From Oscillospiraceae bacterium (lineage in GTDB: Bacteria; Bacillota; Clostridia; Oscillospirales; Oscillospiraceae), in assembly GCA_902783035.1 (NCBI GenBank), contig CACZPK010000148.1, forward strand, positions 1-50,107: a DNA stretch of 50,107 bases, given 5' to 3'. Below the pieces are notes generated by a model that was given only the letters and a program-made list of their open reading frames with translations, had not been told where the DNA came from and searched no databases. Below are positions 1-50,107 of this stretch, one piece after another. Numbering within the stretch: the stretch's first letter is position 1; each line of letters starts with the position of its first letter. The translations under genes and the position numbers were made by a program.

Positions 1-171
1 CAGTTCAATGCTGTTCTTAACCGACAGATATTCTGCCTCATAGAACTCCTGCATGGCGCCGCTCACGCTGTTGAGCATGATGATTGCTACGATACTGGTC
101 GCGATCATCAGCCCGACAATAATCAGGTAGGAGACGATCAGGCGCGTACTGATCTTCATGTTCTTAAACAT
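1..171 (-). CDS. Methyl-accepting chemotaxis protein, N-terminus (cut by window edge)
   Basis: Only the first 57 codons are present; the gene runs off the left edge. Translation begins MFKNMKISTRLIVSYLIIVG, a short basic cytoplasmic start followed by a hydrophobic helix (about residues 11-33), then the beginning of a ligand domain (SGAMQEFYEAEYLSVKNSIEL). This is the usual opening of a four-helix-bundle chemoreceptor, which sits in the inner membrane and signals to CheA through CheW. The ATG at 169-171 is preceded by AAGGGGA at SD distance. It has its own promoter and is separated from the repeat protein upstream by 120 bases. The signalling hairpin that would prove the assignment lies outside the window; a sensor kinase with a similar N-terminus is the alternative. 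Confidence 0.8.
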   Translation of the reverse strand, partial: MFKNMKISTRLIVSYLIIVGLMIATSIVAIIMLNSVSGAMQEFYEAEYLSVKNSIEL

Positions 172-225
172 ATGCCATTTCCCCTTCACTAAAATTATGT
201 GCGCATACGGTAATGCTTGTTCGTT

Positions 226-254
226 ATTATATCGTAAAATAGCGTCGCGGTCAA
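226..254 (-). promoter_or_regulatory. Sigma-A promoter of the chemoreceptor gene
   Basis: On the minus strand TTGACC (254-249), a 17-base spacer and a perfect TATAAT (231-226) lie about 55 bases before the start codon at 171. The receptor is therefore probably transcribed by the housekeeping sigma factor. I see no sigma-D box here. Confidence 0.8.
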
Positions 255-291
255 TAGAATCATCGCGGAAACCGCCAAAAAAAGTGCCGAT

Positions 292-1512
292 TCAGCCATC
301 CAAACCAATGACGGAAGGATTAAGCTCCGTGATGACGCCGCCGCCATCATCCCGGAACACTTTTCGGCCGTCCGGGCTGAGCAAAAACCGCCCCGCGAAG
401 TCGTTCGTTCCGGCGCTGGCATTCTCGCTGTAGACCATGATCTCACGGCACAGCAGCCCGTCGACCTTGGTCGTGCGTCCGGTCGCATAGTAACGGTATT
501 CCGACATGCTCTCGCCTGCAAGGCCGAGGCTGGCGGGTGAAAAGGCGGAAAACCGGCTGATCGACTGCGAGGTGTTCATCGGCTCCGGTCGCGACGGCTC
601 CGTGGTGGTCGTCTCCTGTTTGGGCGGCAAATCGTCCGGGTTCGGCAGCAGTTCATCGTCGGGCGGAACGGGTTCCTCGATCTCCTCCGGCTCCGGAGGC
701 TCTTTTTTCGCCCACGGCTTGAGGATCAGCAGCACTGCAACCACCGCAACCAGAACCACCGCGGGGATAATGATGAGCAAAAGCGGCGGTTTCTTTTTTC
801 CGCCTCCCTCGCCGTCTTCTCCGCCTCCGCCCTTTGGCTTCCTGGGCTTTTTGGGTTTTTTGGGCTTTTTGGGCTTTTTTTCCTTTTTAGGTTTCTTTTT
901 CTTGCCCTTTTTGCCGCCCTCATCCTCCGGCCATGCGGGTGGAGCCGCAGCCGCCCACGCTTCCGCGCTGCCGGGTCCGGGTCCCCATGCTTCCGCGCCA
1001 CCGCCTCCGGAGCCGGGCCAGCTGTCCGTGCTGTCTGCGGGGCCCCAGCCCTCCGGGCCGGCGCCGCCTGCCACGTCATCGGGAGACGGCCATTCGGCGG
1101 GAGCGTCCGTGGTGCCCCAGCCGTCCGTGCCGCCGGCCGCCTCATCGGTCGCAGGCCACGCATCGGCGGGTGCCGCGTCTCCCCAGCCGCCGGCGCCACC
1201 GGCCGCCTCATCCGCCGTAGGCCATGCATCGGCAGGCGCCGCATCTCCCCAACCGTCGGCGCCCGCGGCCGTCTCATCGGTCGCGGGCCATGCATCGGCA
1301 GGTGCCGCATCTCCCCAGCCTTCCGCACCCGCAGGTGGCGGAACAGCGTCCGTTGCGGCAGGCCAGGCATCTGCGCCCGCGCCGCCGGCCGCCGGGTCGG
1401 GACTCGGCCACGCCTGCGGATCGGGCGGTGCCGGGGGCTTGCCTTTTTTGGCTTTGCCCCCCGGTCTTCGCCGGAATATGTTAAAAATGTCCTTCAACGC
1501 CATCTTTTTCAC
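292..1512 (-). CDS. Low-complexity Trp/Pro/Ala repeat protein with Lys-rich tract and one TM helix
   Basis: I do not recognise a family. In order (numbered from the GTG at 1512): a short basic start; residues about 34-195 made of roughly 22-residue repeats of the form WGDAAPADAWPATDEAAGG, each with two Trp; a Lys/Pro tract (201-227) of KKPKKP steps; a Gly/Glu patch; one hydrophobic helix (244-264); a Glu/Pro linker; and a C-terminal region of about 100 residues that looks folded (SEYRYYATGRTTKVDG and onward). The positive-inside rule puts the repeats in the cytoplasm and the C-terminus outside. The GTG start overlaps the FtsA-like stop codon (GTGA); the ATG at 1503 is an alternative start. 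It is the last gene of the ATPase/FtsA-like operon, so a role as membrane partner of those proteins is an inference. Confidence 0.75.
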   Translation of the reverse strand: MKKMALKDIFNIFRRRPGGKAKKGKPPAPPDPQAWPSPDPAAGGAGADAWPAATDAVPPPAGAEGWGDAAPADAWPATDETAAGADGWGDAAPADAWPTADEAAGGAGGWGDAAPADAWPATDEAAGGTDGWGTTDAPAEWPSPDDVAGGAGPEGWGPADSTDSWPGSGGGGAEAWGPGPGSAEAWAAAAPPAWPEDEGGKKGKKKKPKKEKKPKKPKKPKKPRKPKGGGGEDGEGGGKKKPPLLLIIIPAVVLVAVVAVLLILKPWAKKEPPEPEEIEEPVPPDDELLPNPDDLPPKQETTTTEPSRPEPMNTSQSISRFSAFSPASLGLAGESMSEYRYYATGRTTKVDGLLCREIMVYSENASAGTNDFAGRFLLSPDGRKVFRDDGGGVITELNPSVIGLDG

Positions 1513-3392
1513 CGAATCGACACAACATCATGATCGACCAGCACCTGGCTGAACTGCCCGGGCAGGCCGTTGACCTGTAATTCAACGGGTTTGTCGAGAT
1601 GGTTGAAATCAATGCCGGAAAACTCCAGCATGTCCATCAGATAATACGGCTCGCCGCTGGGCTTGCCGGGAAGCATGATGGGCGTGTCGTTGAGCGTAAT
1701 GCTCAGCGGAACAAGTGTCGGTGCGGGCGCCGGTTTTTCCTCTTCGGCCTCCGCAATCTCTTCTTCATCCTCGTCGATCTCCGCCACACGGCCGCTGACG
1801 CTGCCCAGCTCGTCGATCCACACGTCGTCGCCGGTGTGGATGGGCTGGTCAAGCGGTGCCGCCGCGCCGTTGATCGTTGCCACGCCGCTGTAGCGCCTGC
1901 CGACAAAATCGGCCAGTGTCTTCGCCGCGTCCGCGCCCTGACGGGCGGGCGTAAAGCTGATGCTGTCCCCCGCGTGGACGACGTCGGTCAGCTCAGCCGG
2001 CTCGCCGTTGAGCAGGATCACCGGCGGCGTCGCCAGCGAGCCGCGGTAGAACTGCCGCTCGCCGTTGAGCGTAAAGGACAGGTTGGCGCCCGTTCTGCCG
2101 ATGAGGTCAGCGTAATGATAGCCGTTCATCATCAGGATATCGCGCATAATGAGTACGCCGCTGCGGAAGAGCTTCGCCGGCTGGCCGTTGAGCAAAATGA
2201 CATAGCTGTCGTTGATCAGGCCCAGTCCCGCGGAGATCGCGATGCCCAACGGCGTTGCGTACTCAGGGTCGTTGAGATCGTAGTCCTCTGCCCACGCGTT
2301 TTTCTCAAAGTGGTTGCCGGCAATGGCAACGCGCGCTGCCTCGATCTTCAGTTCCTCCGCCACGCGTTCCTTCAGTCCCACCAGTTTGCTGCCGCCGCCT
2401 GCAAGGAAGACCGCGGAAGGCACCTTGCCGTTGAGGTCAAGAATGCGCTTGGAAATCTCACTCGCCAGAGCCTTGACCGCCGGCGCGATCATATCGCGCA
2501 GCTCTTCGGCAGAGGTGTCGTGCGTGATGCCGAGGATGTCGGTATAGCCGACCTTCCCCTTGTCGGACAGCGACATCTTGAGCTTCTCCGCCTGTGAGAA
2601 GTCCACCAGCAGGGCGCGCATCAAAAGCTCCGTGATTTCGTCGCCGGCGATGGTCGCCATCGTATAGCCCACGACGCTGCCGTCGCGGCAGATCGCAATG
2701 TCGGACGTGCCCGCGCCGATGTCGACGAGCACGAGGTTGAGCAGGCGGATATCCGCCGGGATCGCCGCATTGAGCGATGCGATCGGCTCCAGCGTGAGGC
2801 TGGCGACCTCAAGGCCCAGTTTGCCCACCACGGCATAGAGGCTTTCCACGACCTCGCGCGGCAGGAAGGTCACGACGACCTCCGCCTCCAGCACCTTGCC
2901 CGTATGGTCACGGATGCTGGACATGGGATAGCCGTCCAGGCGGTAGGTGGACACCGTGTAGCCCACCATGTAATACTGCTCATGCTGGGTGGCGGACTGC
3001 TCGCGCAGCGTATGCTCCGCCTCGGACACCGCGCCAGCCTCCAGCTGGTTGACAATGTCCTCGGTGATGGTCTGCGTAGCGGGCAGTTCCAGCGTAAAGC
3101 TCGCCGCCTCGGACTTGAGCGCGCGCCCCGCCGCCGCGACGCATACGCGGGCAAGATGGATCTTTGTCCGTTTTTCCAGGCGCGCGATCACCTCGCGGGC
3201 GACCTCCGCAACCTGCTCAATATTTTCAATTTGACCGTCGAGCATTGCGCGCTGGCCGTGATCCTGCTTTTCGATGGCAAGCACATGAAAGCGCCTGCCC
3301 TCCACGACGCCGACAACGCCGATAATGCTGCGGGTACCGATGTCCAACGCAAAGATCACATTATTTTCCTGTTCTTTTTTCACTTCCGCCAT
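1509..3392 (-). CDS. FtsA-like actin-fold protein with extended C-terminus
   Basis: This is a 627-residue member of the FtsA/PilM actin-like ATPase group. Phosphate-1 (FALDIGTRSIIGVV, near residue 15), an SHS2-like insertion, phosphate-2 (VDIGAGTSDIAI) and an adenosine-type motif (VFLAGGGSKLVGL) appear in the expected order. Classical FtsA is about 420 residues; here another 200 or so follow, containing repeated small beta modules (VILLNGEPAEL, VHAGDSISF) and a Glu-rich linker. I see no clear C-terminal amphipathic membrane helix. FtsA anchors FtsZ and PilM organises pili, but with no ftsZ or pil genes adjacent the true partner is unknown. The ATG at 3392 is chosen over the TTG at 3404 because AGGGGG lies 12 bases before it. 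It is preceded by the FtsE-like ATPase gene and overlaps the repeat-protein gene. Confidence 0.8.
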   Translation of the reverse strand: MAEVKKEQENNVIFALDIGTRSIIGVVGVVEGRRFHVLAIEKQDHGQRAMLDGQIENIEQVAEVAREVIARLEKRTKIHLARVCVAAAGRALKSEAASFTLELPATQTITEDIVNQLEAGAVSEAEHTLREQSATQHEQYYMVGYTVSTYRLDGYPMSSIRDHTGKVLEAEVVVTFLPREVVESLYAVVGKLGLEVASLTLEPIASLNAAIPADIRLLNLVLVDIGAGTSDIAICRDGSVVGYTMATIAGDEITELLMRALLVDFSQAEKLKMSLSDKGKVGYTDILGITHDTSAEELRDMIAPAVKALASEISKRILDLNGKVPSAVFLAGGGSKLVGLKERVAEELKIEAARVAIAGNHFEKNAWAEDYDLNDPEYATPLGIAISAGLGLINDSYVILLNGQPAKLFRSGVLIMRDILMMNGYHYADLIGRTGANLSFTLNGERQFYRGSLATPPVILLNGEPAELTDVVHAGDSISFTPARQGADAAKTLADFVGRRYSGVATINGAAAPLDQPIHTGDDVWIDELGSVSGRVAEIDEDEEEIAEAEEEKPAPAPTLVPLSITLNDTPIMLPGKPSGEPYYLMDMLEFSGIDFNHLDKPVELQVNGLPGQFSQVLVDHDVVSIR

Positions 3393-3437
3393 AGCCGCAC
3401 CCAACCCCCTGTTTCTAAAAAAGTGCCCAAGTCCCGT

Positions 3438-4124
3438 TCAGCCCCGCTGCTGGTCGCCAACGACCTTGCCGCGTGCAAGCGTCACAACGCGCTTGCCAAG
3501 CATATTCCCGTAGCTCCCGTCCTCCGTGGTCATGATAACGGTGGTGCCGCGCTTGTTCAGCGCGGTGAGCAGGTGGAGCATGTCCCAAACCGTATCGTCG
3601 TCCGCGCGCTCCGTCAGTTCGTCGAGCACAAGGATCGACGGGCTGCGCCAAATTGCGCGCGCCAATTCCACGCGACGGCATTCGGAACTGCTCAGCTCCG
3701 GGGGATAGCGCTCCTCGCAATCAGGCATTCCGACGAGGGAAAGCGCCTTTTCAATCTTGGGCCAATTGAACAGCTTATCTTTAAGATACTCCAATCTCCC
3801 TGTAGATGCAAGGTTTTTGAACACGGTTTCTGTACGTAAAAGTTCCGACTCCGCCGTGATGACGCCCATGCACGCGCGCAAACGCTCGCTGTCACGCCGT
3901 TTCATATGCGTCAAATCGGCGCCGCCAAGCCAGATCGCACCGCGATCCGGCTCCAGTTCGCCCGCAATCAATTCCAGCAGCGTGGTCTTGCCGGAGCCGC
4001 GCGCACCCGTGACGAACACAAATTCGCCCTGCCGGATCGCCAGATCGACTTCCAGCGTCTCCGACACGCCGCGTCTGCTGTCTTTATATACTTTCGCCAC
4101 ATGGTCCAGACGGATTCCCGGCAT
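3438..4124 (-). CDS. FtsE-like ABC ATPase with degenerate motifs
   Basis: The 228 residues match the ATPase subunit of FtsE/LolD-type ABC transporters. Walker A is GARGSGKT (40-47) and Walker B is ILVLDE (D168, E169). Other motifs are altered: the signature reads LSSSE rather than LSGGE (144-148), the Q-loop reads ITAESELL with no Gln, and the H-loop position reads TTED, giving Glu201 instead of His. ATP binding looks intact but hydrolysis may be weak. No FtsX-like permease is adjacent. The SD GGAGG precedes the ATG. It heads the operon with the FtsA-like and repeat proteins, so a role in a membrane-associated cytoskeletal or cell-wall process is plausible but is inference. It could instead serve an unlinked permease. 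Confidence 0.85.
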   Translation of the reverse strand: MPGIRLDHVAKVYKDSRRGVSETLEVDLAIRQGEFVFVTGARGSGKTTLLELIAGELEPDRGAIWLGGADLTHMKRRDSERLRACMGVITAESELLRTETVFKNLASTGRLEYLKDKLFNWPKIEKALSLVGMPDCEERYPPELSSSECRRVELARAIWRSPSILVLDELTERADDDTVWDMLHLLTALNKRGTTVIMTTEDGSYGNMLGKRVVTLARGKVVGDQQRG

Positions 4125-4138
4125 GGCCGTGCCTCCAC

Positions 4139-4167
4139 TTTACAAAAATTTCGCTGTTTGCTATACT
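4139..4167 (+). promoter_or_regulatory. Sigma-A promoter of the C39-like peptidase gene
   Basis: TTTACA (4139-4144), a 17-base spacer and TATACT (4162-4167) lie 50 bases before the GTG start. On the opposite strand a weaker pair, TTGACG (4199-4194) with N17 and TATTTG (4176-4171), may drive the divergent FtsE-like operon. Confidence 0.7.
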
Positions 4168-4216
4168 ATACAAATACAACCAATCTGCAAAAACGTCAAG
4201 CGGGAGGTGAGGCGTC

Positions 4217-5203
4217 GTGGCAAAAGAACCGAAAAAACATCCGGTCCGGACCTTGTTCGGCCTCCTCCTGCTGGGAGCGATCTGCATCGGCGCCACCGAG
4301 CTGTCCATCGCCCGTCTGGAGGATCCCGTGCTCTACGAATCCGTGACCGCCCCTGCGCGGGAGGCCTATGAGGACGCACGCGTCAAGGCCGAAGCCTACG
4401 CCGCGGAGCGCGCCGCCGAATTGGAGGCGGAGCGCCAGCGCCGGGAAGAAGAACGCAGGCGTCAGGAGCTGGAACGGCTCGGACAGTCGCTGGCGCAGGA
4501 TCACCAGCGTGAGCAGGAACGGCTGTTTGAGCTTGCGGAATTGGATTCGCCGGAGCTGGAGGCCGCACTTGCCGCGCAGTTTGCCAGCGCGCCCACCATT
4601 CGCGAGGAGCTGCTCCACGCCGACCCCACCATTACGGAATTTATCACGGAGAATGGCCATGAGGTGCTCACCGGCGGCAACGTTTCCCTGGTCTACTTCA
4701 ACCAGGGCGACGAAGCGTGGGCCACACAGCGCTTCGGCCCCGATTCGATCGGCGGTTACGGCTGCGGCCCCACCGCGCTGGCGATGGTACTCGCCTCCAC
4801 GGTAGACAAAACCGCCACGCCGGCAAACGTTGCCGCTTGGGCGGCGTCGTCCGGCTACTGTTCGCCGCGCAACGGCTCCACCCTGTCCATCGTCGGCGGT
4901 GCCGCCGCGCACTACGGTCTCGATTACACGCCGCTCGGCGCGCTGGACGCCGACACGCTTTATGCCACGCTTGCCGGCGGCGGCGTTATCGTTGCGCTGA
5001 TGGGTCCCGGGCACTTCACCGGACGCGGGCACTTCATCCTGCTTCACGGCGTCACGCTCTCCGGCGGCATCATCGTCGCCGACCCGAACAGCCGGGACAA
5101 CTCCCTGGCGGTCTGGGACCCTCAGGTCATCGTCAATGAGCTGTCGCGCAGCCGCCACGACGGCGCGCCGCTGTGGCTGCTCAGTGAACCGCTGGCGCTG
5201 TAA
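4217..5203 (+). CDS. Membrane-anchored C39-like cysteine peptidase
   Basis: The 328-residue protein has a signal anchor (about 10-27), a charged coiled coil rich in Glu, Arg and Ala (48-107), and a C-terminal papain-like domain of the Peptidase_C39_2 type. Candidate catalytic residues are Cys183 in GYGCGPTALAMVL, His272 in GHFILLHGV and Asp289 in VADPN. Such domains cleave peptides or act on cell-wall-associated substrates; here the domain would lie outside the membrane on a coiled-coil stalk. The GTG start at 4217 is supported by GGGAGGTGAGG ending four bases before it. It is a single-gene unit, divergent from the FtsE-like operon and closed by a strong terminator. The substrate is unknown. 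Confidence 0.8.
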   Translation: MAKEPKKHPVRTLFGLLLLGAICIGATELSIARLEDPVLYESVTAPAREAYEDARVKAEAYAAERAAELEAERQRREEERRRQELERLGQSLAQDHQREQERLFELAELDSPELEAALAAQFASAPTIREELLHADPTITEFITENGHEVLTGGNVSLVYFNQGDEAWATQRFGPDSIGGYGCGPTALAMVLASTVDKTATPANVAAWAASSGYCSPRNGSTLSIVGGAAAHYGLDYTPLGALDADTLYATLAGGGVIVALMGPGHFTGRGHFILLHGVTLSGGIIVADPNSRDNSLAVWDPQVIVNELSRSRHDGAPLWLLSEPLAL

Positions 5204-5223
5204 CAGCGCCAAAATGCAGTGCA

Positions 5224-5264
5224 CGGAAACCCGCCCCAACTTGGTTGGGGTGGGTTTCCGTTTT
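5224..5264 (+). terminator. Rho-independent terminator, probably bidirectional
   Basis: A 17-bp stem (5224-5240 with 5244-5260, one G-U pair) is followed by TTTT. It closes the peptidase gene and lies 14 bases beyond the 3' end of the converging fliD operon. Confidence 0.85.
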
Positions 5265-5273
5265 AATCGTCAA

Positions 5274-5669
5274 TTATCTGAATTTTTTATAGAAGGATTG
5301 ATTGCCGCCGAGCCGGACGCTCAGCTGCTCGTCCATCGCCATCACCGAATCCAACAGGCGGCGGAACTGTGCCGTCTGCTCGGCAAGCGGCTTTTCCTCC
5401 TCCGTCTCCGGCTCGCCGCCCCGCAGCAGCGTGTGCATGCGGGCAGCCTCTTCCTCCGGCAGTTCCAGCAGATAAGCGCGGATTCCTTCTTCTTGCTCAC
5501 GCAGCGCACGGACAGGCTCCTCGCGCTCCGCAAGGATCATCTCCGCCGAAACGGCGTCGCGCCGCTCCACCGCCTCCGCGATCCGCCGCGTAACGTCCGC
5601 GACCTCGATCAGCTTGATGGTCTGCTGCTTCTTGCGCCCCGTCAGTTCTTCCAGTGTGTTCGTTCCCAT
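5274..5669 (-). CDS. Small helical protein downstream of fliS, FliT/FlgN-like export chaperone
   Basis: The 131-residue protein is almost wholly alpha-helical and charged (Glu/Arg rich, for example AVERRDAVSAEMILAEREEP) and ends in GNQSFYKKFR. Its position, nine bases after fliS and last in the fliD operon, is where FliT occurs in many genomes; FliT holds FliD before export. Sequence similarity to FliT is too weak to judge by eye, and FlgN-type chaperones look alike. I therefore give no gene symbol. Function is inferred from position and helical character. Confidence 0.65.
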   Translation of the reverse strand: MGTNTLEELTGRKKQQTIKLIEVADVTRRIAEAVERRDAVSAEMILAEREEPVRALREQEEGIRAYLLELPEEEAARMHTLLRGGEPETEEEKPLAEQTAQFRRLLDSVMAMDEQLSVRLGGNQSFYKKFR

Positions 5670-5677
5670 GCCTTGCT

Positions 5678-6055
5678 TTACCTTCCCTGTGACGTTGTTT
5701 TTTCCGCAATGCGGAATGTATCCCGGAGATCGGTAATCATCGGGCGGAGCTTGTCCAGTTCCCGTTTGTTGCGCCCGATCATGATCCGGTTGAGATCGTA
5801 GCAGAAGAAGTCGTAAAGCCTGTGCAGCCCCTGACTGACCTCATAGCGGCGGTCAAGCGTATCGTCCAGATAGCGGACGATGTCGATACAGCGCTGGATC
5901 GACGCCTCAAACAACTCATAATCCCTCTGCTCAAGCGCGATATCACCGCGCATCAGGCGTTTGACCAGCTCATCCATCAAAAGGATCAGCAATTCCCCCT
6001 GCGTCATGGTGTTCAGGGACTGTGCCTTATAATTTTGAAGACCTCTAGCATCCAT
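5678..6055 (-). CDS. fliS: Flagellin export chaperone FliS
   Basis: The 125-residue length and helical pattern match FliS. The opening, MDARGLQNYKAQSLNTMTQG, carries the family's Y-x-x-x-x-(V/L)-x-(T/S) element, and the helix ELLILLMDELVKRLMRGDIAL matches the conserved second helix. FliS binds the C-terminus of unfolded flagellin in the cytoplasm and delivers it to the flagellar type III export gate. The gene follows fliD and precedes the FliT-like gene, the usual fliD-fliS-fliT order. The flagellin gene itself is not in the window. The SD is weak (GGGATG). Confidence 0.93.
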   Translation of the reverse strand: MDARGLQNYKAQSLNTMTQGELLILLMDELVKRLMRGDIALEQRDYELFEASIQRCIDIVRYLDDTLDRRYEVSQGLHRLYDFFCYDLNRIMIGRNKRELDKLRPMITDLRDTFRIAEKTTSQGR

Positions 6056-6120
6056 ATAGTTACATCCCGTTCTTTCGAATTATTGGTTCTTCACGCCGCG
6101 CCGCACAGCGCGACGGCCGG

Positions 6121-9100
6121 TCAACCACCCATCAGCCCGGCGAGCATCGAGCTTTGATTGTTCATCGTGTTCATCAGCTTTTCCAACTGGGTAAACTGCT
6201 TGGTGTAGTAGTCGATCTTGTCGCCCAGCTTGCTTTGCCAGTTCGAAATCTGTTTGTTCAACGTGTCGATCCGCGACTGGAGGTTATTGTTGATCAGCGA
6301 AACAGACGAGAGCCTTGTGCCCGCCTTGCGTACCAGAACGCCCGGCGTACCGCTCGAGATCGAGGTATACGTGTTGAGCGTCGACTTAAGTGTCGACATC
6401 AGGCCATTGGTGGCAGAACCGCCGTCTTTCGTCTTGGTGAATGCTGTGCGCACCTTGTCCGGATCAGTTTCCAATGCTTCGCGCAGCTTTTTCTCATCTA
6501 CTTTGAGCGTCGTCACGCCCTCAGAGTAAGCCGTGGTCAGGCCGATGGACTCCAGTGCCATACGATCCGCGCCGTAGGAGGTAAGGGCTTCGCGAAGCTT
6601 GTTATACATCTGGGACAGATCGCTGTCGCCGAACAGGAGACCCGTCTTCGCCTTTTCCTCGTAGGCCTTGACCGCGCTCTCGCTCATGCTGTTTTTATCC
6701 TCTTCGGTCAGCGGCTCGTAATAGGTCGTACCCTTGCTGGAAGACGACGACTTCGCGGGGCGCTGCGTAGCGAAGGCGCTGTGCAGGTCGGTCATCAGCT
6801 TATTGATGTCTTCGGCAAATGTCTTGACAGCCTCCACGATCTTATCCGCATCGGAACTGCTGCTAAAGGTCACCGCATCGGAGGCCTTTTCTGCAACAAA
6901 TGTATCCTTGAGCGTAACATGCATACCGTCCATCTCGATCGTGTTGGACGAGCGCTTGAGGGAGATGGTCTTGCCATTGACGGTTGCTTCCATGATCGCA
7001 TCCTGTCCCTGCTCTTTCACGCCGGTTTCGATGCTGCCAAACAGTTTGCTGAAGGACAGGTTTCCGTTGCTTTCCTTGCCTCGCTGTGCGAAATCATATT
7101 CGGCGATCTTTTCCGCGCTCATCTCTTTTCCGTCTTTATCCAGCAGGGAAAACTTTCCGTTCTGGTATTGGATCTTAACGTCGAGCCGGCTGTTGAGGGT
7201 CTCGATCATCGACCCGAGCGTATCGTCCTTTTTCAAGGACCCGAGACTTGCAGCGTCGTCCAGACCAACAAACATCATGTTTGCTTTGCCCTCGCTGTTC
7301 CACTCGACCGCGTCGCCGAAAAACTTCTCCAGCGTCACGTTCTGCAGCGGATCCGACGTAAAGAGTTTCTGTGCAAGTCCTTCGCCAAATACAATGTCGC
7401 TGCCTTCGCCCGTCTCCCGAGAGGTAAACACAAACTCACGCGTCAAATTGGAATAGCTGACGTTTACGCCTGCGTCGGCATTGGCATTGATCTTGTTGAT
7501 CAGGCTCTCCAGCGTAGTATCTGCGGTGATGCCGCCGATCTTGGCACCGTTGATCTCCAGTCCGTAAACAGCATTACCCTTCTCGTCCATAAGATAACCA
7601 TCCTGAGTAACGCGGTTCCCGTCAGCGTCGTAGTACTCCAGCTTTTCTTCCCGCTGAACTTCTCTGGGAGCGCCGCTGCCCATAATAGCGACGTAGCTGC
7701 TGCCGTCGTCGTTAAGAACATAGCCATCTTTAGAGACTCTCTGTCCCGCGGAGTCGGTATAGTACACGCCCGTAGTATTGCCTTCCTCGTCGGTCGTATA
7801 GTTTTCCGTAATACTGCCCTGGGCCCTTTCAAACATGCGATTGCCATCGTCGTCGATCCGGTAGCCTTCTTCATCCACGCGGTTGCCCGATGCATCCTCA
7901 TACCACATCCCGGCGCTTCTGACGGTCTTTGCAGTAATCTCACTCGGGTCGACCTTGAGTCTGGCATTTTCCTGCAGCCAACTTTCGCCCAAGAGGGTTT
8001 TAAGTGTACTGCTTGTGTTGAAGTAGTTGGATACACCGCTGCCGATGCCAAGTTTTTCGCCCACCTCAGAGGAAGCTTTCAGCATGGAGTTTTCGCTCCC
8101 CGAAAAATCCAGCGCGCCGCCTTTGATGTTGACCGTGACTTTATTTTTGCCGAACTGCTTGTCAATAGACGCCTGCAAATCATTCTTCAGCGCAGTGTTC
8201 ATTGCAGAGTTGACAGCTTCCTCGATGCTCGCCCTATCCTCGTCGCTTGTACTGTCCGCATTCATGAGCGCCAACGCTTCGCTCAGGCTCTTCTGTTCGC
8301 CGTTGATGCTGATCTTTGTTCCCGTCAAATCGCCGATCTTGATCTGCTTTGTTGTGCCATCCAGCGTAATGTCCATCGTTTTGCCGGAAATATACTCCGC
8401 GACGTTGGGTTTACCCACGAGACCGTTTACATTGCTGACGGTAAAGCCGTCGTTGGCAAATTTGTCCGCATTCGATGTTGACGCAGGCTTTGTTGCTCCC
8501 AAGGTTGAAGTAATGTTGCCGCTGACGCTGCTGATGTAAACCTTATTGCCGCTCTTATCAGGGTGGCTGTCATTTTCCGCAAAGGATATCCTATTGCCAT
8601 TAACAGAAACGTTAATCAGCGCCCTCGCCTTTATCGTTCCGACCCCGATTTTGAGATCGACGTCACCCAGTTTCTCTTCGATTGCCTTACAGAGCTTTTG
8701 CATCTTTTGCTCGTCAGTGTCCCCGTCCTCAAAGTCGAAGGTATCCTCATCGGTAAACTTGAGGTCGATGTTGTTGGAACCATATCTGAGCGTTATTGTG
8801 CCGTTCACCATGCCAACGGTCTCCTGCATGTCCCAACTGATCTTGCTGCCTGTTGGGCTGCTTGTGGCTGCGAAGTCCAGTGCGCTGGCAGCAATATTGT
8901 AGCGTGTTGCCGTTGCAAGCTGGCTCACGGAATTGACCTGAATGGTACTCTTTGAAGTGCCGGTAGCGCTGATCGCATCGGCATGCGTACCGTTCGCGGA
9001 AGTGGTGATCGCGTTGTTGAAAAAGGAGTTGCTTGCCAGGTTGGTTGCAGACGTATAGGACGTGTATTTTTGCACAATGTTGTAAGACTGGCCGATCAGG

Positions 9101-9303
9101 TCGCGGTAGGCGTCCTGCTTCCACTCCAGTTTTGTCTGCTCCTTCTGAAGCTCTTTGATCTTCGTCTGGTACCCCGTCACGCTGTTTTGGATCATTGTCT
9201 CGGTATCCATCCCGCTGGCAAGACCCGTCAACACGTTGCGATTCCCGTATATGCTCTCGGTGCTGCTATACGAGTTGCTGCTCAAACTGTTAATATTAGC
9301 CAT
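6121..9303 (-). CDS. fliD: Flagellar filament cap protein FliD, unusually large
   Basis: The N-terminus (TGLASGMDTETMIQNSVTGY) and the C-terminal part (SLINNNLQSRIDTLNKQISNWQSKL and a helical tail) are the conserved ends of FliD, which forms the polymerising cap at the filament tip. The protein is 1060 residues, about twice the usual 450-600. The extra length is in the middle, the part expected to be surface-exposed, and includes three copies of a roughly 25-residue D/N-G-rich repeat (residues 467-581). The SD AAGGAAG precedes the ATG. A sigma-D promoter lies about 100 bases upstream, and fliS and the FliT-like gene follow. Confidence 0.93.
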   Translation of the reverse strand: MANINSLSSNSYSSTESIYGNRNVLTGLASGMDTETMIQNSVTGYQTKIKELQKEQTKLEWKQDAYRDLIGQSYNIVQKYTSYTSATNLASNSFFNNAITTSANGTHADAISATGTSKSTIQVNSVSQLATATRYNIAASALDFAATSSPTGSKISWDMQETVGMVNGTITLRYGSNNIDLKFTDEDTFDFEDGDTDEQKMQKLCKAIEEKLGDVDLKIGVGTIKARALINVSVNGNRISFAENDSHPDKSGNKVYISSVSGNITSTLGATKPASTSNADKFANDGFTVSNVNGLVGKPNVAEYISGKTMDITLDGTTKQIKIGDLTGTKISINGEQKSLSEALALMNADSTSDEDRASIEEAVNSAMNTALKNDLQASIDKQFGKNKVTVNIKGGALDFSGSENSMLKASSEVGEKLGIGSGVSNYFNTSSTLKTLLGESWLQENARLKVDPSEITAKTVRSAGMWYEDASGNRVDEEGYRIDDDGNRMFERAQGSITENYTTDEEGNTTGVYYTDSAGQRVSKDGYVLNDDGSSYVAIMGSGAPREVQREEKLEYYDADGNRVTQDGYLMDEKGNAVYGLEINGAKIGGITADTTLESLINKINANADAGVNVSYSNLTREFVFTSRETGEGSDIVFGEGLAQKLFTSDPLQNVTLEKFFGDAVEWNSEGKANMMFVGLDDAASLGSLKKDDTLGSMIETLNSRLDVKIQYQNGKFSLLDKDGKEMSAEKIAEYDFAQRGKESNGNLSFSKLFGSIETGVKEQGQDAIMEATVNGKTISLKRSSNTIEMDGMHVTLKDTFVAEKASDAVTFSSSSDADKIVEAVKTFAEDINKLMTDLHSAFATQRPAKSSSSSKGTTYYEPLTEEDKNSMSESAVKAYEEKAKTGLLFGDSDLSQMYNKLREALTSYGADRMALESIGLTTAYSEGVTTLKVDEKKLREALETDPDKVRTAFTKTKDGGSATNGLMSTLKSTLNTYTSISSGTPGVLVRKAGTRLSSVSLINNNLQSRIDTLNKQISNWQSKLGDKIDYYTKQFTQLEKLMNTMNNQSSMLAGLMGG
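7561..7905 (-). repeat. Three YxD.xGxRVxxDGYxxxDxG repeats inside FliD
   Basis: Residues 467-491, 514-538 and 557-581 of FliD share the frame Y-x-D-x-x-G-x-R-V-x-x-(D/E)-G-Y-x-x-(D/N)-(D/E)-x-G. Examples are WYEDASGNRVDEEGYRIDDD, YYTDSAGQRVSKDGYVLNDD and YYDADGNRVTQDGYLMDE. The spacing between copies is about 43-47 residues. The Asp/Asn/Gly pattern resembles calcium-binding or beta-hairpin repeats of secreted proteins. This is not a standard FliD element. Confidence 0.85.
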
Positions 9304-9335
9304 CTGTGCTCAACTTCCTTTCTGACACAAAAGAC

Positions 9336-9364
9336 TTGACCTGTCGGCATATTTTTTTTATAAT
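9336..9364 (+). promoter_or_regulatory. Sigma-A promoter of the parA-comFB operon
   Basis: TTGACC (9336-9341), a 17-base spacer and a perfect TATAAT (9359-9364) give a start near 9371 and a leader of about 93 bases before the TTG start codon. It lies inside the predicted 5' leader of the divergent fliD transcript. Confidence 0.8.
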
Positions 9365-9401
9365 TGTAAATGAGCGATAAAGACTACTCTCGTTTACTAT
9401 A

Positions 9402-9428
9402 CTATCGGCAGGTTTGTAAGAAAACTTA
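9402..9428 (-). promoter_or_regulatory. Sigma-D (sigma-28) promoter of the fliD operon
   Basis: On the minus strand TAAG (9428-9425), exactly 15 bases, and GCCGATAG (9409-9402) match the Bacillus SigD consensus TAAA-N15-GCCGATAT at three of four and seven of eight positions. It sits about 100 bases before fliD, a classical late flagellar gene. Confidence 0.85.
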
Positions 9429-9463
9429 GGGGTCAGCGGGAAAAATTTACAGGGGGATTCGTT

Positions 9464-10225
9464 TTGAAGAAGATCATCGCCATCACCAACCAGAAAGGCG
9501 GCGTCGGCAAGACCACCACGGCTTTGTCCCTCATCAGTGCGCTGCACCTGCGCAAATACCGGGTACTCGGCGTCGATCTCGACCCCCAGGGCTCCCTCGG
9601 TTTCAGCGCCGGGCTTGATATCGAAAACACCGACACGATCTACGACGTGCTCAAAGGCAAGAAAAAGATCGACGACGTCATCACCGACACCGAGATTGGA
9701 GACTTCCTCCCCTCAAACATTCTGCTGTCCACGGCTGAGCTGGAGTTCAACATGCCGGCGCGCGAGTTCCTGCTGCGCGACCAGCTTATTAAGATTGCGG
9801 ACGACTACGATTACATCATCATCGACACGCCGCCCGCGCTGAATGTGCTTACGGTCAATGCCTATGTCGCGGCGCAGGGGCTCATCATTCCGATGGCACC
9901 GGAAATCCTGAGCCTGCTCGGCATCTCCCAGCTGCGCGACACGGTGGAGACCGTCCGCCGCTACTACAACCCCGAGCTGGAGGTCATGGGCATTCTGCTC
10001 AACCGCTACAGTTCCCGTCTCGTGCTCAACCGCGAGGTGGAGGATATGTCGCAGGAGGTCGCACGCAAGCTGGAAACCAAGGTCTTCCGCAACAAGATCC
10101 ACGCAAGCGTTGCCGTTGCGGAGGCTCCCGCCTACGGCGAAAGCGTCCTCACTTACTCGCCCGGTTCCAGGCCGGCGCAGGATTTTATGGGGCTGCTCGA
10201 CGAAATGATGGATGAAGCGCAATAA
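9464..10225 (+). CDS. ParA/Soj-type ATPase without ParB
   Basis: The 253-residue protein opens with a deviant Walker A motif (QKGGVGKTT, signature Lys11 and catalytic Lys16), followed by VDLDPQGSLG and the Walker B-like strand YDYIIIDTPP, the complete ParA/MinD core. No MinD-type C-terminal amphipathic helix is apparent, so it resembles Soj/ParA, which dimerises on ATP and binds DNA non-specifically. No parB or parS follows. The next gene encodes a ComFB protein 13 bases downstream. In other bacteria orphan ParA proteins position chemotaxis arrays, flagella or other cargo; that role here is inference from the flagellar setting. The TTG start at 9464 is fixed by AGGGGGA six bases before it. 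Confidence 0.9.
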   Translation: MKKIIAITNQKGGVGKTTTALSLISALHLRKYRVLGVDLDPQGSLGFSAGLDIENTDTIYDVLKGKKKIDDVITDTEIGDFLPSNILLSTAELEFNMPAREFLLRDQLIKIADDYDYIIIDTPPALNVLTVNAYVAAQGLIIPMAPEILSLLGISQLRDTVETVRRYYNPELEVMGILLNRYSSRLVLNREVEDMSQEVARKLETKVFRNKIHASVAVAEAPAYGESVLTYSPGSRPAQDFMGLLDEMMDEAQ

Positions 10226-10238
10226 GGGAGGAACGATC

Positions 10239-10982
10239 ATGCCGAAACAGGGTTCCAAAGGAAAGAGCAGCAAAACTGCGCGTGTATTGAATCTGCTTAC
10301 CGATCCGGGCTCCGCCGCAGAAACTCCCGAGGCAAAAACCGCTGCCGCGGAAAGCGCCGCTGAGAGCGCCCGCCTTGCCGATGATCGGAAAACGCAGGCG
10401 AAGATCCGCGGTGCGCTGGAGATGGAGCTTGCCGATATGCCTGCGCCCGCACCCGCGCGTCCTGTTCGGCCGCACGGTCCCGCCGGTATTCTCGACCCCA
10501 AGACCGGTTTTCGCATCGTCAAGGAAACCGGCCCTCTGCCGGAATTTGAAGACGACGGCAGTCCCGTGCCGGAGCCGGAGCCAAAGGCAGATGCAACGCC
10601 GGAGCCGATGCCCGAGCCCGTGTTCACCGTTCCCCAGCCGGAGCCGAAGACCATGGAGCAAACGCTCAGCGAGCTGCGCACCGCCGTCGAGGAAAAGCCC
10701 GACGAATACATCTGCTTCAACGTCACGCAGGCGCTGGTCGAGGCAAAAACGGACAAGTATATCAAAATGTTCGGTCTGTGCTCCTGCCCGCGCTGCCGCA
10801 TCGACGTCATTGCGCTGGCGCTGACCAACCTGCCGCCGAAATACGTCGTGGCAAAGCCGGACGACCTGATCCCACGTCTTTCCGTGTACGAGCAAAAGTA
10901 CAATGCAGCGGTCATCACCCAGGTGATGAGCGCCTGCCGCAAGGTGCTTGACCGCCCGCACCACAAGCGGGACGGCCAATAA
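10239..10982 (+). CDS. ComFB-family protein with long disordered N-terminus, predicted c-di-GMP receptor
   Basis: Residues about 157-237 form a ComFB domain: a helical start (CFNVTQALVEAKTDKYIKMF), the Cys-rich element CSCPRCRID (C181, C183, C186) and the signature IALALTNLPPKYV, with C233 near the end. Bacillus subtilis ComFB is about 100 residues. This 247-residue protein adds an N-terminal region rich in Ala, Pro and Glu (PEPEP-type runs at 110-137) that looks disordered. As I recall, ComFB proteins have recently been reported to bind c-di-GMP and affect motility or competence; that is family knowledge, not visible here. The ATG at 10239 with GGGAGG eight bases before it is preferred to an in-frame ATG at 10212 that would overlap parA. 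Confidence 0.8.
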   Translation: MPKQGSKGKSSKTARVLNLLTDPGSAAETPEAKTAAAESAAESARLADDRKTQAKIRGALEMELADMPAPAPARPVRPHGPAGILDPKTGFRIVKETGPLPEFEDDGSPVPEPEPKADATPEPMPEPVFTVPQPEPKTMEQTLSELRTAVEEKPDEYICFNVTQALVEAKTDKYIKMFGLCSCPRCRIDVIALALTNLPPKYVVAKPDDLIPRLSVYEQKYNAAVITQVMSACRKVLDRPHHKRDGQ

Positions 10983-10999
10983 AGCCACATAAATGCTTT

Positions 11000-11033
11000 G
11001 ACCGCGGTCCCAAAACGGCCGCGGTCATTCTTT
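11000..11033 (+). terminator. Terminator between the ComFB gene and csrA
   Basis: GACCGCGG (11000-11007) pairs with CCGCGGTC (11019-11026) and is followed by ATTCTTTATT. It ends the parA-comFB operon and may also block converging transcripts from csrA. Confidence 0.75.
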
Positions 11034-11039
11034 ATTATA

Positions 11040-11291
11040 TTAAAGCGGCTGCTTTTTGTCCTCGGGTACGCTGCCCAAGACCCCCAGCAGGCTGTCCGGC
11101 CGCGCCGGCTCCTCTGCCGCCGCATCCCGGTTGGCTTTCACCGCCTGCAGAAGCTCGCTGCGCAGGATCGGGATGCTCTTCGGCGCGTCGATCGCGAGGC
11201 GCACGCCGCCCTCGTAGACGTCCATAACGGTGATCTTCACATCATCGCCGATCAAAAGCGTCTCTCCGGCTCTGCGTCGTAGGATCAGCAT
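11040..11291 (-). CDS. csrA: Carbon storage regulator CsrA
   Basis: The 83-residue protein starts MLILRRRAGETLLIGDDVKI and contains GGVRLAIDAPKSIPILRSEL, the conserved beta-strand core of CsrA. CsrA dimers bind GGA motifs in mRNA leaders; in Bacillus the main target is the flagellin (hag) leader. The C-terminal tail (about residues 55-83) is longer than in enterobacterial CsrA. The gene overlaps the end of fliW by seven bases, so synthesis of the antagonist pair is probably coupled. It is the last gene of the flgM operon. Confidence 0.97.
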   Translation of the reverse strand: MLILRRRAGETLLIGDDVKITVMDVYEGGVRLAIDAPKSIPILRSELLQAVKANRDAAAEEPARPDSLLGVLGSVPEDKKQPL

Positions 11292-11734
11292 GTCTTATCC
11301 TCCCCGCTCTCAAATTCGGAGAGCTTATGCCGCATCTCCCACTCATCATCTTCCAGAATGACCTGCATGGCACGGCGCGTATTCGGGTTAATGGCAACCG
11401 GACACTTCATATTGATGGTGCTCTCGCTCACCGGCTTCTTGACCGTGCACATCACATAATAGTACAGCTCTTCGCTCTGCTCCACGTCCAGCTCCCGCAA
11501 TTCCTCCGCACGCAGAACCGGCGCATAACCGGCGCAAAGGGTAAACGGGTGCATCAGCGTAAACGCAAGCTCCGGTGTCTGCACGCTCTGCAAGCTGAAG
11601 AGCGTGCCGTTATCCGAAAACTCCAGCAGCAAGAACGAATGCTCGTCCTCAAAGCCAAACAGCCCCTTCGGAAACGTCAGAAGCTCCTCCTGCTCAAACT
11701 CGACCTCGCCAAAATACTTTGTCTGCGTCTTCAA
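11285..11734 (-). CDS. fliW: Flagellar assembly factor FliW, CsrA antagonist
   Basis: The 149-residue length and the motifs YFGEVEFEQEELLTFPKGLFGFE and CPVAINPNTRRAMQVILED are characteristic of FliW. FliW binds either flagellin or CsrA: when flagellin has been exported, free FliW sequesters CsrA and flagellin translation resumes. The start is a TTG (11732-11734) with GGGAGG about nine bases upstream, so the rare start may keep expression low. It lies between the yviE-like gene and csrA, as in Bacillus. Confidence 0.96.
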   Translation of the reverse strand: MKTQTKYFGEVEFEQEELLTFPKGLFGFEDEHSFLLLEFSDNGTLFSLQSVQTPELAFTLMHPFTLCAGYAPVLRAEELRELDVEQSEELYYYVMCTVKKPVSESTINMKCPVAINPNTRRAMQVILEDDEWEMRHKLSEFESGEDKTC

Positions 11735-11766
11735 AAGAACAACCTCCCGACCGTTTCAATCTCCGC

Positions 11767-12435
11767 TCACGCCTTGACGTCCACAGGCTCGTAGTTCGGG
11801 TCGGCGCTGCGCGGCACATAGATCGGCCCGCCGACATATTTGATGATGACCTTCGGCGCCTGCTCAACGATCAGCTCGATATCGCCCGGCGTAAACTCAA
11901 ACTCACCCTGGTCGATCTTCCAGTCAAAGTTCAGCTTATCCATGCCGTAGCGAATCTCCATCTGCCCGTTCTCCCACTCCGACTCGGACTCCTGTGCCTC
12001 GGCGGTGCTTTCCGCCTGCTGGGTAACCTCTTCGGTGACGGGTGCGGGCGTGTTCTGGGCAAGCATCTGGCTGAACCGGGCATTGAGCATGATCTGCCCC
12101 TGATCGGAATATGCTGCCGTCGCCTCATAGCCGGACTGCAAGTCGCCCTGCTGCGCCTGCGTCATTTGCTGCATCGGCACGTTCAGTGGCGCATTCGGCG
12201 CAGTCTGCGGCACCTGCGTGACAGCGCGGGCCGTCACACCGGCGGGTGCCGTAATGGGCGAACGCGGCTCAAATGTGTCAAGCTGGAGTTTGATTGGGCG
12301 ACTCTTGATGTCAATTCCCTTGTCGGAGCGGCTGATCTCCATCTCAGCCGTCCCACGCGTATACTCCAGAGACGCATTCGTTGTCTTCATGCGGATCTCT
12401 ATGGGTACACTTGTAATTTCGATCAGCGGATACAT
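11767..12435 (-). CDS. DUF6470 (YviE-like) protein
   Basis: The 222-residue protein occupies the position of Bacillus subtilis yviE between flgL and fliW. It has a conserved N-terminal strand region (PLIEITSVPIEIRMKTTNASLEY), a Gln/Ala/Pro-rich central stretch, and a C-terminal beta-rich part ending in KVIIKYVGGPIYVPRSADPNY. The family's biochemical role is unknown as far as I know; co-transcription with flagellar genes is its main clue. The SD AGGAAGTG precedes the ATG. Confidence 0.85.
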   Translation of the reverse strand: MYPLIEITSVPIEIRMKTTNASLEYTRGTAEMEISRSDKGIDIKSRPIKLQLDTFEPRSPITAPAGVTARAVTQVPQTAPNAPLNVPMQQMTQAQQGDLQSGYEATAAYSDQGQIMLNARFSQMLAQNTPAPVTEEVTQQAESTAEAQESESEWENGQMEIRYGMDKLNFDWKIDQGEFEFTPGDIELIVEQAPKVIIKYVGGPIYVPRSADPNYEPVDVKA

Positions 12436-12504
12436 TACAAAGCACTTCCTTTCGTGGCTTTGGGTTTCCCCCTTAATACCTTATACCTTGCGCAGGGCAA
12501 TTTG

Positions 12505-13989
12505 TCAACTCATATAATCGATCAGCGACTGCGAGAGAATATTTGTGCCGATCCGCAGCGCCGCGTTGTAGCAATACTGTGCCCATGTCATCTGCGTGAT
12601 TGCCTCTGCCATGTCCATGTCTTCGGCGTTGCAGATCTGCTGGTCCAGTTCCGCCTTATTCGTCTCAAGCTGAGCGAGGTTGGTGCGCAAATACTTGGCA
12701 TCCGCGTCAAGCTTGGTGTGCTGTCCCTGCGAATAGCCAACCGCGTCATGCAGCTTGTTGATCAACTCGTCGGCGCGCTGCTGATCCGTCTCGCCGTTTG
12801 CAAACGCGCCGGTATCCGGGTCGGCGGCGGCATAGATCTCGCCCAGCTCGCGCACAATGACCGCGAGGTTCTGGTCACGGCCGAACCCGAGGAAATTCAG
12901 GCCGGAGATCGACGTATTGAACGCACTGCCCGTGACGATCTCTCCGCGTGCGCTTTCCTTCATGCCGATGCCGATATCCAGATAGGTAGCCTCATCGGCC
13001 ATATCCTGTAGCTTCTGATACTGCTCAAAGCCCTCACGGTAAATGACGCCGTTGCGCTTGCCGTATTCCTCGGCATAGTTCCAGAAAGGCGAGAGCTTGT
13101 CGTAAACCTTCTGGGCTTCATCAAATATGTCGTCGTCCGAGCCGCTCGCCGCATTGTCAAGCTCTATGAGCACCTTCGTCGAGGAGGGCGTCGCATTCTG
13201 CGCGCTCAGTTTTGCCTTATAATCCGCAACGTACTGCGCTTTATAATTTGCATAGTTTCCGCCCGGATTGCTCGCCAGATACTCTTCCGCCGTCAGCGGC
13301 TTATCCAGATAGGCCGACTCAAGATCGGTTTTTGTGCTGTCATAAGCATCGCCCAGCGCCACGCTTGTCAGCTTATAGTGATCCAGAAAGCTCTGGTTTC
13401 CATATTCCGGCTGCGCAACGTCCAGCTTGAAGTCAGCAAAATCAGCCGGTTTCTCGATGGCCACGTTGACGTCGCGGTAGTACAGCCGCGCCTTGCCATC
13501 GGTTCCCGTTTTCCACTCAAAGGGAATATTCTCGCCGTCCGCGCCCGCAAAGACAAAGTCGTCGCCGTATTTGGTGTTCATCACGGAGACGATGTTTTTT
13601 GCCGTCTCGATCAGCTCCATGCCCAGCGTGCTGCGTCCCGCGCCCGCAGTGTCCGTGTTGGCACGGATCGCCTCCAGCACGCCGTTGAGGCCGTACTGTC
13701 CGTTGCCGGAGTCACCGTCGACGATCGCCCCCATCGCCGTATACGCGCTTTCATACTTGCTGATGGCGAAGTTCGTGTTGTCGATCTGGTCGCCCGTGCG
13801 CCAGTAGGAACGGCGCAAACGCCATGCCTTGCTCGCTTCCGCGGGATCTTCGGCATAGGTGTTGAACTTCCGGCTCGTCTGCACGGTGGTCATTGCGTCG
13901 GTCAGGCTCTTATTGTTTTTGTACAGATTGTTCCGGTAGTTCCGGTAAAGGCCGTTCGTCGTGATGCGGAAATTGGACATCCCTGACAT
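12505..13989 (-). CDS. flgL: Flagellar hook-filament junction protein FlgL (HAP3), enlarged
   Basis: The N-terminal flagellin-like coiled coil (RITTNGLYRNYRNNLYKNNKSLTDAMTTVQTSRKFNTYAEDPAEASKA) and the C-terminal helix (TKLDADAKYLRTNLAQLETNKAELDQQICNAEDMDMAEAITQMT) are typical of FlgL. At 494 residues it is longer than the usual 290-300; the surplus is in the central, surface-exposed region. FlgL joins the hook-proximal FlgK ring to the flagellin filament. AGGAGA lies nine bases before the ATG. It sits 24 bases after flgK. Confidence 0.95.
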   Translation of the reverse strand: MSGMSNFRITTNGLYRNYRNNLYKNNKSLTDAMTTVQTSRKFNTYAEDPAEASKAWRLRRSYWRTGDQIDNTNFAISKYESAYTAMGAIVDGDSGNGQYGLNGVLEAIRANTDTAGAGRSTLGMELIETAKNIVSVMNTKYGDDFVFAGADGENIPFEWKTGTDGKARLYYRDVNVAIEKPADFADFKLDVAQPEYGNQSFLDHYKLTSVALGDAYDSTKTDLESAYLDKPLTAEEYLASNPGGNYANYKAQYVADYKAKLSAQNATPSSTKVLIELDNAASGSDDDIFDEAQKVYDKLSPFWNYAEEYGKRNGVIYREGFEQYQKLQDMADEATYLDIGIGMKESARGEIVTGSAFNTSISGLNFLGFGRDQNLAVIVRELGEIYAAADPDTGAFANGETDQQRADELINKLHDAVGYSQGQHTKLDADAKYLRTNLAQLETNKAELDQQICNAEDMDMAEAITQMTWAQYCYNAALRIGTNILSQSLIDYMS

Positions 13990-14013
13990 ACCGATCTTCT
14001 CCTTTCGGGCTTG

Positions 14014-16470
14014 TTACACCGCCGTGCCGTTGACGAGCTTTTCCAGCATCTCGTCATAGGTGGTCATCAGGCGGCAGGCGGCGGAATACGCCTTCTGAAA
14101 CTGCATCATGTTCATCGCCTCGTCGTTGAGGTCCACGCCCATGACCGCGTCGCGGTCGACGTAGAGCGAATCGGCGGTGGCGTTGTAGTTTTTGAGCATC
14201 GTGTTGGTGATATTGCCGTCCTTGGCCAGCGTGCCGGCAATGGTGTCGGTCAGCATCTCCTGGAAGGTGCCGTTGAAGCTGGTCGTACCCTGCGACGCCT
14301 CGCCATAACTGAAGTCGTACTTCGTGGTGAGCATCGTCACGATATGTGCGAGGTTGTCGCTCAGGCGGCTTTTCTCCGGCGCGTCCGGGCTGATGGAGCG
14401 CAGCACATGCAACGAGCCGTGCGACCAGGCATGGGAGATGGAAATGTTTGCCGCGGTGATCTTCTCCGTGCCCGGCTCGTCTCCGTTCGTGCCATCCTTG
14501 TCGCTGGTTCCGCTGATGCTGAACAGGTTGCCGCCGAAGTAGTCCTTATATTCGTCGTTTTTCGTATACACCGTGACCTCATTCTTATCGGCAAAGTCCG
14601 TCTCTTTCAGTCCCGCTGCCGTAAAATCAAGTTCATTGCCGTCCTTGTCCTTGAACTTGTTTGACGTCGTATCACGTGTATAGCGCGTCGCATCGAAGTA
14701 CTTTTCAAAATCCTTTTTCGGGGCAAAATACGCCTTGATCTCGTCCCGCGTATAGGATGCCTTGCCGCCCGCGGGGGTCCTGCTGTACAGCCCCGTTTCC
14801 GTGTTGAGCGTATAAGTCGCGCCGTCGATCCCGATGAAATTGCCACCCACGTCCGCCTGATAGACGATATCGTCGGTAAGCGTATTCGCCTCGTTCATCT
14901 TTTCGGCAAATGTGCGCGCCAGCGTATCGAGCGCCTGACGGTAATAGGGGATGCCGCGCTTGACGCCCGCCTCGGCATCATAGTGCAGCGGCTCGTTGTT
15001 CTTGGTTTCGTCCTTATCCGCCTTCGTGTACTCACCTGACTCGGTCAACATCTCGCGCTGCGCCTGCAATCCGCCGGTCAACTCGGTATCGCCGATCCTG
15101 GTGCCGTTGATATCCTTGACGTTGACATAGGACCACTTATCTATATAGGTATCGCCCGCGGTGCCGGTCCCCTCGTAGTCGTGAAAGTGCACGACATAGG
15201 TATTCTCATACCCCGCCAGAACTTGGTTCTGGTCATCCATGAACTCGCTCTGTCCAATATGAAAATACGGGACGGTTCCGGCAACATAGCCAAACTGGGC
15301 GTTCAGTGCATCCTCATAATCCTGCACCGCCTTCTGCCGCTTAGTCGGGTCGCTGATATCAAAGGTCAGCGTCTCCACCTTGCCCTTGACGCTTTCCCAT
15401 TCCTCGCCCTGTTTGTATCCGGCAGCCGTCTTGTCGCCGACGCGCCCGACGTTCTGCACTTCAAACACCCGCTCCATCGGCTTGTTGGGCGACGAGGGGT
15501 CCACCTTGCCGCGCGCGTCGGTCAACTCGGAAAAGATAAGGTCAAAATTCTTATGGTCGCCAATGGTTTTTTCCACGATCTTCTCGCCCCTGCTGTTCAT
15601 CATGGGGTTGCCCTGATCGTCGGTTTTCACCACGTCATCGACCGTCTGCGCGAGCGAGAGCTGGGTGCTGTAGATGCCGTCCACCAGAGTACGGGCGGGG
15701 TCGCCGCTGGTCGTGATGCGGAGCTTTTCCACCTCGACGCCGTCGCCCAGATCCTCCGTCTCATAGATGACGTTGATGCCGATCTTCTTCGCCAGCTCAT
15801 CGATCAGAAGGTTGCGTTCATCCTTCTGCGTCATGGCGCCGCCGCCGAAAACCTGCGAACGGCGGATGGCCTCGTTGAGGTCGCGGATCTTGGTCAGTAT
15901 CGTATTGGTCTCGGTAAGATCCTGCTTGAAGTCCGCCGTCATATTGTCCGTCAGCGTTTCCAGCTGCTTGGCATAGTCGTTAAACTGGATCGCCAGCGCC
16001 TCGGCTGCTTCCCGGACAATGGAGTCGTTGGTGTTGCGGCCCACATTGTAATCCTGAAGCATGGTCTCAAGCTGCTGGGCAAGATCGTTGAAGCGCGCTT
16101 CCAGCACGCCTTCGCCGTCGTCGCCCTTGTTGACCTCGTCAAAGATGACGGACAACTGCTGCAAACCGTCGAGCTTTTCCTCCATCGTGCCGACGCGCGT
16201 CATTTCGTTGCGGTAACGGATGTCGAGATACTGGTCGCGCAGCTGCTCGATGCCCGTGGCAAGCACGCCGCCGTTGGAGCGCAGGTCGAAACGGCTCTGA
16301 TAGCGATCGGCCGAGCCGTAATACATGGAGGTCTGGTCGATCTTCTGACGGGTGTAGCCCTCCGTGTTGATATTGGAGATGTTGTTGCCCGTCGTATTGA
16401 GCGCATGCTGGGACACCATGATGCCCAGTCTCGCCATTGTAAATGTGCCGAACGTCGACAAGCTGCCCAT
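14014..16470 (-). CDS. flgK: Flagellar hook-associated protein FlgK (HAP1), enlarged
   Basis: The N-terminus (FTMARLGIMVSQHALNTTGNNISNINTEGYTRQK) contains the rod/hook-family ANNLAN-like motif, and the C-terminus (GVDLNDEAMNMMQFQKAYSAACRLMTTYDEMLEKLVN) is the conserved second coiled-coil strand. FlgK forms the first junction ring on the hook. The protein is 818 residues against a usual 500-650; the extra material is an Asp/Lys/Tyr-rich central region of the kind exposed on the outside. It follows flgN, its likely export chaperone, by 55 bases. Confidence 0.96.
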   Translation of the reverse strand: MGSLSTFGTFTMARLGIMVSQHALNTTGNNISNINTEGYTRQKIDQTSMYYGSADRYQSRFDLRSNGGVLATGIEQLRDQYLDIRYRNEMTRVGTMEEKLDGLQQLSVIFDEVNKGDDGEGVLEARFNDLAQQLETMLQDYNVGRNTNDSIVREAAEALAIQFNDYAKQLETLTDNMTADFKQDLTETNTILTKIRDLNEAIRRSQVFGGGAMTQKDERNLLIDELAKKIGINVIYETEDLGDGVEVEKLRITTSGDPARTLVDGIYSTQLSLAQTVDDVVKTDDQGNPMMNSRGEKIVEKTIGDHKNFDLIFSELTDARGKVDPSSPNKPMERVFEVQNVGRVGDKTAAGYKQGEEWESVKGKVETLTFDISDPTKRQKAVQDYEDALNAQFGYVAGTVPYFHIGQSEFMDDQNQVLAGYENTYVVHFHDYEGTGTAGDTYIDKWSYVNVKDINGTRIGDTELTGGLQAQREMLTESGEYTKADKDETKNNEPLHYDAEAGVKRGIPYYRQALDTLARTFAEKMNEANTLTDDIVYQADVGGNFIGIDGATYTLNTETGLYSRTPAGGKASYTRDEIKAYFAPKKDFEKYFDATRYTRDTTSNKFKDKDGNELDFTAAGLKETDFADKNEVTVYTKNDEYKDYFGGNLFSISGTSDKDGTNGDEPGTEKITAANISISHAWSHGSLHVLRSISPDAPEKSRLSDNLAHIVTMLTTKYDFSYGEASQGTTSFNGTFQEMLTDTIAGTLAKDGNITNTMLKNYNATADSLYVDRDAVMGVDLNDEAMNMMQFQKAYSAACRLMTTYDEMLEKLVNGTAV

Positions 16471-16525
16471 GCTCCGACACCCCTTTCCTGTCTATACCTG
16501 CGCCGAAAAGCGTCCTTCCGGCGCT

Positions 16526-16963
16526 TCAGGCGCGAATATCCGCAAATGCGCCCCGTTCCATCGGGAAATTAACCCCGTTTTCCAGCAGACGCTCGATCTG
16601 ATGGAGATTGCACTCCAGTGTGGTACGTGCGACGTCCGCCGCGCTGCGGTACAGTCTGTAGCGGTCGCGCAATTTCTCCGCCGCGGCCTTTGCCTCCGGC
16701 CGGATCTCCTCCGGGCAATGCTGCACAAGGCCGGATAGATTGACGTCCCGCAGGCCCATTCCGCCCAGCAGCGTGTCCCGTTTCCTGTCCATCGCGCGCA
16801 GGCTCAGGCTCAACGCCTGCTCCTGTTTCATGCATTCGTCCACGCCGAGCAGGTCGTCATGGCGTACCGCATCCGTCTTCTCCTGTTCCAGCTCCGTGAG
16901 CCGGTCAAGGAGCTGTCCGAGCTGCTCCATGAACGCAAAATACTCACGAAAGGCTTCCGTCAT
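16526..16963 (-). CDS. flgN: FlgN-type export chaperone
   Basis: The 145-residue protein is a helical bundle with FlgN features: an N-terminal helix (LGQLLDRLTELEQEKTDAVRHDDLLGVDECMKQEQALSLSLRAMDRKRDTLL) and a C-terminal helix (RSAADVARTTLECNLHQIERLLENGV). FlgN binds the C-termini of FlgK and FlgL in the cytoplasm and brings them to the export gate. It lies between flgM and flgK, one base after the flgM stop, the standard order. Confidence 0.88.
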   Translation of the reverse strand: MTEAFREYFAFMEQLGQLLDRLTELEQEKTDAVRHDDLLGVDECMKQEQALSLSLRAMDRKRDTLLGGMGLRDVNLSGLVQHCPEEIRPEAKAAAEKLRDRYRLYRSAADVARTTLECNLHQIERLLENGVNFPMERGAFADIRA

Positions 16964-16964
16964 T

Positions 16965-17276
16965 TCAGACCGCCTCCATCAGCAGCATTTTCCGTGCGAT
17001 GGCACGCGCATCGACCTCATACGTGCCGTTCTGCACCTGTTCGCGCAGCGCCGCCACCTGGCCGGACGACGTAGCCGTACGGACCTCCTGCGAGATCTTG
17101 CCCCGCAGCTCCATCTCATAACTGCTGCGTTTGCCGTCGCCGCCGGTCAGGGTAATGCTGTCGTACCGGCGCTCCGCGCCGCCCCTCTGCACTCTGGCCG
17201 TACCGCCGGACTGCCCCGTATAAACGCGTGCAGCCGTCTCTGCGGCGGAGATGTTGTTGGCTCCCGGGATCCTCAT
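16965..17276 (-). CDS. flgM: Anti-sigma-28 factor FlgM
   Basis: The 103-residue product has the FlgM layout: an unstructured N-terminal half containing a DSITLTG element (matching the D-x-(V/I)-x-(L/I)-S core) and a C-terminal helical region (ELRGKISQEVRTATSSGQVAALREQVQNGTYEVDARAIARKML). The NGTYxVD-IA motif is diagnostic. FlgM holds sigma-D inactive until the hook is finished and FlgM is exported. The ATG at 17276, nine bases after AGGAGG, is chosen over an earlier in-frame start at 17303. It heads the flgN-flgK-flgL-yviE-fliW-csrA operon. Confidence 0.93.
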   Translation of the reverse strand: MRIPGANNISAAETAARVYTGQSGGTARVQRGGAERRYDSITLTGGDGKRSSYEMELRGKISQEVRTATSSGQVAALREQVQNGTYEVDARAIARKMLLMEAV

Positions 17277-17355
17277 CCTCGAACGCCTCCTTTTCCTGGT
17301 CATTGACTGTGCTGCGGCGCATGCCGCAACTGCTTTTCGTAGTCTCTCATCATTA

Positions 17356-17382
17356 TCATCGGATAGTGCCGCGAAAAATTAA
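17356..17382 (-). promoter_or_regulatory. Possible sigma-D promoter of the flgM operon
   Basis: TTAA (17382-17379), 15 bases, and TCCGATGA (17363-17356) partly match SigD and sit about 80 bases before flgM. The -35 is identical to that of the cheA box but the -10 is weaker, with five of eight consensus bases. Confidence 0.45.
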
Positions 17383-17427
17383 TAGCCGTAAAAAAGTTTT
17401 TTCGGAATATTTTTCAGCGAAACGCGC

Positions 17428-17469
17428 AAAACGCCGGCACGGCCGCGTTTCCGCGCGCCGTGCCGGCGT
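17428..17469 (-). terminator. Terminator after cheB
   Basis: ACGCCGGCACGGC (17431-17443) pairs perfectly with 17457-17469 over 13 bp and is followed on the minus strand by TTTT. It separates the che operon from the flgM promoter region. Confidence 0.8.
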
Positions 17470-17480
17470 ATCGTTTTCCG

Positions 17481-18554
17481 TTATCGTGATTTCAGATAGC
17501 GCAGCAGCACATTTGCCACGTCCTTGCAGGACGCCTGCTGCATCACCGCGCCGATATCGTTCGCAACGCCCGGCATACCGTATACCACGCTGCTCTCCTT
17601 GTCCTGCCCGATGGTGTACGCGCCTTTGTTGCGCATCTCCAGCAGGCCGTGGGCGCCGTCCTGGCCCATGCCGGTCATGATGATGCCCACCATCCGGCAC
17701 TGCACGTTCTCCGCCATGGAGTAGAACAGCGCGTCCACCGACGGGCGGTGCCCGCTGACCTTCTCGCCCGGCTTGCACTCAACGCGGTAGCTGTTGGCAA
17801 AAGGCCCGCGCACAACGCGCATTTGCAGGTCGGCGGGAGCGATAAGCGCAAGGCCGCGCTTGAGGTCGTCGCCGTCCTGTGCCTCCCGGACCTCCATCTT
17901 GCACAGGCGGTTCATGCGGTCGGCATACATCTTGGTGAAACCCGTGGGCATGTGCTGGGTGATGACCATGGGCGGTATATCCTCCGGCAGGCGCTTGAGC
18001 ACCTCCAGCGTCGCCTCCGTGCCGCCCGTGGACGCCCCCAGGCCGATGATGATATTGCTGGAAACAGAGGTCCCCAGCGGCGGCGGCGCAATGGTGGTGG
18101 GCGTGTTCGCCGCAGCGGCGCGCTCGGAGAAGCTGTGGCGCTGCACCTTGGCCGTCGCGGCGATCTGCACCTTCTGCGCCAGTGTTTTGACAAACATATC
18201 GGTGCTCTGGCTGCCGTCCGGCTTACGGACAAAGTCCACCGCGCCGGCATGCAGCGCGTCGAACACGCCGATGTTCAGCGAGGAGCACAACACGACCGGA
18301 AGCTGGCTTTCCGGCGTCAGCTGTTTGAGGAACTCCATGCCCGACATGCCCGGCATCTGCACATCCAGCGTCATAACATCCGGATTGAGCAGTTGGATCT
18401 TGGTTTTCGCGTCGGCTGCGTTGATCGCGTAGCCGATGACCTCGATATTCGGGTACTTGCTCAGCCCGTCAATGATCATCTTGCGCGCAAGGCTGGAATC
18501 GTCCACGACCAGCACGCGGGCTTTCTTGCGCGGGAGCGTTGTGATCAGGTCCAT
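17481..18554 (-). CDS. cheB: Chemotaxis protein-glutamate methylesterase CheB
   Basis: The 357-residue protein has a receiver domain (phosphoacceptor D64 in LDVQMPG, acidic pair D18-D19) and a C-terminal methylesterase domain with the catalytic triad Ser175 (GASTGG), His201 (TQHMPTGF) and Asp299 (MTGMGQDG). Phospho-CheB removes methyl groups from chemoreceptors, and deamidates glutamines, to reset sensitivity. It closes the cheA-cheW-cheR-cheB operon and is followed by a strong terminator. The ATG follows AGGTTT-type SD sequence. Confidence 0.98.
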   Translation of the reverse strand: MDLITTLPRKKARVLVVDDSSLARKMIIDGLSKYPNIEVIGYAINAADAKTKIQLLNPDVMTLDVQMPGMSGMEFLKQLTPESQLPVVLCSSLNIGVFDALHAGAVDFVRKPDGSQSTDMFVKTLAQKVQIAATAKVQRHSFSERAAAANTPTTIAPPPLGTSVSSNIIIGLGASTGGTEATLEVLKRLPEDIPPMVITQHMPTGFTKMYADRMNRLCKMEVREAQDGDDLKRGLALIAPADLQMRVVRGPFANSYRVECKPGEKVSGHRPSVDALFYSMAENVQCRMVGIIMTGMGQDGAHGLLEMRNKGAYTIGQDKESSVVYGMPGVANDIGAVMQQASCKDVANVLLRYLKSR

Positions 18555-18576
18555 GAAAAAACCTCCGATTCCTGCT

Positions 18577-19401
18577 TTACTTCTGGAAAATTGCCGATGT
18601 GAGCCGTTTCCACTTCGTGTCCGGCGGCAGGTTCTCCGACAGGCTGATGATCAGGTATCCGCCCGGTACGGTCGCGTCATACATGCGATTGATGAGCGCC
18701 GTCTTGGTGGGCTGGTCAAAGTAGATCATCACGTTGCGGCAGAAAATCACATCGAACTTGCGTTTGAACTGGATCGGGTCCATCAGGTTGAACTGGCGGA
18801 AGATGACGTTGTCCTTCACCTTCTGCGCAATTTCAAAGCGATTGCCCGCGCTGGGCTTGAAGTAGTCGCGTTTCCAGTTGGCGGGCATATTGTCCGGCAG
18901 CTGGTAAACGCCGCGGCGCGCCTTGTTGAGCACATCGACGCTCAGGTCGGTGGCAAGCATGCGCGCGTCCCATTCCCGCCACTTCGGGCCAAAGTAGTCC
19001 ATCATGTACATCGTGACGTTGTACGGCTCCTCGCCGGACGAGCACGCCGCGCTCCAGATGGAGAGCACCTTGTCGCTCTGGTGCTTGCTCTCGATATCGG
19101 GCATGATCTTCTTGACGTAGAAGTCAAAGGATTCCGTCTCGCGCTGGAAATAGGTGTAGTTGGTGGTCAACTTGCTGAGCAGCTCGTTGATATCATCGCC
19201 GCTGCCGTGGTTGAGCAGGAAGTCAACGTACTCCTTGAAGTCGTTGTAGCCCTTGTTCTTGATGACGCTGCCGAGCCGGCTCTGGATCAGCTGGCGCTTG
19301 GCATGCAGATCAATGCCGTAGTTGGTCTGCACGAACTTGACCATGCGGGTAAAGTCCGCATCAGAGATGGTCAGTTCCTTCAGGTTCTTATCAATATTCA
19401 T
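18577..19401 (-). CDS. cheR: Chemotaxis protein methyltransferase CheR
   Basis: The 274-residue protein has the N-terminal helical CheR domain and the S-adenosylmethionine-binding domain. Visible motifs are TTNYTYFQRE, WSAACSSGEEPYN (cofactor loop), ATDLSVDVLNKAR and FDVIFCRNVMIYFD. It methylates specific glutamates on chemoreceptors and opposes CheB, which is encoded 22 bases downstream. AAGGAGGG lies before the ATG. The length is normal. Confidence 0.98.
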   Translation of the reverse strand: MNIDKNLKELTISDADFTRMVKFVQTNYGIDLHAKRQLIQSRLGSVIKNKGYNDFKEYVDFLLNHGSGDDINELLSKLTTNYTYFQRETESFDFYVKKIMPDIESKHQSDKVLSIWSAACSSGEEPYNVTMYMMDYFGPKWREWDARMLATDLSVDVLNKARRGVYQLPDNMPANWKRDYFKPSAGNRFEIAQKVKDNVIFRQFNLMDPIQFKRKFDVIFCRNVMIYFDQPTKTALINRMYDATVPGGYLIISLSENLPPDTKWKRLTSAIFQK

Positions 19402-19433
19402 GAGCCCGGCGACCCCTCCTTCCCTCGTGCTGC

Positions 19434-19916
19434 TTACTCGCTCATGCGGATCAGCGCCGGGGCGTCAAGCAGCATAACGGTGCTCGTGCCGCCCGGAACG
19501 GTGCACATACCGTTGACCATCGGGTGTTCGTTCTGGGGCGGAACGGGCAGAATGGCGGACTTGGAGATATCCACCATGCGGTCGACGGTATCAACCAGAA
19601 TGCCGATCTGCGTCCCTTCGATGTCCAGAATGATCGCGCAGGGCTCACCCTCGGGATAACGACCGAGCATCAGGCGGAAGTCGATGATGGGCACCACGGC
19701 GCCGCGCAGATTGATAACGCCGGCGATATATTCCGGCACCATGGGAATACGCGTCACATCGACATGGGTAAAAATCTCCATGACGACGTCCGTGCTCATG
19801 GCGTAAAGAATACCGCTGGAGCGGAAGATCAGGTATTTGGACTCGTCCGACTCATGCACATGATCGGACAGGGCGTGCTCCATATCGTCCTTCTGAAACA
19901 GCATTTCTTCTGACAT
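19434..19916 (-). CDS. cheW: Chemotaxis coupling protein CheW
   Basis: The 160-residue protein consists of one CheW domain preceded by about 25 acidic residues. Core elements are KYLIFRSSGILYAMSTDVVMEI, RIPMVPEYIAGVINLRGAVVPIIDFRLMLG and IGILVDTVDRMVDI. CheW links chemoreceptors to CheA in polar arrays. The ATG at 19916 with AAGGAGAG upstream is used; the longer open frame to 20048 would read back into cheA. It lies 19 bases after cheA. Confidence 0.96.
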   Translation of the reverse strand: MSEEMLFQKDDMEHALSDHVHESDESKYLIFRSSGILYAMSTDVVMEIFTHVDVTRIPMVPEYIAGVINLRGAVVPIIDFRLMLGRYPEGEPCAIILDIEGTQIGILVDTVDRMVDISKSAILPVPPQNEHPMVNGMCTVPGGTSTVMLLDAPALIRMSE

Positions 19917-19935
19917 GGCGTGATCTCTCCTTTTC

Positions 19936-22038
19936 TCAGTTCTGTGCCGTGTAGATGTTGGCAACGTCGAGGATGATGCTGATGCTGCCGTCGCCGAGGA
20001 TGGTGCATCCGGAAATACCGGAGCTCTTGATGCCGAAGTTGTTGACATACTCGGGCAGCGGCTTGACGACCACCTGCTGTTCGCCGATCAGCTGATCCAC
20101 AAACAGGCAGAACGAATTGTCGCCGGATTCCACCCAAAGCAGCACGCCTTCGTCGAAGCTGTCCACGCCGCCCTGGATGCTGTAGAAGTCCTTGGCGCGG
20201 ACGATGGAGTAGAAGTTGTCCACGATCTTGATCATCTCGCCGTGCGTCTCGTCCTGAATGATGTGCATGTCGGACGCCTTGAAGATCTGGCGGATGTTGC
20301 TGATGGGCACGGTGAAGATGCTCTCGCCGACGCTGACTTCCATACCGTCCATGATCGCCATGGTCAGGGGGATCTTCAGCGTGGTGGTCATGCCCTTGCC
20401 CAGCTCACTGGTGATGGTGACCGTACCGCCGACACTCTCGACGTTGCTCTTGACCACGTCCATGCCGACGCCGCGCCCGGAGTACTCCGTGACCTCGGTG
20501 TTGGTGGAAAAGCCCGGCATGAGCAGGAAGTTGAGGATGTCCTTGTGGCTGTAGTCCGTGCCCGGCTGGGCCAGGCCCTGGCGGATCGCCTTGTTGAGCA
20601 CCGCCTCGTCGTTGACGCCGCGGCCGTCGTCGATGATCTCGATGATGACCTCGCTGCCGGTCTGACGCGCGGCCAGAATGATCTGGCCGACGGGGTCCTT
20701 GCCCGCGGCGATGCGCTCTTCCTTCTTCTCCTCGATGCCGTGGTCCATGGAGTTACGGACGATATGCATGATCGGGTCGGAGATGGAGTCGACGATGGTC
20801 TTGTCGACTTCGGTGTCCTCGCCCTCGAGGATCAGGTTCGTCTCGCGGTCGAGCTTCTTGCTCATATCGCGCACGATGCGCTTCATCTTCTGGAACGTAC
20901 CGGAAACGGGCACCATGCGCAGCGACATCGCGACATCCTGCAGGTTGTCGGTCAGGGAGCGGAGCTGGCGCGCCGCCTTGGTGAAGTTGTCGAGCTTGAG
21001 GCCCTTGAGGTCGGGGGACGCCGTGACCTGTGCCTCGGTAATGACGATCTCGCTGACGACCGCCATCAGTGCGTCGAGCTTGGAAAGGCTGACGCTGATC
21101 AGGCTCTCCTTGACCGCCGCGTGCTTGGACGCGGGCTGCGCCGCAGCGCTCTGTTGCGCGGGAGGCGCCTCGGTGCCCGAAGCGGCCGGCGGCGCCGCAA
21201 CCGCCGCGGAAGCCGGAGTCTCTTCCTCCGCCGCGCTCTGCTGCGCGGCAATGCCCGCGGCGTAATCGAACGGGGAGTACTCGCGCACGGAACCGGTCTC
21301 ACGCACCGCGCTCTCGGCCGTGGTGCGGTCGTCGGCCGTCTTGAAGCGGAGGATAAAGCCGTTGTCAACAATAAACGTCGCCGTGTCGGGGTTGAGCTGA
21401 ACATCGGCGGGATGGAAGTCGAACTGGCTCTCGTCGACGACTTCCTTGACGGCGTTGACGAGCATCATCGCGCGCAGGTTCTCCATGCCGGCGCCCTCGT
21501 CGAAGAACACCTGCATGCCATAGGGGAAGTCCGCGCTGGCGTAGGCCATCAGCTCGCCGCTGGCAGGAGCGGGCGCATCGCCGCCCTCATCGGCCCCGCC
21601 TTCCGCCGCGGGAGCGTCGCCGTCCCCCTCGCCGGAAATTTTATTTGCAAAGGTATTAATTTTATTAAGGAACGTGTCGATATCATTAGAAAGCGGTTGA
21701 TCGCTTTCGATCTTCTCGATCTCAGACCGGAAGAAGTCGATCGACTCAAAAATCAGGTCGAACAGGTCCGAACGCATATCTTCCGGGATTGCGTCCATTG
21801 TTTTCTCTCGGATGACGAAGAACATGTCTTCTATCCTATGTGCGATGGTCATCAACGAATTGAATTCCATCATGGCGGAGGAGCCCTTGATCGTATGCAT
21901 GATGCGGAAGATCTCATTCACCGCATCCTGCGAGAAGGTTTTCGCCTGCTCACTGGAAAGGATCAGATCGTCCAACTGTTCCAGCATGGAGTGCATCTCG
22001 AACAGATAGGCCTCCATCATGTCGTTGCCCATACCCAT
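19936..22038 (-). CDS. cheA: Chemotaxis histidine kinase CheA
   Basis: The 700-residue protein has all core CheA domains: HPt with phosphorylated His48 (IFRIMHTIKGSSAMMEF), a Pro/Ala-rich linker region, a dimerisation domain, an ATPase domain (N-box VRNSMDHGIE, G1 IIDDGRGVND, G2 GRGVGMDVV) and a C-terminal CheW-like regulatory domain. It receives signals from chemoreceptors and phosphorylates CheY and CheB. The ATG at 22038 is chosen because GGGGTG precedes it at SD distance. It heads the che operon; cheY, cheC and cheD are not in the window. Confidence 0.98.
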   Translation of the reverse strand: MGMGNDMMEAYLFEMHSMLEQLDDLILSSEQAKTFSQDAVNEIFRIMHTIKGSSAMMEFNSLMTIAHRIEDMFFVIREKTMDAIPEDMRSDLFDLIFESIDFFRSEIEKIESDQPLSNDIDTFLNKINTFANKISGEGDGDAPAAEGGADEGGDAPAPASGELMAYASADFPYGMQVFFDEGAGMENLRAMMLVNAVKEVVDESQFDFHPADVQLNPDTATFIVDNGFILRFKTADDRTTAESAVRETGSVREYSPFDYAAGIAAQQSAAEEETPASAAVAAPPAASGTEAPPAQQSAAAQPASKHAAVKESLISVSLSKLDALMAVVSEIVITEAQVTASPDLKGLKLDNFTKAARQLRSLTDNLQDVAMSLRMVPVSGTFQKMKRIVRDMSKKLDRETNLILEGEDTEVDKTIVDSISDPIMHIVRNSMDHGIEEKKEERIAAGKDPVGQIILAARQTGSEVIIEIIDDGRGVNDEAVLNKAIRQGLAQPGTDYSHKDILNFLLMPGFSTNTEVTEYSGRGVGMDVVKSNVESVGGTVTITSELGKGMTTTLKIPLTMAIMDGMEVSVGESIFTVPISNIRQIFKASDMHIIQDETHGEMIKIVDNFYSIVRAKDFYSIQGGVDSFDEGVLLWVESGDNSFCLFVDQLIGEQQVVVKPLPEYVNNFGIKSSGISGCTILGDGSISIILDVANIYTAQN

Positions 22039-22109
22039 AAAATTTTCACCCCTATTTTTTTTGTTGCGAGCCGGCTGCAAAACAGCCTGTTCACGGTCTC
22101 TTAAAGTTT

Positions 22110-22136
22110 CTATCGGCAATCAACCCCGAAAGTTAA
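22110..22136 (-). promoter_or_regulatory. Sigma-D (sigma-28) promoter of the cheA operon
   Basis: TTAA (22136-22133), exactly 15 bases, then GCCGATAG (22117-22110). The -10 half is identical to the fliD box. It lies 72-98 bases before cheA. Confidence 0.82.
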
Positions 22137-22141
22137 TATCT

Positions 22142-22170
22142 ATTGTACGGGGTTTTTCCGATTTTTGCAA
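22142..22170 (-). promoter_or_regulatory. Possible second, sigma-A promoter of cheA
   Basis: TTGCAA (22170-22165), a 17-base spacer and TACAAT (22147-22142) lie just upstream of the sigma-D box. If active it would give sigma-D-independent basal expression of the che operon. Confidence 0.45.
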
Positions 22171-22197
22171 GTCTTTTTCCGAAAGGAGCGAAAATCT

Positions 22198-23637
22198 ATG
22201 CCCGATCTGCTCGGCGCAACCAATCCTGTCCCCTCTTATGACGCCCCATCCGTTAAAATAACGCCCCCCACCGTAGGCGGCGATACCAATATCCAGAACG
22301 TCGTCGACCCCGACCACGTCGTCCGCCCGGACGGGCAGGAGGGACAACAGGGTTCCGGCGACGCCACAAACTCGTTTGGCGCTCGCTTTGACTCCAATTT
22401 CATGACCTTCGTCCAGCGGCTGCGCAATTCGCTGGATCTGCCGGAGACATTTCTCACTGTTCTGCAGGGTCAGCAGGTGGAGGTCAGCTCCGGCATCCGT
22501 TCCGGATTTGCCGAGGAAATGGCCGGGTTTCTGGACTTCATCCAGATGGACGAGGGGGAACTGCTCAGCTTCCTGAAAAATCAGGTACAGAGCGGCGCGC
22601 GTTTTTCCGGCCCCCTGTTCCAGATGCTCCGCAACGTCTTCAACGGCACGTCGTCGGAACTGACAAAGAACGATATTCTTCAGTTTGTCCGCCGTTTCGG
22701 GGACTATTCCTCCTCCGAGCACATTGAGGACAATCTCGTGCGCATGACCGAGGAGATGACCGAGGCGCTGCCCGGCAAGTGGTCCGCGCAGCTGACAGAG
22801 GTTCTGGCCAAGCTGGAAAACGGCGTTGCCGCCGGCGACCGCGAGGGGAATCTCAAGCTGCTGCGCGAGCAGGTGTTCCCGCTGGTTTCCAAGTATGTCT
22901 CCCTGACGCACGACCACGGCCTTGCTCGCAACCTGCTCTCGGCGATGACGCTGGACGTGGCGCGCTATGAGAACGGCGATGAAGAGGGGCTTCTGCAGGC
23001 GTTCCGCCACCTCGCCAACAGCGAGGTCATTCCCAAGGAGATCGCGGAGCTGCCTGACCGGGAGCTTCTGCGGATGCTCAAGGAAACCGACTTCTACAAG
23101 GCGTCGGAAAGCAACACCTTTGCCGACCGCATGGCCCATGTCACGCACCGGGCGCTGCAGGGGGAGGACGGCGTCAACACGCAGGACGCGTTCCACAACA
23201 TCATGAACGCCGTGCTCATCAACGAAAGCGTTTACATGCCGCTCCAGCACATCATGCTGCCGCTGAACTGGAACGGCGAGCTGATGTTCTCGGAGATGTG
23301 GGTCGACCCGGACGCCGAGCGTGACAGCCGCGGCTCCCGCAAAGACGGGGACAACGGCCCCGTACAGCGCATCCTGATCAAGATGGACATTCGCTCCATC
23401 GGCGCGTTTGACGTGCTGATTCAGAACCGCAGCGAGGGCGTTTCGATGCTTGTCACCTGTCCCAAAAACGTCGCCGAGTACACGCCGCAGGTCACGCAGT
23501 CCCTGCGCAACATTCTCGCGCGCAACGGGCTCAAGGTCGAGCAGGTGCAGGTTGCCGAGCAGCACCGCCCGCTGACCGTGTCCGAGGTTTTCCCCAAGCT
23601 TTTCGAAAGGATAAGTGGTGTCAATGTCAAGATCTGA
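22198..23637 (+). CDS. FliK-like (flagellar hook-length control C-terminal domain) protein
   Basis: The 479-residue protein has a variable N-terminal region, a long helical middle and a C-terminal region that fits the FliK hook-length-control fold: VQRILIKMDIRSIGAFDVLIQ, then EGVSMLVTCP, then a helix (YTPQVTQSLRNILARNGLKVEQVQV). Canonical FliK acts as a ruler and switches export specificity through FlhB. Here it is directly followed by a free-standing FlhB C-terminal-like protein, as in the Bacillus ylqG-ylqH pair. Whether it is the true FliK or a paralogue cannot be decided here. The ATG at 22198 follows AAAGGAG; an upstream in-frame ATG at 22165 has no SD. Confidence 0.7.
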   Translation: MPDLLGATNPVPSYDAPSVKITPPTVGGDTNIQNVVDPDHVVRPDGQEGQQGSGDATNSFGARFDSNFMTFVQRLRNSLDLPETFLTVLQGQQVEVSSGIRSGFAEEMAGFLDFIQMDEGELLSFLKNQVQSGARFSGPLFQMLRNVFNGTSSELTKNDILQFVRRFGDYSSSEHIEDNLVRMTEEMTEALPGKWSAQLTEVLAKLENGVAAGDREGNLKLLREQVFPLVSKYVSLTHDHGLARNLLSAMTLDVARYENGDEEGLLQAFRHLANSEVIPKEIAELPDRELLRMLKETDFYKASESNTFADRMAHVTHRALQGEDGVNTQDAFHNIMNAVLINESVYMPLQHIMLPLNWNGELMFSEMWVDPDAERDSRGSRKDGDNGPVQRILIKMDIRSIGAFDVLIQNRSEGVSMLVTCPKNVAEYTPQVTQSLRNILARNGLKVEQVQVAEQHRPLTVSEVFPKLFERISGVNVKI

Positions 23638-23947
23638 ATTTCCACGTAAAAAGCGGGCGGTCGCCCTGCACTACGGCGCGGACGACACGGCACCCGTGGT
23701 CGTTGCCTCCGGTATGGGCTATCTGGCCGAGAAGATCGTGGACGTGGCGCAGGCCAACGGCGTGCCGGTCTACGAGGACGACTCGCTCGCCACGATCCTC
23801 ACCCAGCTCCAGCTGGGGCAGGAGATCCCGGCAGAGCTGTATCAGGCAATCGTCGATATTTACGTCTATTTCCTCAACTTCGACCCCGCGCGGCGTGAGA
23901 GCGCCGAGCCGGGCGGCGCGGCGCCGGCGGCGGCGCAGCAGCCCTGA
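23624..23947 (+). CDS. Stand-alone FlhB C-terminal-like (YlqH-type) protein
   Basis: The 107-residue protein matches the cytoplasmic C-terminal domain of FlhB/YscU export switch proteins: KRAVALHYGADDTAPVVVASGMGYLAEKIVDVAQANGVPVYEDDSLATIL. The autocleavage motif NPTH is missing; the equivalent place reads ALHYGADD, so it cannot self-cleave like FlhB. It has no membrane segments. Such proteins can interact with FliK-type proteins or replace the FlhB tail. The start overlaps the FliK-like gene by 14 bases; GTG codons at 23615 and 23618 are alternative starts. Confidence 0.85.
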   Translation: MSRSEFPRKKRAVALHYGADDTAPVVVASGMGYLAEKIVDVAQANGVPVYEDDSLATILTQLQLGQEIPAELYQAIVDIYVYFLNFDPARRESAEPGGAAPAAAQQP

Positions 23948-23965
23948 TGAAAAGGAGGCAGGACC

Positions 23966-24586
23966 GTGGCTCTTTTTGGCAGAAAAAATGAAAAGCACAG
24001 CAATGAGCGCATCTTTTTGCTGATGGATCGCAATTCCCGCATGATCGCCCGCGGGCGACAGCGCAACGTCCCGGGCACGCAGAACCTCATCATCTCCCTG
24101 TTGGAGGGGGACGCCGGGCAGGTTGCCGCCGCCGGCGTCGTACAGGCCGTGCCGCAGGACAAAAGCCAGCCCCCGCAGATGACCCGCGTCATCGACCGCC
24201 GGGGCGACACGGTCATGCTGGAGCCGATGCGCGAGCTGGGCGCCGAAGTGCGCCGGAATTTCCGTGTTCCCGTCGCCTTCGACAGTTTTCTCTACCCGGC
24301 GGGCGGCGGGCGCGCTGCGCTGCGTTCCGTCGACCTCAGCTGCGGCGGCATCGCATTTCTCTCCAACATGTCGCTGGCGGTCGGCGATGAGTTCGAGGTG
24401 GTCGTCCCCATCACGGCGGAAGGGCCGCTTCTGTTGACGGCGCACCTGCTCCGCGTTCATCTGGAGCCCGGCAGGGGCAACTTCTACGCATGTAAGTTCA
24501 TTGATATGATCGACGATGAGGAGACCATGCTCCGTGAAGCGGTCTTCGCCATTCAGATCCACACCGCGCGGGCCAGAGCCCGCTGA
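23966..24586 (+). CDS. PilZ-domain c-di-GMP receptor
   Basis: The 206-residue protein has an N-terminal YcgR-like beta region (about 10-90) and a C-terminal PilZ domain with both c-di-GMP motifs intact: RxxxR (R96-R100 in RRNFR) and DxSxGG (DLSCGG, 123-128). It should bind c-di-GMP and probably act as a flagellar brake or regulator of the surface machinery, like YcgR/MotI; that role is inference. The GTG start has AAGGAGG nine bases before it. It is the third gene of the FliK-like operon and immediately precedes the giant SLH gene, with no terminator seen between them. Confidence 0.9.
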   Translation: MALFGRKNEKHSNERIFLLMDRNSRMIARGRQRNVPGTQNLIISLLEGDAGQVAAAGVVQAVPQDKSQPPQMTRVIDRRGDTVMLEPMRELGAEVRRNFRVPVAFDSFLYPAGGGRAALRSVDLSCGGIAFLSNMSLAVGDEFEVVVPITAEGPLLLTAHLLRVHLEPGRGNFYACKFIDMIDDEETMLREAVFAIQIHTARARAR

Positions 24587-24634
24587 ACATCTTCGTTTTC
24601 GCAGGACAAGTTGAAAAAAGCGAGGTCAATAAAC

Positions 24635-27600
24635 ATGAAACATGTTTCAAACAACGGTCTTTTGCGCAAAGTCACAGCGTTTCTTCTGGCGCTGTGCATG
24701 GCGCTCCCCCTTCTCCCCGCCCTGGACCGCCCGGCGGAGGCCGCATTCAGCGACAGCGCCATGGACCAGCTCAACAACTGGGGCGTCGTCAGCGGCTACC
24801 CTGACGGAAGCCTGCGCCCCGAGCGCGAGCTGACCCGTGCGGAGTTCGTTGCCATGGTCAACCGCGCCTACGGCTATAACGGCGGCGGGCAAACGCCCTT
24901 CATCGACGTCGAGCCGACCTCCTGGTACTATGACGACATCGGCTCAGCGTACAATGCCGGCTATTTCACCGGATACTCTCCGCGCATGGCGCACCCCAAT
25001 GACAAGCTCACCCGCGAACAGTCGGTGGTCATGCTGGCGCGCAACATGCGCCTCGACCCCATCCCCGGCGAGGTGACGGAATTCAAGGACGGCCGCGACT
25101 GCTCGGACTGGAGCCGCGGCTATATCCGCGCGGCGCAGGCAAACGGCTTGATCGGCGGCTATCCCGACGGTACATATCATCCGACGGGCAACATCACCCG
25201 CGGTGAAATGGCGGTCATGCTCCAGCGTGCGCTGGGCACACTGATCAACAGTCCCGGCGAGCATGTGCTCTCCGACGTTTACGGCAATGTAACGATCAGC
25301 TCCCCGAACGCGCTGCTCAAAAATTCCACCATCGCGGGTGACCTCTATATCACCGGCGGCCTTGATCTTGGCGACATCACGCTGGAGAACGTGCGCGTGC
25401 TCGGCAACATTATCGTTGCCGGCGGCGGTGAGAGCCAGAGCGGCGAGAGTATCGTCCTGCGCAACGTGGAGGCGGATTCCCTGCTCGTGGACAGCATTGC
25501 CGACCAGTATGTCTCCCTGTGTGCCGAGGGCAACACCGAGATCGCCAATACGACGCTGCGCTCCGACGCCTATATTCAGGATCGCACCCGCCCCGGCCAG
25601 GGCCTGCTGAACATTGACCTCAAGTCCCCCGACCTCCCGGCGACGTTCACGCTTTCGGGCAATCTGGAAACCGTCGTAAATGAAACGCCCGGCTCCACCC
25701 TGAACATCGCCATGGGTACGGTTGACACCCTGACCATCGACGAAAAGGCACGCGGTTCCTCGTTGAACCTCGACATCAACAGCACCGCGACGACCCTGAA
25801 CCTCGATGTGGCGACAAATGTTGCCGGCGTGGGCGACATCGACAAGCTGTATGTCAACGCCGCGGGCAGCTCCGTGGACATCCTGCCCGACACGATCACG
25901 ATCCGCCCCGGCGTCACCGCCACGATTCTGGGTGAGGAGATGAACGCCGCGCAGGCGATCGAATCCTCCTCCGACCCGCGCCTGCTGGCGGGTTATCCGA
26001 AGGTCAAGAACATTGCGCCGACCTCCGCCACCTCCGTCTACGAGGCAAACAAGGCCGGTACGGTATACTGGGCGGTCAGCACCACGACAGACGGTTCGAT
26101 CCCCGAGAGCGAGCTGATCACCCCGACGGAAGGCAACACCCGTATCGCGCTCAAGGGCGATCTGCCGATCACGGAGTCGAACAAAGAGTTCTCGTCGGCG
26201 ATGGAAAAGCTGGTGCCGGACACCAACTACTACCTTTCCACCGTGATGGTGGACGCGCGCAACCGCCACAGCCCCGTAAAGGTCGCTGCGTTCTCGACGC
26301 CGGACAACACCGTGCCGGCGTTCACGACGGGCTATCCGACCGTGCTGCGCAACTACTGCGAGTCGGTCACCATCACCGGCACGGAAAATGGCAACACCGT
26401 ATCTATCATCGACCGTGATTCGAACCAGTACCCCAAGCGCAATTACCGCGTGCAGGTCGCCGCAATGCCCAACAAGAACTGCCAGCTCTACTATGCGCTC
26501 TATCCGACGGGCAGCACCGCGCCGACGGCGCAGCAGTTCCGCACCGGCGCGCTGGGCAAGCCCGTGCGCAGCGGTGTGGATGACGCCACGAAGAACCGCA
26601 TCAATTACATCGAGCTGACCAATCTGGAAGAGCTGACAACCTATGACATCTATCTCTGCCTGATTGACGCGGACGGCGCGCTCAGCTCCGCTGTGCAGAA
26701 GGTGACCTTTAAGACCATCGACGGCACGCCGCCGCGTTTCCTGTACGACACGCCCGCCGTTTCGGAGGAGGCGCTCAACTCCCTGCGTTTGAACGTCAAC
26801 GTCAACGAGGACGCCACCGTTTACTGGGTCGTCAGCAAGTCCGCCGATTACATTCAGGACAGCATCAAGGACGGCAAGAGCGAATGGAGCGAGACCGAGT
26901 GGTGGGAGCGCGCCTGCCGCCAGATTGAAAGCGGCAGCGGCACTTACAGCGTGCGCAGCGGCAACGTGAGGGCGCGCGGCAACACGGACACCGTGGTCAA
27001 CGTCACCGGTTTGGAGCCGGCGACGAGTTACTACGTCTACTTCGTCGCCAAGGACAACGCAAACAACTACTCGGAATTCTTCCGCGAGTCGCACGAGTAC
27101 ACCGTTGAGACTGCCAGCGGCAAACCGCGCCCCGAGCTGAACGTCAAGCACAACGAGCAGCCGTTCAAGTATTTCATCCAGGCGAACACGCTCGATAATG
27201 TTCCGCCCACGGTGAAGCAGGAATTCACCCACTATGACGCCACGGACAACACCCGTCCGTACGCCGACACGGACATCAAGCTCATCTTCGACGAGGAGGT
27301 CATGCAGTACTCGGCGAACCGCAGCAACCTGCAAGAGGCGCTGGTCACCTTCCGCACGCTCTATCAGGCCGTAAAGGACGCCAAGACCGACGCCGAAGCC
27401 GCTACCGCGCGCAGCAAGCTCGCCGATACGCTGCGCAGCACCATCAAGCTCTATAACGCCGCGGCAACCGGCAACGAGAGCGTCATTGACCGCTCCGATC
27501 CCGCCCTGACCGATGCGGAAAAGGAAAAGTGGATCATTGACTACCGTTACGTCGAGGTCGATCTGGACGACGAGACCGGTGTGCTGACGCTGTTCTTCCC

Positions 27601-30600
27601 CGGCGAATACAGCGTAAAGGACAGCAGCAAGTGGGCGGTTAACCTTTCCAGCGGCGCGACCTATTACTTCGTGCTCGATGATATTGCGGATATTTCGACC
27701 TCCCGCAACCGCATGGGGCGCACGCAGCTGGAGAACTTCACCACGGTTTCGGCGCAGGTGCAGCTGCGCAACATCAACGTCACAAGCATCCGTGATCAGG
27801 ACAAAGCAGCGACCAGCGACCCCGTCCCCATCGACATGGCATTTTCCATGACACCGATCACCACCAACGTCGAGGACGACGTGGACTGGGACATCCTGTT
27901 CTGGTCCGACCGCACGGTTTCGTTTGAGATCTATGAGCTGGACCCGGAAGCCGGCACGGGCCGCGGCGTGCGCAAGGTCGTGAACGGCGAGGTCAATCCG
28001 ACCGAAAGCCCCACCAACGTGACAATCACCAACAACAACGCCGTCGTCAATCAGGACACCACGCTGGACGACTATACGGGCTATGAGGGCCGCAGCCTGT
28101 TCCGCGATTTCTACAAGCTCTCGTTCTTCCCCGGCGTCACGGGCAAGAACGAAAAGCACCTGATCAGCACCACCGATGCGGCGCTCAAGAAAAGCGGCAT
28201 TATGACCAACGACGAACAGAAGTACTACGGCGTCCACTTCACCGCCATCGGCAGCGAGCTTGAAGATACCGGGCGCAACAACGGCATCTGGGACGCGACG
28301 GTCAACTTCCGTATTGCCGTGCTGACCGGCGCCAGCGGCGATCTGCGAACACTGGCCTCCAACATCACCAAGGACAAGCTGGAATCCGCAGAGGCGGAAT
28401 TGGGCATCTCCCAGATCCACTCTCCTCGTCCGTTCTTCATGCGCGCGCAGTTCGCCAACAGCGAGGCGCCGACCTTCAACGCCAAGTGGCCGCAGTTCGA
28501 TATCTCGGACACCACCATGACGATCAGTGTCGAGCTTTCCCGCCCCGGCACGCTCTACTGGGTCGTCGCTCCCGCCAGCACCAAGGTGCGCCAGTCCGAC
28601 AATACGATCACGACCAACTACGTCCCGACCATCGACACCTATGCCTATGACAAAAGCGATGAAACGAAGGACTTCCCGCTGGAATACGATATCAACGCTG
28701 CCAAAACCGCCAACCATTTCCAGCGCTACTTTATCACACTGCCATCGGGCGCCAAAAAGCTGGTTCCTTTGAACGGAAGCGATGACAAGGTCGACGCGGA
28801 CGTTCTGAAAAACGGCTTTCTTCTGACGGCACCGGCGAATGACCAGATCTATTCCCCCAATTTTACCAGCGAGCGTATCAAGCACGGCAGCATGTCCATG
28901 GCACGCGGTATGGGCACCATCGAGGTCACCGATCTGGAACCGGACACGATCTATCTGGTCTACTTTGTCACGCAGGGCACCGGGCAGGTCTACTCCAAAT
29001 ATGTTCAGGTGTTCCAGACACGCACCGAAGAAATCCATCGTCCGCAGCTGATTCTGACGAACAACACCTCTACCGCGACCATCACCAGCACAAACATGGA
29101 CGCGCGCGTGGACTGCGGCCTGTTTGAACTCGATCGTCTGAAGGACATGACGCTTTTCAACGCATCGCTGAAAAGTATTCTTGATCCCGAACGTTCCGAA
29201 GACTTTGAAACCAGATATTGGGTCAAGACGGACAACACAGGCAAGATCACCGACGGACGGCACGACGAAAACAACCTGTACTACCATGAATACACCGTTC
29301 TTGAGGCAATGCGCCAGCGTGATCTGGACGGCCGCGGCGGCTCCCTGTTTGACATTTATGCCGCCGAAGACTACAAGAACCAGATTGCCGGACTGATCCG
29401 CGCCCAAGGCAGCACGGACCTCATCGACGGACAGCGTGAGCTGTATGTTCCGGGCGGCTCGACCAACGGCAAGGAGTATAAGAGCGACAAGATGTCGGAA
29501 GATGTGAACTATGCGCTGCTCGCCGTGGCGCGTGCCGACGCCGGCGAAACCGACGCCAGCGGACATTCTCTTGGTTTCGGCGCAGCATATCCGCTCTATA
29601 TCCGCGACACAACTCCGCCGAAGATTTCCGCCATCGGCGGCAATATGGTTGTGGACTATACAGCCGAAGGCGCAGCCAGTGGCAAATTCCTGATGGGCGG
29701 CACCGTTGTGCTGACCTTTGACCGTCCGTTGTACCTGTACGTTCAGGCCAGCGACACCCGTACGCGGTTGACAAAGTCAAAAGTGGAAGGTACGCCCGCA
29801 AGCGAAGGCACATCCGCCAAAGAAAGCGAGTTCCTGGCGCCCGAACTCAACAATTATACCCCGGCGCTAACCGTCAGTACCGCATCCACCAGTGATGATG
29901 ACCCTGTCACAACCGTGCAAATTACCCTTCCGCAGACCGGAACCGCAACCAAATCCTATGCATTTCCGGACGACACCGTAATCTATGTCAACCCCTACCT
30001 TGCCGGTCAGTATGGCCCCGCCCGCGAGAGTAATTTTCTGAAGATCGCGCTGCATTTTGACACGGAAAAGCAAAAGATCGTCGCCAATGTATCCGACCCC
30101 GACCTCTGGCTGATCGACGGAGTTGACACCGTAATCTACAACACAAGGGTCATAAAAGCCCCCGTGGCGCCGGAGAGCATCTTTATCAGGCCCAGTTATC
30201 AGGAGCTTTCCGCAAATGTCAACGCCAGCAACAACACAGCAGAACTGACTGCCACCATCTTGCCGGCCGATGCCGATGACGTCACCATTACATGGGATTT
30301 TGTTGAGCCGACAGACTCCAGATATGTTGCGTTGTCCGCGGGACGTTCCAAATCCGGCGAATCCATCACGATCACCGGTCTCACTGTACCGACTACCGCT
30401 GATTACAAAATCATGATCCGCGCTTCTATCCCCAACAGTTCTGTAACACCGGCTACTTGTGCAATCGTGGTGCGGGGCGGTACCAGCATCAAGATCAGCA
30501 GCACAACCCCTGCAATTGACCAATTTGAAACTGCGGAATTGATCGCCACTGTAGCAAACATGCCAACCGGGTGTACGATCCAATGGGAATTTAGCGGCGG

Positions 30601-30778
30601 AAACAGAAGTGATTTCCAGCTCATCAACAGCTCAGGAGAGAAAGTCAAGGTGCAGGCACTTGTCTCCAGCGCCTCTACGGTCACCGTCAAAGCAACCATC
30701 TATGATGGATCTCTGCCGCTCCCCGATGTTGCGCCCGCATACTATGTGATCACCACTCCGAAACCACAATCACCCTAA
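24635..30778 (+). CDS. Giant SLH-anchored surface protein with Ig/Fn3-like modules
   Basis: The 2047-residue protein starts with a signal peptide (LLRKVTAFLLALCMALPLLPAL, cut near AEA-AF), then three SLH domains (about 37-200; GVVSGYPDGSLRPERELTRAEF, FTGYSPRMAHPNDKLTREQ and GLIGGYPDGTYHPTGNITRGEM). A Thr/Asn/Leu-rich beta-helix-like stretch follows (about 210-430), then at least four Fn3/Ig-like modules marked by GTVYWAVS, CQLYYALY, ATVYWVVS and GTLYWVVA, ending with two Ig-like domains (AELTATILPADADDVTITWDF and similar). SLH domains bind pyruvylated cell-wall polymers and hold the protein on the surface. The ATG at 24635 (SD GAGG) is chosen over a TTG at 24611. The last third seems less GC-biased than the rest. 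Confidence 0.85.
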   Translation: MKHVSNNGLLRKVTAFLLALCMALPLLPALDRPAEAAFSDSAMDQLNNWGVVSGYPDGSLRPERELTRAEFVAMVNRAYGYNGGGQTPFIDVEPTSWYYDDIGSAYNAGYFTGYSPRMAHPNDKLTREQSVVMLARNMRLDPIPGEVTEFKDGRDCSDWSRGYIRAAQANGLIGGYPDGTYHPTGNITRGEMAVMLQRALGTLINSPGEHVLSDVYGNVTISSPNALLKNSTIAGDLYITGGLDLGDITLENVRVLGNIIVAGGGESQSGESIVLRNVEADSLLVDSIADQYVSLCAEGNTEIANTTLRSDAYIQDRTRPGQGLLNIDLKSPDLPATFTLSGNLETVVNETPGSTLNIAMGTVDTLTIDEKARGSSLNLDINSTATTLNLDVATNVAGVGDIDKLYVNAAGSSVDILPDTITIRPGVTATILGEEMNAAQAIESSSDPRLLAGYPKVKNIAPTSATSVYEANKAGTVYWAVSTTTDGSIPESELITPTEGNTRIALKGDLPITESNKEFSSAMEKLVPDTNYYLSTVMVDARNRHSPVKVAAFSTPDNTVPAFTTGYPTVLRNYCESVTITGTENGNTVSIIDRDSNQYPKRNYRVQVAAMPNKNCQLYYALYPTGSTAPTAQQFRTGALGKPVRSGVDDATKNRINYIELTNLEELTTYDIYLCLIDADGALSSAVQKVTFKTIDGTPPRFLYDTPAVSEEALNSLRLNVNVNEDATVYWVVSKSADYIQDSIKDGKSEWSETEWWERACRQIESGSGTYSVRSGNVRARGNTDTVVNVTGLEPATSYYVYFVAKDNANNYSEFFRESHEYTVETASGKPRPELNVKHNEQPFKYFIQANTLDNVPPTVKQEFTHYDATDNTRPYADTDIKLIFDEEVMQYSANRSNLQEALVTFRTLYQAVKDAKTDAEAATARSKLADTLRSTIKLYNAAATGNESVIDRSDPALTDAEKEKWIIDYRYVEVDLDDETGVLTLFFPGEYSVKDSSKWAVNLSSGATYYFVLDDIADISTSRNRMGRTQLENFTTVSAQVQLRNINVTSIRDQDKAATSDPVPIDMAFSMTPITTNVEDDVDWDILFWSDRTVSFEIYELDPEAGTGRGVRKVVNGEVNPTESPTNVTITNNNAVVNQDTTLDDYTGYEGRSLFRDFYKLSFFPGVTGKNEKHLISTTDAALKKSGIMTNDEQKYYGVHFTAIGSELEDTGRNNGIWDATVNFRIAVLTGASGDLRTLASNITKDKLESAEAELGISQIHSPRPFFMRAQFANSEAPTFNAKWPQFDISDTTMTISVELSRPGTLYWVVAPASTKVRQSDNTITTNYVPTIDTYAYDKSDETKDFPLEYDINAAKTANHFQRYFITLPSGAKKLVPLNGSDDKVDADVLKNGFLLTAPANDQIYSPNFTSERIKHGSMSMARGMGTIEVTDLEPDTIYLVYFVTQGTGQVYSKYVQVFQTRTEEIHRPQLILTNNTSTATITSTNMDARVDCGLFELDRLKDMTLFNASLKSILDPERSEDFETRYWVKTDNTGKITDGRHDENNLYYHEYTVLEAMRQRDLDGRGGSLFDIYAAEDYKNQIAGLIRAQGSTDLIDGQRELYVPGGSTNGKEYKSDKMSEDVNYALLAVARADAGETDASGHSLGFGAAYPLYIRDTTPPKISAIGGNMVVDYTAEGAASGKFLMGGTVVLTFDRPLYLYVQASDTRTRLTKSKVEGTPASEGTSAKESEFLAPELNNYTPALTVSTASTSDDDPVTTVQITLPQTGTATKSYAFPDDTVIYVNPYLAGQYGPARESNFLKIALHFDTEKQKIVANVSDPDLWLIDGVDTVIYNTRVIKAPVAPESIFIRPSYQELSANVNASNNTAELTATILPADADDVTITWDFVEPTDSRYVALSAGRSKSGESITITGLTVPTTADYKIMIRASIPNSSVTPATCAIVVRGGTSIKISSTTPAIDQFETAELIATVANMPTGCTIQWEFSGGNRSDFQLINSSGEKVKVQALVSSASTVTVKATIYDGSLPLPDVAPAYYVITTPKPQSP

Positions 30779-30793
30779 AAGCGAGGTGCTCCC

Positions 30794-33448
30794 ATGAATC
30801 GCAAACTCACCCACCCCCTCGCCCTCGCGCTCGCGTTTCTGATGACGTTCACGCTCGTCCCCTCCGCCGCGCATGCGGCGGAGAGCGACGAGAGCGCCTA
30901 CTCCGAAGCGAGCGTGGAGGATATCCTGATCAAGCCCCAGCCCGCCGACGGTCATGTCCTGTTCGGTGAAAAAGATGACGTCGCAGAGCTTTCCTACCGC
31001 GGTGAAAGCAACACCTTCATCGCGCAGTCGTCAACGCTCTCGGTTGAAGATGCGCTCGCGGACGTCTGCACGCGATACTTTAACAAAAAGGCTGACGATT
31101 CGCGCAAGGACTACCATTTTGACTACATCTCATACGCTTCTCTTTCCGCCGTGCAGGGCACGCTCTACAACGGCTACAACACCGAGGGCGACACCGGCGC
31201 GGGCGTCGCGGGTACGCTGAAGTATTATTACAAAAGCGCGTCAGGCTCTTCGAACATGCGCATCAGCGACATCCGCTTTGTGCCGAAAACCTCCTTCAGC
31301 GGCGAAGCGCTGATCACTTACTACGGCTACTATTACTACATGGAAAAGGACGGCGCCAGCAACGAGTGGGTACGCAAGACCGGCTCCTATTCCGGACGCA
31401 TCTATATCTCCGTCAGCCGTCAGGTGCCCGGTATCTCCTATGCCACCGACGGTGAGCCGGCGCGCTTTGCCGCCGATGATTTCGACGCCTACTGCTCCGC
31501 CGTCACCGGGCGCACATTCCGCTACATCACCTTTAAGCTCCCCGAAACGGAAAAGGGCACGCTGTACTACAACTACATCAGCCCGAGCGTCTACGACTTT
31601 GTCATCGGCGCCAACACCCCGTATTTCCGCACCACAACTCCTTCCGTCGACAAGGTGTATTTTGTCCCCGCCAAGGACTACGCCGGCAAATTCACGATCG
31701 CCTTCACGGGTGTGGACAGCGCCGGGTCAACCTTTGACGGTGCAGTGAACATGACCGTCTCCGCCGACGGCCCCGGCCACAGCCAGCCGCGCGTGGAGGG
31801 TACGTTCGTATATGAGGTCAAGGCGGGACGTTCGATCACGCTGGATGCCGACGAGTTCCAGACGGAGACAAACCGGCAGCTCAGCTGCGGCGTCAGCACC
31901 ATCCGTTTTGCCGCGCTTCCGGACGCCGGACAAGGCATCCTCTACGACGACAGCGTCTCCTCCGGCTCCAACCGCACCGTCACGACGGATAAGACCTATT
32001 CCTCACCCGGTAAGATCCGTTTTGCCGCCGCGTCGGGTTACAGCGGCGTTGTGGCGCTGCCCATCGTCGTCACCGGAACCGACGGGACCTATTTCGACAC
32101 CACGGTGCGGTTCGTCGTCACCGACAGCGGCAATGTTCCGCTGACTTACAAGGTCGAACCCGGCGGGCGCGTCAGTTTCATCGAATCGGATTTTGTCGAC
32201 GCCTGCTATGAGGCAACCGGCTACAAGCTCAATCGCATCCATTTTGACGCCCTGCCTTCTTCCGCGGAGGGCACCATTTACTACAACGGCAACCAGCGCG
32301 TGACCACCGGCAGCAACAAGTATTATTATGTAAACCAGCTGTCGGATCTGAGTTTTCTCGCCGCCGATGCCTTCGTCGGTTCCGTGGATGTGCCTTTCGT
32401 GGGTTACGCCAGCGGCTACAGCAGTTCCAACGGGCGCTCTTTTGCCGGCACGATCACGATTCAGTCAAACAAGGCCGCCGCGGAAACACCCGCTCCCATC
32501 GGCGGTGAAAGCAAAACGCTCACTTATTACACCAACGGCACCGCGCTCACCCTGCGCCAGAACGACATTCTCAACGTTGCGTCTCCGAATCTGCCCGGCG
32601 CACCGGTCAGCATCCAGCTGAGCCGCCCCGCAGACAGCGAGGGCCGGTTGTGTCTCGACTTCCACTCGCTCTCGGACTACACGCCCTTCGACCACAGCAC
32701 CGCCCACACGCCCGCCGTGATCGACCGCACGTCCTATGTGGCAAAGGCCGGTTTCAGCGGAAACGCGCGCATCAGCTACACGGTCCGTGACGCGAAGGGC
32801 AACAGCTATGGAGGCAACATCGTCTTTGTCGTCACGCCGCCCACCAGCTCGTCGTACTTCACCGACATGGCGGATCACGTCTGGGCGATCCCCGCGGTCG
32901 ACTTCTTCCGCTATTACGGCACGACCGTCGGCACCTCCGCGAACAGTTTTGACCCGGATGCCGGCATGCGGCGCGCGGACTTCCTGCTTTTGCTCAGCCG
33001 TGCGTTCTCGTTCCCCACGTATTACGGCAACCAGAGCTTTGACGACGTCGAACCGGATCGCTATTATGCTGCCGCCGTTGCCAGCGCAAAGGCGCTGGGC
33101 ATTGTCGAGGGCACACTCGTCCCCGCCGAGCCGGCGCAGGGCGGGACCGGCAGCGGCTCGGGTCAGTCTGAAACGCGGGTCATTTTCCGTCCCGACGACG
33201 CCATCACGCGTGAGGATGCTGCGCTCTACCTCTACCGCGCCCTGCTGCAAAAGGAGGAAATCGCGCCCGGCTCCGCCTCCGATCTGTCGCAATTCCCGGA
33301 CGGAGGCACCGTCTCGGATCACGCCAGGGAGGCCATGGGCGCGCTGGTGCGCGACGGCGTCTTCCAGGGCTACGTCCACAACCTTCTTCCCAAGCGCACG
33401 CTCAGCCGCGCAGAGACCATCACCATTCTCTATCGCGCGCTGACCTGA
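30794..33448 (+). CDS. SLH-anchored surface protein with tandem beta repeats
   Basis: The 884-residue protein has a signal peptide (ALALAFLMTFTLVPSAAHA), about five copies of a 110-130-residue module and C-terminal SLH domains (YFTDMADHVWAIPAVDFFRYYG and onward; FRPDDAITREDAALYLYRAL; LPKRTLSRAETITILYRAL). Each module pairs an F-x-x-x-x-F-x-x-x-C-x-x-x-T-G start and an I-x-F-x-x-L-P turn with a later GTLYYN-type strand and a Y-x-G-x-x-x-I/V-x-F strand. I cannot name the module; it looks like a secreted beta sandwich. It starts 15 bases after the 2047-residue gene and is probably co-transcribed with it, so the two may be deposited on the same layer. Confidence 0.85.
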   Translation: MNRKLTHPLALALAFLMTFTLVPSAAHAAESDESAYSEASVEDILIKPQPADGHVLFGEKDDVAELSYRGESNTFIAQSSTLSVEDALADVCTRYFNKKADDSRKDYHFDYISYASLSAVQGTLYNGYNTEGDTGAGVAGTLKYYYKSASGSSNMRISDIRFVPKTSFSGEALITYYGYYYYMEKDGASNEWVRKTGSYSGRIYISVSRQVPGISYATDGEPARFAADDFDAYCSAVTGRTFRYITFKLPETEKGTLYYNYISPSVYDFVIGANTPYFRTTTPSVDKVYFVPAKDYAGKFTIAFTGVDSAGSTFDGAVNMTVSADGPGHSQPRVEGTFVYEVKAGRSITLDADEFQTETNRQLSCGVSTIRFAALPDAGQGILYDDSVSSGSNRTVTTDKTYSSPGKIRFAAASGYSGVVALPIVVTGTDGTYFDTTVRFVVTDSGNVPLTYKVEPGGRVSFIESDFVDACYEATGYKLNRIHFDALPSSAEGTIYYNGNQRVTTGSNKYYYVNQLSDLSFLAADAFVGSVDVPFVGYASGYSSSNGRSFAGTITIQSNKAAAETPAPIGGESKTLTYYTNGTALTLRQNDILNVASPNLPGAPVSIQLSRPADSEGRLCLDFHSLSDYTPFDHSTAHTPAVIDRTSYVAKAGFSGNARISYTVRDAKGNSYGGNIVFVVTPPTSSSYFTDMADHVWAIPAVDFFRYYGTTVGTSANSFDPDAGMRRADFLLLLSRAFSFPTYYGNQSFDDVEPDRYYAAAVASAKALGIVEGTLVPAEPAQGGTGSGSGQSETRVIFRPDDAITREDAALYLYRALLQKEEIAPGSASDLSQFPDGGTVSDHAREAMGALVRDGVFQGYVHNLLPKRTLSRAETITILYRALT

Positions 33449-33460
33449 AGTCACAGCACG

Positions 33461-33500
33461 AAACAAAGGAACGCTCCCGTGGGAGCGTTCCTTTGTTTGT
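33461..33500. terminator. Bidirectional terminator (18-bp perfect palindrome)
   Basis: 33461-33478 is perfectly complementary to 33481-33498. The arms begin with AAAC and end with GTTT, so transcripts from either strand end in a T-rich tract. It serves both converging SLH genes. Confidence 0.9.
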
Positions 33501-33512
33501 ATGCAGAAGGTC

Positions 33513-36500
33513 CTATCGCGCCGCAGGCCCATTGAGCACGCGGGTCACAAAGCGCTGCATCATGCAGGCCGCCTCGGCCCTTGTGAATCCGTTTCGCGCA
33601 TCCAGACGATCTTCGGAGGCAGTCAGCACGCCCGCGCCGACCGCCCACGCCACCGCATCACGGGCACGGCCGGAAATATCCCGTGCGTCCGCAAAACCGC
33701 GCAGGTCTGCACGAACCGAAACGTCACAGCCGCACAGCTTCGCATAGAGGAAAAGCATCCGGGCAAAGTCTTCCCGCGAGATGCCGCGCCCGCCGTCAAA
33801 GGTACCGCCGCCCTCCAGCAGTCCGGCTGCGTTTGCCCACGCGGCTGCGCCCTCATACCATGTGCCCGCCGTATCCGCGAACGCCGTGTTCTCCGGCACG
33901 GCGGCGCCGCTCAGGTTCAGCAGGACACGCGCCGCCATCGCGCGGCTGAACGCCACATCGGAGCAAAAACGCTCCCCGTCCATGCCGTTGAAGATCCCTC
34001 GCGCGGCGGTGAAGCGCACGGCGTCCTCCGCCCATGCGGGAATGTCGTCGGCAAAATGCCGTGTGCGGTCAACCAGACGGATCAGGCTGCTCCGCTCCAG
34101 CGTCAGCATCATGCCGTCCGCCCCCGGCGCGCAGTCGCGCAGGATTTCTTCGCTGTCATCGTCATGGACAAGGCAGGCAACGATACCGCTGTGACACGTC
34201 TCCGCCGGGATCTCCACGCGCACGGGAGCGGCAGTGTCCTCCGGCAGAGCGATCCAAACCGGGACCGTGCCCGCGGCATCTGCGGCAGGCAGCGTCAGCA
34301 GCAGCGCAACCGGCTCTCCGTTTCTCGCCGCCCGCCGGATCGCCGCATCGCTGATTTCCGCCTCCGCCGTTGTCTGCACGCCATCGGCGTCCATTTCCAC
34401 ATAGCCCGTGCTGCCAAGGGCGTCGCGCACGGTCTCGGCGCTTGTGCCGTCCGGGAACAGTTCCCGCACGGTGGCGCTGCCGTCAGAGGACTCGGCGATC
34501 GCGACAACGGTACCGTCCGGTGCAGTCTCGACCCACGCCCGGGTGACAACGCCCGTCACGGGGTCGGTCGTGACGACCACTTCGACCGTCTCCGGCGGAA
34601 CGAAGTCCATGCCGAGGGCGGGCAATTGCGGCAAAGCCGATTTCAGCGGAGCGAGGCCCGGCGCAGCAGGCTGCGCCGCAAGCGCAGAACCCGAATCGGA
34701 CAGCTTGCTCCAATGGGCAAACAGCGGCGTATCCTCGTCAAAGGAGGCCGGCGCAAGCACACGCTCGCCTTGCTCTGTATACCAGCCGTCAAACCGCCAG
34801 AGCGCCCGTGTCGCAACGGGCAACGCGGCGAGCACGCCGTTTTCCGCTGTAACGCAGGCAGATACGCCCGCGCCAAGCGTACCGCCTTCCGGCGAAAAGA
34901 GCACTTTCAGCGGAGGCACAGGCTCAAAATCCGCCCGGACCGTCACATCCGTGCCGGGCATGGTAAAGTATCCGTTTCGGACGTGCAGTGCCGTTCCGTC
35001 GCTGCCGTACACCGTCCACGCGCGCAGACGGTATCCCGTATCGGGCACGGCGGTCAACGCGACCGTTTCGCCCATAGCCGCCGTGGAGCTGTCCGCATGC
35101 ACCGCCCCGTGCGCGGCAGACGCAACAGAAACGTTGCAGCGCAGCTGTGTCCAATGCGCGGTATAGGACAGGTCACCGCGCGTCCCGCGCGCCACCGTCA
35201 CAACGGCGGCGGGTTCGGCAACACCCGTTCCCGTCCATCCGGCAAACCGGTATCCGGGACGCACGGGCGTTTGCAATGCAAAGTCCGGCGTTTCAACCGT
35301 ATAGGTCGTCGGCCCGTTCGCCGTCCCGCCCGCCAGATCGCAGGCAATCGTATAGGTCTCCGGCATCCAGACGGCAGCGTAGTTTCGATCTCCCGTACTG
35401 CCGGGGCGCAGACGCACCTGCCGCGTAACAGCGTTCAGGCCGCTGCCCGTCCATCCGAGAAACACATACCCCGCACGCTCCGGCACGCGCAGCGTGAGAT
35501 CGCTCGACACATCGTAGGAAACGGGCGCGTCCGCAGGCAGCGTACCGCCGCCCAGCGTATAACGGATCGTGTAGGTTGCCCTCTGCCACAGGGCGTGGCA
35601 GACCGTATTGCCCAATACCGTCAGTGTGCCGTCCGCAAAAAGCGCATTTGCACCGTCAGACCAGCCGAGAAACTCCCAGCCCGGCTCAGTTGGGTCGGGT
35701 GGACGCGGAACCGTCTCCCGCAGTCCGCGCGTTACGGTCGGTATCGCCGTGACGCCATGTCCGCTCAGATCGAAGCCGACCGTGTATTGACCCGCTGCGG
35801 CATTCCGCCAGACCGCCTCAACGGAAACGTCGGCGGCGCCCATGGTAAAACGGCCGCCCGTTACCGCAACGCCGCCGGAGCGAACGAGCCAATGGTCAAA
35901 CACCTGTCCGGGCGGAGAAAGGCCGGAGGTCAGCGTCACCGCACCGCCCTCTGCCGCCTCACTCACATCGGCGGTGCCGCCGACAACCGTTACGCCGTGG
36001 CGCGGTGCGCCCCAGCGGGCCACAAGCGTTGTATCCGCCGCGATGGTATAGGTTGCGCCCGGGTGGCAGACGCCGCCGTGCAGCGACCAGCCGTCAAATG
36101 CCTGACGGAGCGGCGGCACAAAACCACAATCCGGCAGGACATACGCCTCACCCTGTGCAACCACCGCATCCGGCATGGTGCCGGAGCCGCCGTTCACGGC
36201 AAAGGATACCGTGCAGCGCGTGTCCTGCCAAAGCGCTGTCAGCGTCATATCACCGTTGACTGCGAGGCGCGTTGCCGCGGCATAGACGGTCCCGTCGGAA
36301 AGCCATCCGGCAAAGTGCCGGAACGCGGGCGGCGCAAAATCCGGCGCAGGCAGCGTATACATCGTACCCCGCGCCACGTCCACCGGCGGCATCACGCCCG
36401 CGCCGCCGCCCGCCGCAAAGCGCAGCCGGCAAAGAACGGGTTCCCACACCGGCAGCACATCCACGGACGCATACGGCGTAAAGCTCTCACTGGGAGCATA

Positions 36501-37607
36501 CTCCTCCCCGGCTACGCGCCATGCGCGAAAGCGCTTGTTCTCCGGTGCCGCAAGCCCCGCGACCTGCTCCGGCGCACGCAGGGAAACGGATGCACCGCCA
36601 CGCACCGTTTCGCGCAAAAGGGGTGCGCCGTCCGCCGCCGCGCGGTAGGACACGGCATATTCCGCACGGTCAAAACGCGCGTAGATGGTCGCGTCCGAGG
36701 CAGGCATTGCAAAATGCCCCTCCGCATCCACGCGCACCGACGCTCCCGTCGCGGCAGACACATACAAAGAACCCTCCCGCAGCCGGAACCCCGCGCAGGG
36801 CGAGACAGTCAACGCCACCTCCCGCCCACGCTCCAGCGCATCGAGCGACACGCCGGTACCCGCGTCGGCAGTGACGGTACCGTTGAGAAAAACACTGTAG
36901 GAGAGTTGATAGGTTTTGATCCGAAAATCGGCGGACACGCGCACATGATCCGCGGGCATGAGAAACGAGCCGTCCTCTGCAACGGGAACACTGCCTCCGC
37001 CCTCACGCGTCACGGTCAGCGCATGCAGCCGGTATTCGTTCGCGTCCAGCGCCGGCGTCGCGCTAAGTTGGACTCGCTGCCCCGCTTGAAGGCGGTATTT
37101 GCCGTCCGCCTCCGCCACAGCGGGCACGCCGTCGATGGCAACAACGGTCAGCGTGCCATGCGCGCAGGGCGCAAGCGTGACCGTGTAATCCGGCCGAACG
37201 GGTGAAAGCGTCACGCGGTAAGCGCCGTATCCGGCGGCATCCAGAACCGGCGCCGTGCCCGAAGCGTCTTTCACCAGATCGCCCGCGGCAATGGTGCCGG
37301 TCACGCGGAGCGGACGATAGCCATCGGCCAGCGCCGTGATGCGGTAGGTCGTCTCCAGCGCCACAGGAACCGCCGAACGATAGCAGCCGGAGGCAGAGTC
37401 ATAGGTCAGCGGAACCGCCGCGCTCTCGTCCGCCGCAGCAGGACAGATGGCAACGGACGCGCCAGCAACAGGGTCTCCGTCGGAGCCGCGCAGAACGACC
37501 TCCACAAAAGTCCCTGACACTGCCGCAGCTGCCGCCGCGCGTTGTCCCGCGCAAAGCGACAGCGCCAGCATCATTGCCAAAAGGCCCGCCCATAGTCCGC
37601 GCCGCAC
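33513..37607 (-). CDS. SLH-anchored protein with InlB-type (Listeria-Bacteroides) repeats
   Basis: The 1364-residue protein has a signal peptide (GLWAGLLAMMLALSLCAGQRAAAAA), a carboxypeptidase-regulatory-like module near residues 30-100, many InlB B-type repeats of about 70 residues (recognised by Y-x-F/V-x-GWxxxG and T-x-x-A-x-W, for example PGYRFAGWTGTG and YAAVW), and three C-terminal SLH domains ending at RVLNGPAAR. InlB repeats act as stalks or ligand-binding modules in adhesins. The GTG at 37607 with AAGGAGGG upstream is chosen over an in-frame start at 37745 that would place 46 uncharacteristic residues before the signal peptide. It converges on the other two SLH genes. Confidence 0.87.
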   Translation of the reverse strand: MRRGLWAGLLAMMLALSLCAGQRAAAAAAVSGTFVEVVLRGSDGDPVAGASVAICPAAADESAAVPLTYDSASGCYRSAVPVALETTYRITALADGYRPLRVTGTIAAGDLVKDASGTAPVLDAAGYGAYRVTLSPVRPDYTVTLAPCAHGTLTVVAIDGVPAVAEADGKYRLQAGQRVQLSATPALDANEYRLHALTVTREGGGSVPVAEDGSFLMPADHVRVSADFRIKTYQLSYSVFLNGTVTADAGTGVSLDALERGREVALTVSPCAGFRLREGSLYVSAATGASVRVDAEGHFAMPASDATIYARFDRAEYAVSYRAAADGAPLLRETVRGGASVSLRAPEQVAGLAAPENKRFRAWRVAGEEYAPSESFTPYASVDVLPVWEPVLCRLRFAAGGGAGVMPPVDVARGTMYTLPAPDFAPPAFRHFAGWLSDGTVYAAATRLAVNGDMTLTALWQDTRCTVSFAVNGGSGTMPDAVVAQGEAYVLPDCGFVPPLRQAFDGWSLHGGVCHPGATYTIAADTTLVARWGAPRHGVTVVGGTADVSEAAEGGAVTLTSGLSPPGQVFDHWLVRSGGVAVTGGRFTMGAADVSVEAVWRNAAAGQYTVGFDLSGHGVTAIPTVTRGLRETVPRPPDPTEPGWEFLGWSDGANALFADGTLTVLGNTVCHALWQRATYTIRYTLGGGTLPADAPVSYDVSSDLTLRVPERAGYVFLGWTGSGLNAVTRQVRLRPGSTGDRNYAAVWMPETYTIACDLAGGTANGPTTYTVETPDFALQTPVRPGYRFAGWTGTGVAEPAAVVTVARGTRGDLSYTAHWTQLRCNVSVASAAHGAVHADSSTAAMGETVALTAVPDTGYRLRAWTVYGSDGTALHVRNGYFTMPGTDVTVRADFEPVPPLKVLFSPEGGTLGAGVSACVTAENGVLAALPVATRALWRFDGWYTEQGERVLAPASFDEDTPLFAHWSKLSDSGSALAAQPAAPGLAPLKSALPQLPALGMDFVPPETVEVVVTTDPVTGVVTRAWVETAPDGTVVAIAESSDGSATVRELFPDGTSAETVRDALGSTGYVEMDADGVQTTAEAEISDAAIRRAARNGEPVALLLTLPAADAAGTVPVWIALPEDTAAPVRVEIPAETCHSGIVACLVHDDDSEEILRDCAPGADGMMLTLERSSLIRLVDRTRHFADDIPAWAEDAVRFTAARGIFNGMDGERFCSDVAFSRAMAARVLLNLSGAAVPENTAFADTAGTWYEGAAAWANAAGLLEGGGTFDGGRGISREDFARMLFLYAKLCGCDVSVRADLRGFADARDISGRARDAVAWAVGAGVLTASEDRLDARNGFTRAEAACMMQRFVTRVLNGPAAR

Positions 37608-37656
37608 GCCGATCCCTCCTTGAAAATGCGCCGCACTTCCTGTTGGTATTGTTTTG

Positions 37657-37685
37657 ATTTTACCACATTTTTCCAAATTATGCAA
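37657..37685 (-). promoter_or_regulatory. Sigma-A promoter of the InlB-repeat SLH gene
   Basis: TTGCAT (37685-37680), a 17-base spacer and TAAAAT (37662-37657) lie 50 bases before the GTG start. Confidence 0.7.
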
Positions 37686-37831
37686 CAAAGCAAACATAAA
37701 ATCAAACCCATCCCCAAAGGATGCAGCGCGTTTCGCGTCGGGCAAACGGCAGGAGAAGCAAAAATATGCTTGGAAACCACCCGGGTTCGTGGTAAGCTGT
37801 CAAAAAACGCAGAGCAGGAAGGAACACACGC

Positions 37832-38644
37832 ATGAAAACGGATCGTATCGTCACCGTCACAAATTTTGACGCGCCGGAGCTGGACGTCTACGCACGCCTT
37901 TCGGAGCGTGAACTGCTGCGGTACGATGAGCCGCTGGCCGGCCTGTTTATCGCCGAAAGCCCCAAGGTCATCGAGCGCGCGCTGGACGCCGGATACGAGC
38001 CGGTCTCTATGCTGCTGGAGCGGCGGCACATCGAGGGCGAGGCAAAACACATCCTTGAACGCTGCGCGGATGTGCCGGTCTATACCGCAGAGCTGAATGT
38101 ACTCACGCAACTGGTCGGATTTCAGCTCACGCGCGGCGTGCTCTGCGCCATGCGCCGCAAGAGCGAGCCGGTGCCGGAAACGGTCTGTGCAGCGGCGCGG
38201 CGCATCGTCGTGCTGGAGGATGTCATGAACCCGACAAATGTGGGTGCAATCTTTCGCAGCGCCGCGGCGCTTGGCATGGACGCGGTCTTGCTGACGGAGT
38301 CGTGCGCCGATCCGCTCTACCGCCGCGCCGTACGCGTAAGCATGGGGAACGTGTTTCTGATCCCGTGGACGCACGTCGGCGCGGATTGGAGCGCACATCT
38401 TCGCGCCATGGGTTTCCGCACCGCCGCAATGGCGCTGCGCGACGACGCACGCTCCGTGTCCGACCCGCTGCTCACGGCGGAAGAACGTCTTGCCGTGGTA
38501 CTCGGCACGGAGGGCGACGGGCTTGCGGCGCGCACGATTGCAGACTGCGATTACACGGTGCGCATCCCGATGGCGCACGGCGTCGATTCGCTCAACGTTG
38601 CCGCCGCCAGCGCCGTGGCATTTTGGGAATTGGGAAAGCGCTGA
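37832..38644 (+). CDS. SpoU/TrmH-family RNA 2'-O-methyltransferase
   Basis: The 270-residue protein has an N-terminal RNA-binding substrate domain (about 1-105) and a SPOUT methyltransferase domain with its three motifs: NPTNVGAIFRSAAALG, VVLGTEGDGL and IPMAHGVDSLNVAAASAVAFWE. It should transfer a methyl group from S-adenosylmethionine to a ribose in tRNA or rRNA; the exact nucleotide cannot be told. The ATG is preceded by AGGAAGGAA. It is a single gene with a terminator after it, unrelated in role to its neighbours. Confidence 0.93.
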   Translation: MKTDRIVTVTNFDAPELDVYARLSERELLRYDEPLAGLFIAESPKVIERALDAGYEPVSMLLERRHIEGEAKHILERCADVPVYTAELNVLTQLVGFQLTRGVLCAMRRKSEPVPETVCAAARRIVVLEDVMNPTNVGAIFRSAAALGMDAVLLTESCADPLYRRAVRVSMGNVFLIPWTHVGADWSAHLRAMGFRTAAMALRDDARSVSDPLLTAEERLAVVLGTEGDGLAARTIADCDYTVRIPMAHGVDSLNVAAASAVAFWELGKR

Positions 38645-38649
38645 GCAGC

Positions 38650-38690
38650 AAAAAAGGCATCGTCCTGCGACGCGGGGCGATGCCTTTTTT
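38650..38690. terminator. Bidirectional terminator between the methyltransferase and the metal ATPase
   Basis: AAAAAAGGCATCG (38650-38662) pairs with CGATGCCTTTTTT (38678-38690). The A and T runs serve both strands. Confidence 0.9.
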
Positions 38691-38698
38691 ATGATGAT

Positions 38699-40579
38699 TT
38701 ACTTTTTCCCTTTCGGCAGCTTCAGGCAGCGCATGGAGTTGAGTACCGCCAGCACCGTGACGCCCACGTCGCCAAACACCGCCAGCCACATCGTCGCGTA
38801 GCCCAGCGCGCCGAACACCAGCACGAGAAATTTGACAATCAGCGCAAACCAGACGTTTTCCCGCACGATGCGCATGGTCTTGCGCCCGATATGTACCGTA
38901 ACGGCGAGTTTGCGCACATCGTCGTCCATCAGCACGATGTCCGCCGCCTCGATGGCGGCATCCGAGCCGAGCGAGCCCATCGCGATGCCAACGTCCGCAC
39001 GCATGAGCGCGGGCGCGTCATTGATGCCGTCGCCCACAAAGGCGACCTTACTCCTGCCGTTTATCCGCTTGATGATGGTCTCAAGCTGTGTGACCTTGTC
39101 GGCGGGCAGCAATTCGGAATACGCCTTGTCGATGCCGAGGTCGGCGGCGATATCCTGTGCCAGATCGTCGCGGTCACCCGTAAGCATGATCGTCTGCCGC
39201 ACGCCCGCCGCCTTGAGGTCGCGGATGGCGTCCGCGGAGCCGGTCTTGAGGGCGTCCGCAATGATGAAGCAGCCCAGAAACCGTCCGTCGTGCGCGACAT
39301 AGACCACCGTGCCGTGTTCTTTACAGGGTTCATAGGCAACGCTGTAGCGTTCCAGCAGCTTGCCGTTGCCCGCCAACAGCTCCAACCCGTCCCAGACGCC
39401 GCGGATGCCGTAACCGGCGATCTCCGTCATGTCGGTCAGGCGCGTCAGGTCGGGTTCTTCGGCGTAGACCGCGCGCACGGACTTTGCGATGGGATGGTTG
39501 GACAGGGATTCGGCATAGGCGGCGGCGATAATCAGCTCGTCCGTCCGCACACCCTCGGCAGGCAGGAATCGGGTTACCTTGAACTCGCCCTTGGTCAGCG
39601 TACCGGTCTTGTCGAACACCATCGTGCCGCAGTCAGCGACGGCTTCCAGATAGTCGCCGCCCTTGACCAGCACACCGATGCGCGACGCCGCGCCGATCCC
39701 GCCGAAAAAGCCCAGCGGCACCGAGATCACCAGCGCGCAGGGACACGAAACGATCAGGAACACACAGGCGCGCTGGACCCAGCCGCCAAAAGGCTGCCCC
39801 AGCATCAGTGGCGGCACCAGCGCCAGCAGCAGCGCGCCGATGGTCACGGCAGGGGTATAGATCCGTGCAAAGCGCGTGATGAATTTCTCCAGCCGCGCCT
39901 TCTTTTCACTGGCGTTCTCCACCAGGTCGAGGATCTTCGCCACCGTGGAATCCTCGTACGCCTTCGTCGTGCGGACGCGGAGCGTCCCCTCTCCGTTGAC
40001 ACAGCCGCTGTAGAGCGCATCGCCCTCGGATGCGCGGCGCGGCACCGCCTCGCCCGTCAGCGCCGAGGTATCGACAAAGCTCTCGCCCGTGAGCACCACG
40101 CCGTCGATCGGGACACGCTCGCCGGGCTTGATGACAATAACGCTGCCGACCTCCACATCATCGGGATCGACGCTGTGCACCCCGGTTTTTGTTTCCAGAT
40201 TTGCGTACTCCGGCGCAATGCTCATCATCTCGCCGATGGAGGTGCGGGCACGGCCCACGGCGACGCTCTGGAACAGCTCGCCCACCTGATAAAGCAGCAT
40301 CACCGCCGTGGCCTCGGGATACTCCCCGATGGCAAACGCGGCAACGGTGGCCACCGTCATCAGAAAGCTCTCGTCAAACGCCTGCCCGTGAATAAAGTTG
40401 CCCCACGCCTTTTGCATCACGTCGTAGCCCACAACCAGATACGGGATCACATAAAGCGCAAGGTGCAGTGCGTACGGGAGCGAGGGCGGCAGCACAAAGC
40501 GCTCGGTGACAAACACCGCCGCATAGAGCGCAGCCGCCGCGATGATGCGTGCGCGCACCAATTCCTGTTTTGCGGTCAT
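38699..40579 (-). CDS. P1B-type zinc/cadmium/lead efflux ATPase (ZntA/CadA-like)
   Basis: The 626-residue pump has the full P-type ATPase order: TGEAVP (175-180), the metal-site helix SCPCALVISVP with Cys279-Pro-Cys281, the phosphorylated Asp323 in DKTGTLTKG, an HP motif (SNHPIAKS) and the hinge GDGINDAPALMRAD. The CPC motif together with a conserved Asp in the last helix (FGDVGVTVLAVLNSMR) marks subgroup P1B-2 (Zn2+, Cd2+, Pb2+). There is no N-terminal HMA domain; instead a separate HMA protein is encoded just upstream, overlapping by ATGA. It uses ATP to export toxic metal across the membrane. Confidence 0.92.
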   Translation of the reverse strand: MTAKQELVRARIIAAAALYAAVFVTERFVLPPSLPYALHLALYVIPYLVVGYDVMQKAWGNFIHGQAFDESFLMTVATVAAFAIGEYPEATAVMLLYQVGELFQSVAVGRARTSIGEMMSIAPEYANLETKTGVHSVDPDDVEVGSVIVIKPGERVPIDGVVLTGESFVDTSALTGEAVPRRASEGDALYSGCVNGEGTLRVRTTKAYEDSTVAKILDLVENASEKKARLEKFITRFARIYTPAVTIGALLLALVPPLMLGQPFGGWVQRACVFLIVSCPCALVISVPLGFFGGIGAASRIGVLVKGGDYLEAVADCGTMVFDKTGTLTKGEFKVTRFLPAEGVRTDELIIAAAYAESLSNHPIAKSVRAVYAEEPDLTRLTDMTEIAGYGIRGVWDGLELLAGNGKLLERYSVAYEPCKEHGTVVYVAHDGRFLGCFIIADALKTGSADAIRDLKAAGVRQTIMLTGDRDDLAQDIAADLGIDKAYSELLPADKVTQLETIIKRINGRSKVAFVGDGINDAPALMRADVGIAMGSLGSDAAIEAADIVLMDDDVRKLAVTVHIGRKTMRIVRENVWFALIVKFLVLVFGALGYATMWLAVFGDVGVTVLAVLNSMRCLKLPKGKK

Positions 40580-40794
40580 TTTTCAGAGATGACGGTGTCC
40601 GGCTCGATCTGTCTGGTCTTTCGAACAACGGCGTCAAACACCTCGTCAAAGCGTTCGTCCGCGGCGGTAAGCGTCAGTTTCTGCGTCATAAAATTGACCG
40701 AGATTTCCTCCACGCCGTCCAGCTTCGCGAGCGCATTCTGGAGCTTCTGCGCGCAGTTTGCACAGTCCACCTCGCACTTGAATTTCTTTTTCAT
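40576..40794 (-). CDS. Heavy-metal-associated (HMA) domain protein
   Basis: The 72-residue protein is a single HMA domain, MKKKFKCEVDCANCAQKLQNALAKL, with metal ligands in CxxC (DCANCA). The remainder follows the beta-alpha-beta-beta-alpha-beta fold (GVEEISVNFMTQKLTLTA). It probably binds Zn2+/Cd2+ or hands metal to the ATPase whose start codon overlaps its stop (ATGA). GGGGGAA precedes the ATG. The open frame continues upstream without a stop into an ArsR-like remnant. Confidence 0.88.
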   Translation of the reverse strand: MKKKFKCEVDCANCAQKLQNALAKLDGVEEISVNFMTQKLTLTAADERFDEVFDAVVRKTRQIEPDTVISEK

Positions 40795-40914
40795 TGTCCG
40801 TTCCCCCTTACTCCCGGATATGCGCAAAGCCCGTTCCAAAACGGCGCGCACATGGTCGCCCGAAAGGGAATAGTAGACGACCTGCCCTCCTGAAACAATG
40901 GAACAATCATTCAA
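40795..40914 (-). pseudogene. Remnant of an ArsR/SmtB-type metal repressor (C-terminal piece only)
   Basis: The frame upstream of the HMA gene encodes VSGGQVVYYSLSGDHVRAVLERALRI, which matches the wing (G-x-x-V-Y-Y-S-L) and last helix of ArsR/SmtB repressors. The helix-turn-helix and the rest of the N-terminus are absent; a promoter begins directly before the fragment. It is in frame with the HMA gene, so it could be translated as a short fusion from a TTG at 40914, but a canonical SD-to-start pair is lacking. Loss of the repressor is the simplest reading. Confidence 0.55.
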
Positions 40915-40922
40915 CTGGACGC

Positions 40923-40951
40923 AGTATAAGAGGAAACCCCTTGTTTGTCAA
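40923..40951 (-). promoter_or_regulatory. Strong sigma-A promoter of the metal-efflux genes
   Basis: TTGACA (40951-40946), a 17-base spacer and TATACT (40928-40923) are almost consensus. The -35 overlaps an inverted repeat (40931-40943 with 40949-40960) that could be an operator or the terminator of the upstream germination gene. Confidence 0.85.
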
Positions 40952-41035
40952 GGGGTTCCTCCTTGCGATCCACCCCGCGCAGGTCATAGTCTTCGCCCCG
41001 TCCGCGGCGCGAAAACATCGCATGCGCCCGCCCGT

Positions 41036-42442
41036 TCAGGTGTTTTCACGGCTGATCGGTCGGCGGACGAGCAGCGCGTGCAGCGCGGCGCGGTCAAACG
41101 GCAGCAGCGGGTAAAGGTAGCTTTTTCCCGCAATGGGTTTGTTCGTCGCCAGCAGAGCAGCGATGATCGTGACGCCGAGCCCCAGTCCCAGCCAGTCCAG
41201 TGCGCCGACAAGGAGTAGCAGCATGAGGCGCAGCAGCTTGAACGCATAACCCAGTTCATAGCTCGGCTGGGCAAAGTTGGCAATGGCGACGAACGCCATG
41301 TACGCCAGCACCTCCGGCACAAGCCAGTGTGCCTGCACGGCAAAGTCGCCCAGCACCAGCGCGCCGATCATTGAAAACGAATTGGAAAATACGGGCGGCG
41401 TGTTGAGGGACGTGAGCTTGATGAGATCGACGATAAACTCCGCGAACAGCAGCTGCACCAGCAGCGGCACCTCATAATCCTCCGCGATGGCAAGGAAGTG
41501 CAGCGTCCCCTGCGTGGCGGCGGTTTTGACGAGCGCATACCATACGGGGGTGATGAACAGCGTAAGCAGAAAGACGGCGCAGCGCAGGATACGCAGATAG
41601 GAGCCGACGAGAGGCGGAAAATAGAAGTCGTTCGCCTCCTGCACGAAGTCGAAAAAGCTCGTCGGCAGGATCATCGCCGCCGGGGAATTGTCCACCAGCA
41701 AAATGACGCTGCCCTCCATGATGCAGGCGGTGGCAACGTCGGGACGCTCGGTGTAGCGGACATTGGGAAACGGATTCCACCACTGGGGTTTCATCATCGC
41801 CTCTGCGATGCTCTCCTGGCTCATGGCGACGGAGCGCACATCGATGGCGTCGAGCTTGCGCCGGATCTCCTCCAGCAGATCGCGATCGACCCTGTGCTCC
41901 AGATAGCACAGCGCCACGTCCGCACGGGAGCATTCGCTGATCTGGTGTCCCTCCAGCGTCAGGCGCGGATCACGGATACGGCGGCGCAGCAGCGCCGTGT
42001 TGACCGTCAGCGTTTCGATGAATCCGTCGTGCGCGCCGCGCAGCACTTTGCCGGACGACGGCTCCTCCACACCGCGCGCCGGATACTCCTTCGCGTCGAG
42101 AAGCGCGCAGGCGGCAAAGCCGTCGCACAGCAGCAGCGCCTTGCCGAGGAAAACGCCTGTGACGGCGGCGGACAGTTCGGTTTCGGTATTCACTTGCGCG
42201 AAGGTCACGTAGCGTTCGACAAACTCTTCCATCGTCTGCACCTCCACGGTGGACGGCACGGAGAGCAGATGCGCGAGGATGCGCTCCAGCACCGCACTGT
42301 CTCCGTAACCGTCGATGGCGTAGACGCGGCAGCGGCGCCGTCCGACATAGAGGTCGCGCGCCACGATGTCAAAGCTGCGTCCCACGCCCAGGAGCTTGTC
42401 GAGCCGCTGGGCATTGCGGGCATAGTCGTTTGTCAAAAGCAT
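41036..42442 (-). CDS. GerA/SpoVAF-family spore germination protein
   Basis: The 468-residue protein has the family's soluble N-terminal part (LGVGRSFDIVARDLYVGRRRCRVYAIDGY), the conserved block ESIAEAMMKPQWWNPFPNVRYTERPDVATACIMEGSVILLVDNSPAAMILPTSFFDF and four or five C-terminal membrane helices (for example LRILRCAVFLLTLFITPVWYALV). GerA-type A subunits sit in the spore inner membrane; SpoVAF modulates germination. No B or C subunit genes are adjacent, which favours SpoVAF over a complete GerA receptor. The ATG at 42442 has GGAGG seven bases upstream. Its SD lies in a hairpin and a sigma-G-like promoter overlaps that hairpin. Confidence 0.9.
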   Translation of the reverse strand: MLLTNDYARNAQRLDKLLGVGRSFDIVARDLYVGRRRCRVYAIDGYGDSAVLERILAHLLSVPSTVEVQTMEEFVERYVTFAQVNTETELSAAVTGVFLGKALLLCDGFAACALLDAKEYPARGVEEPSSGKVLRGAHDGFIETLTVNTALLRRRIRDPRLTLEGHQISECSRADVALCYLEHRVDRDLLEEIRRKLDAIDVRSVAMSQESIAEAMMKPQWWNPFPNVRYTERPDVATACIMEGSVILLVDNSPAAMILPTSFFDFVQEANDFYFPPLVGSYLRILRCAVFLLTLFITPVWYALVKTAATQGTLHFLAIAEDYEVPLLVQLLFAEFIVDLIKLTSLNTPPVFSNSFSMIGALVLGDFAVQAHWLVPEVLAYMAFVAIANFAQPSYELGYAFKLLRLMLLLLVGALDWLGLGLGVTIIAALLATNKPIAGKSYLYPLLPFDRAALHALLVRRPISRENT

Positions 42443-42448
42443 AAAAGC

Positions 42449-42487
42449 GCCTCCGGCATACCAGTTTTTCCTAGTATGACCGGAGGC
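42449..42487 (-). promoter_or_regulatory. Hairpin that hides the germination-gene SD
   Basis: 42449-42461 pairs with 42474-42487 (13 bp, one bulged base, 12-base loop). On the minus strand its 3' arm, GTATGCCGGAGGC, contains the GGAGG that serves the start at 42442. The arm is followed by GCTTTT, so it may also act as a weak terminator for the operon upstream, which ends eight bases before it. Confidence 0.7.
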
Positions 42488-42500
42488 TTCCGTATTATTC
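42472..42500 (-). promoter_or_regulatory. Candidate sigma-G (forespore) promoter of the germination gene
   Basis: GAATA (42500-42496), a 17-base spacer and CATACTA (42478-42472) fit the sigma-G consensus as I recall it (about GHATR-N17/18-CATNHTA). The start would fall near 42465, in the hairpin loop, giving a leader of about 23 bases. Confidence 0.65.
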
Positions 42501-43628
42501 CCAGAAAAGCAGTCTGACGCTGCCGCCCAGCAGATGGCCCGCGGCAAAATCCGCCATTGTGAGGCAGACGTCCTCCCTCTCGTCGTTGACGTTAAAGAAG
42601 CGGAACGTACCACTTTCCGTGCGGTAGTACGCCACAAAATGCGGCACTCGCTGCTCATGATAGCGGAAAACCCCCATGCGGCTGCACTCCGCCGCAGCGA
42701 GCGCGGCAGAGCGCCCGTGTACCTCACGCCAGCCGGGAAGGCGCTTGCGGAGGCAGCGCCGCATCACGTGCATAAACGTGGGGCCGGGAATGCGCAACAG
42801 GTGCATGTCGTCCATCTCCCGCAGCACATCCGGAAACGGAACGCTTTGCCCCGCGCGGTGCAGCAGGTTGTAGACGGCGACCGGACCGCAGGAATTGGCG
42901 CTGGCGGGAATAGAGCGGTAAGTGAACGCACCCAGCGCGTTTTGGTCCTTGAGGAACCCATCCTCCGTCCACGCATGCGCCTCGGGGATCGCGGGCGGTG
43001 CCTCGCGCGGCACGCTGAAACGAAGTGCCAGCTTCCACACAAGCCACGCGAGCGCCCAGGCGATCACAAGAACGACCAGGTACCACCGTACGCTTGTCCA
43101 GACCGGCTGTGAGCGGATGCGGAGAAAGAAATACGGTCCGTCCAGCACGCCCGCCAGGTTGAGCGCACTGGCAACGACCGCGTAGGCAAACGTCGGAACC
43201 AGCGCCCAAAGCGTTATACGCAGATCGGGCAGCGCCGCACGGTCAAAGAACACCAGCGAAGCAAAACCGAGGAGCGGACAGATCACGTGATGATACGGCG
43301 TCGACCCCCTCAGCAGATAGCCGGGCATCGCGCTCACACCGCCTCCCGCCGGAATGAGAATCAGCATCACGACCGAAAACGTCACCATGACCGTGCAGAC
43401 CGCAAAATACTTCAACACGCGCACCCAGCCGGGCACAAACATCCGTCGGTCCAGCAGGATGTTCCCCTCGTACCACGCCTGCGCGGAACAGGCGAGCAGC
43501 AGGAACAGATTGCTGCACAGCGTATAGTATCGGAACATGCTCCAACCGTCGATGCCGAAACTGATCCATGCGCCGATCGCCGACAGTATGGCGATCAGCA
43601 CATCGAGGCAAAAGGGTAGAACCGCCAT
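42495..43628 (-). CDS. Six-TM Pr6Pr-like membrane domain fused to a C39-like cysteine peptidase
   Basis: From the ATG at 43628 the protein has 377 residues. Six hydrophobic helices span about 5-200 (for example VLIAILSAIGAWISFGI, NLFLLLACSAQAW, YLVVLVIAWALAWLVWKLAL) and resemble the Pr6Pr/FAR-17a type. The C-terminal part has papain-like landmarks: Cys247 in SANSCGPVAVYNLL, His330 in RVPHFVAYYR and Asn348 in FNVNDERED. The helix count puts the peptidase on the same side as the N-terminus, probably the cytoplasm. Such domains mature or export peptides, but no bacteriocin-like peptide gene is seen. The TTG at 43637 is an alternative start; the ATG has AAGGAAG at better distance. It follows the DUF2156-GNAT gene by five bases. 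Confidence 0.75.
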   Translation of the reverse strand: MAVLPFCLDVLIAILSAIGAWISFGIDGWSMFRYYTLCSNLFLLLACSAQAWYEGNILLDRRMFVPGWVRVLKYFAVCTVMVTFSVVMLILIPAGGGVSAMPGYLLRGSTPYHHVICPLLGFASLVFFDRAALPDLRITLWALVPTFAYAVVASALNLAGVLDGPYFFLRIRSQPVWTSVRWYLVVLVIAWALAWLVWKLALRFSVPREAPPAIPEAHAWTEDGFLKDQNALGAFTYRSIPASANSCGPVAVYNLLHRAGQSVPFPDVLREMDDMHLLRIPGPTFMHVMRRCLRKRLPGWREVHGRSAALAAAECSRMGVFRYHEQRVPHFVAYYRTESGTFRFFNVNDEREDVCLTMADFAAGHLLGGSVRLLFWE

Positions 43629-43633
43629 TTGAT

Positions 43634-45034
43634 TCAAACTTCCTTATTAAAATAATAGAATGTCTCATCCTCGCCCGAGCGGCGCATGCAGGACGAGAGC
43701 ATCCGGTAGGACGCCTCGTTTTCCTTGTAGCACTTGGCAACGATGTGGGCAAGGTGCAGCTGGTACAGCCCCCACTCCGCCACAGCGGCAAACGCCTCGG
43801 TGCCGTAGCCGTTGTGTGCGTATGCCGGTGCGATGCGGCAACCCAGCTCCGCGCCGCCGCGCCCGTCGAACCGATAGAGCACCGCTTCGCCGATGCACGC
43901 CCCGTCCAGCCGCACGGCAAAGTTGACGGCGGCATGCGCTGCAAAATCATGGCGCGTCACGTCAAGGAAATAGTCCTCCAGCGCTTCGCCCTTCCAGTCG
44001 TCGCGGTAATCGTAGCCCCACCAGCGGTTGCGGTCATCGTCGAGGCACAGGGCGTTGTAAGCCGGCTTGTCCGCCTCGGTCAGGGCGGAGAGGGTCAGGC
44101 GCTGCGTGGTCAGCTTCGGGATCTCCGTGAGATCATACAGCTCGTTTTCCACGTCGAAGAAATACTTCTCCGCCAGCTGTGTCGGCAGGTACTGCAGCTT
44201 AGAGGTGCGCAGGCCGCGATCCGCATTGTCGTCCTCGCGGTTGAGCCAGCGCACTCCATCCGTGGCAAAATGGCGGGCAAATGCCTGCACCGTCGTCGGA
44301 TAAACGCCTTCGTAGCTGTAGAGCGCCTTTTCGATATGAATGTGCAACGTATCGCCGCACCGCTCCGCCATCGACAGCGAGAGCAGTTTGCCGTCCAGCT
44401 CCATGCCGCCGGTGAAAAAGTACGGCCGCCCCATCAGCTTGAGCATCCGCTTTGCCAACCGCTCCTCGCGCACCGCCTCCATCGACTGCTTGCCGAACTC
44501 ACGGTCGTAGTCCGCCCAAAAGCGCTCCACCAGCGCCTCGTCCCCCTTGCCGAGCGGGCGGAACACCGCGTCGGGATAGAGCTTGCGGAACTTATTGACA
44601 TGGTTGCGCTGTCCGGCGTAGTGGCGCCCCGGATAGTCCCGCAGGGACGACGCCTCATAGACATAATCATACCACATACGCAGATTGGACAGGCGAAAGC
44701 GCGGATAGCGCGGCAGCAATGCCGCCGCCTTTTCCGCCGGAAGGACGGAGAATTCCAGCGGCGTCGCGGTATCGACGCACCAGCGCTCGATCAGCGAAAG
44801 CGCGGCGTCAATGTCACCATCCTTGCCGGGCACGGGATAGTCAAAGCAATAAATGCCGTTCACGCAGTTGCGCACGATCAGGCAGCCCGCGCCCTCCGTC
44901 CACTCCGAGTGCAGGTATTCCTTCCACATCAGTTTGACGAGCGCGGAGTATTCGCACAAGCGATAGTCGCAGGTCTGATAATAGCGGCGCAGCCGCGGCA
45001 GATCGCGCTGCGTTACCGATTTGAATTCCAACAT
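43634..45034 (-). CDS. DUF2156-like domain fused to a GNAT acetyltransferase
   Basis: The 466-residue protein joins two acyltransferase folds. Residues 1-290 resemble DUF2156/phosphatidylglycerol-lysyltransferase C-terminal domains (KLMWKEYLHSEW, RHYAGQRNHVNKFRKLYPDAVF, EKALYSYEGVYPTTVQAFARHF, WLNREDDNADRGLRTSKLQYLP). Residues 300-466 form a RimJ/RimL-type GNAT domain (LTTQRLTLSALTEADKPAYN, ELGCRIAPAYAHNGYGTEAFAAVAEWG with the acetyl-CoA loop, NEASYRMLSSCMRRSGEDETFYYFNKE). The acceptors are unknown; a tRNA-dependent or acyl-CoA transfer to lipid, peptide or wall is possible. AAAGGAG precedes the ATG. It lies 15 bases after the LysR gene. Confidence 0.8.
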   Translation of the reverse strand: MLEFKSVTQRDLPRLRRYYQTCDYRLCEYSALVKLMWKEYLHSEWTEGAGCLIVRNCVNGIYCFDYPVPGKDGDIDAALSLIERWCVDTATPLEFSVLPAEKAAALLPRYPRFRLSNLRMWYDYVYEASSLRDYPGRHYAGQRNHVNKFRKLYPDAVFRPLGKGDEALVERFWADYDREFGKQSMEAVREERLAKRMLKLMGRPYFFTGGMELDGKLLSLSMAERCGDTLHIHIEKALYSYEGVYPTTVQAFARHFATDGVRWLNREDDNADRGLRTSKLQYLPTQLAEKYFFDVENELYDLTEIPKLTTQRLTLSALTEADKPAYNALCLDDDRNRWWGYDYRDDWKGEALEDYFLDVTRHDFAAHAAVNFAVRLDGACIGEAVLYRFDGRGGAELGCRIAPAYAHNGYGTEAFAAVAEWGLYQLHLAHIVAKCYKENEASYRMLSSCMRRSGEDETFYYFNKEV

Positions 45035-45049
45035 GGAAAAAGCTCTCCT

Positions 45050-45949
45050 TTACGTCAGTGACAATTCCCGCACGATGCGTTCCGTGCAGTCGATGAAACG
45101 CCGCAGGATATCCGGCGCTTCCGCCAGCGAACGCACGGCAAGCCCCAGCTCCCGCGAGGCGGCAGGTTCCACGGGCAGCGTCAGCACGCGGTCGGTGCGT
45201 CCCTTGAGCGTCAGCTCCGTCATCATGCTGATGCCCAGCCCGTGGCTGACCATGTTCACGACCGTCGCGTCGTCCACCACCGTGGGCAGGATGTTCGCAT
45301 GCACGCCTTCGCGGTCAAAAATGCGCAGGATATCCTTGTCGAAGCCCTGTGCGGGCATGAGAAAATCCTTGCCGTCAAAGGCATGGAGCGGAAAGGTTTC
45401 GCGTCCCTCCGTCGGATAATCCGGCGGAAGCACGGCATACATGACGTCGTCCTTGAGATGCACCCAGTCGTACGGCCCCGGCTCCTGGCGGCTGACAAAG
45501 ATAATATCCATCTTCCCCTGTGAGAGCAGGGTATAGGGCGCGTCGACGTGATCCGCCATGCGGATGTCCACGTCCACCGTCGGGTTCTCCGTGCGGAACG
45601 CCTGCACGATGGCGGGCAGCCAGTGCATGGCAAGGCTGGCGTATGCCGCGGTGCGGATCGTCTCGCTGCGGGAGGCGGAAAGCTGGGTGACCATCTCGCG
45701 CAATTCCGCGTCGGCACGCAGCAGTTCCCGCATCAGCGGCGCGAGCTTCTCTCCCTCCTCCGTCAGACGGACGCCATGCCGCCCGCGGTCAAGAAGCGGA
45801 AACCCGATCTCCCGCTCCAGCGAATTCATCATGTGTGTCAATCCCGACTGTGTATAGCCCAGCACCTCTGCCGCCTTGGTAAAGCTGCCGAGATCCGACG
45901 CCATCAAAAGCGCCTCCAGTTTCTTGCTTTCCACCGTTCTATGCCTCAT
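45050..45949 (-). CDS. LysR-family transcriptional regulator
   Basis: The 299-residue protein has the N-terminal winged helix-turn-helix of LysR proteins (LEALLMASDLGSFTKAAEVLGYTQSGLTHMMNSLEREIGFPLLDRGRHGVRLTEEG) and the effector domain (about 95-295). The GTG at 45934 preceded by GAGG may be the true start, giving MESKKLEALL; the ATG at 45949 lacks an SD. It heads an operon with the DUF2156-GNAT and six-TM/peptidase genes, the reverse of the usual divergent arrangement. A symmetric T-N11-A box lies in its leader, so it probably represses its own operon. The effector is unknown. Confidence 0.93.
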   Translation of the reverse strand: MRHRTVESKKLEALLMASDLGSFTKAAEVLGYTQSGLTHMMNSLEREIGFPLLDRGRHGVRLTEEGEKLAPLMRELLRADAELREMVTQLSASRSETIRTAAYASLAMHWLPAIVQAFRTENPTVDVDIRMADHVDAPYTLLSQGKMDIIFVSRQEPGPYDWVHLKDDVMYAVLPPDYPTEGRETFPLHAFDGKDFLMPAQGFDKDILRIFDREGVHANILPTVVDDATVVNMVSHGLGISMMTELTLKGRTDRVLTLPVEPAASRELGLAVRSLAEAPDILRRFIDCTERIVRELSLT

Positions 45950-45951
45950 TT

Positions 45952-45966
45952 ATGAAAGTGTTTCAT
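45952..45966. promoter_or_regulatory. LysR-type T-N11-A operator
   Basis: ATGAAA-GTG-TTTCAT is a perfect dyad containing the T-N11-A spacing of LysR boxes. It lies between the -10 and the start codon of the LysR gene, a position suited to repression. Confidence 0.6.
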
Positions 45967-45978
45967 AGCGTGGCTCCC

Positions 45979-46007
45979 ATCATAAATCATTTGTATCCAA
46001 TTGTCAA
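45979..46007 (-). promoter_or_regulatory. Sigma-A promoter of the LysR operon
   Basis: TTGACA (46007-46002), a 17-base spacer and TATGAT (45984-45979) give a start near 45972, about 25 bases before the ATG. Confidence 0.82.
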
Positions 46008-46032
46008 GTGAACAATGAAAATTGTGAAGACA

Positions 46033-46060
46033 GCCGCCCCCGAAACCGGGGGCGGCCTTC
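46033..46060. terminator. GC-rich hairpin after the SGNH hydrolase gene
   Basis: GCCGCCCCC (46033-46041) pairs with GGGGGCGGC (46048-46056). It ends the minus-strand hydrolase transcript; the following T run is short. Confidence 0.6.
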
Positions 46061-46098
46061 GTCGTTTCCAAATATTGTTCTGTTCCAGCCCGGACGCC

Positions 46099-46764
46099 TC
46101 AGAATGCCGCGCAAAGCGCGTCGTACATCAGCTCCTGGCCGAGGCGGGAGGGATGAATGCCGTCCGCGCACAGCAGTGCCGCCGGCGAGCGCGCATCCTG
46201 CAAAAACGGACGGCGCAGGTCGATCAGCGGGGTATGCTCCTCGCGGGCAAGCTGCTCCACCATTTGCGAATAATTCTCCTGCCAGCGGTAGATGCGCTCC
46301 ACATCACCCAGCCAATGGACGATGTTCTCGCGGGAAAGCCCGTCGCGGCAAAGAAAGCTCAAATACAGCTCGGAATTGATCGGCGGCAGGGTCATCAGCA
46401 CGGGCGTCCGTCCGGACGTGCGCAACAGACGGATCGCACGGCGGTAGCAGTCCAGAAACGACGCGGGCGGGTTCTTGCAAACATGCTCGCCATCCGGCTC
46501 GGCGGCAACCGCTGCCCAGTCGAAGTCGCAGTCGTTCCCCCCGAATTCCAGCAACGCCATCTCCGGCTCTGTCGCAGGGGTTGCACTGTCCTTTTCGATG
46601 CGGTCCATCGCCTTGCGGATGGTGCTGCCAAAGCGTGAACGGTTCGTCAGGTGCAAGCCGAAGCGCTCGGCAAGCCTGGTCTGCCAGCCGTGGTCCACAA
46701 CATACTTGCCGTTTTCAAGCAGCACGCCCTTGAGGATCGAATCGCCATATATCGTCACGTTCAT
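46099..46764 (-). CDS. SGNH/GDSL-family hydrolase
   Basis: The 221-residue cytoplasmic protein has the SGNH blocks: block I YGDSILKG (nucleophile Ser), block III FGGNDCDFDW and block V DGIHPSRLG (Asp and His of the triad). A central MTLPPINSELY strand is also typical. These enzymes hydrolyse esters of lipids, carbohydrates or acetylated glycans; no signal peptide is present, so the substrate is probably intracellular. AAGGTG precedes the ATG. It is a single gene with an extended -10 promoter upstream and a hairpin downstream. Confidence 0.9.
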   Translation of the reverse strand: MNVTIYGDSILKGVLLENGKYVVDHGWQTRLAERFGLHLTNRSRFGSTIRKAMDRIEKDSATPATEPEMALLEFGGNDCDFDWAAVAAEPDGEHVCKNPPASFLDCYRRAIRLLRTSGRTPVLMTLPPINSELYLSFLCRDGLSRENIVHWLGDVERIYRWQENYSQMVEQLAREEHTPLIDLRRPFLQDARSPAALLCADGIHPSRLGQELMYDALCAAF

Positions 46765-46803
46765 AGAGACACCTTCTTTACATTATCTAGTTTTCAAAAC
46801 GAT

Positions 46804-46830
46804 ATTATACCATTGTCGTGTCGTTGTCAA
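46804..46830 (-). promoter_or_regulatory. Promoter of the SGNH hydrolase gene (extended -10)
   Basis: TTGACA (46830-46825), a short 15-base spacer and TGGTATAAT (-10 at 46809-46804) lie 40 bases before the start. The TGN element can compensate for the short spacer. Confidence 0.7.
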
Positions 46831-46837
46831 GCGTCAT

Positions 46838-46878
46838 TTGAAACTTTTCTTGTTTTTCGATACAAGATCTGCTATGGT
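46838..46878 (+). promoter_or_regulatory. Weak promoter region of the DUF1836 gene
   Basis: Two overlapping candidates are visible: TTGAAA (46838-46843) with N17 and TACAAG (46861-46866), and TTGTTT (46850-46855) with N17 and TATGGT (46873-46878). I cannot choose between them. Confidence 0.4.
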
Positions 46879-46909
46879 AGATACAGAATGGATCAAGGGG
46901 GCAACCGGT

Positions 46910-47410
46910 ATGAACGATTCCGTAACTCTTTCAGAGCTTTGCAGCCGTCTGGCAGAGCAGCGCCTGCCGCGCTGGAACGAGCTGCCCGATCTGGAGCTCT
47001 ACATGGATCAGGTGCTTTCGCTCATCGAGCGCTATCTCGGCGGCAGCGCCGGTTTTGACGGCAAGGGGCTGACGGCGGCAATGGTCAACAACTACGTCAA
47101 GCTCGGCGTAATGCCCGCGCCGGTAAAGAAAAAGTACACGCGCGTACATTTGGCGCATTTGCTGATGATCTGCGTGCTCAAGGCAAGCCTGCCGATCGAG
47201 GTGATCAAAAATCTGATTGGCGCATCCCTCCGCGAGCAGGAGGAAAGCGTGGTATACGACGGGTTCTGCGTACAGTTCGAAACGTCGGTCCGTGAGGCGG
47301 CGGAGGCTGCCCGCGCAGGCGAGCCGGCACTTTCCGGCGTCTATCGCGCAGCGCTGCGCTCACGCGCGGAACAGGCGATCGCGCTGCGTCTGTGTGAATC
47401 GGAGCGCTGA
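46910..47410 (+). CDS. DUF1836 protein with MerR-like DNA-binding region
   Basis: The 166-residue protein matches DUF1836 as found in Firmicutes. A helix-turn-helix-like stretch (LTAAMVNNYVKLGVMPAPVKKKYTRVHLAHLLMICVLKASLPIEVIKNLI) resembles the winged helix of MerR regulators: NYVKLGVMPAP and the following YTRVHLAHL. It is probably a transcription factor of unknown target. AAGGGGG lies before the ATG at 46910. A longer open frame exists upstream but runs through the divergent SGNH gene and promoter. Confidence 0.85.
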   Translation: MNDSVTLSELCSRLAEQRLPRWNELPDLELYMDQVLSLIERYLGGSAGFDGKGLTAAMVNNYVKLGVMPAPVKKKYTRVHLAHLLMICVLKASLPIEVIKNLIGASLREQEESVVYDGFCVQFETSVREAAEAARAGEPALSGVYRAALRSRAEQAIALRLCESER

Positions 47411-47483
47411 GCGGCGGAAACGGCATTCTTCGCAGCAGCCGTCTCACACATTCTTTGCGGGCGGCATCATTTTACACCTCTCC

Positions 47484-47512
47484 TTGCTTTCCCGGTGTGC
47501 ATAGTCTATAAT
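47484..47512 (+). promoter_or_regulatory. Sigma-A promoter of the membrane protein gene at 47565
   Basis: TTGCTT (47484-47489), a 17-base spacer and a perfect TATAAT (47507-47512) lie 52 bases before the start codon. Confidence 0.78.
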
Positions 47513-47564
47513 GGCGCTGCGAAACCTATTGATATATTAAATAAAAGATTGAAAGGAGCGGCAT

Positions 47565-49298
47565 ATGATTTTCCCAAACGGCCCTGCCGGGGGCTTTCAT
47601 GTCAACATGGGCGGCGTGCAGCCGAAACCGAAGAAGGAGCGCAAAGCCATCGGCGGCAAGGCCATGTGCATTGCCGTCAATCTCGGCGTCACACTGCTGG
47701 TCGCAGCAGTATACTTCTATGTGACCCTGCCCGCGATCAACCTCAAGGCGGAGGAGTTCTACGGTTTTGTGTTCCTGCTGTGCGTTGTTTACTGCGCCTG
47801 CGCGGCACTGACCGCCGGATTTCGCGGTGAGGGCGGAAAAGACTATTTCACTTTTTTCAAAGCGCAGTGCAAGCTGCCGCTGCTGCTCGTCGCGGCTTTG
47901 GCCGTGACGGCGCTGGTGGGCGCGTTGTCGTCCTGGGTCGTTCTGCGTGCCGACGCTTACCAGAAGCTGCTCACCGTGCGCCCCGGCGACTTCGCCTCTG
48001 AGGTGGACGAGATCCGATACGATCAGATTCCCATGCTCGACGGCGCCAGCGCCCAGCGCCTCGGCGACCGCAAACTCGGTGAGCTGGCGGACATGGTATC
48101 GCAGTTTGAGGTCGCGGAGGACTACACCCAGATCAACTATCGGGGCCGTCCCGTGCGCGTGACGCCGCTGCGTTACGGCGACATCATCAAGTGGTTCAAC
48201 AACCGCTCCAGCGGCCTGCCCGCCTACCTCATCATCGATATGGTAACGCAGAACGTCGAGGTCGTACGTCTTGCCGACGGAATGAAATACACCACGGCGG
48301 AGCACTTCTCCCGCAACCTTTACCGCCATCTGCGTTTCCACTACCCGACGATGATGTTTGAGGAGCCGATCTTTGAGATCGACGAGGCGGGAACGCCCTG
48401 GTGGGTCTGCGCCAAACGCGAAAAGACCATCGGCCTGTTCGGCGGCGTAGACAACCGCGGCGCGGTGCTGGTCAACGCCATCACGGGTGAATCCACATAT
48501 TATGAAGAAGTGCCCGCATGGGTCGACCATGTCTATTCCGCCGCGCTGATCATGGAGCAGTACGACTATTATGGGCAGTACCACAACGGATTCTGGAACT
48601 CCATCTTCGGCCAGCGCGACGTGACGCGGACCACGCAGGGCTACAACTACCTTGCCATCGGCGACGACGTATGGGTCTACACCGGCGTCACCAGCGTCGG
48701 CGGGGACGAGAGCAACATCGGCTTCATTCTCTCCGACCAGCGCACGAAGGAGACGCATTACTATGCCGTTGCGGGCGCGGAGGAGTTCAGCGCCATGGGC
48801 AGCGCCGAGGGTCAGGTGCAGCAGATGCGCTACAATGCGACCTTCCCGCTGCTGCTCAACATCGCCGATCAGCCGACCTATTTCATGGCGCTCAAGGACG
48901 CAGCGTCGCTCGTAAAGATGTATGCCATGGTAAACGTCAGCCAGTATCAAATCGTCGCCACCGGCTCAAGCGTCATGGAGTGTGAAACCAACTACCGCAA
49001 CATGCTCGCCCAGAACGGCCTCATCGGCGAGGGACAGACGGCGGTATCCAGCAGCGAGGAGCTTCGCTCGTGCAGCGGCGTCATCGACGAGATCCGCAGC
49101 GCCGTCATCGACGGGAACACCTGCTACTATTATTATTTGCGTGTCGACGGCGGACGGGACGTGGATATCTTCCGCGCCGGTGCGGCAAAGCTTCCGCTCG
49201 CGCCGCTTCTGAGTACAGGCGACCGCGTGACGGTCTACTATCGCGACACGGACGTCGCACAGTACTGGATCGACGCCTGCGACATCGCCGTCGGTTGA
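47565..49298 (+). CDS. Unrecognised membrane protein with large C-terminal domain
   Basis: I do not recognise this 577-residue protein. The Gly/Lys-rich N-terminus is followed by three hydrophobic helices (about 33-55, 66-86, 104-124). The remaining 450 residues should be extracellular. They contain beta-rich stretches with many Tyr and Trp (AGTPWWVCAKREKTIGLFGGVDNRGAVLVNAITGESTYY; YNYLAIGDDVWVYTGVTSVGGDESNIGFILSDQRTKETHYYAVAGAEEF), hinting at PepSY- or lipocalin-like repeats. The C-terminal 100 residues (CSGVIDEIRSAVIDGNTCYYYYLRVDGG) look like an OB fold. AAAGGAG precedes the ATG, and it is a single transcription unit with its own promoter and terminator. Confidence 0.75.
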   Translation: MIFPNGPAGGFHVNMGGVQPKPKKERKAIGGKAMCIAVNLGVTLLVAAVYFYVTLPAINLKAEEFYGFVFLLCVVYCACAALTAGFRGEGGKDYFTFFKAQCKLPLLLVAALAVTALVGALSSWVVLRADAYQKLLTVRPGDFASEVDEIRYDQIPMLDGASAQRLGDRKLGELADMVSQFEVAEDYTQINYRGRPVRVTPLRYGDIIKWFNNRSSGLPAYLIIDMVTQNVEVVRLADGMKYTTAEHFSRNLYRHLRFHYPTMMFEEPIFEIDEAGTPWWVCAKREKTIGLFGGVDNRGAVLVNAITGESTYYEEVPAWVDHVYSAALIMEQYDYYGQYHNGFWNSIFGQRDVTRTTQGYNYLAIGDDVWVYTGVTSVGGDESNIGFILSDQRTKETHYYAVAGAEEFSAMGSAEGQVQQMRYNATFPLLLNIADQPTYFMALKDAASLVKMYAMVNVSQYQIVATGSSVMECETNYRNMLAQNGLIGEGQTAVSSSEELRSCSGVIDEIRSAVIDGNTCYYYYLRVDGGRDVDIFRAGAAKLPLAPLLSTGDRVTVYYRDTDVAQYWIDACDIAVG

Positions 49299-49320
49299 CC
49301 CCCGGCGTGCAAGAAAACAT

Positions 49321-49363
49321 TTGCAGCTGCTTTGCATTATGACGGAGCAGCTGCAATTTTTTT
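49321..49363 (+). terminator. Terminator after the membrane protein gene
   Basis: TTGCAGCTGCT (49321-49331) pairs with AGCAGCTGCAA (49346-49356) and is followed by seven T. Confidence 0.9.

Positions 49364-50107
<744 letters not shown>

Follow-up and report, generated by a model that had tools for sequence, protein, structure and literature searches.

A predicted forespore promoter nested in the Shine-Dalgarno-bearing hairpin upstream of a GerA-family germination gene in an Oscillospiraceae bacterium

The GerA locus and its leader

The analysed stretch of DNA (the window, 50,107 nucleotides, contig CACZPK010000148.1) comes from a gut bacterium whose own genome amounts to 2.55 Mb at 85% completeness. 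On its minus strand lies a gene for a 468-aa protein that reached 434 bits against the Pfam GerA profile (curated cut-off 27) and thus falls within the GerA family; among NCBIfam models GerXA alone was returned for this protein, far under its cut-off. Judged by the profile match, the product is a GerA-family germination protein, and the choice between SpoVAF and another GerA-type protein is left at the level of the family. A run of LysR, GNAT and 380-aa genes on the same strand spans 45949-42495 with gaps of at most 15 nt. The 380-aa protein gave no Pfam or NCBIfam match at E ≤ 0.001, and no Rfam family was found within the window. The features of the locus are the following.

41036-42442, minus strand: GerA-family spore germination protein, 468 aa (Pfam PF03323, E 6.7e-130)
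42443-42448, minus strand: spacer GCTTTT between Shine-Dalgarno sequence (SD) and ATG, a possible weak U-tract of a terminator
42450-42454, minus strand: SD GGAGG, part of the hairpin 3' arm, 7 nt before the ATG at 42442
42449-42464, minus strand: hairpin 3' arm (CTGGTATGCCGGAGGC), from the fold
42465-42470, minus strand: hairpin loop GAAAAA with the predicted start at its end, from the fold and an assumed spacing
42471-42487, minus strand: hairpin 5' arm (GCCTCCGG, bulged T, CATACTAG), wholly upstream of the predicted start
42472-42478, minus strand: -10 element CATACTA, N17 after GAATA, doubling as the upper part of the hairpin 5' arm
42496-42500, minus strand: -35 element GAATA, overlapping the TAA stop (42497-42495) of the upstream gene
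42495-43637, minus strand: upstream co-directional gene, 380 aa, whose stop overlaps the promoter
43634-45034, minus strand: fused LPG_synthase_C / GNAT protein, member of the upstream gene run (profile match)
45050-45949, minus strand: LysR-family regulator (profile match), the most distal of the three co-directional upstream genes considered

The promoter GAATA-N17-CATACTA, proposed in an earlier note on this DNA together with a start in the hairpin loop, was located at 42500-42472. The start was placed at 42465, 7 nt past the -10 box, by a spacing that we take to apply here and that is uncertain by about 2 nt. The leader fits a GNATR-N17/18-CATANTR-like motif, which we take to be the sigma-G promoter consensus, and its promoter would accordingly be of the sigma-G forespore type, presumably used by sigma-G. 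Since the TAA stop of the upstream gene overlaps the -35 box, there is no room for a separate terminator in between. The upstream run being on the same strand and its last stop overlapping the -35 box, RNA from the run must enter the hairpin unless it has ended earlier.

The stem is made of 16 pairs, one G-U among them, and one bulge. Its 5' strand comprises GCCUCCGG (42487-42480), a bulged U at 42479 and CAUACUAG (42478-42471), and its 3' strand CUGGUAUG (42464-42457) followed by CCGGAGGC (42456-42449). The 5' arm begins in the promoter spacer and takes in the -10 box; the predicted start (A, 42465) lies between the arms. A hairpin of 13 bp had been described before; its existence and the position of the SD in its 3' arm held, and the length is corrected by the present count. 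Because the 3' arm pairs with CATAC it contains an out-of-frame ATG, from which an 8-codon ORF without SD (42459-42433, minus strand) overlaps the start of the GerA gene. Elsewhere in the window, at 40923-40962 (minus strand), a TTGACA-N17-TATACT promoter precedes heavy-metal ATPase genes, and its -35 is enclosed as the loop sequence by the two arms of an inverted repeat (GGAACCCCTTG / CAAGGGGTTTCC); this repeat could be the terminator of the GerA gene or a site for a metal regulator.

Folding of 42500-42410 (91 nt) gave −33.4 kcal/mol (z −5.1), which 1 of 200 shuffles equalled, and folding of 42500-42440 (61 nt) gave −30.2 kcal/mol (z −6.5), equalled by none of 200. The RNA from the predicted start at 42465 to the ATG folded at −3.4 kcal/mol (z +0.4), and for the RNA 42471-42410 a z of +0.8 was found. 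In the modelled read-through RNA the SD sits in the 3' arm of a stable stem, and its opening cost 14-16 kcal/mol with 60-400 nt of upstream sequence included. The modelled cost was 6.5 kcal/mol for the promoter-started RNA and 6.2-7.4 kcal/mol for starts within 4 nt of 42465. As the 5' end was moved upstream in the model, the SD stayed open to about 40 nt before the ATG and closed at 43-46 nt (around 42484).

We read the hairpin as a silencer of read-through RNA that encloses the forespore promoter of the gene itself, and give a probability of about 0.7 to silencing of the read-through RNA combined with a free SD in RNA from the nested promoter. RNA entering from the abutting upstream genes, presumably in growing cells, would carry both arms, its SD would be locked in the 16-bp stem and the germination protein would go unmade. 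RNA started in the forespore would begin in the loop, lack the 5' arm and present a free SD. A start in the loop removes the 5' arm, so that promoter choice would also decide translation. The T-rich spacer past the stem may contribute some termination in the genus. That read-through RNA hides the SD and forespore RNA frees it had been suggested in the earlier note; the modelled costs of 14-16 against 6.2-7.4 kcal/mol agree with the suggestion, as does the nesting when leaders of relatives are compared.

Promoter and hairpin in related leaders

The GerA protein was found in 16 of 18 genomes of the genus (own included) and, in a scan of the family, in 46 of 400 genomes at E ≤ 1e-80; from a second collection the best 80 of 277 confirmed stretches were retained. 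The 84 loci taken (L001-L025, L031-L050, L066-L089 and L131-L145) yielded 81 distinct leaders after removal of L082, where upstream DNA is absent, and of two duplicates. L026-L030 and 41 leaders of L090-L130 were kept outside the leader counts, and L051-L065 served solely to extend the flanks of genus members and to supply control genes. As controls we took the starts of 122 other genes in the window and in L051-L089; in the masking test each was given a nominal start 20 nt ahead of its ATG.

A promoter score of at least 15 was reached by 71 of the 81 distinct orthologous leaders against 2 of the 122 control gene starts. With the same finder, the best site had a VATAHTR -10 box in 71 of 81 leaders and 5 of 122 controls. 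Spacers in the 71 leaders measured 17 nt (25 leaders), 18 nt (45) and 16 nt (1), under a scoring that favoured 17-18 nt, and a VATAHTR -10 was combined with a GNATR -35 in 55 of the 81. Of the 74 distinct leaders at protein identities of at least 53%, 70 have kept the -10 box; L003, L015, L016 and L089 are the exceptions. L003 does contain GAATA-N17-CATACTA, more than 100 nt from the ATG and with no visible SD (by eye). At L056 (positions 500-740) the GerA promoter is kept in a leader that is more than 100 nt longer, again with no visible SD before the ATG. The promoter match by itself was rejected as evidence: in the own genome GMATA-N17/18-MATAMTR had 3 matches against 5 for the reversed control, and CATACTR with a loose -35 had 12 sites against 32. 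As the motif is not commoner than its reversed control, the evidence lies in its conservation.

SASP genes were used for comparison, with a readable start in 23 of 30 loci (six of unusual length were skipped and one was startless). Their best promoter-like matches scored 11.4-16.2 at 8-103 nt from the ATG. The layout of the gerA leader appears to differ from the usual form of these leaders, in a comparison that concerns promoter matches rather than folding. Nine SASP leaders of the genus (L148, L150, L151, L152, L155, L156, L159, L162 and L173) have GCGATACCCAA in common upstream of the SD.

Masking was scored as SD opening in the read-through RNA relative to 200 shuffles of spacer and discriminator with the promoter boxes fixed (100 shuffles for each control). 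The testable set comprised 69 of the 81 leaders, with a promoter score of at least 15 and 12-40 nt from start to ATG; 12 were left out. Masking at p ≤ 0.05 was seen in 19 of the 69, namely 7 of the 12 genus leaders and 12 of the 57 others, and at p ≤ 0.01 in 14 (7 in each group), compared with 8 and 3 of the 122 controls, whose median p was 0.59; two controls exceeded z 4, the highest at 9.4. A rank test of leaders against controls gave 2.6e-11, and 3e-9 for the 57 non-genus leaders, both uncorrected for kinship. Mean SD opening over the 69 leaders was 8.2 kcal/mol in read-through RNA, 5.6 kcal/mol after shuffling and 3.1 kcal/mol in the short RNA. The other 50 leaders fell short of p ≤ 0.05 against shuffles: for most outside the genus the effect was modest and singly not significant, and in L012 the read-through RNA was modelled as more open than the short RNA (2.4 vs 7.4).

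Exchanging the 5' halves between species lowered mean SD opening from 8.2 to 6.0 kcal/mol. None of 20,000 permutations reached the sum for matched halves, either over all leaders or over those outside the genus; for the 12 genus leaders, 3 of 20,000 did. Leader by leader, 11 of 69 ranked in the top 5%. Seven aligned genus leaders contained one pair changed on both sides, which 239 of 500 shuffles reached. As a set, to judge from their sequences, the relatives keep the nested architecture beyond composition.

These data bear on two other origins of the inverted repeat. A C-rich promoter spacer beside a G-rich SD pairs easily, and the own leader could be a lucky draw. Composition alone does raise pairing: three or more SD bases pair with sequence ahead of the start in 54 of the 69 natural leaders, in 62% of shuffled versions and in 36 of 122 controls, and C-rich spacers by themselves thus raise SD pairing. 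The shuffles beaten in the 19 leaders keep composition, however, no permutation attained the matched sum, and a strong stem is present in 7 of 15 genus relatives; chance is a very improbable explanation. Equally improbable is a reading in which the repeat serves as a DNA operator, bound over the promoter by a dimeric regulator, and the RNA hairpin is incidental. Operators often cover the -10 box, as this repeat does, but the arms differ in sequence from species to species and yet match the SD side better than swapped halves do, and the 5' arm shifts relative to the start, for example from -21 to -17 in one case to -8 to -2 in another.

A hairpin was called strong when masking reached p ≤ 0.01, which in the genus applied to L001, L004, L005, L006, L007, L008, L010 and L011; L006 was scored separately (p 0.005) because of its longer leader. 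Absence of the hairpin or of CATACTA from close relatives had been named in the earlier note as speaking against its idea. By that measure the idea is borne out in part: 8 of the 16 genus orthologs, the own one counted, have the strong hairpin, and a promoter is missing from this place in L015 and L016. For 13 of the 16 genus leaders the upstream neighbour was classed, partly by eye, with L005 (contig end), L015 and L016 (no promoter there) left out. Where a co-directional gene abuts, the hairpin was strong in 7 of 8 leaders (L001, L004, L006, L007, L008, L010 and L011; L003 lacks an SD-hairpin despite its abutting gene). Where none abuts (L002, L009, L012, L013, L014) it was strong in 0 of 5, L013 coming near at p 0.055 (Fisher 0.0047 between the two groups, kinship uncorrected). 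Within one upstream gene family, the leaders without a gap for a terminator (L001, L007, L008, L010) have a strong hairpin, and L002, with a terminator-like hairpin in its gap (by eye and fold; omitted by the terminator finder), has a weak one. On the protein tree, five changes are needed to account for the ten strong leaders among 23 rows, which hence do not form one clade. Outside the genus, masking was not affected by an upstream terminator (14 vs 43 leaders, p 0.45) or by which way the upstream ORF runs (mean z 0.86 over 29 co-directional and 0.92 over 13 divergent cases), and L017 has a strong hairpin although its best upstream ORF points away.

The hairpin might instead be mainly the intrinsic terminator of the upstream run. 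Because the gap is only 52 nt, SD and spacer would then double as 3' arm and U-tract, masking would be a by-product, and forespore RNA, starting in the loop, would escape termination. Both this and the masking reading share the nesting and differ in whether read-through RNA ends or stays untranslated. The SD-ATG spacer is T-rich in six of the eight strong genus leaders (L001, L005, L007, L008, L010, L011), and where a GGAG spacer was readable (62 of 69) the T fraction was 0.40 in 13 strong leaders against 0.16 in 49 others (p 0.0025). On the other side, L004 and L006 combine a strong hairpin with a spacer that lacks a T-run, and beyond the genus the strong leaders show no T-richness (0.16, n 6, vs 0.15, n 45). 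The own leader has the GC-rich stem of an intrinsic terminator; its tail GCTTTTATG contains four T in a row at most, and a simple terminator scan lists none there. The earlier suggestion that arm plus GCTTTT may terminate some read-through finds backing in the T-rich genus spacers and is opposed by L004, L006 and the strong leaders of other genera. A terminator as the main role is in our view unlikely, and masking of read-through RNA, in favour of which the recurrence of the nesting after ispE (below) also counts, is the preferred reading.

A second nested promoter after ispE

A covariance model of nine genus leaders was searched over the 18 genus genomes with at most 150 candidates scored per genome. 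It ranked its nine training leaders first, followed by 40 further rows, among them a match in the own genome on G000:C60 (E 1.1e-4).

G000:C60:23469-23531, minus strand: forespore-like promoter GTATG-N18-CATACTG in a terminator-like hairpin directly after ispE (TIGR00154) (L196/L209)

The -35 of this promoter overlaps the ispE stop, and the hairpin is followed by GTTTTTATG and a small ORF of 66 aa, whose conserved product had no Pfam or NCBIfam match. An ispE locus was recovered from 16 of 18 genus genomes, all 16 of which have CGTCCATACT and a hairpin with a T-rich tail. The arrangement follows the ispE stop in 15 of 16 (some 50 nt further on in L216) and lies elsewhere in the locus in L219. 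When each of the 16 loci was trimmed to a stretch of 49-54 nt with the hairpin in it, all predicted pairs spanned the predicted start, and T made up five or more of the nine bases after the stem; L220 (G015) has a weak hairpin (−14.6 kcal/mol).

In the alignment of these loci the 5' side is invariant (columns 8-17), and partners for ATACT are unpaired in 19 of 80 cells. An invariant 5' side whose partners often fail indicates that the promoter side is probably conserved for its own sake. Changes on both sides of the hairpin amounted to four pairs, reached by 164 of 500 shuffles, and 12 cells, reached by 10 of 500. With GTNTR, the promoter after ispE has a weaker -35 than the gerA leader, and it may be used by sigma-F or sigma-G; the promoter sets of these two factors probably overlap in C. 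difficile, according to passages of PMC7438776.

The 66-aa protein had a match in 8 of 300 family genomes, with L242 and L243 as weak homologs in other genera (E 5e-4 and 6e-4). In both, at about 1330-1500, a forespore-type promoter again lies in a hairpin, which hides the SD in L242 and follows an ispE-like coding sequence in L243. Eight of the 40 further rows comprise the ispE case (L196), an SD hairpin (L190) and six (L188, L191, L197, L198, L199, L208) that were set aside by eye as terminator-like or in-gene repeats. Judged by eye, the 12 own-genome sites of CATACTR with a loose -35 include two nested ones (gerA and ispE) and two in ordinary-looking leaders (L231, L235).

In an Oscillibacter relative (L064:2660-2710), GAATG-N18-GATACTA occurs inside a terminator-like hairpin, with a small ORF between it and the GerA gene; in L063 the terminator is present and the -10 degraded. 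The ispE locus, T-rich after the stem throughout, and the promoter-like sequence of L064 both count in favour of a terminator. An aldo/keto reductase-like gene after GerA (L053:4440-4490), with a long SD-hiding hairpin over TATACT, was discarded by eye as an ordinary sigma-A-type leader.

Known systems and meaning

For B. subtilis sigG (spoIIIG), passages of PMC5942855, which cites Masuda 1988 and Sun 1991, describe a large hairpin of 20+ bp that is proposed to keep RNA running in from the operon in front untranslated and that is absent from RNA started at the gene's own promoter; the sigG mRNA itself has a smaller, mutation-tested RBS hairpin (PMC5942855). The GerA leader resembles sigG, as portrayed there, in having a forespore promoter just before the gene and behind another operon. 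It differs in encoding a germination protein instead of a sigma factor and in its bacterial lineage, and the likeness drawn here is one of layout. In T4 gene e (lysozyme), early read-through RNA hides the SD and RNA from the late promoter, devoid of the 5' part, translates well, with a 100-fold effect on synthesis (PMC3014915, in the part concerned). Gene e uses a phage late promoter, unlike the GerA leader, whose layout is known from sequence and modelling. Sections of PMC2988022 and PMC3014915 report that the RBS of T4 I-TevI is sequestered in RNA from the upstream promoter and freed by an adjacent late promoter, and name similar arrangements for I-TevII, I-TevIII, segB and Aeh1 mobE. Unlike the GerA gene, all of these encode homing endonucleases and lie within introns or between genes of phages.

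The design is thus already known from sigG and T4, and the GerA leader adds a further case. In a literature search of partial coverage, apart from the sigG and T4 precedents, nothing was found on the leader of the GerA gene or on a terminator that encloses a forespore promoter; recurrence of the design within one lineage, terminator form included, would be new. Tentatively, and at somewhat less than even odds, the nested forespore promoter may be a reusable insulation device of the family, in which promoter and upstream terminator and/or SD mask share one inverted repeat. A forespore gene directly behind a vegetative gene would then be silent in every read-through RNA and expressed solely from its own start, with at least two cases in the own genome (gerA and after ispE) and lineages shifting between SD-mask and terminator forms.

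For bulk RNA data this carries a warning, since the transcript level of such genes need not equal protein. The natural cases with their many variants, added to sigG and the T4 late genes, make the design testable by comparison. If true, it would explain how compact spore-former genomes, with genes back to back and no room for terminators, keep forespore-only proteins out of growing cells.
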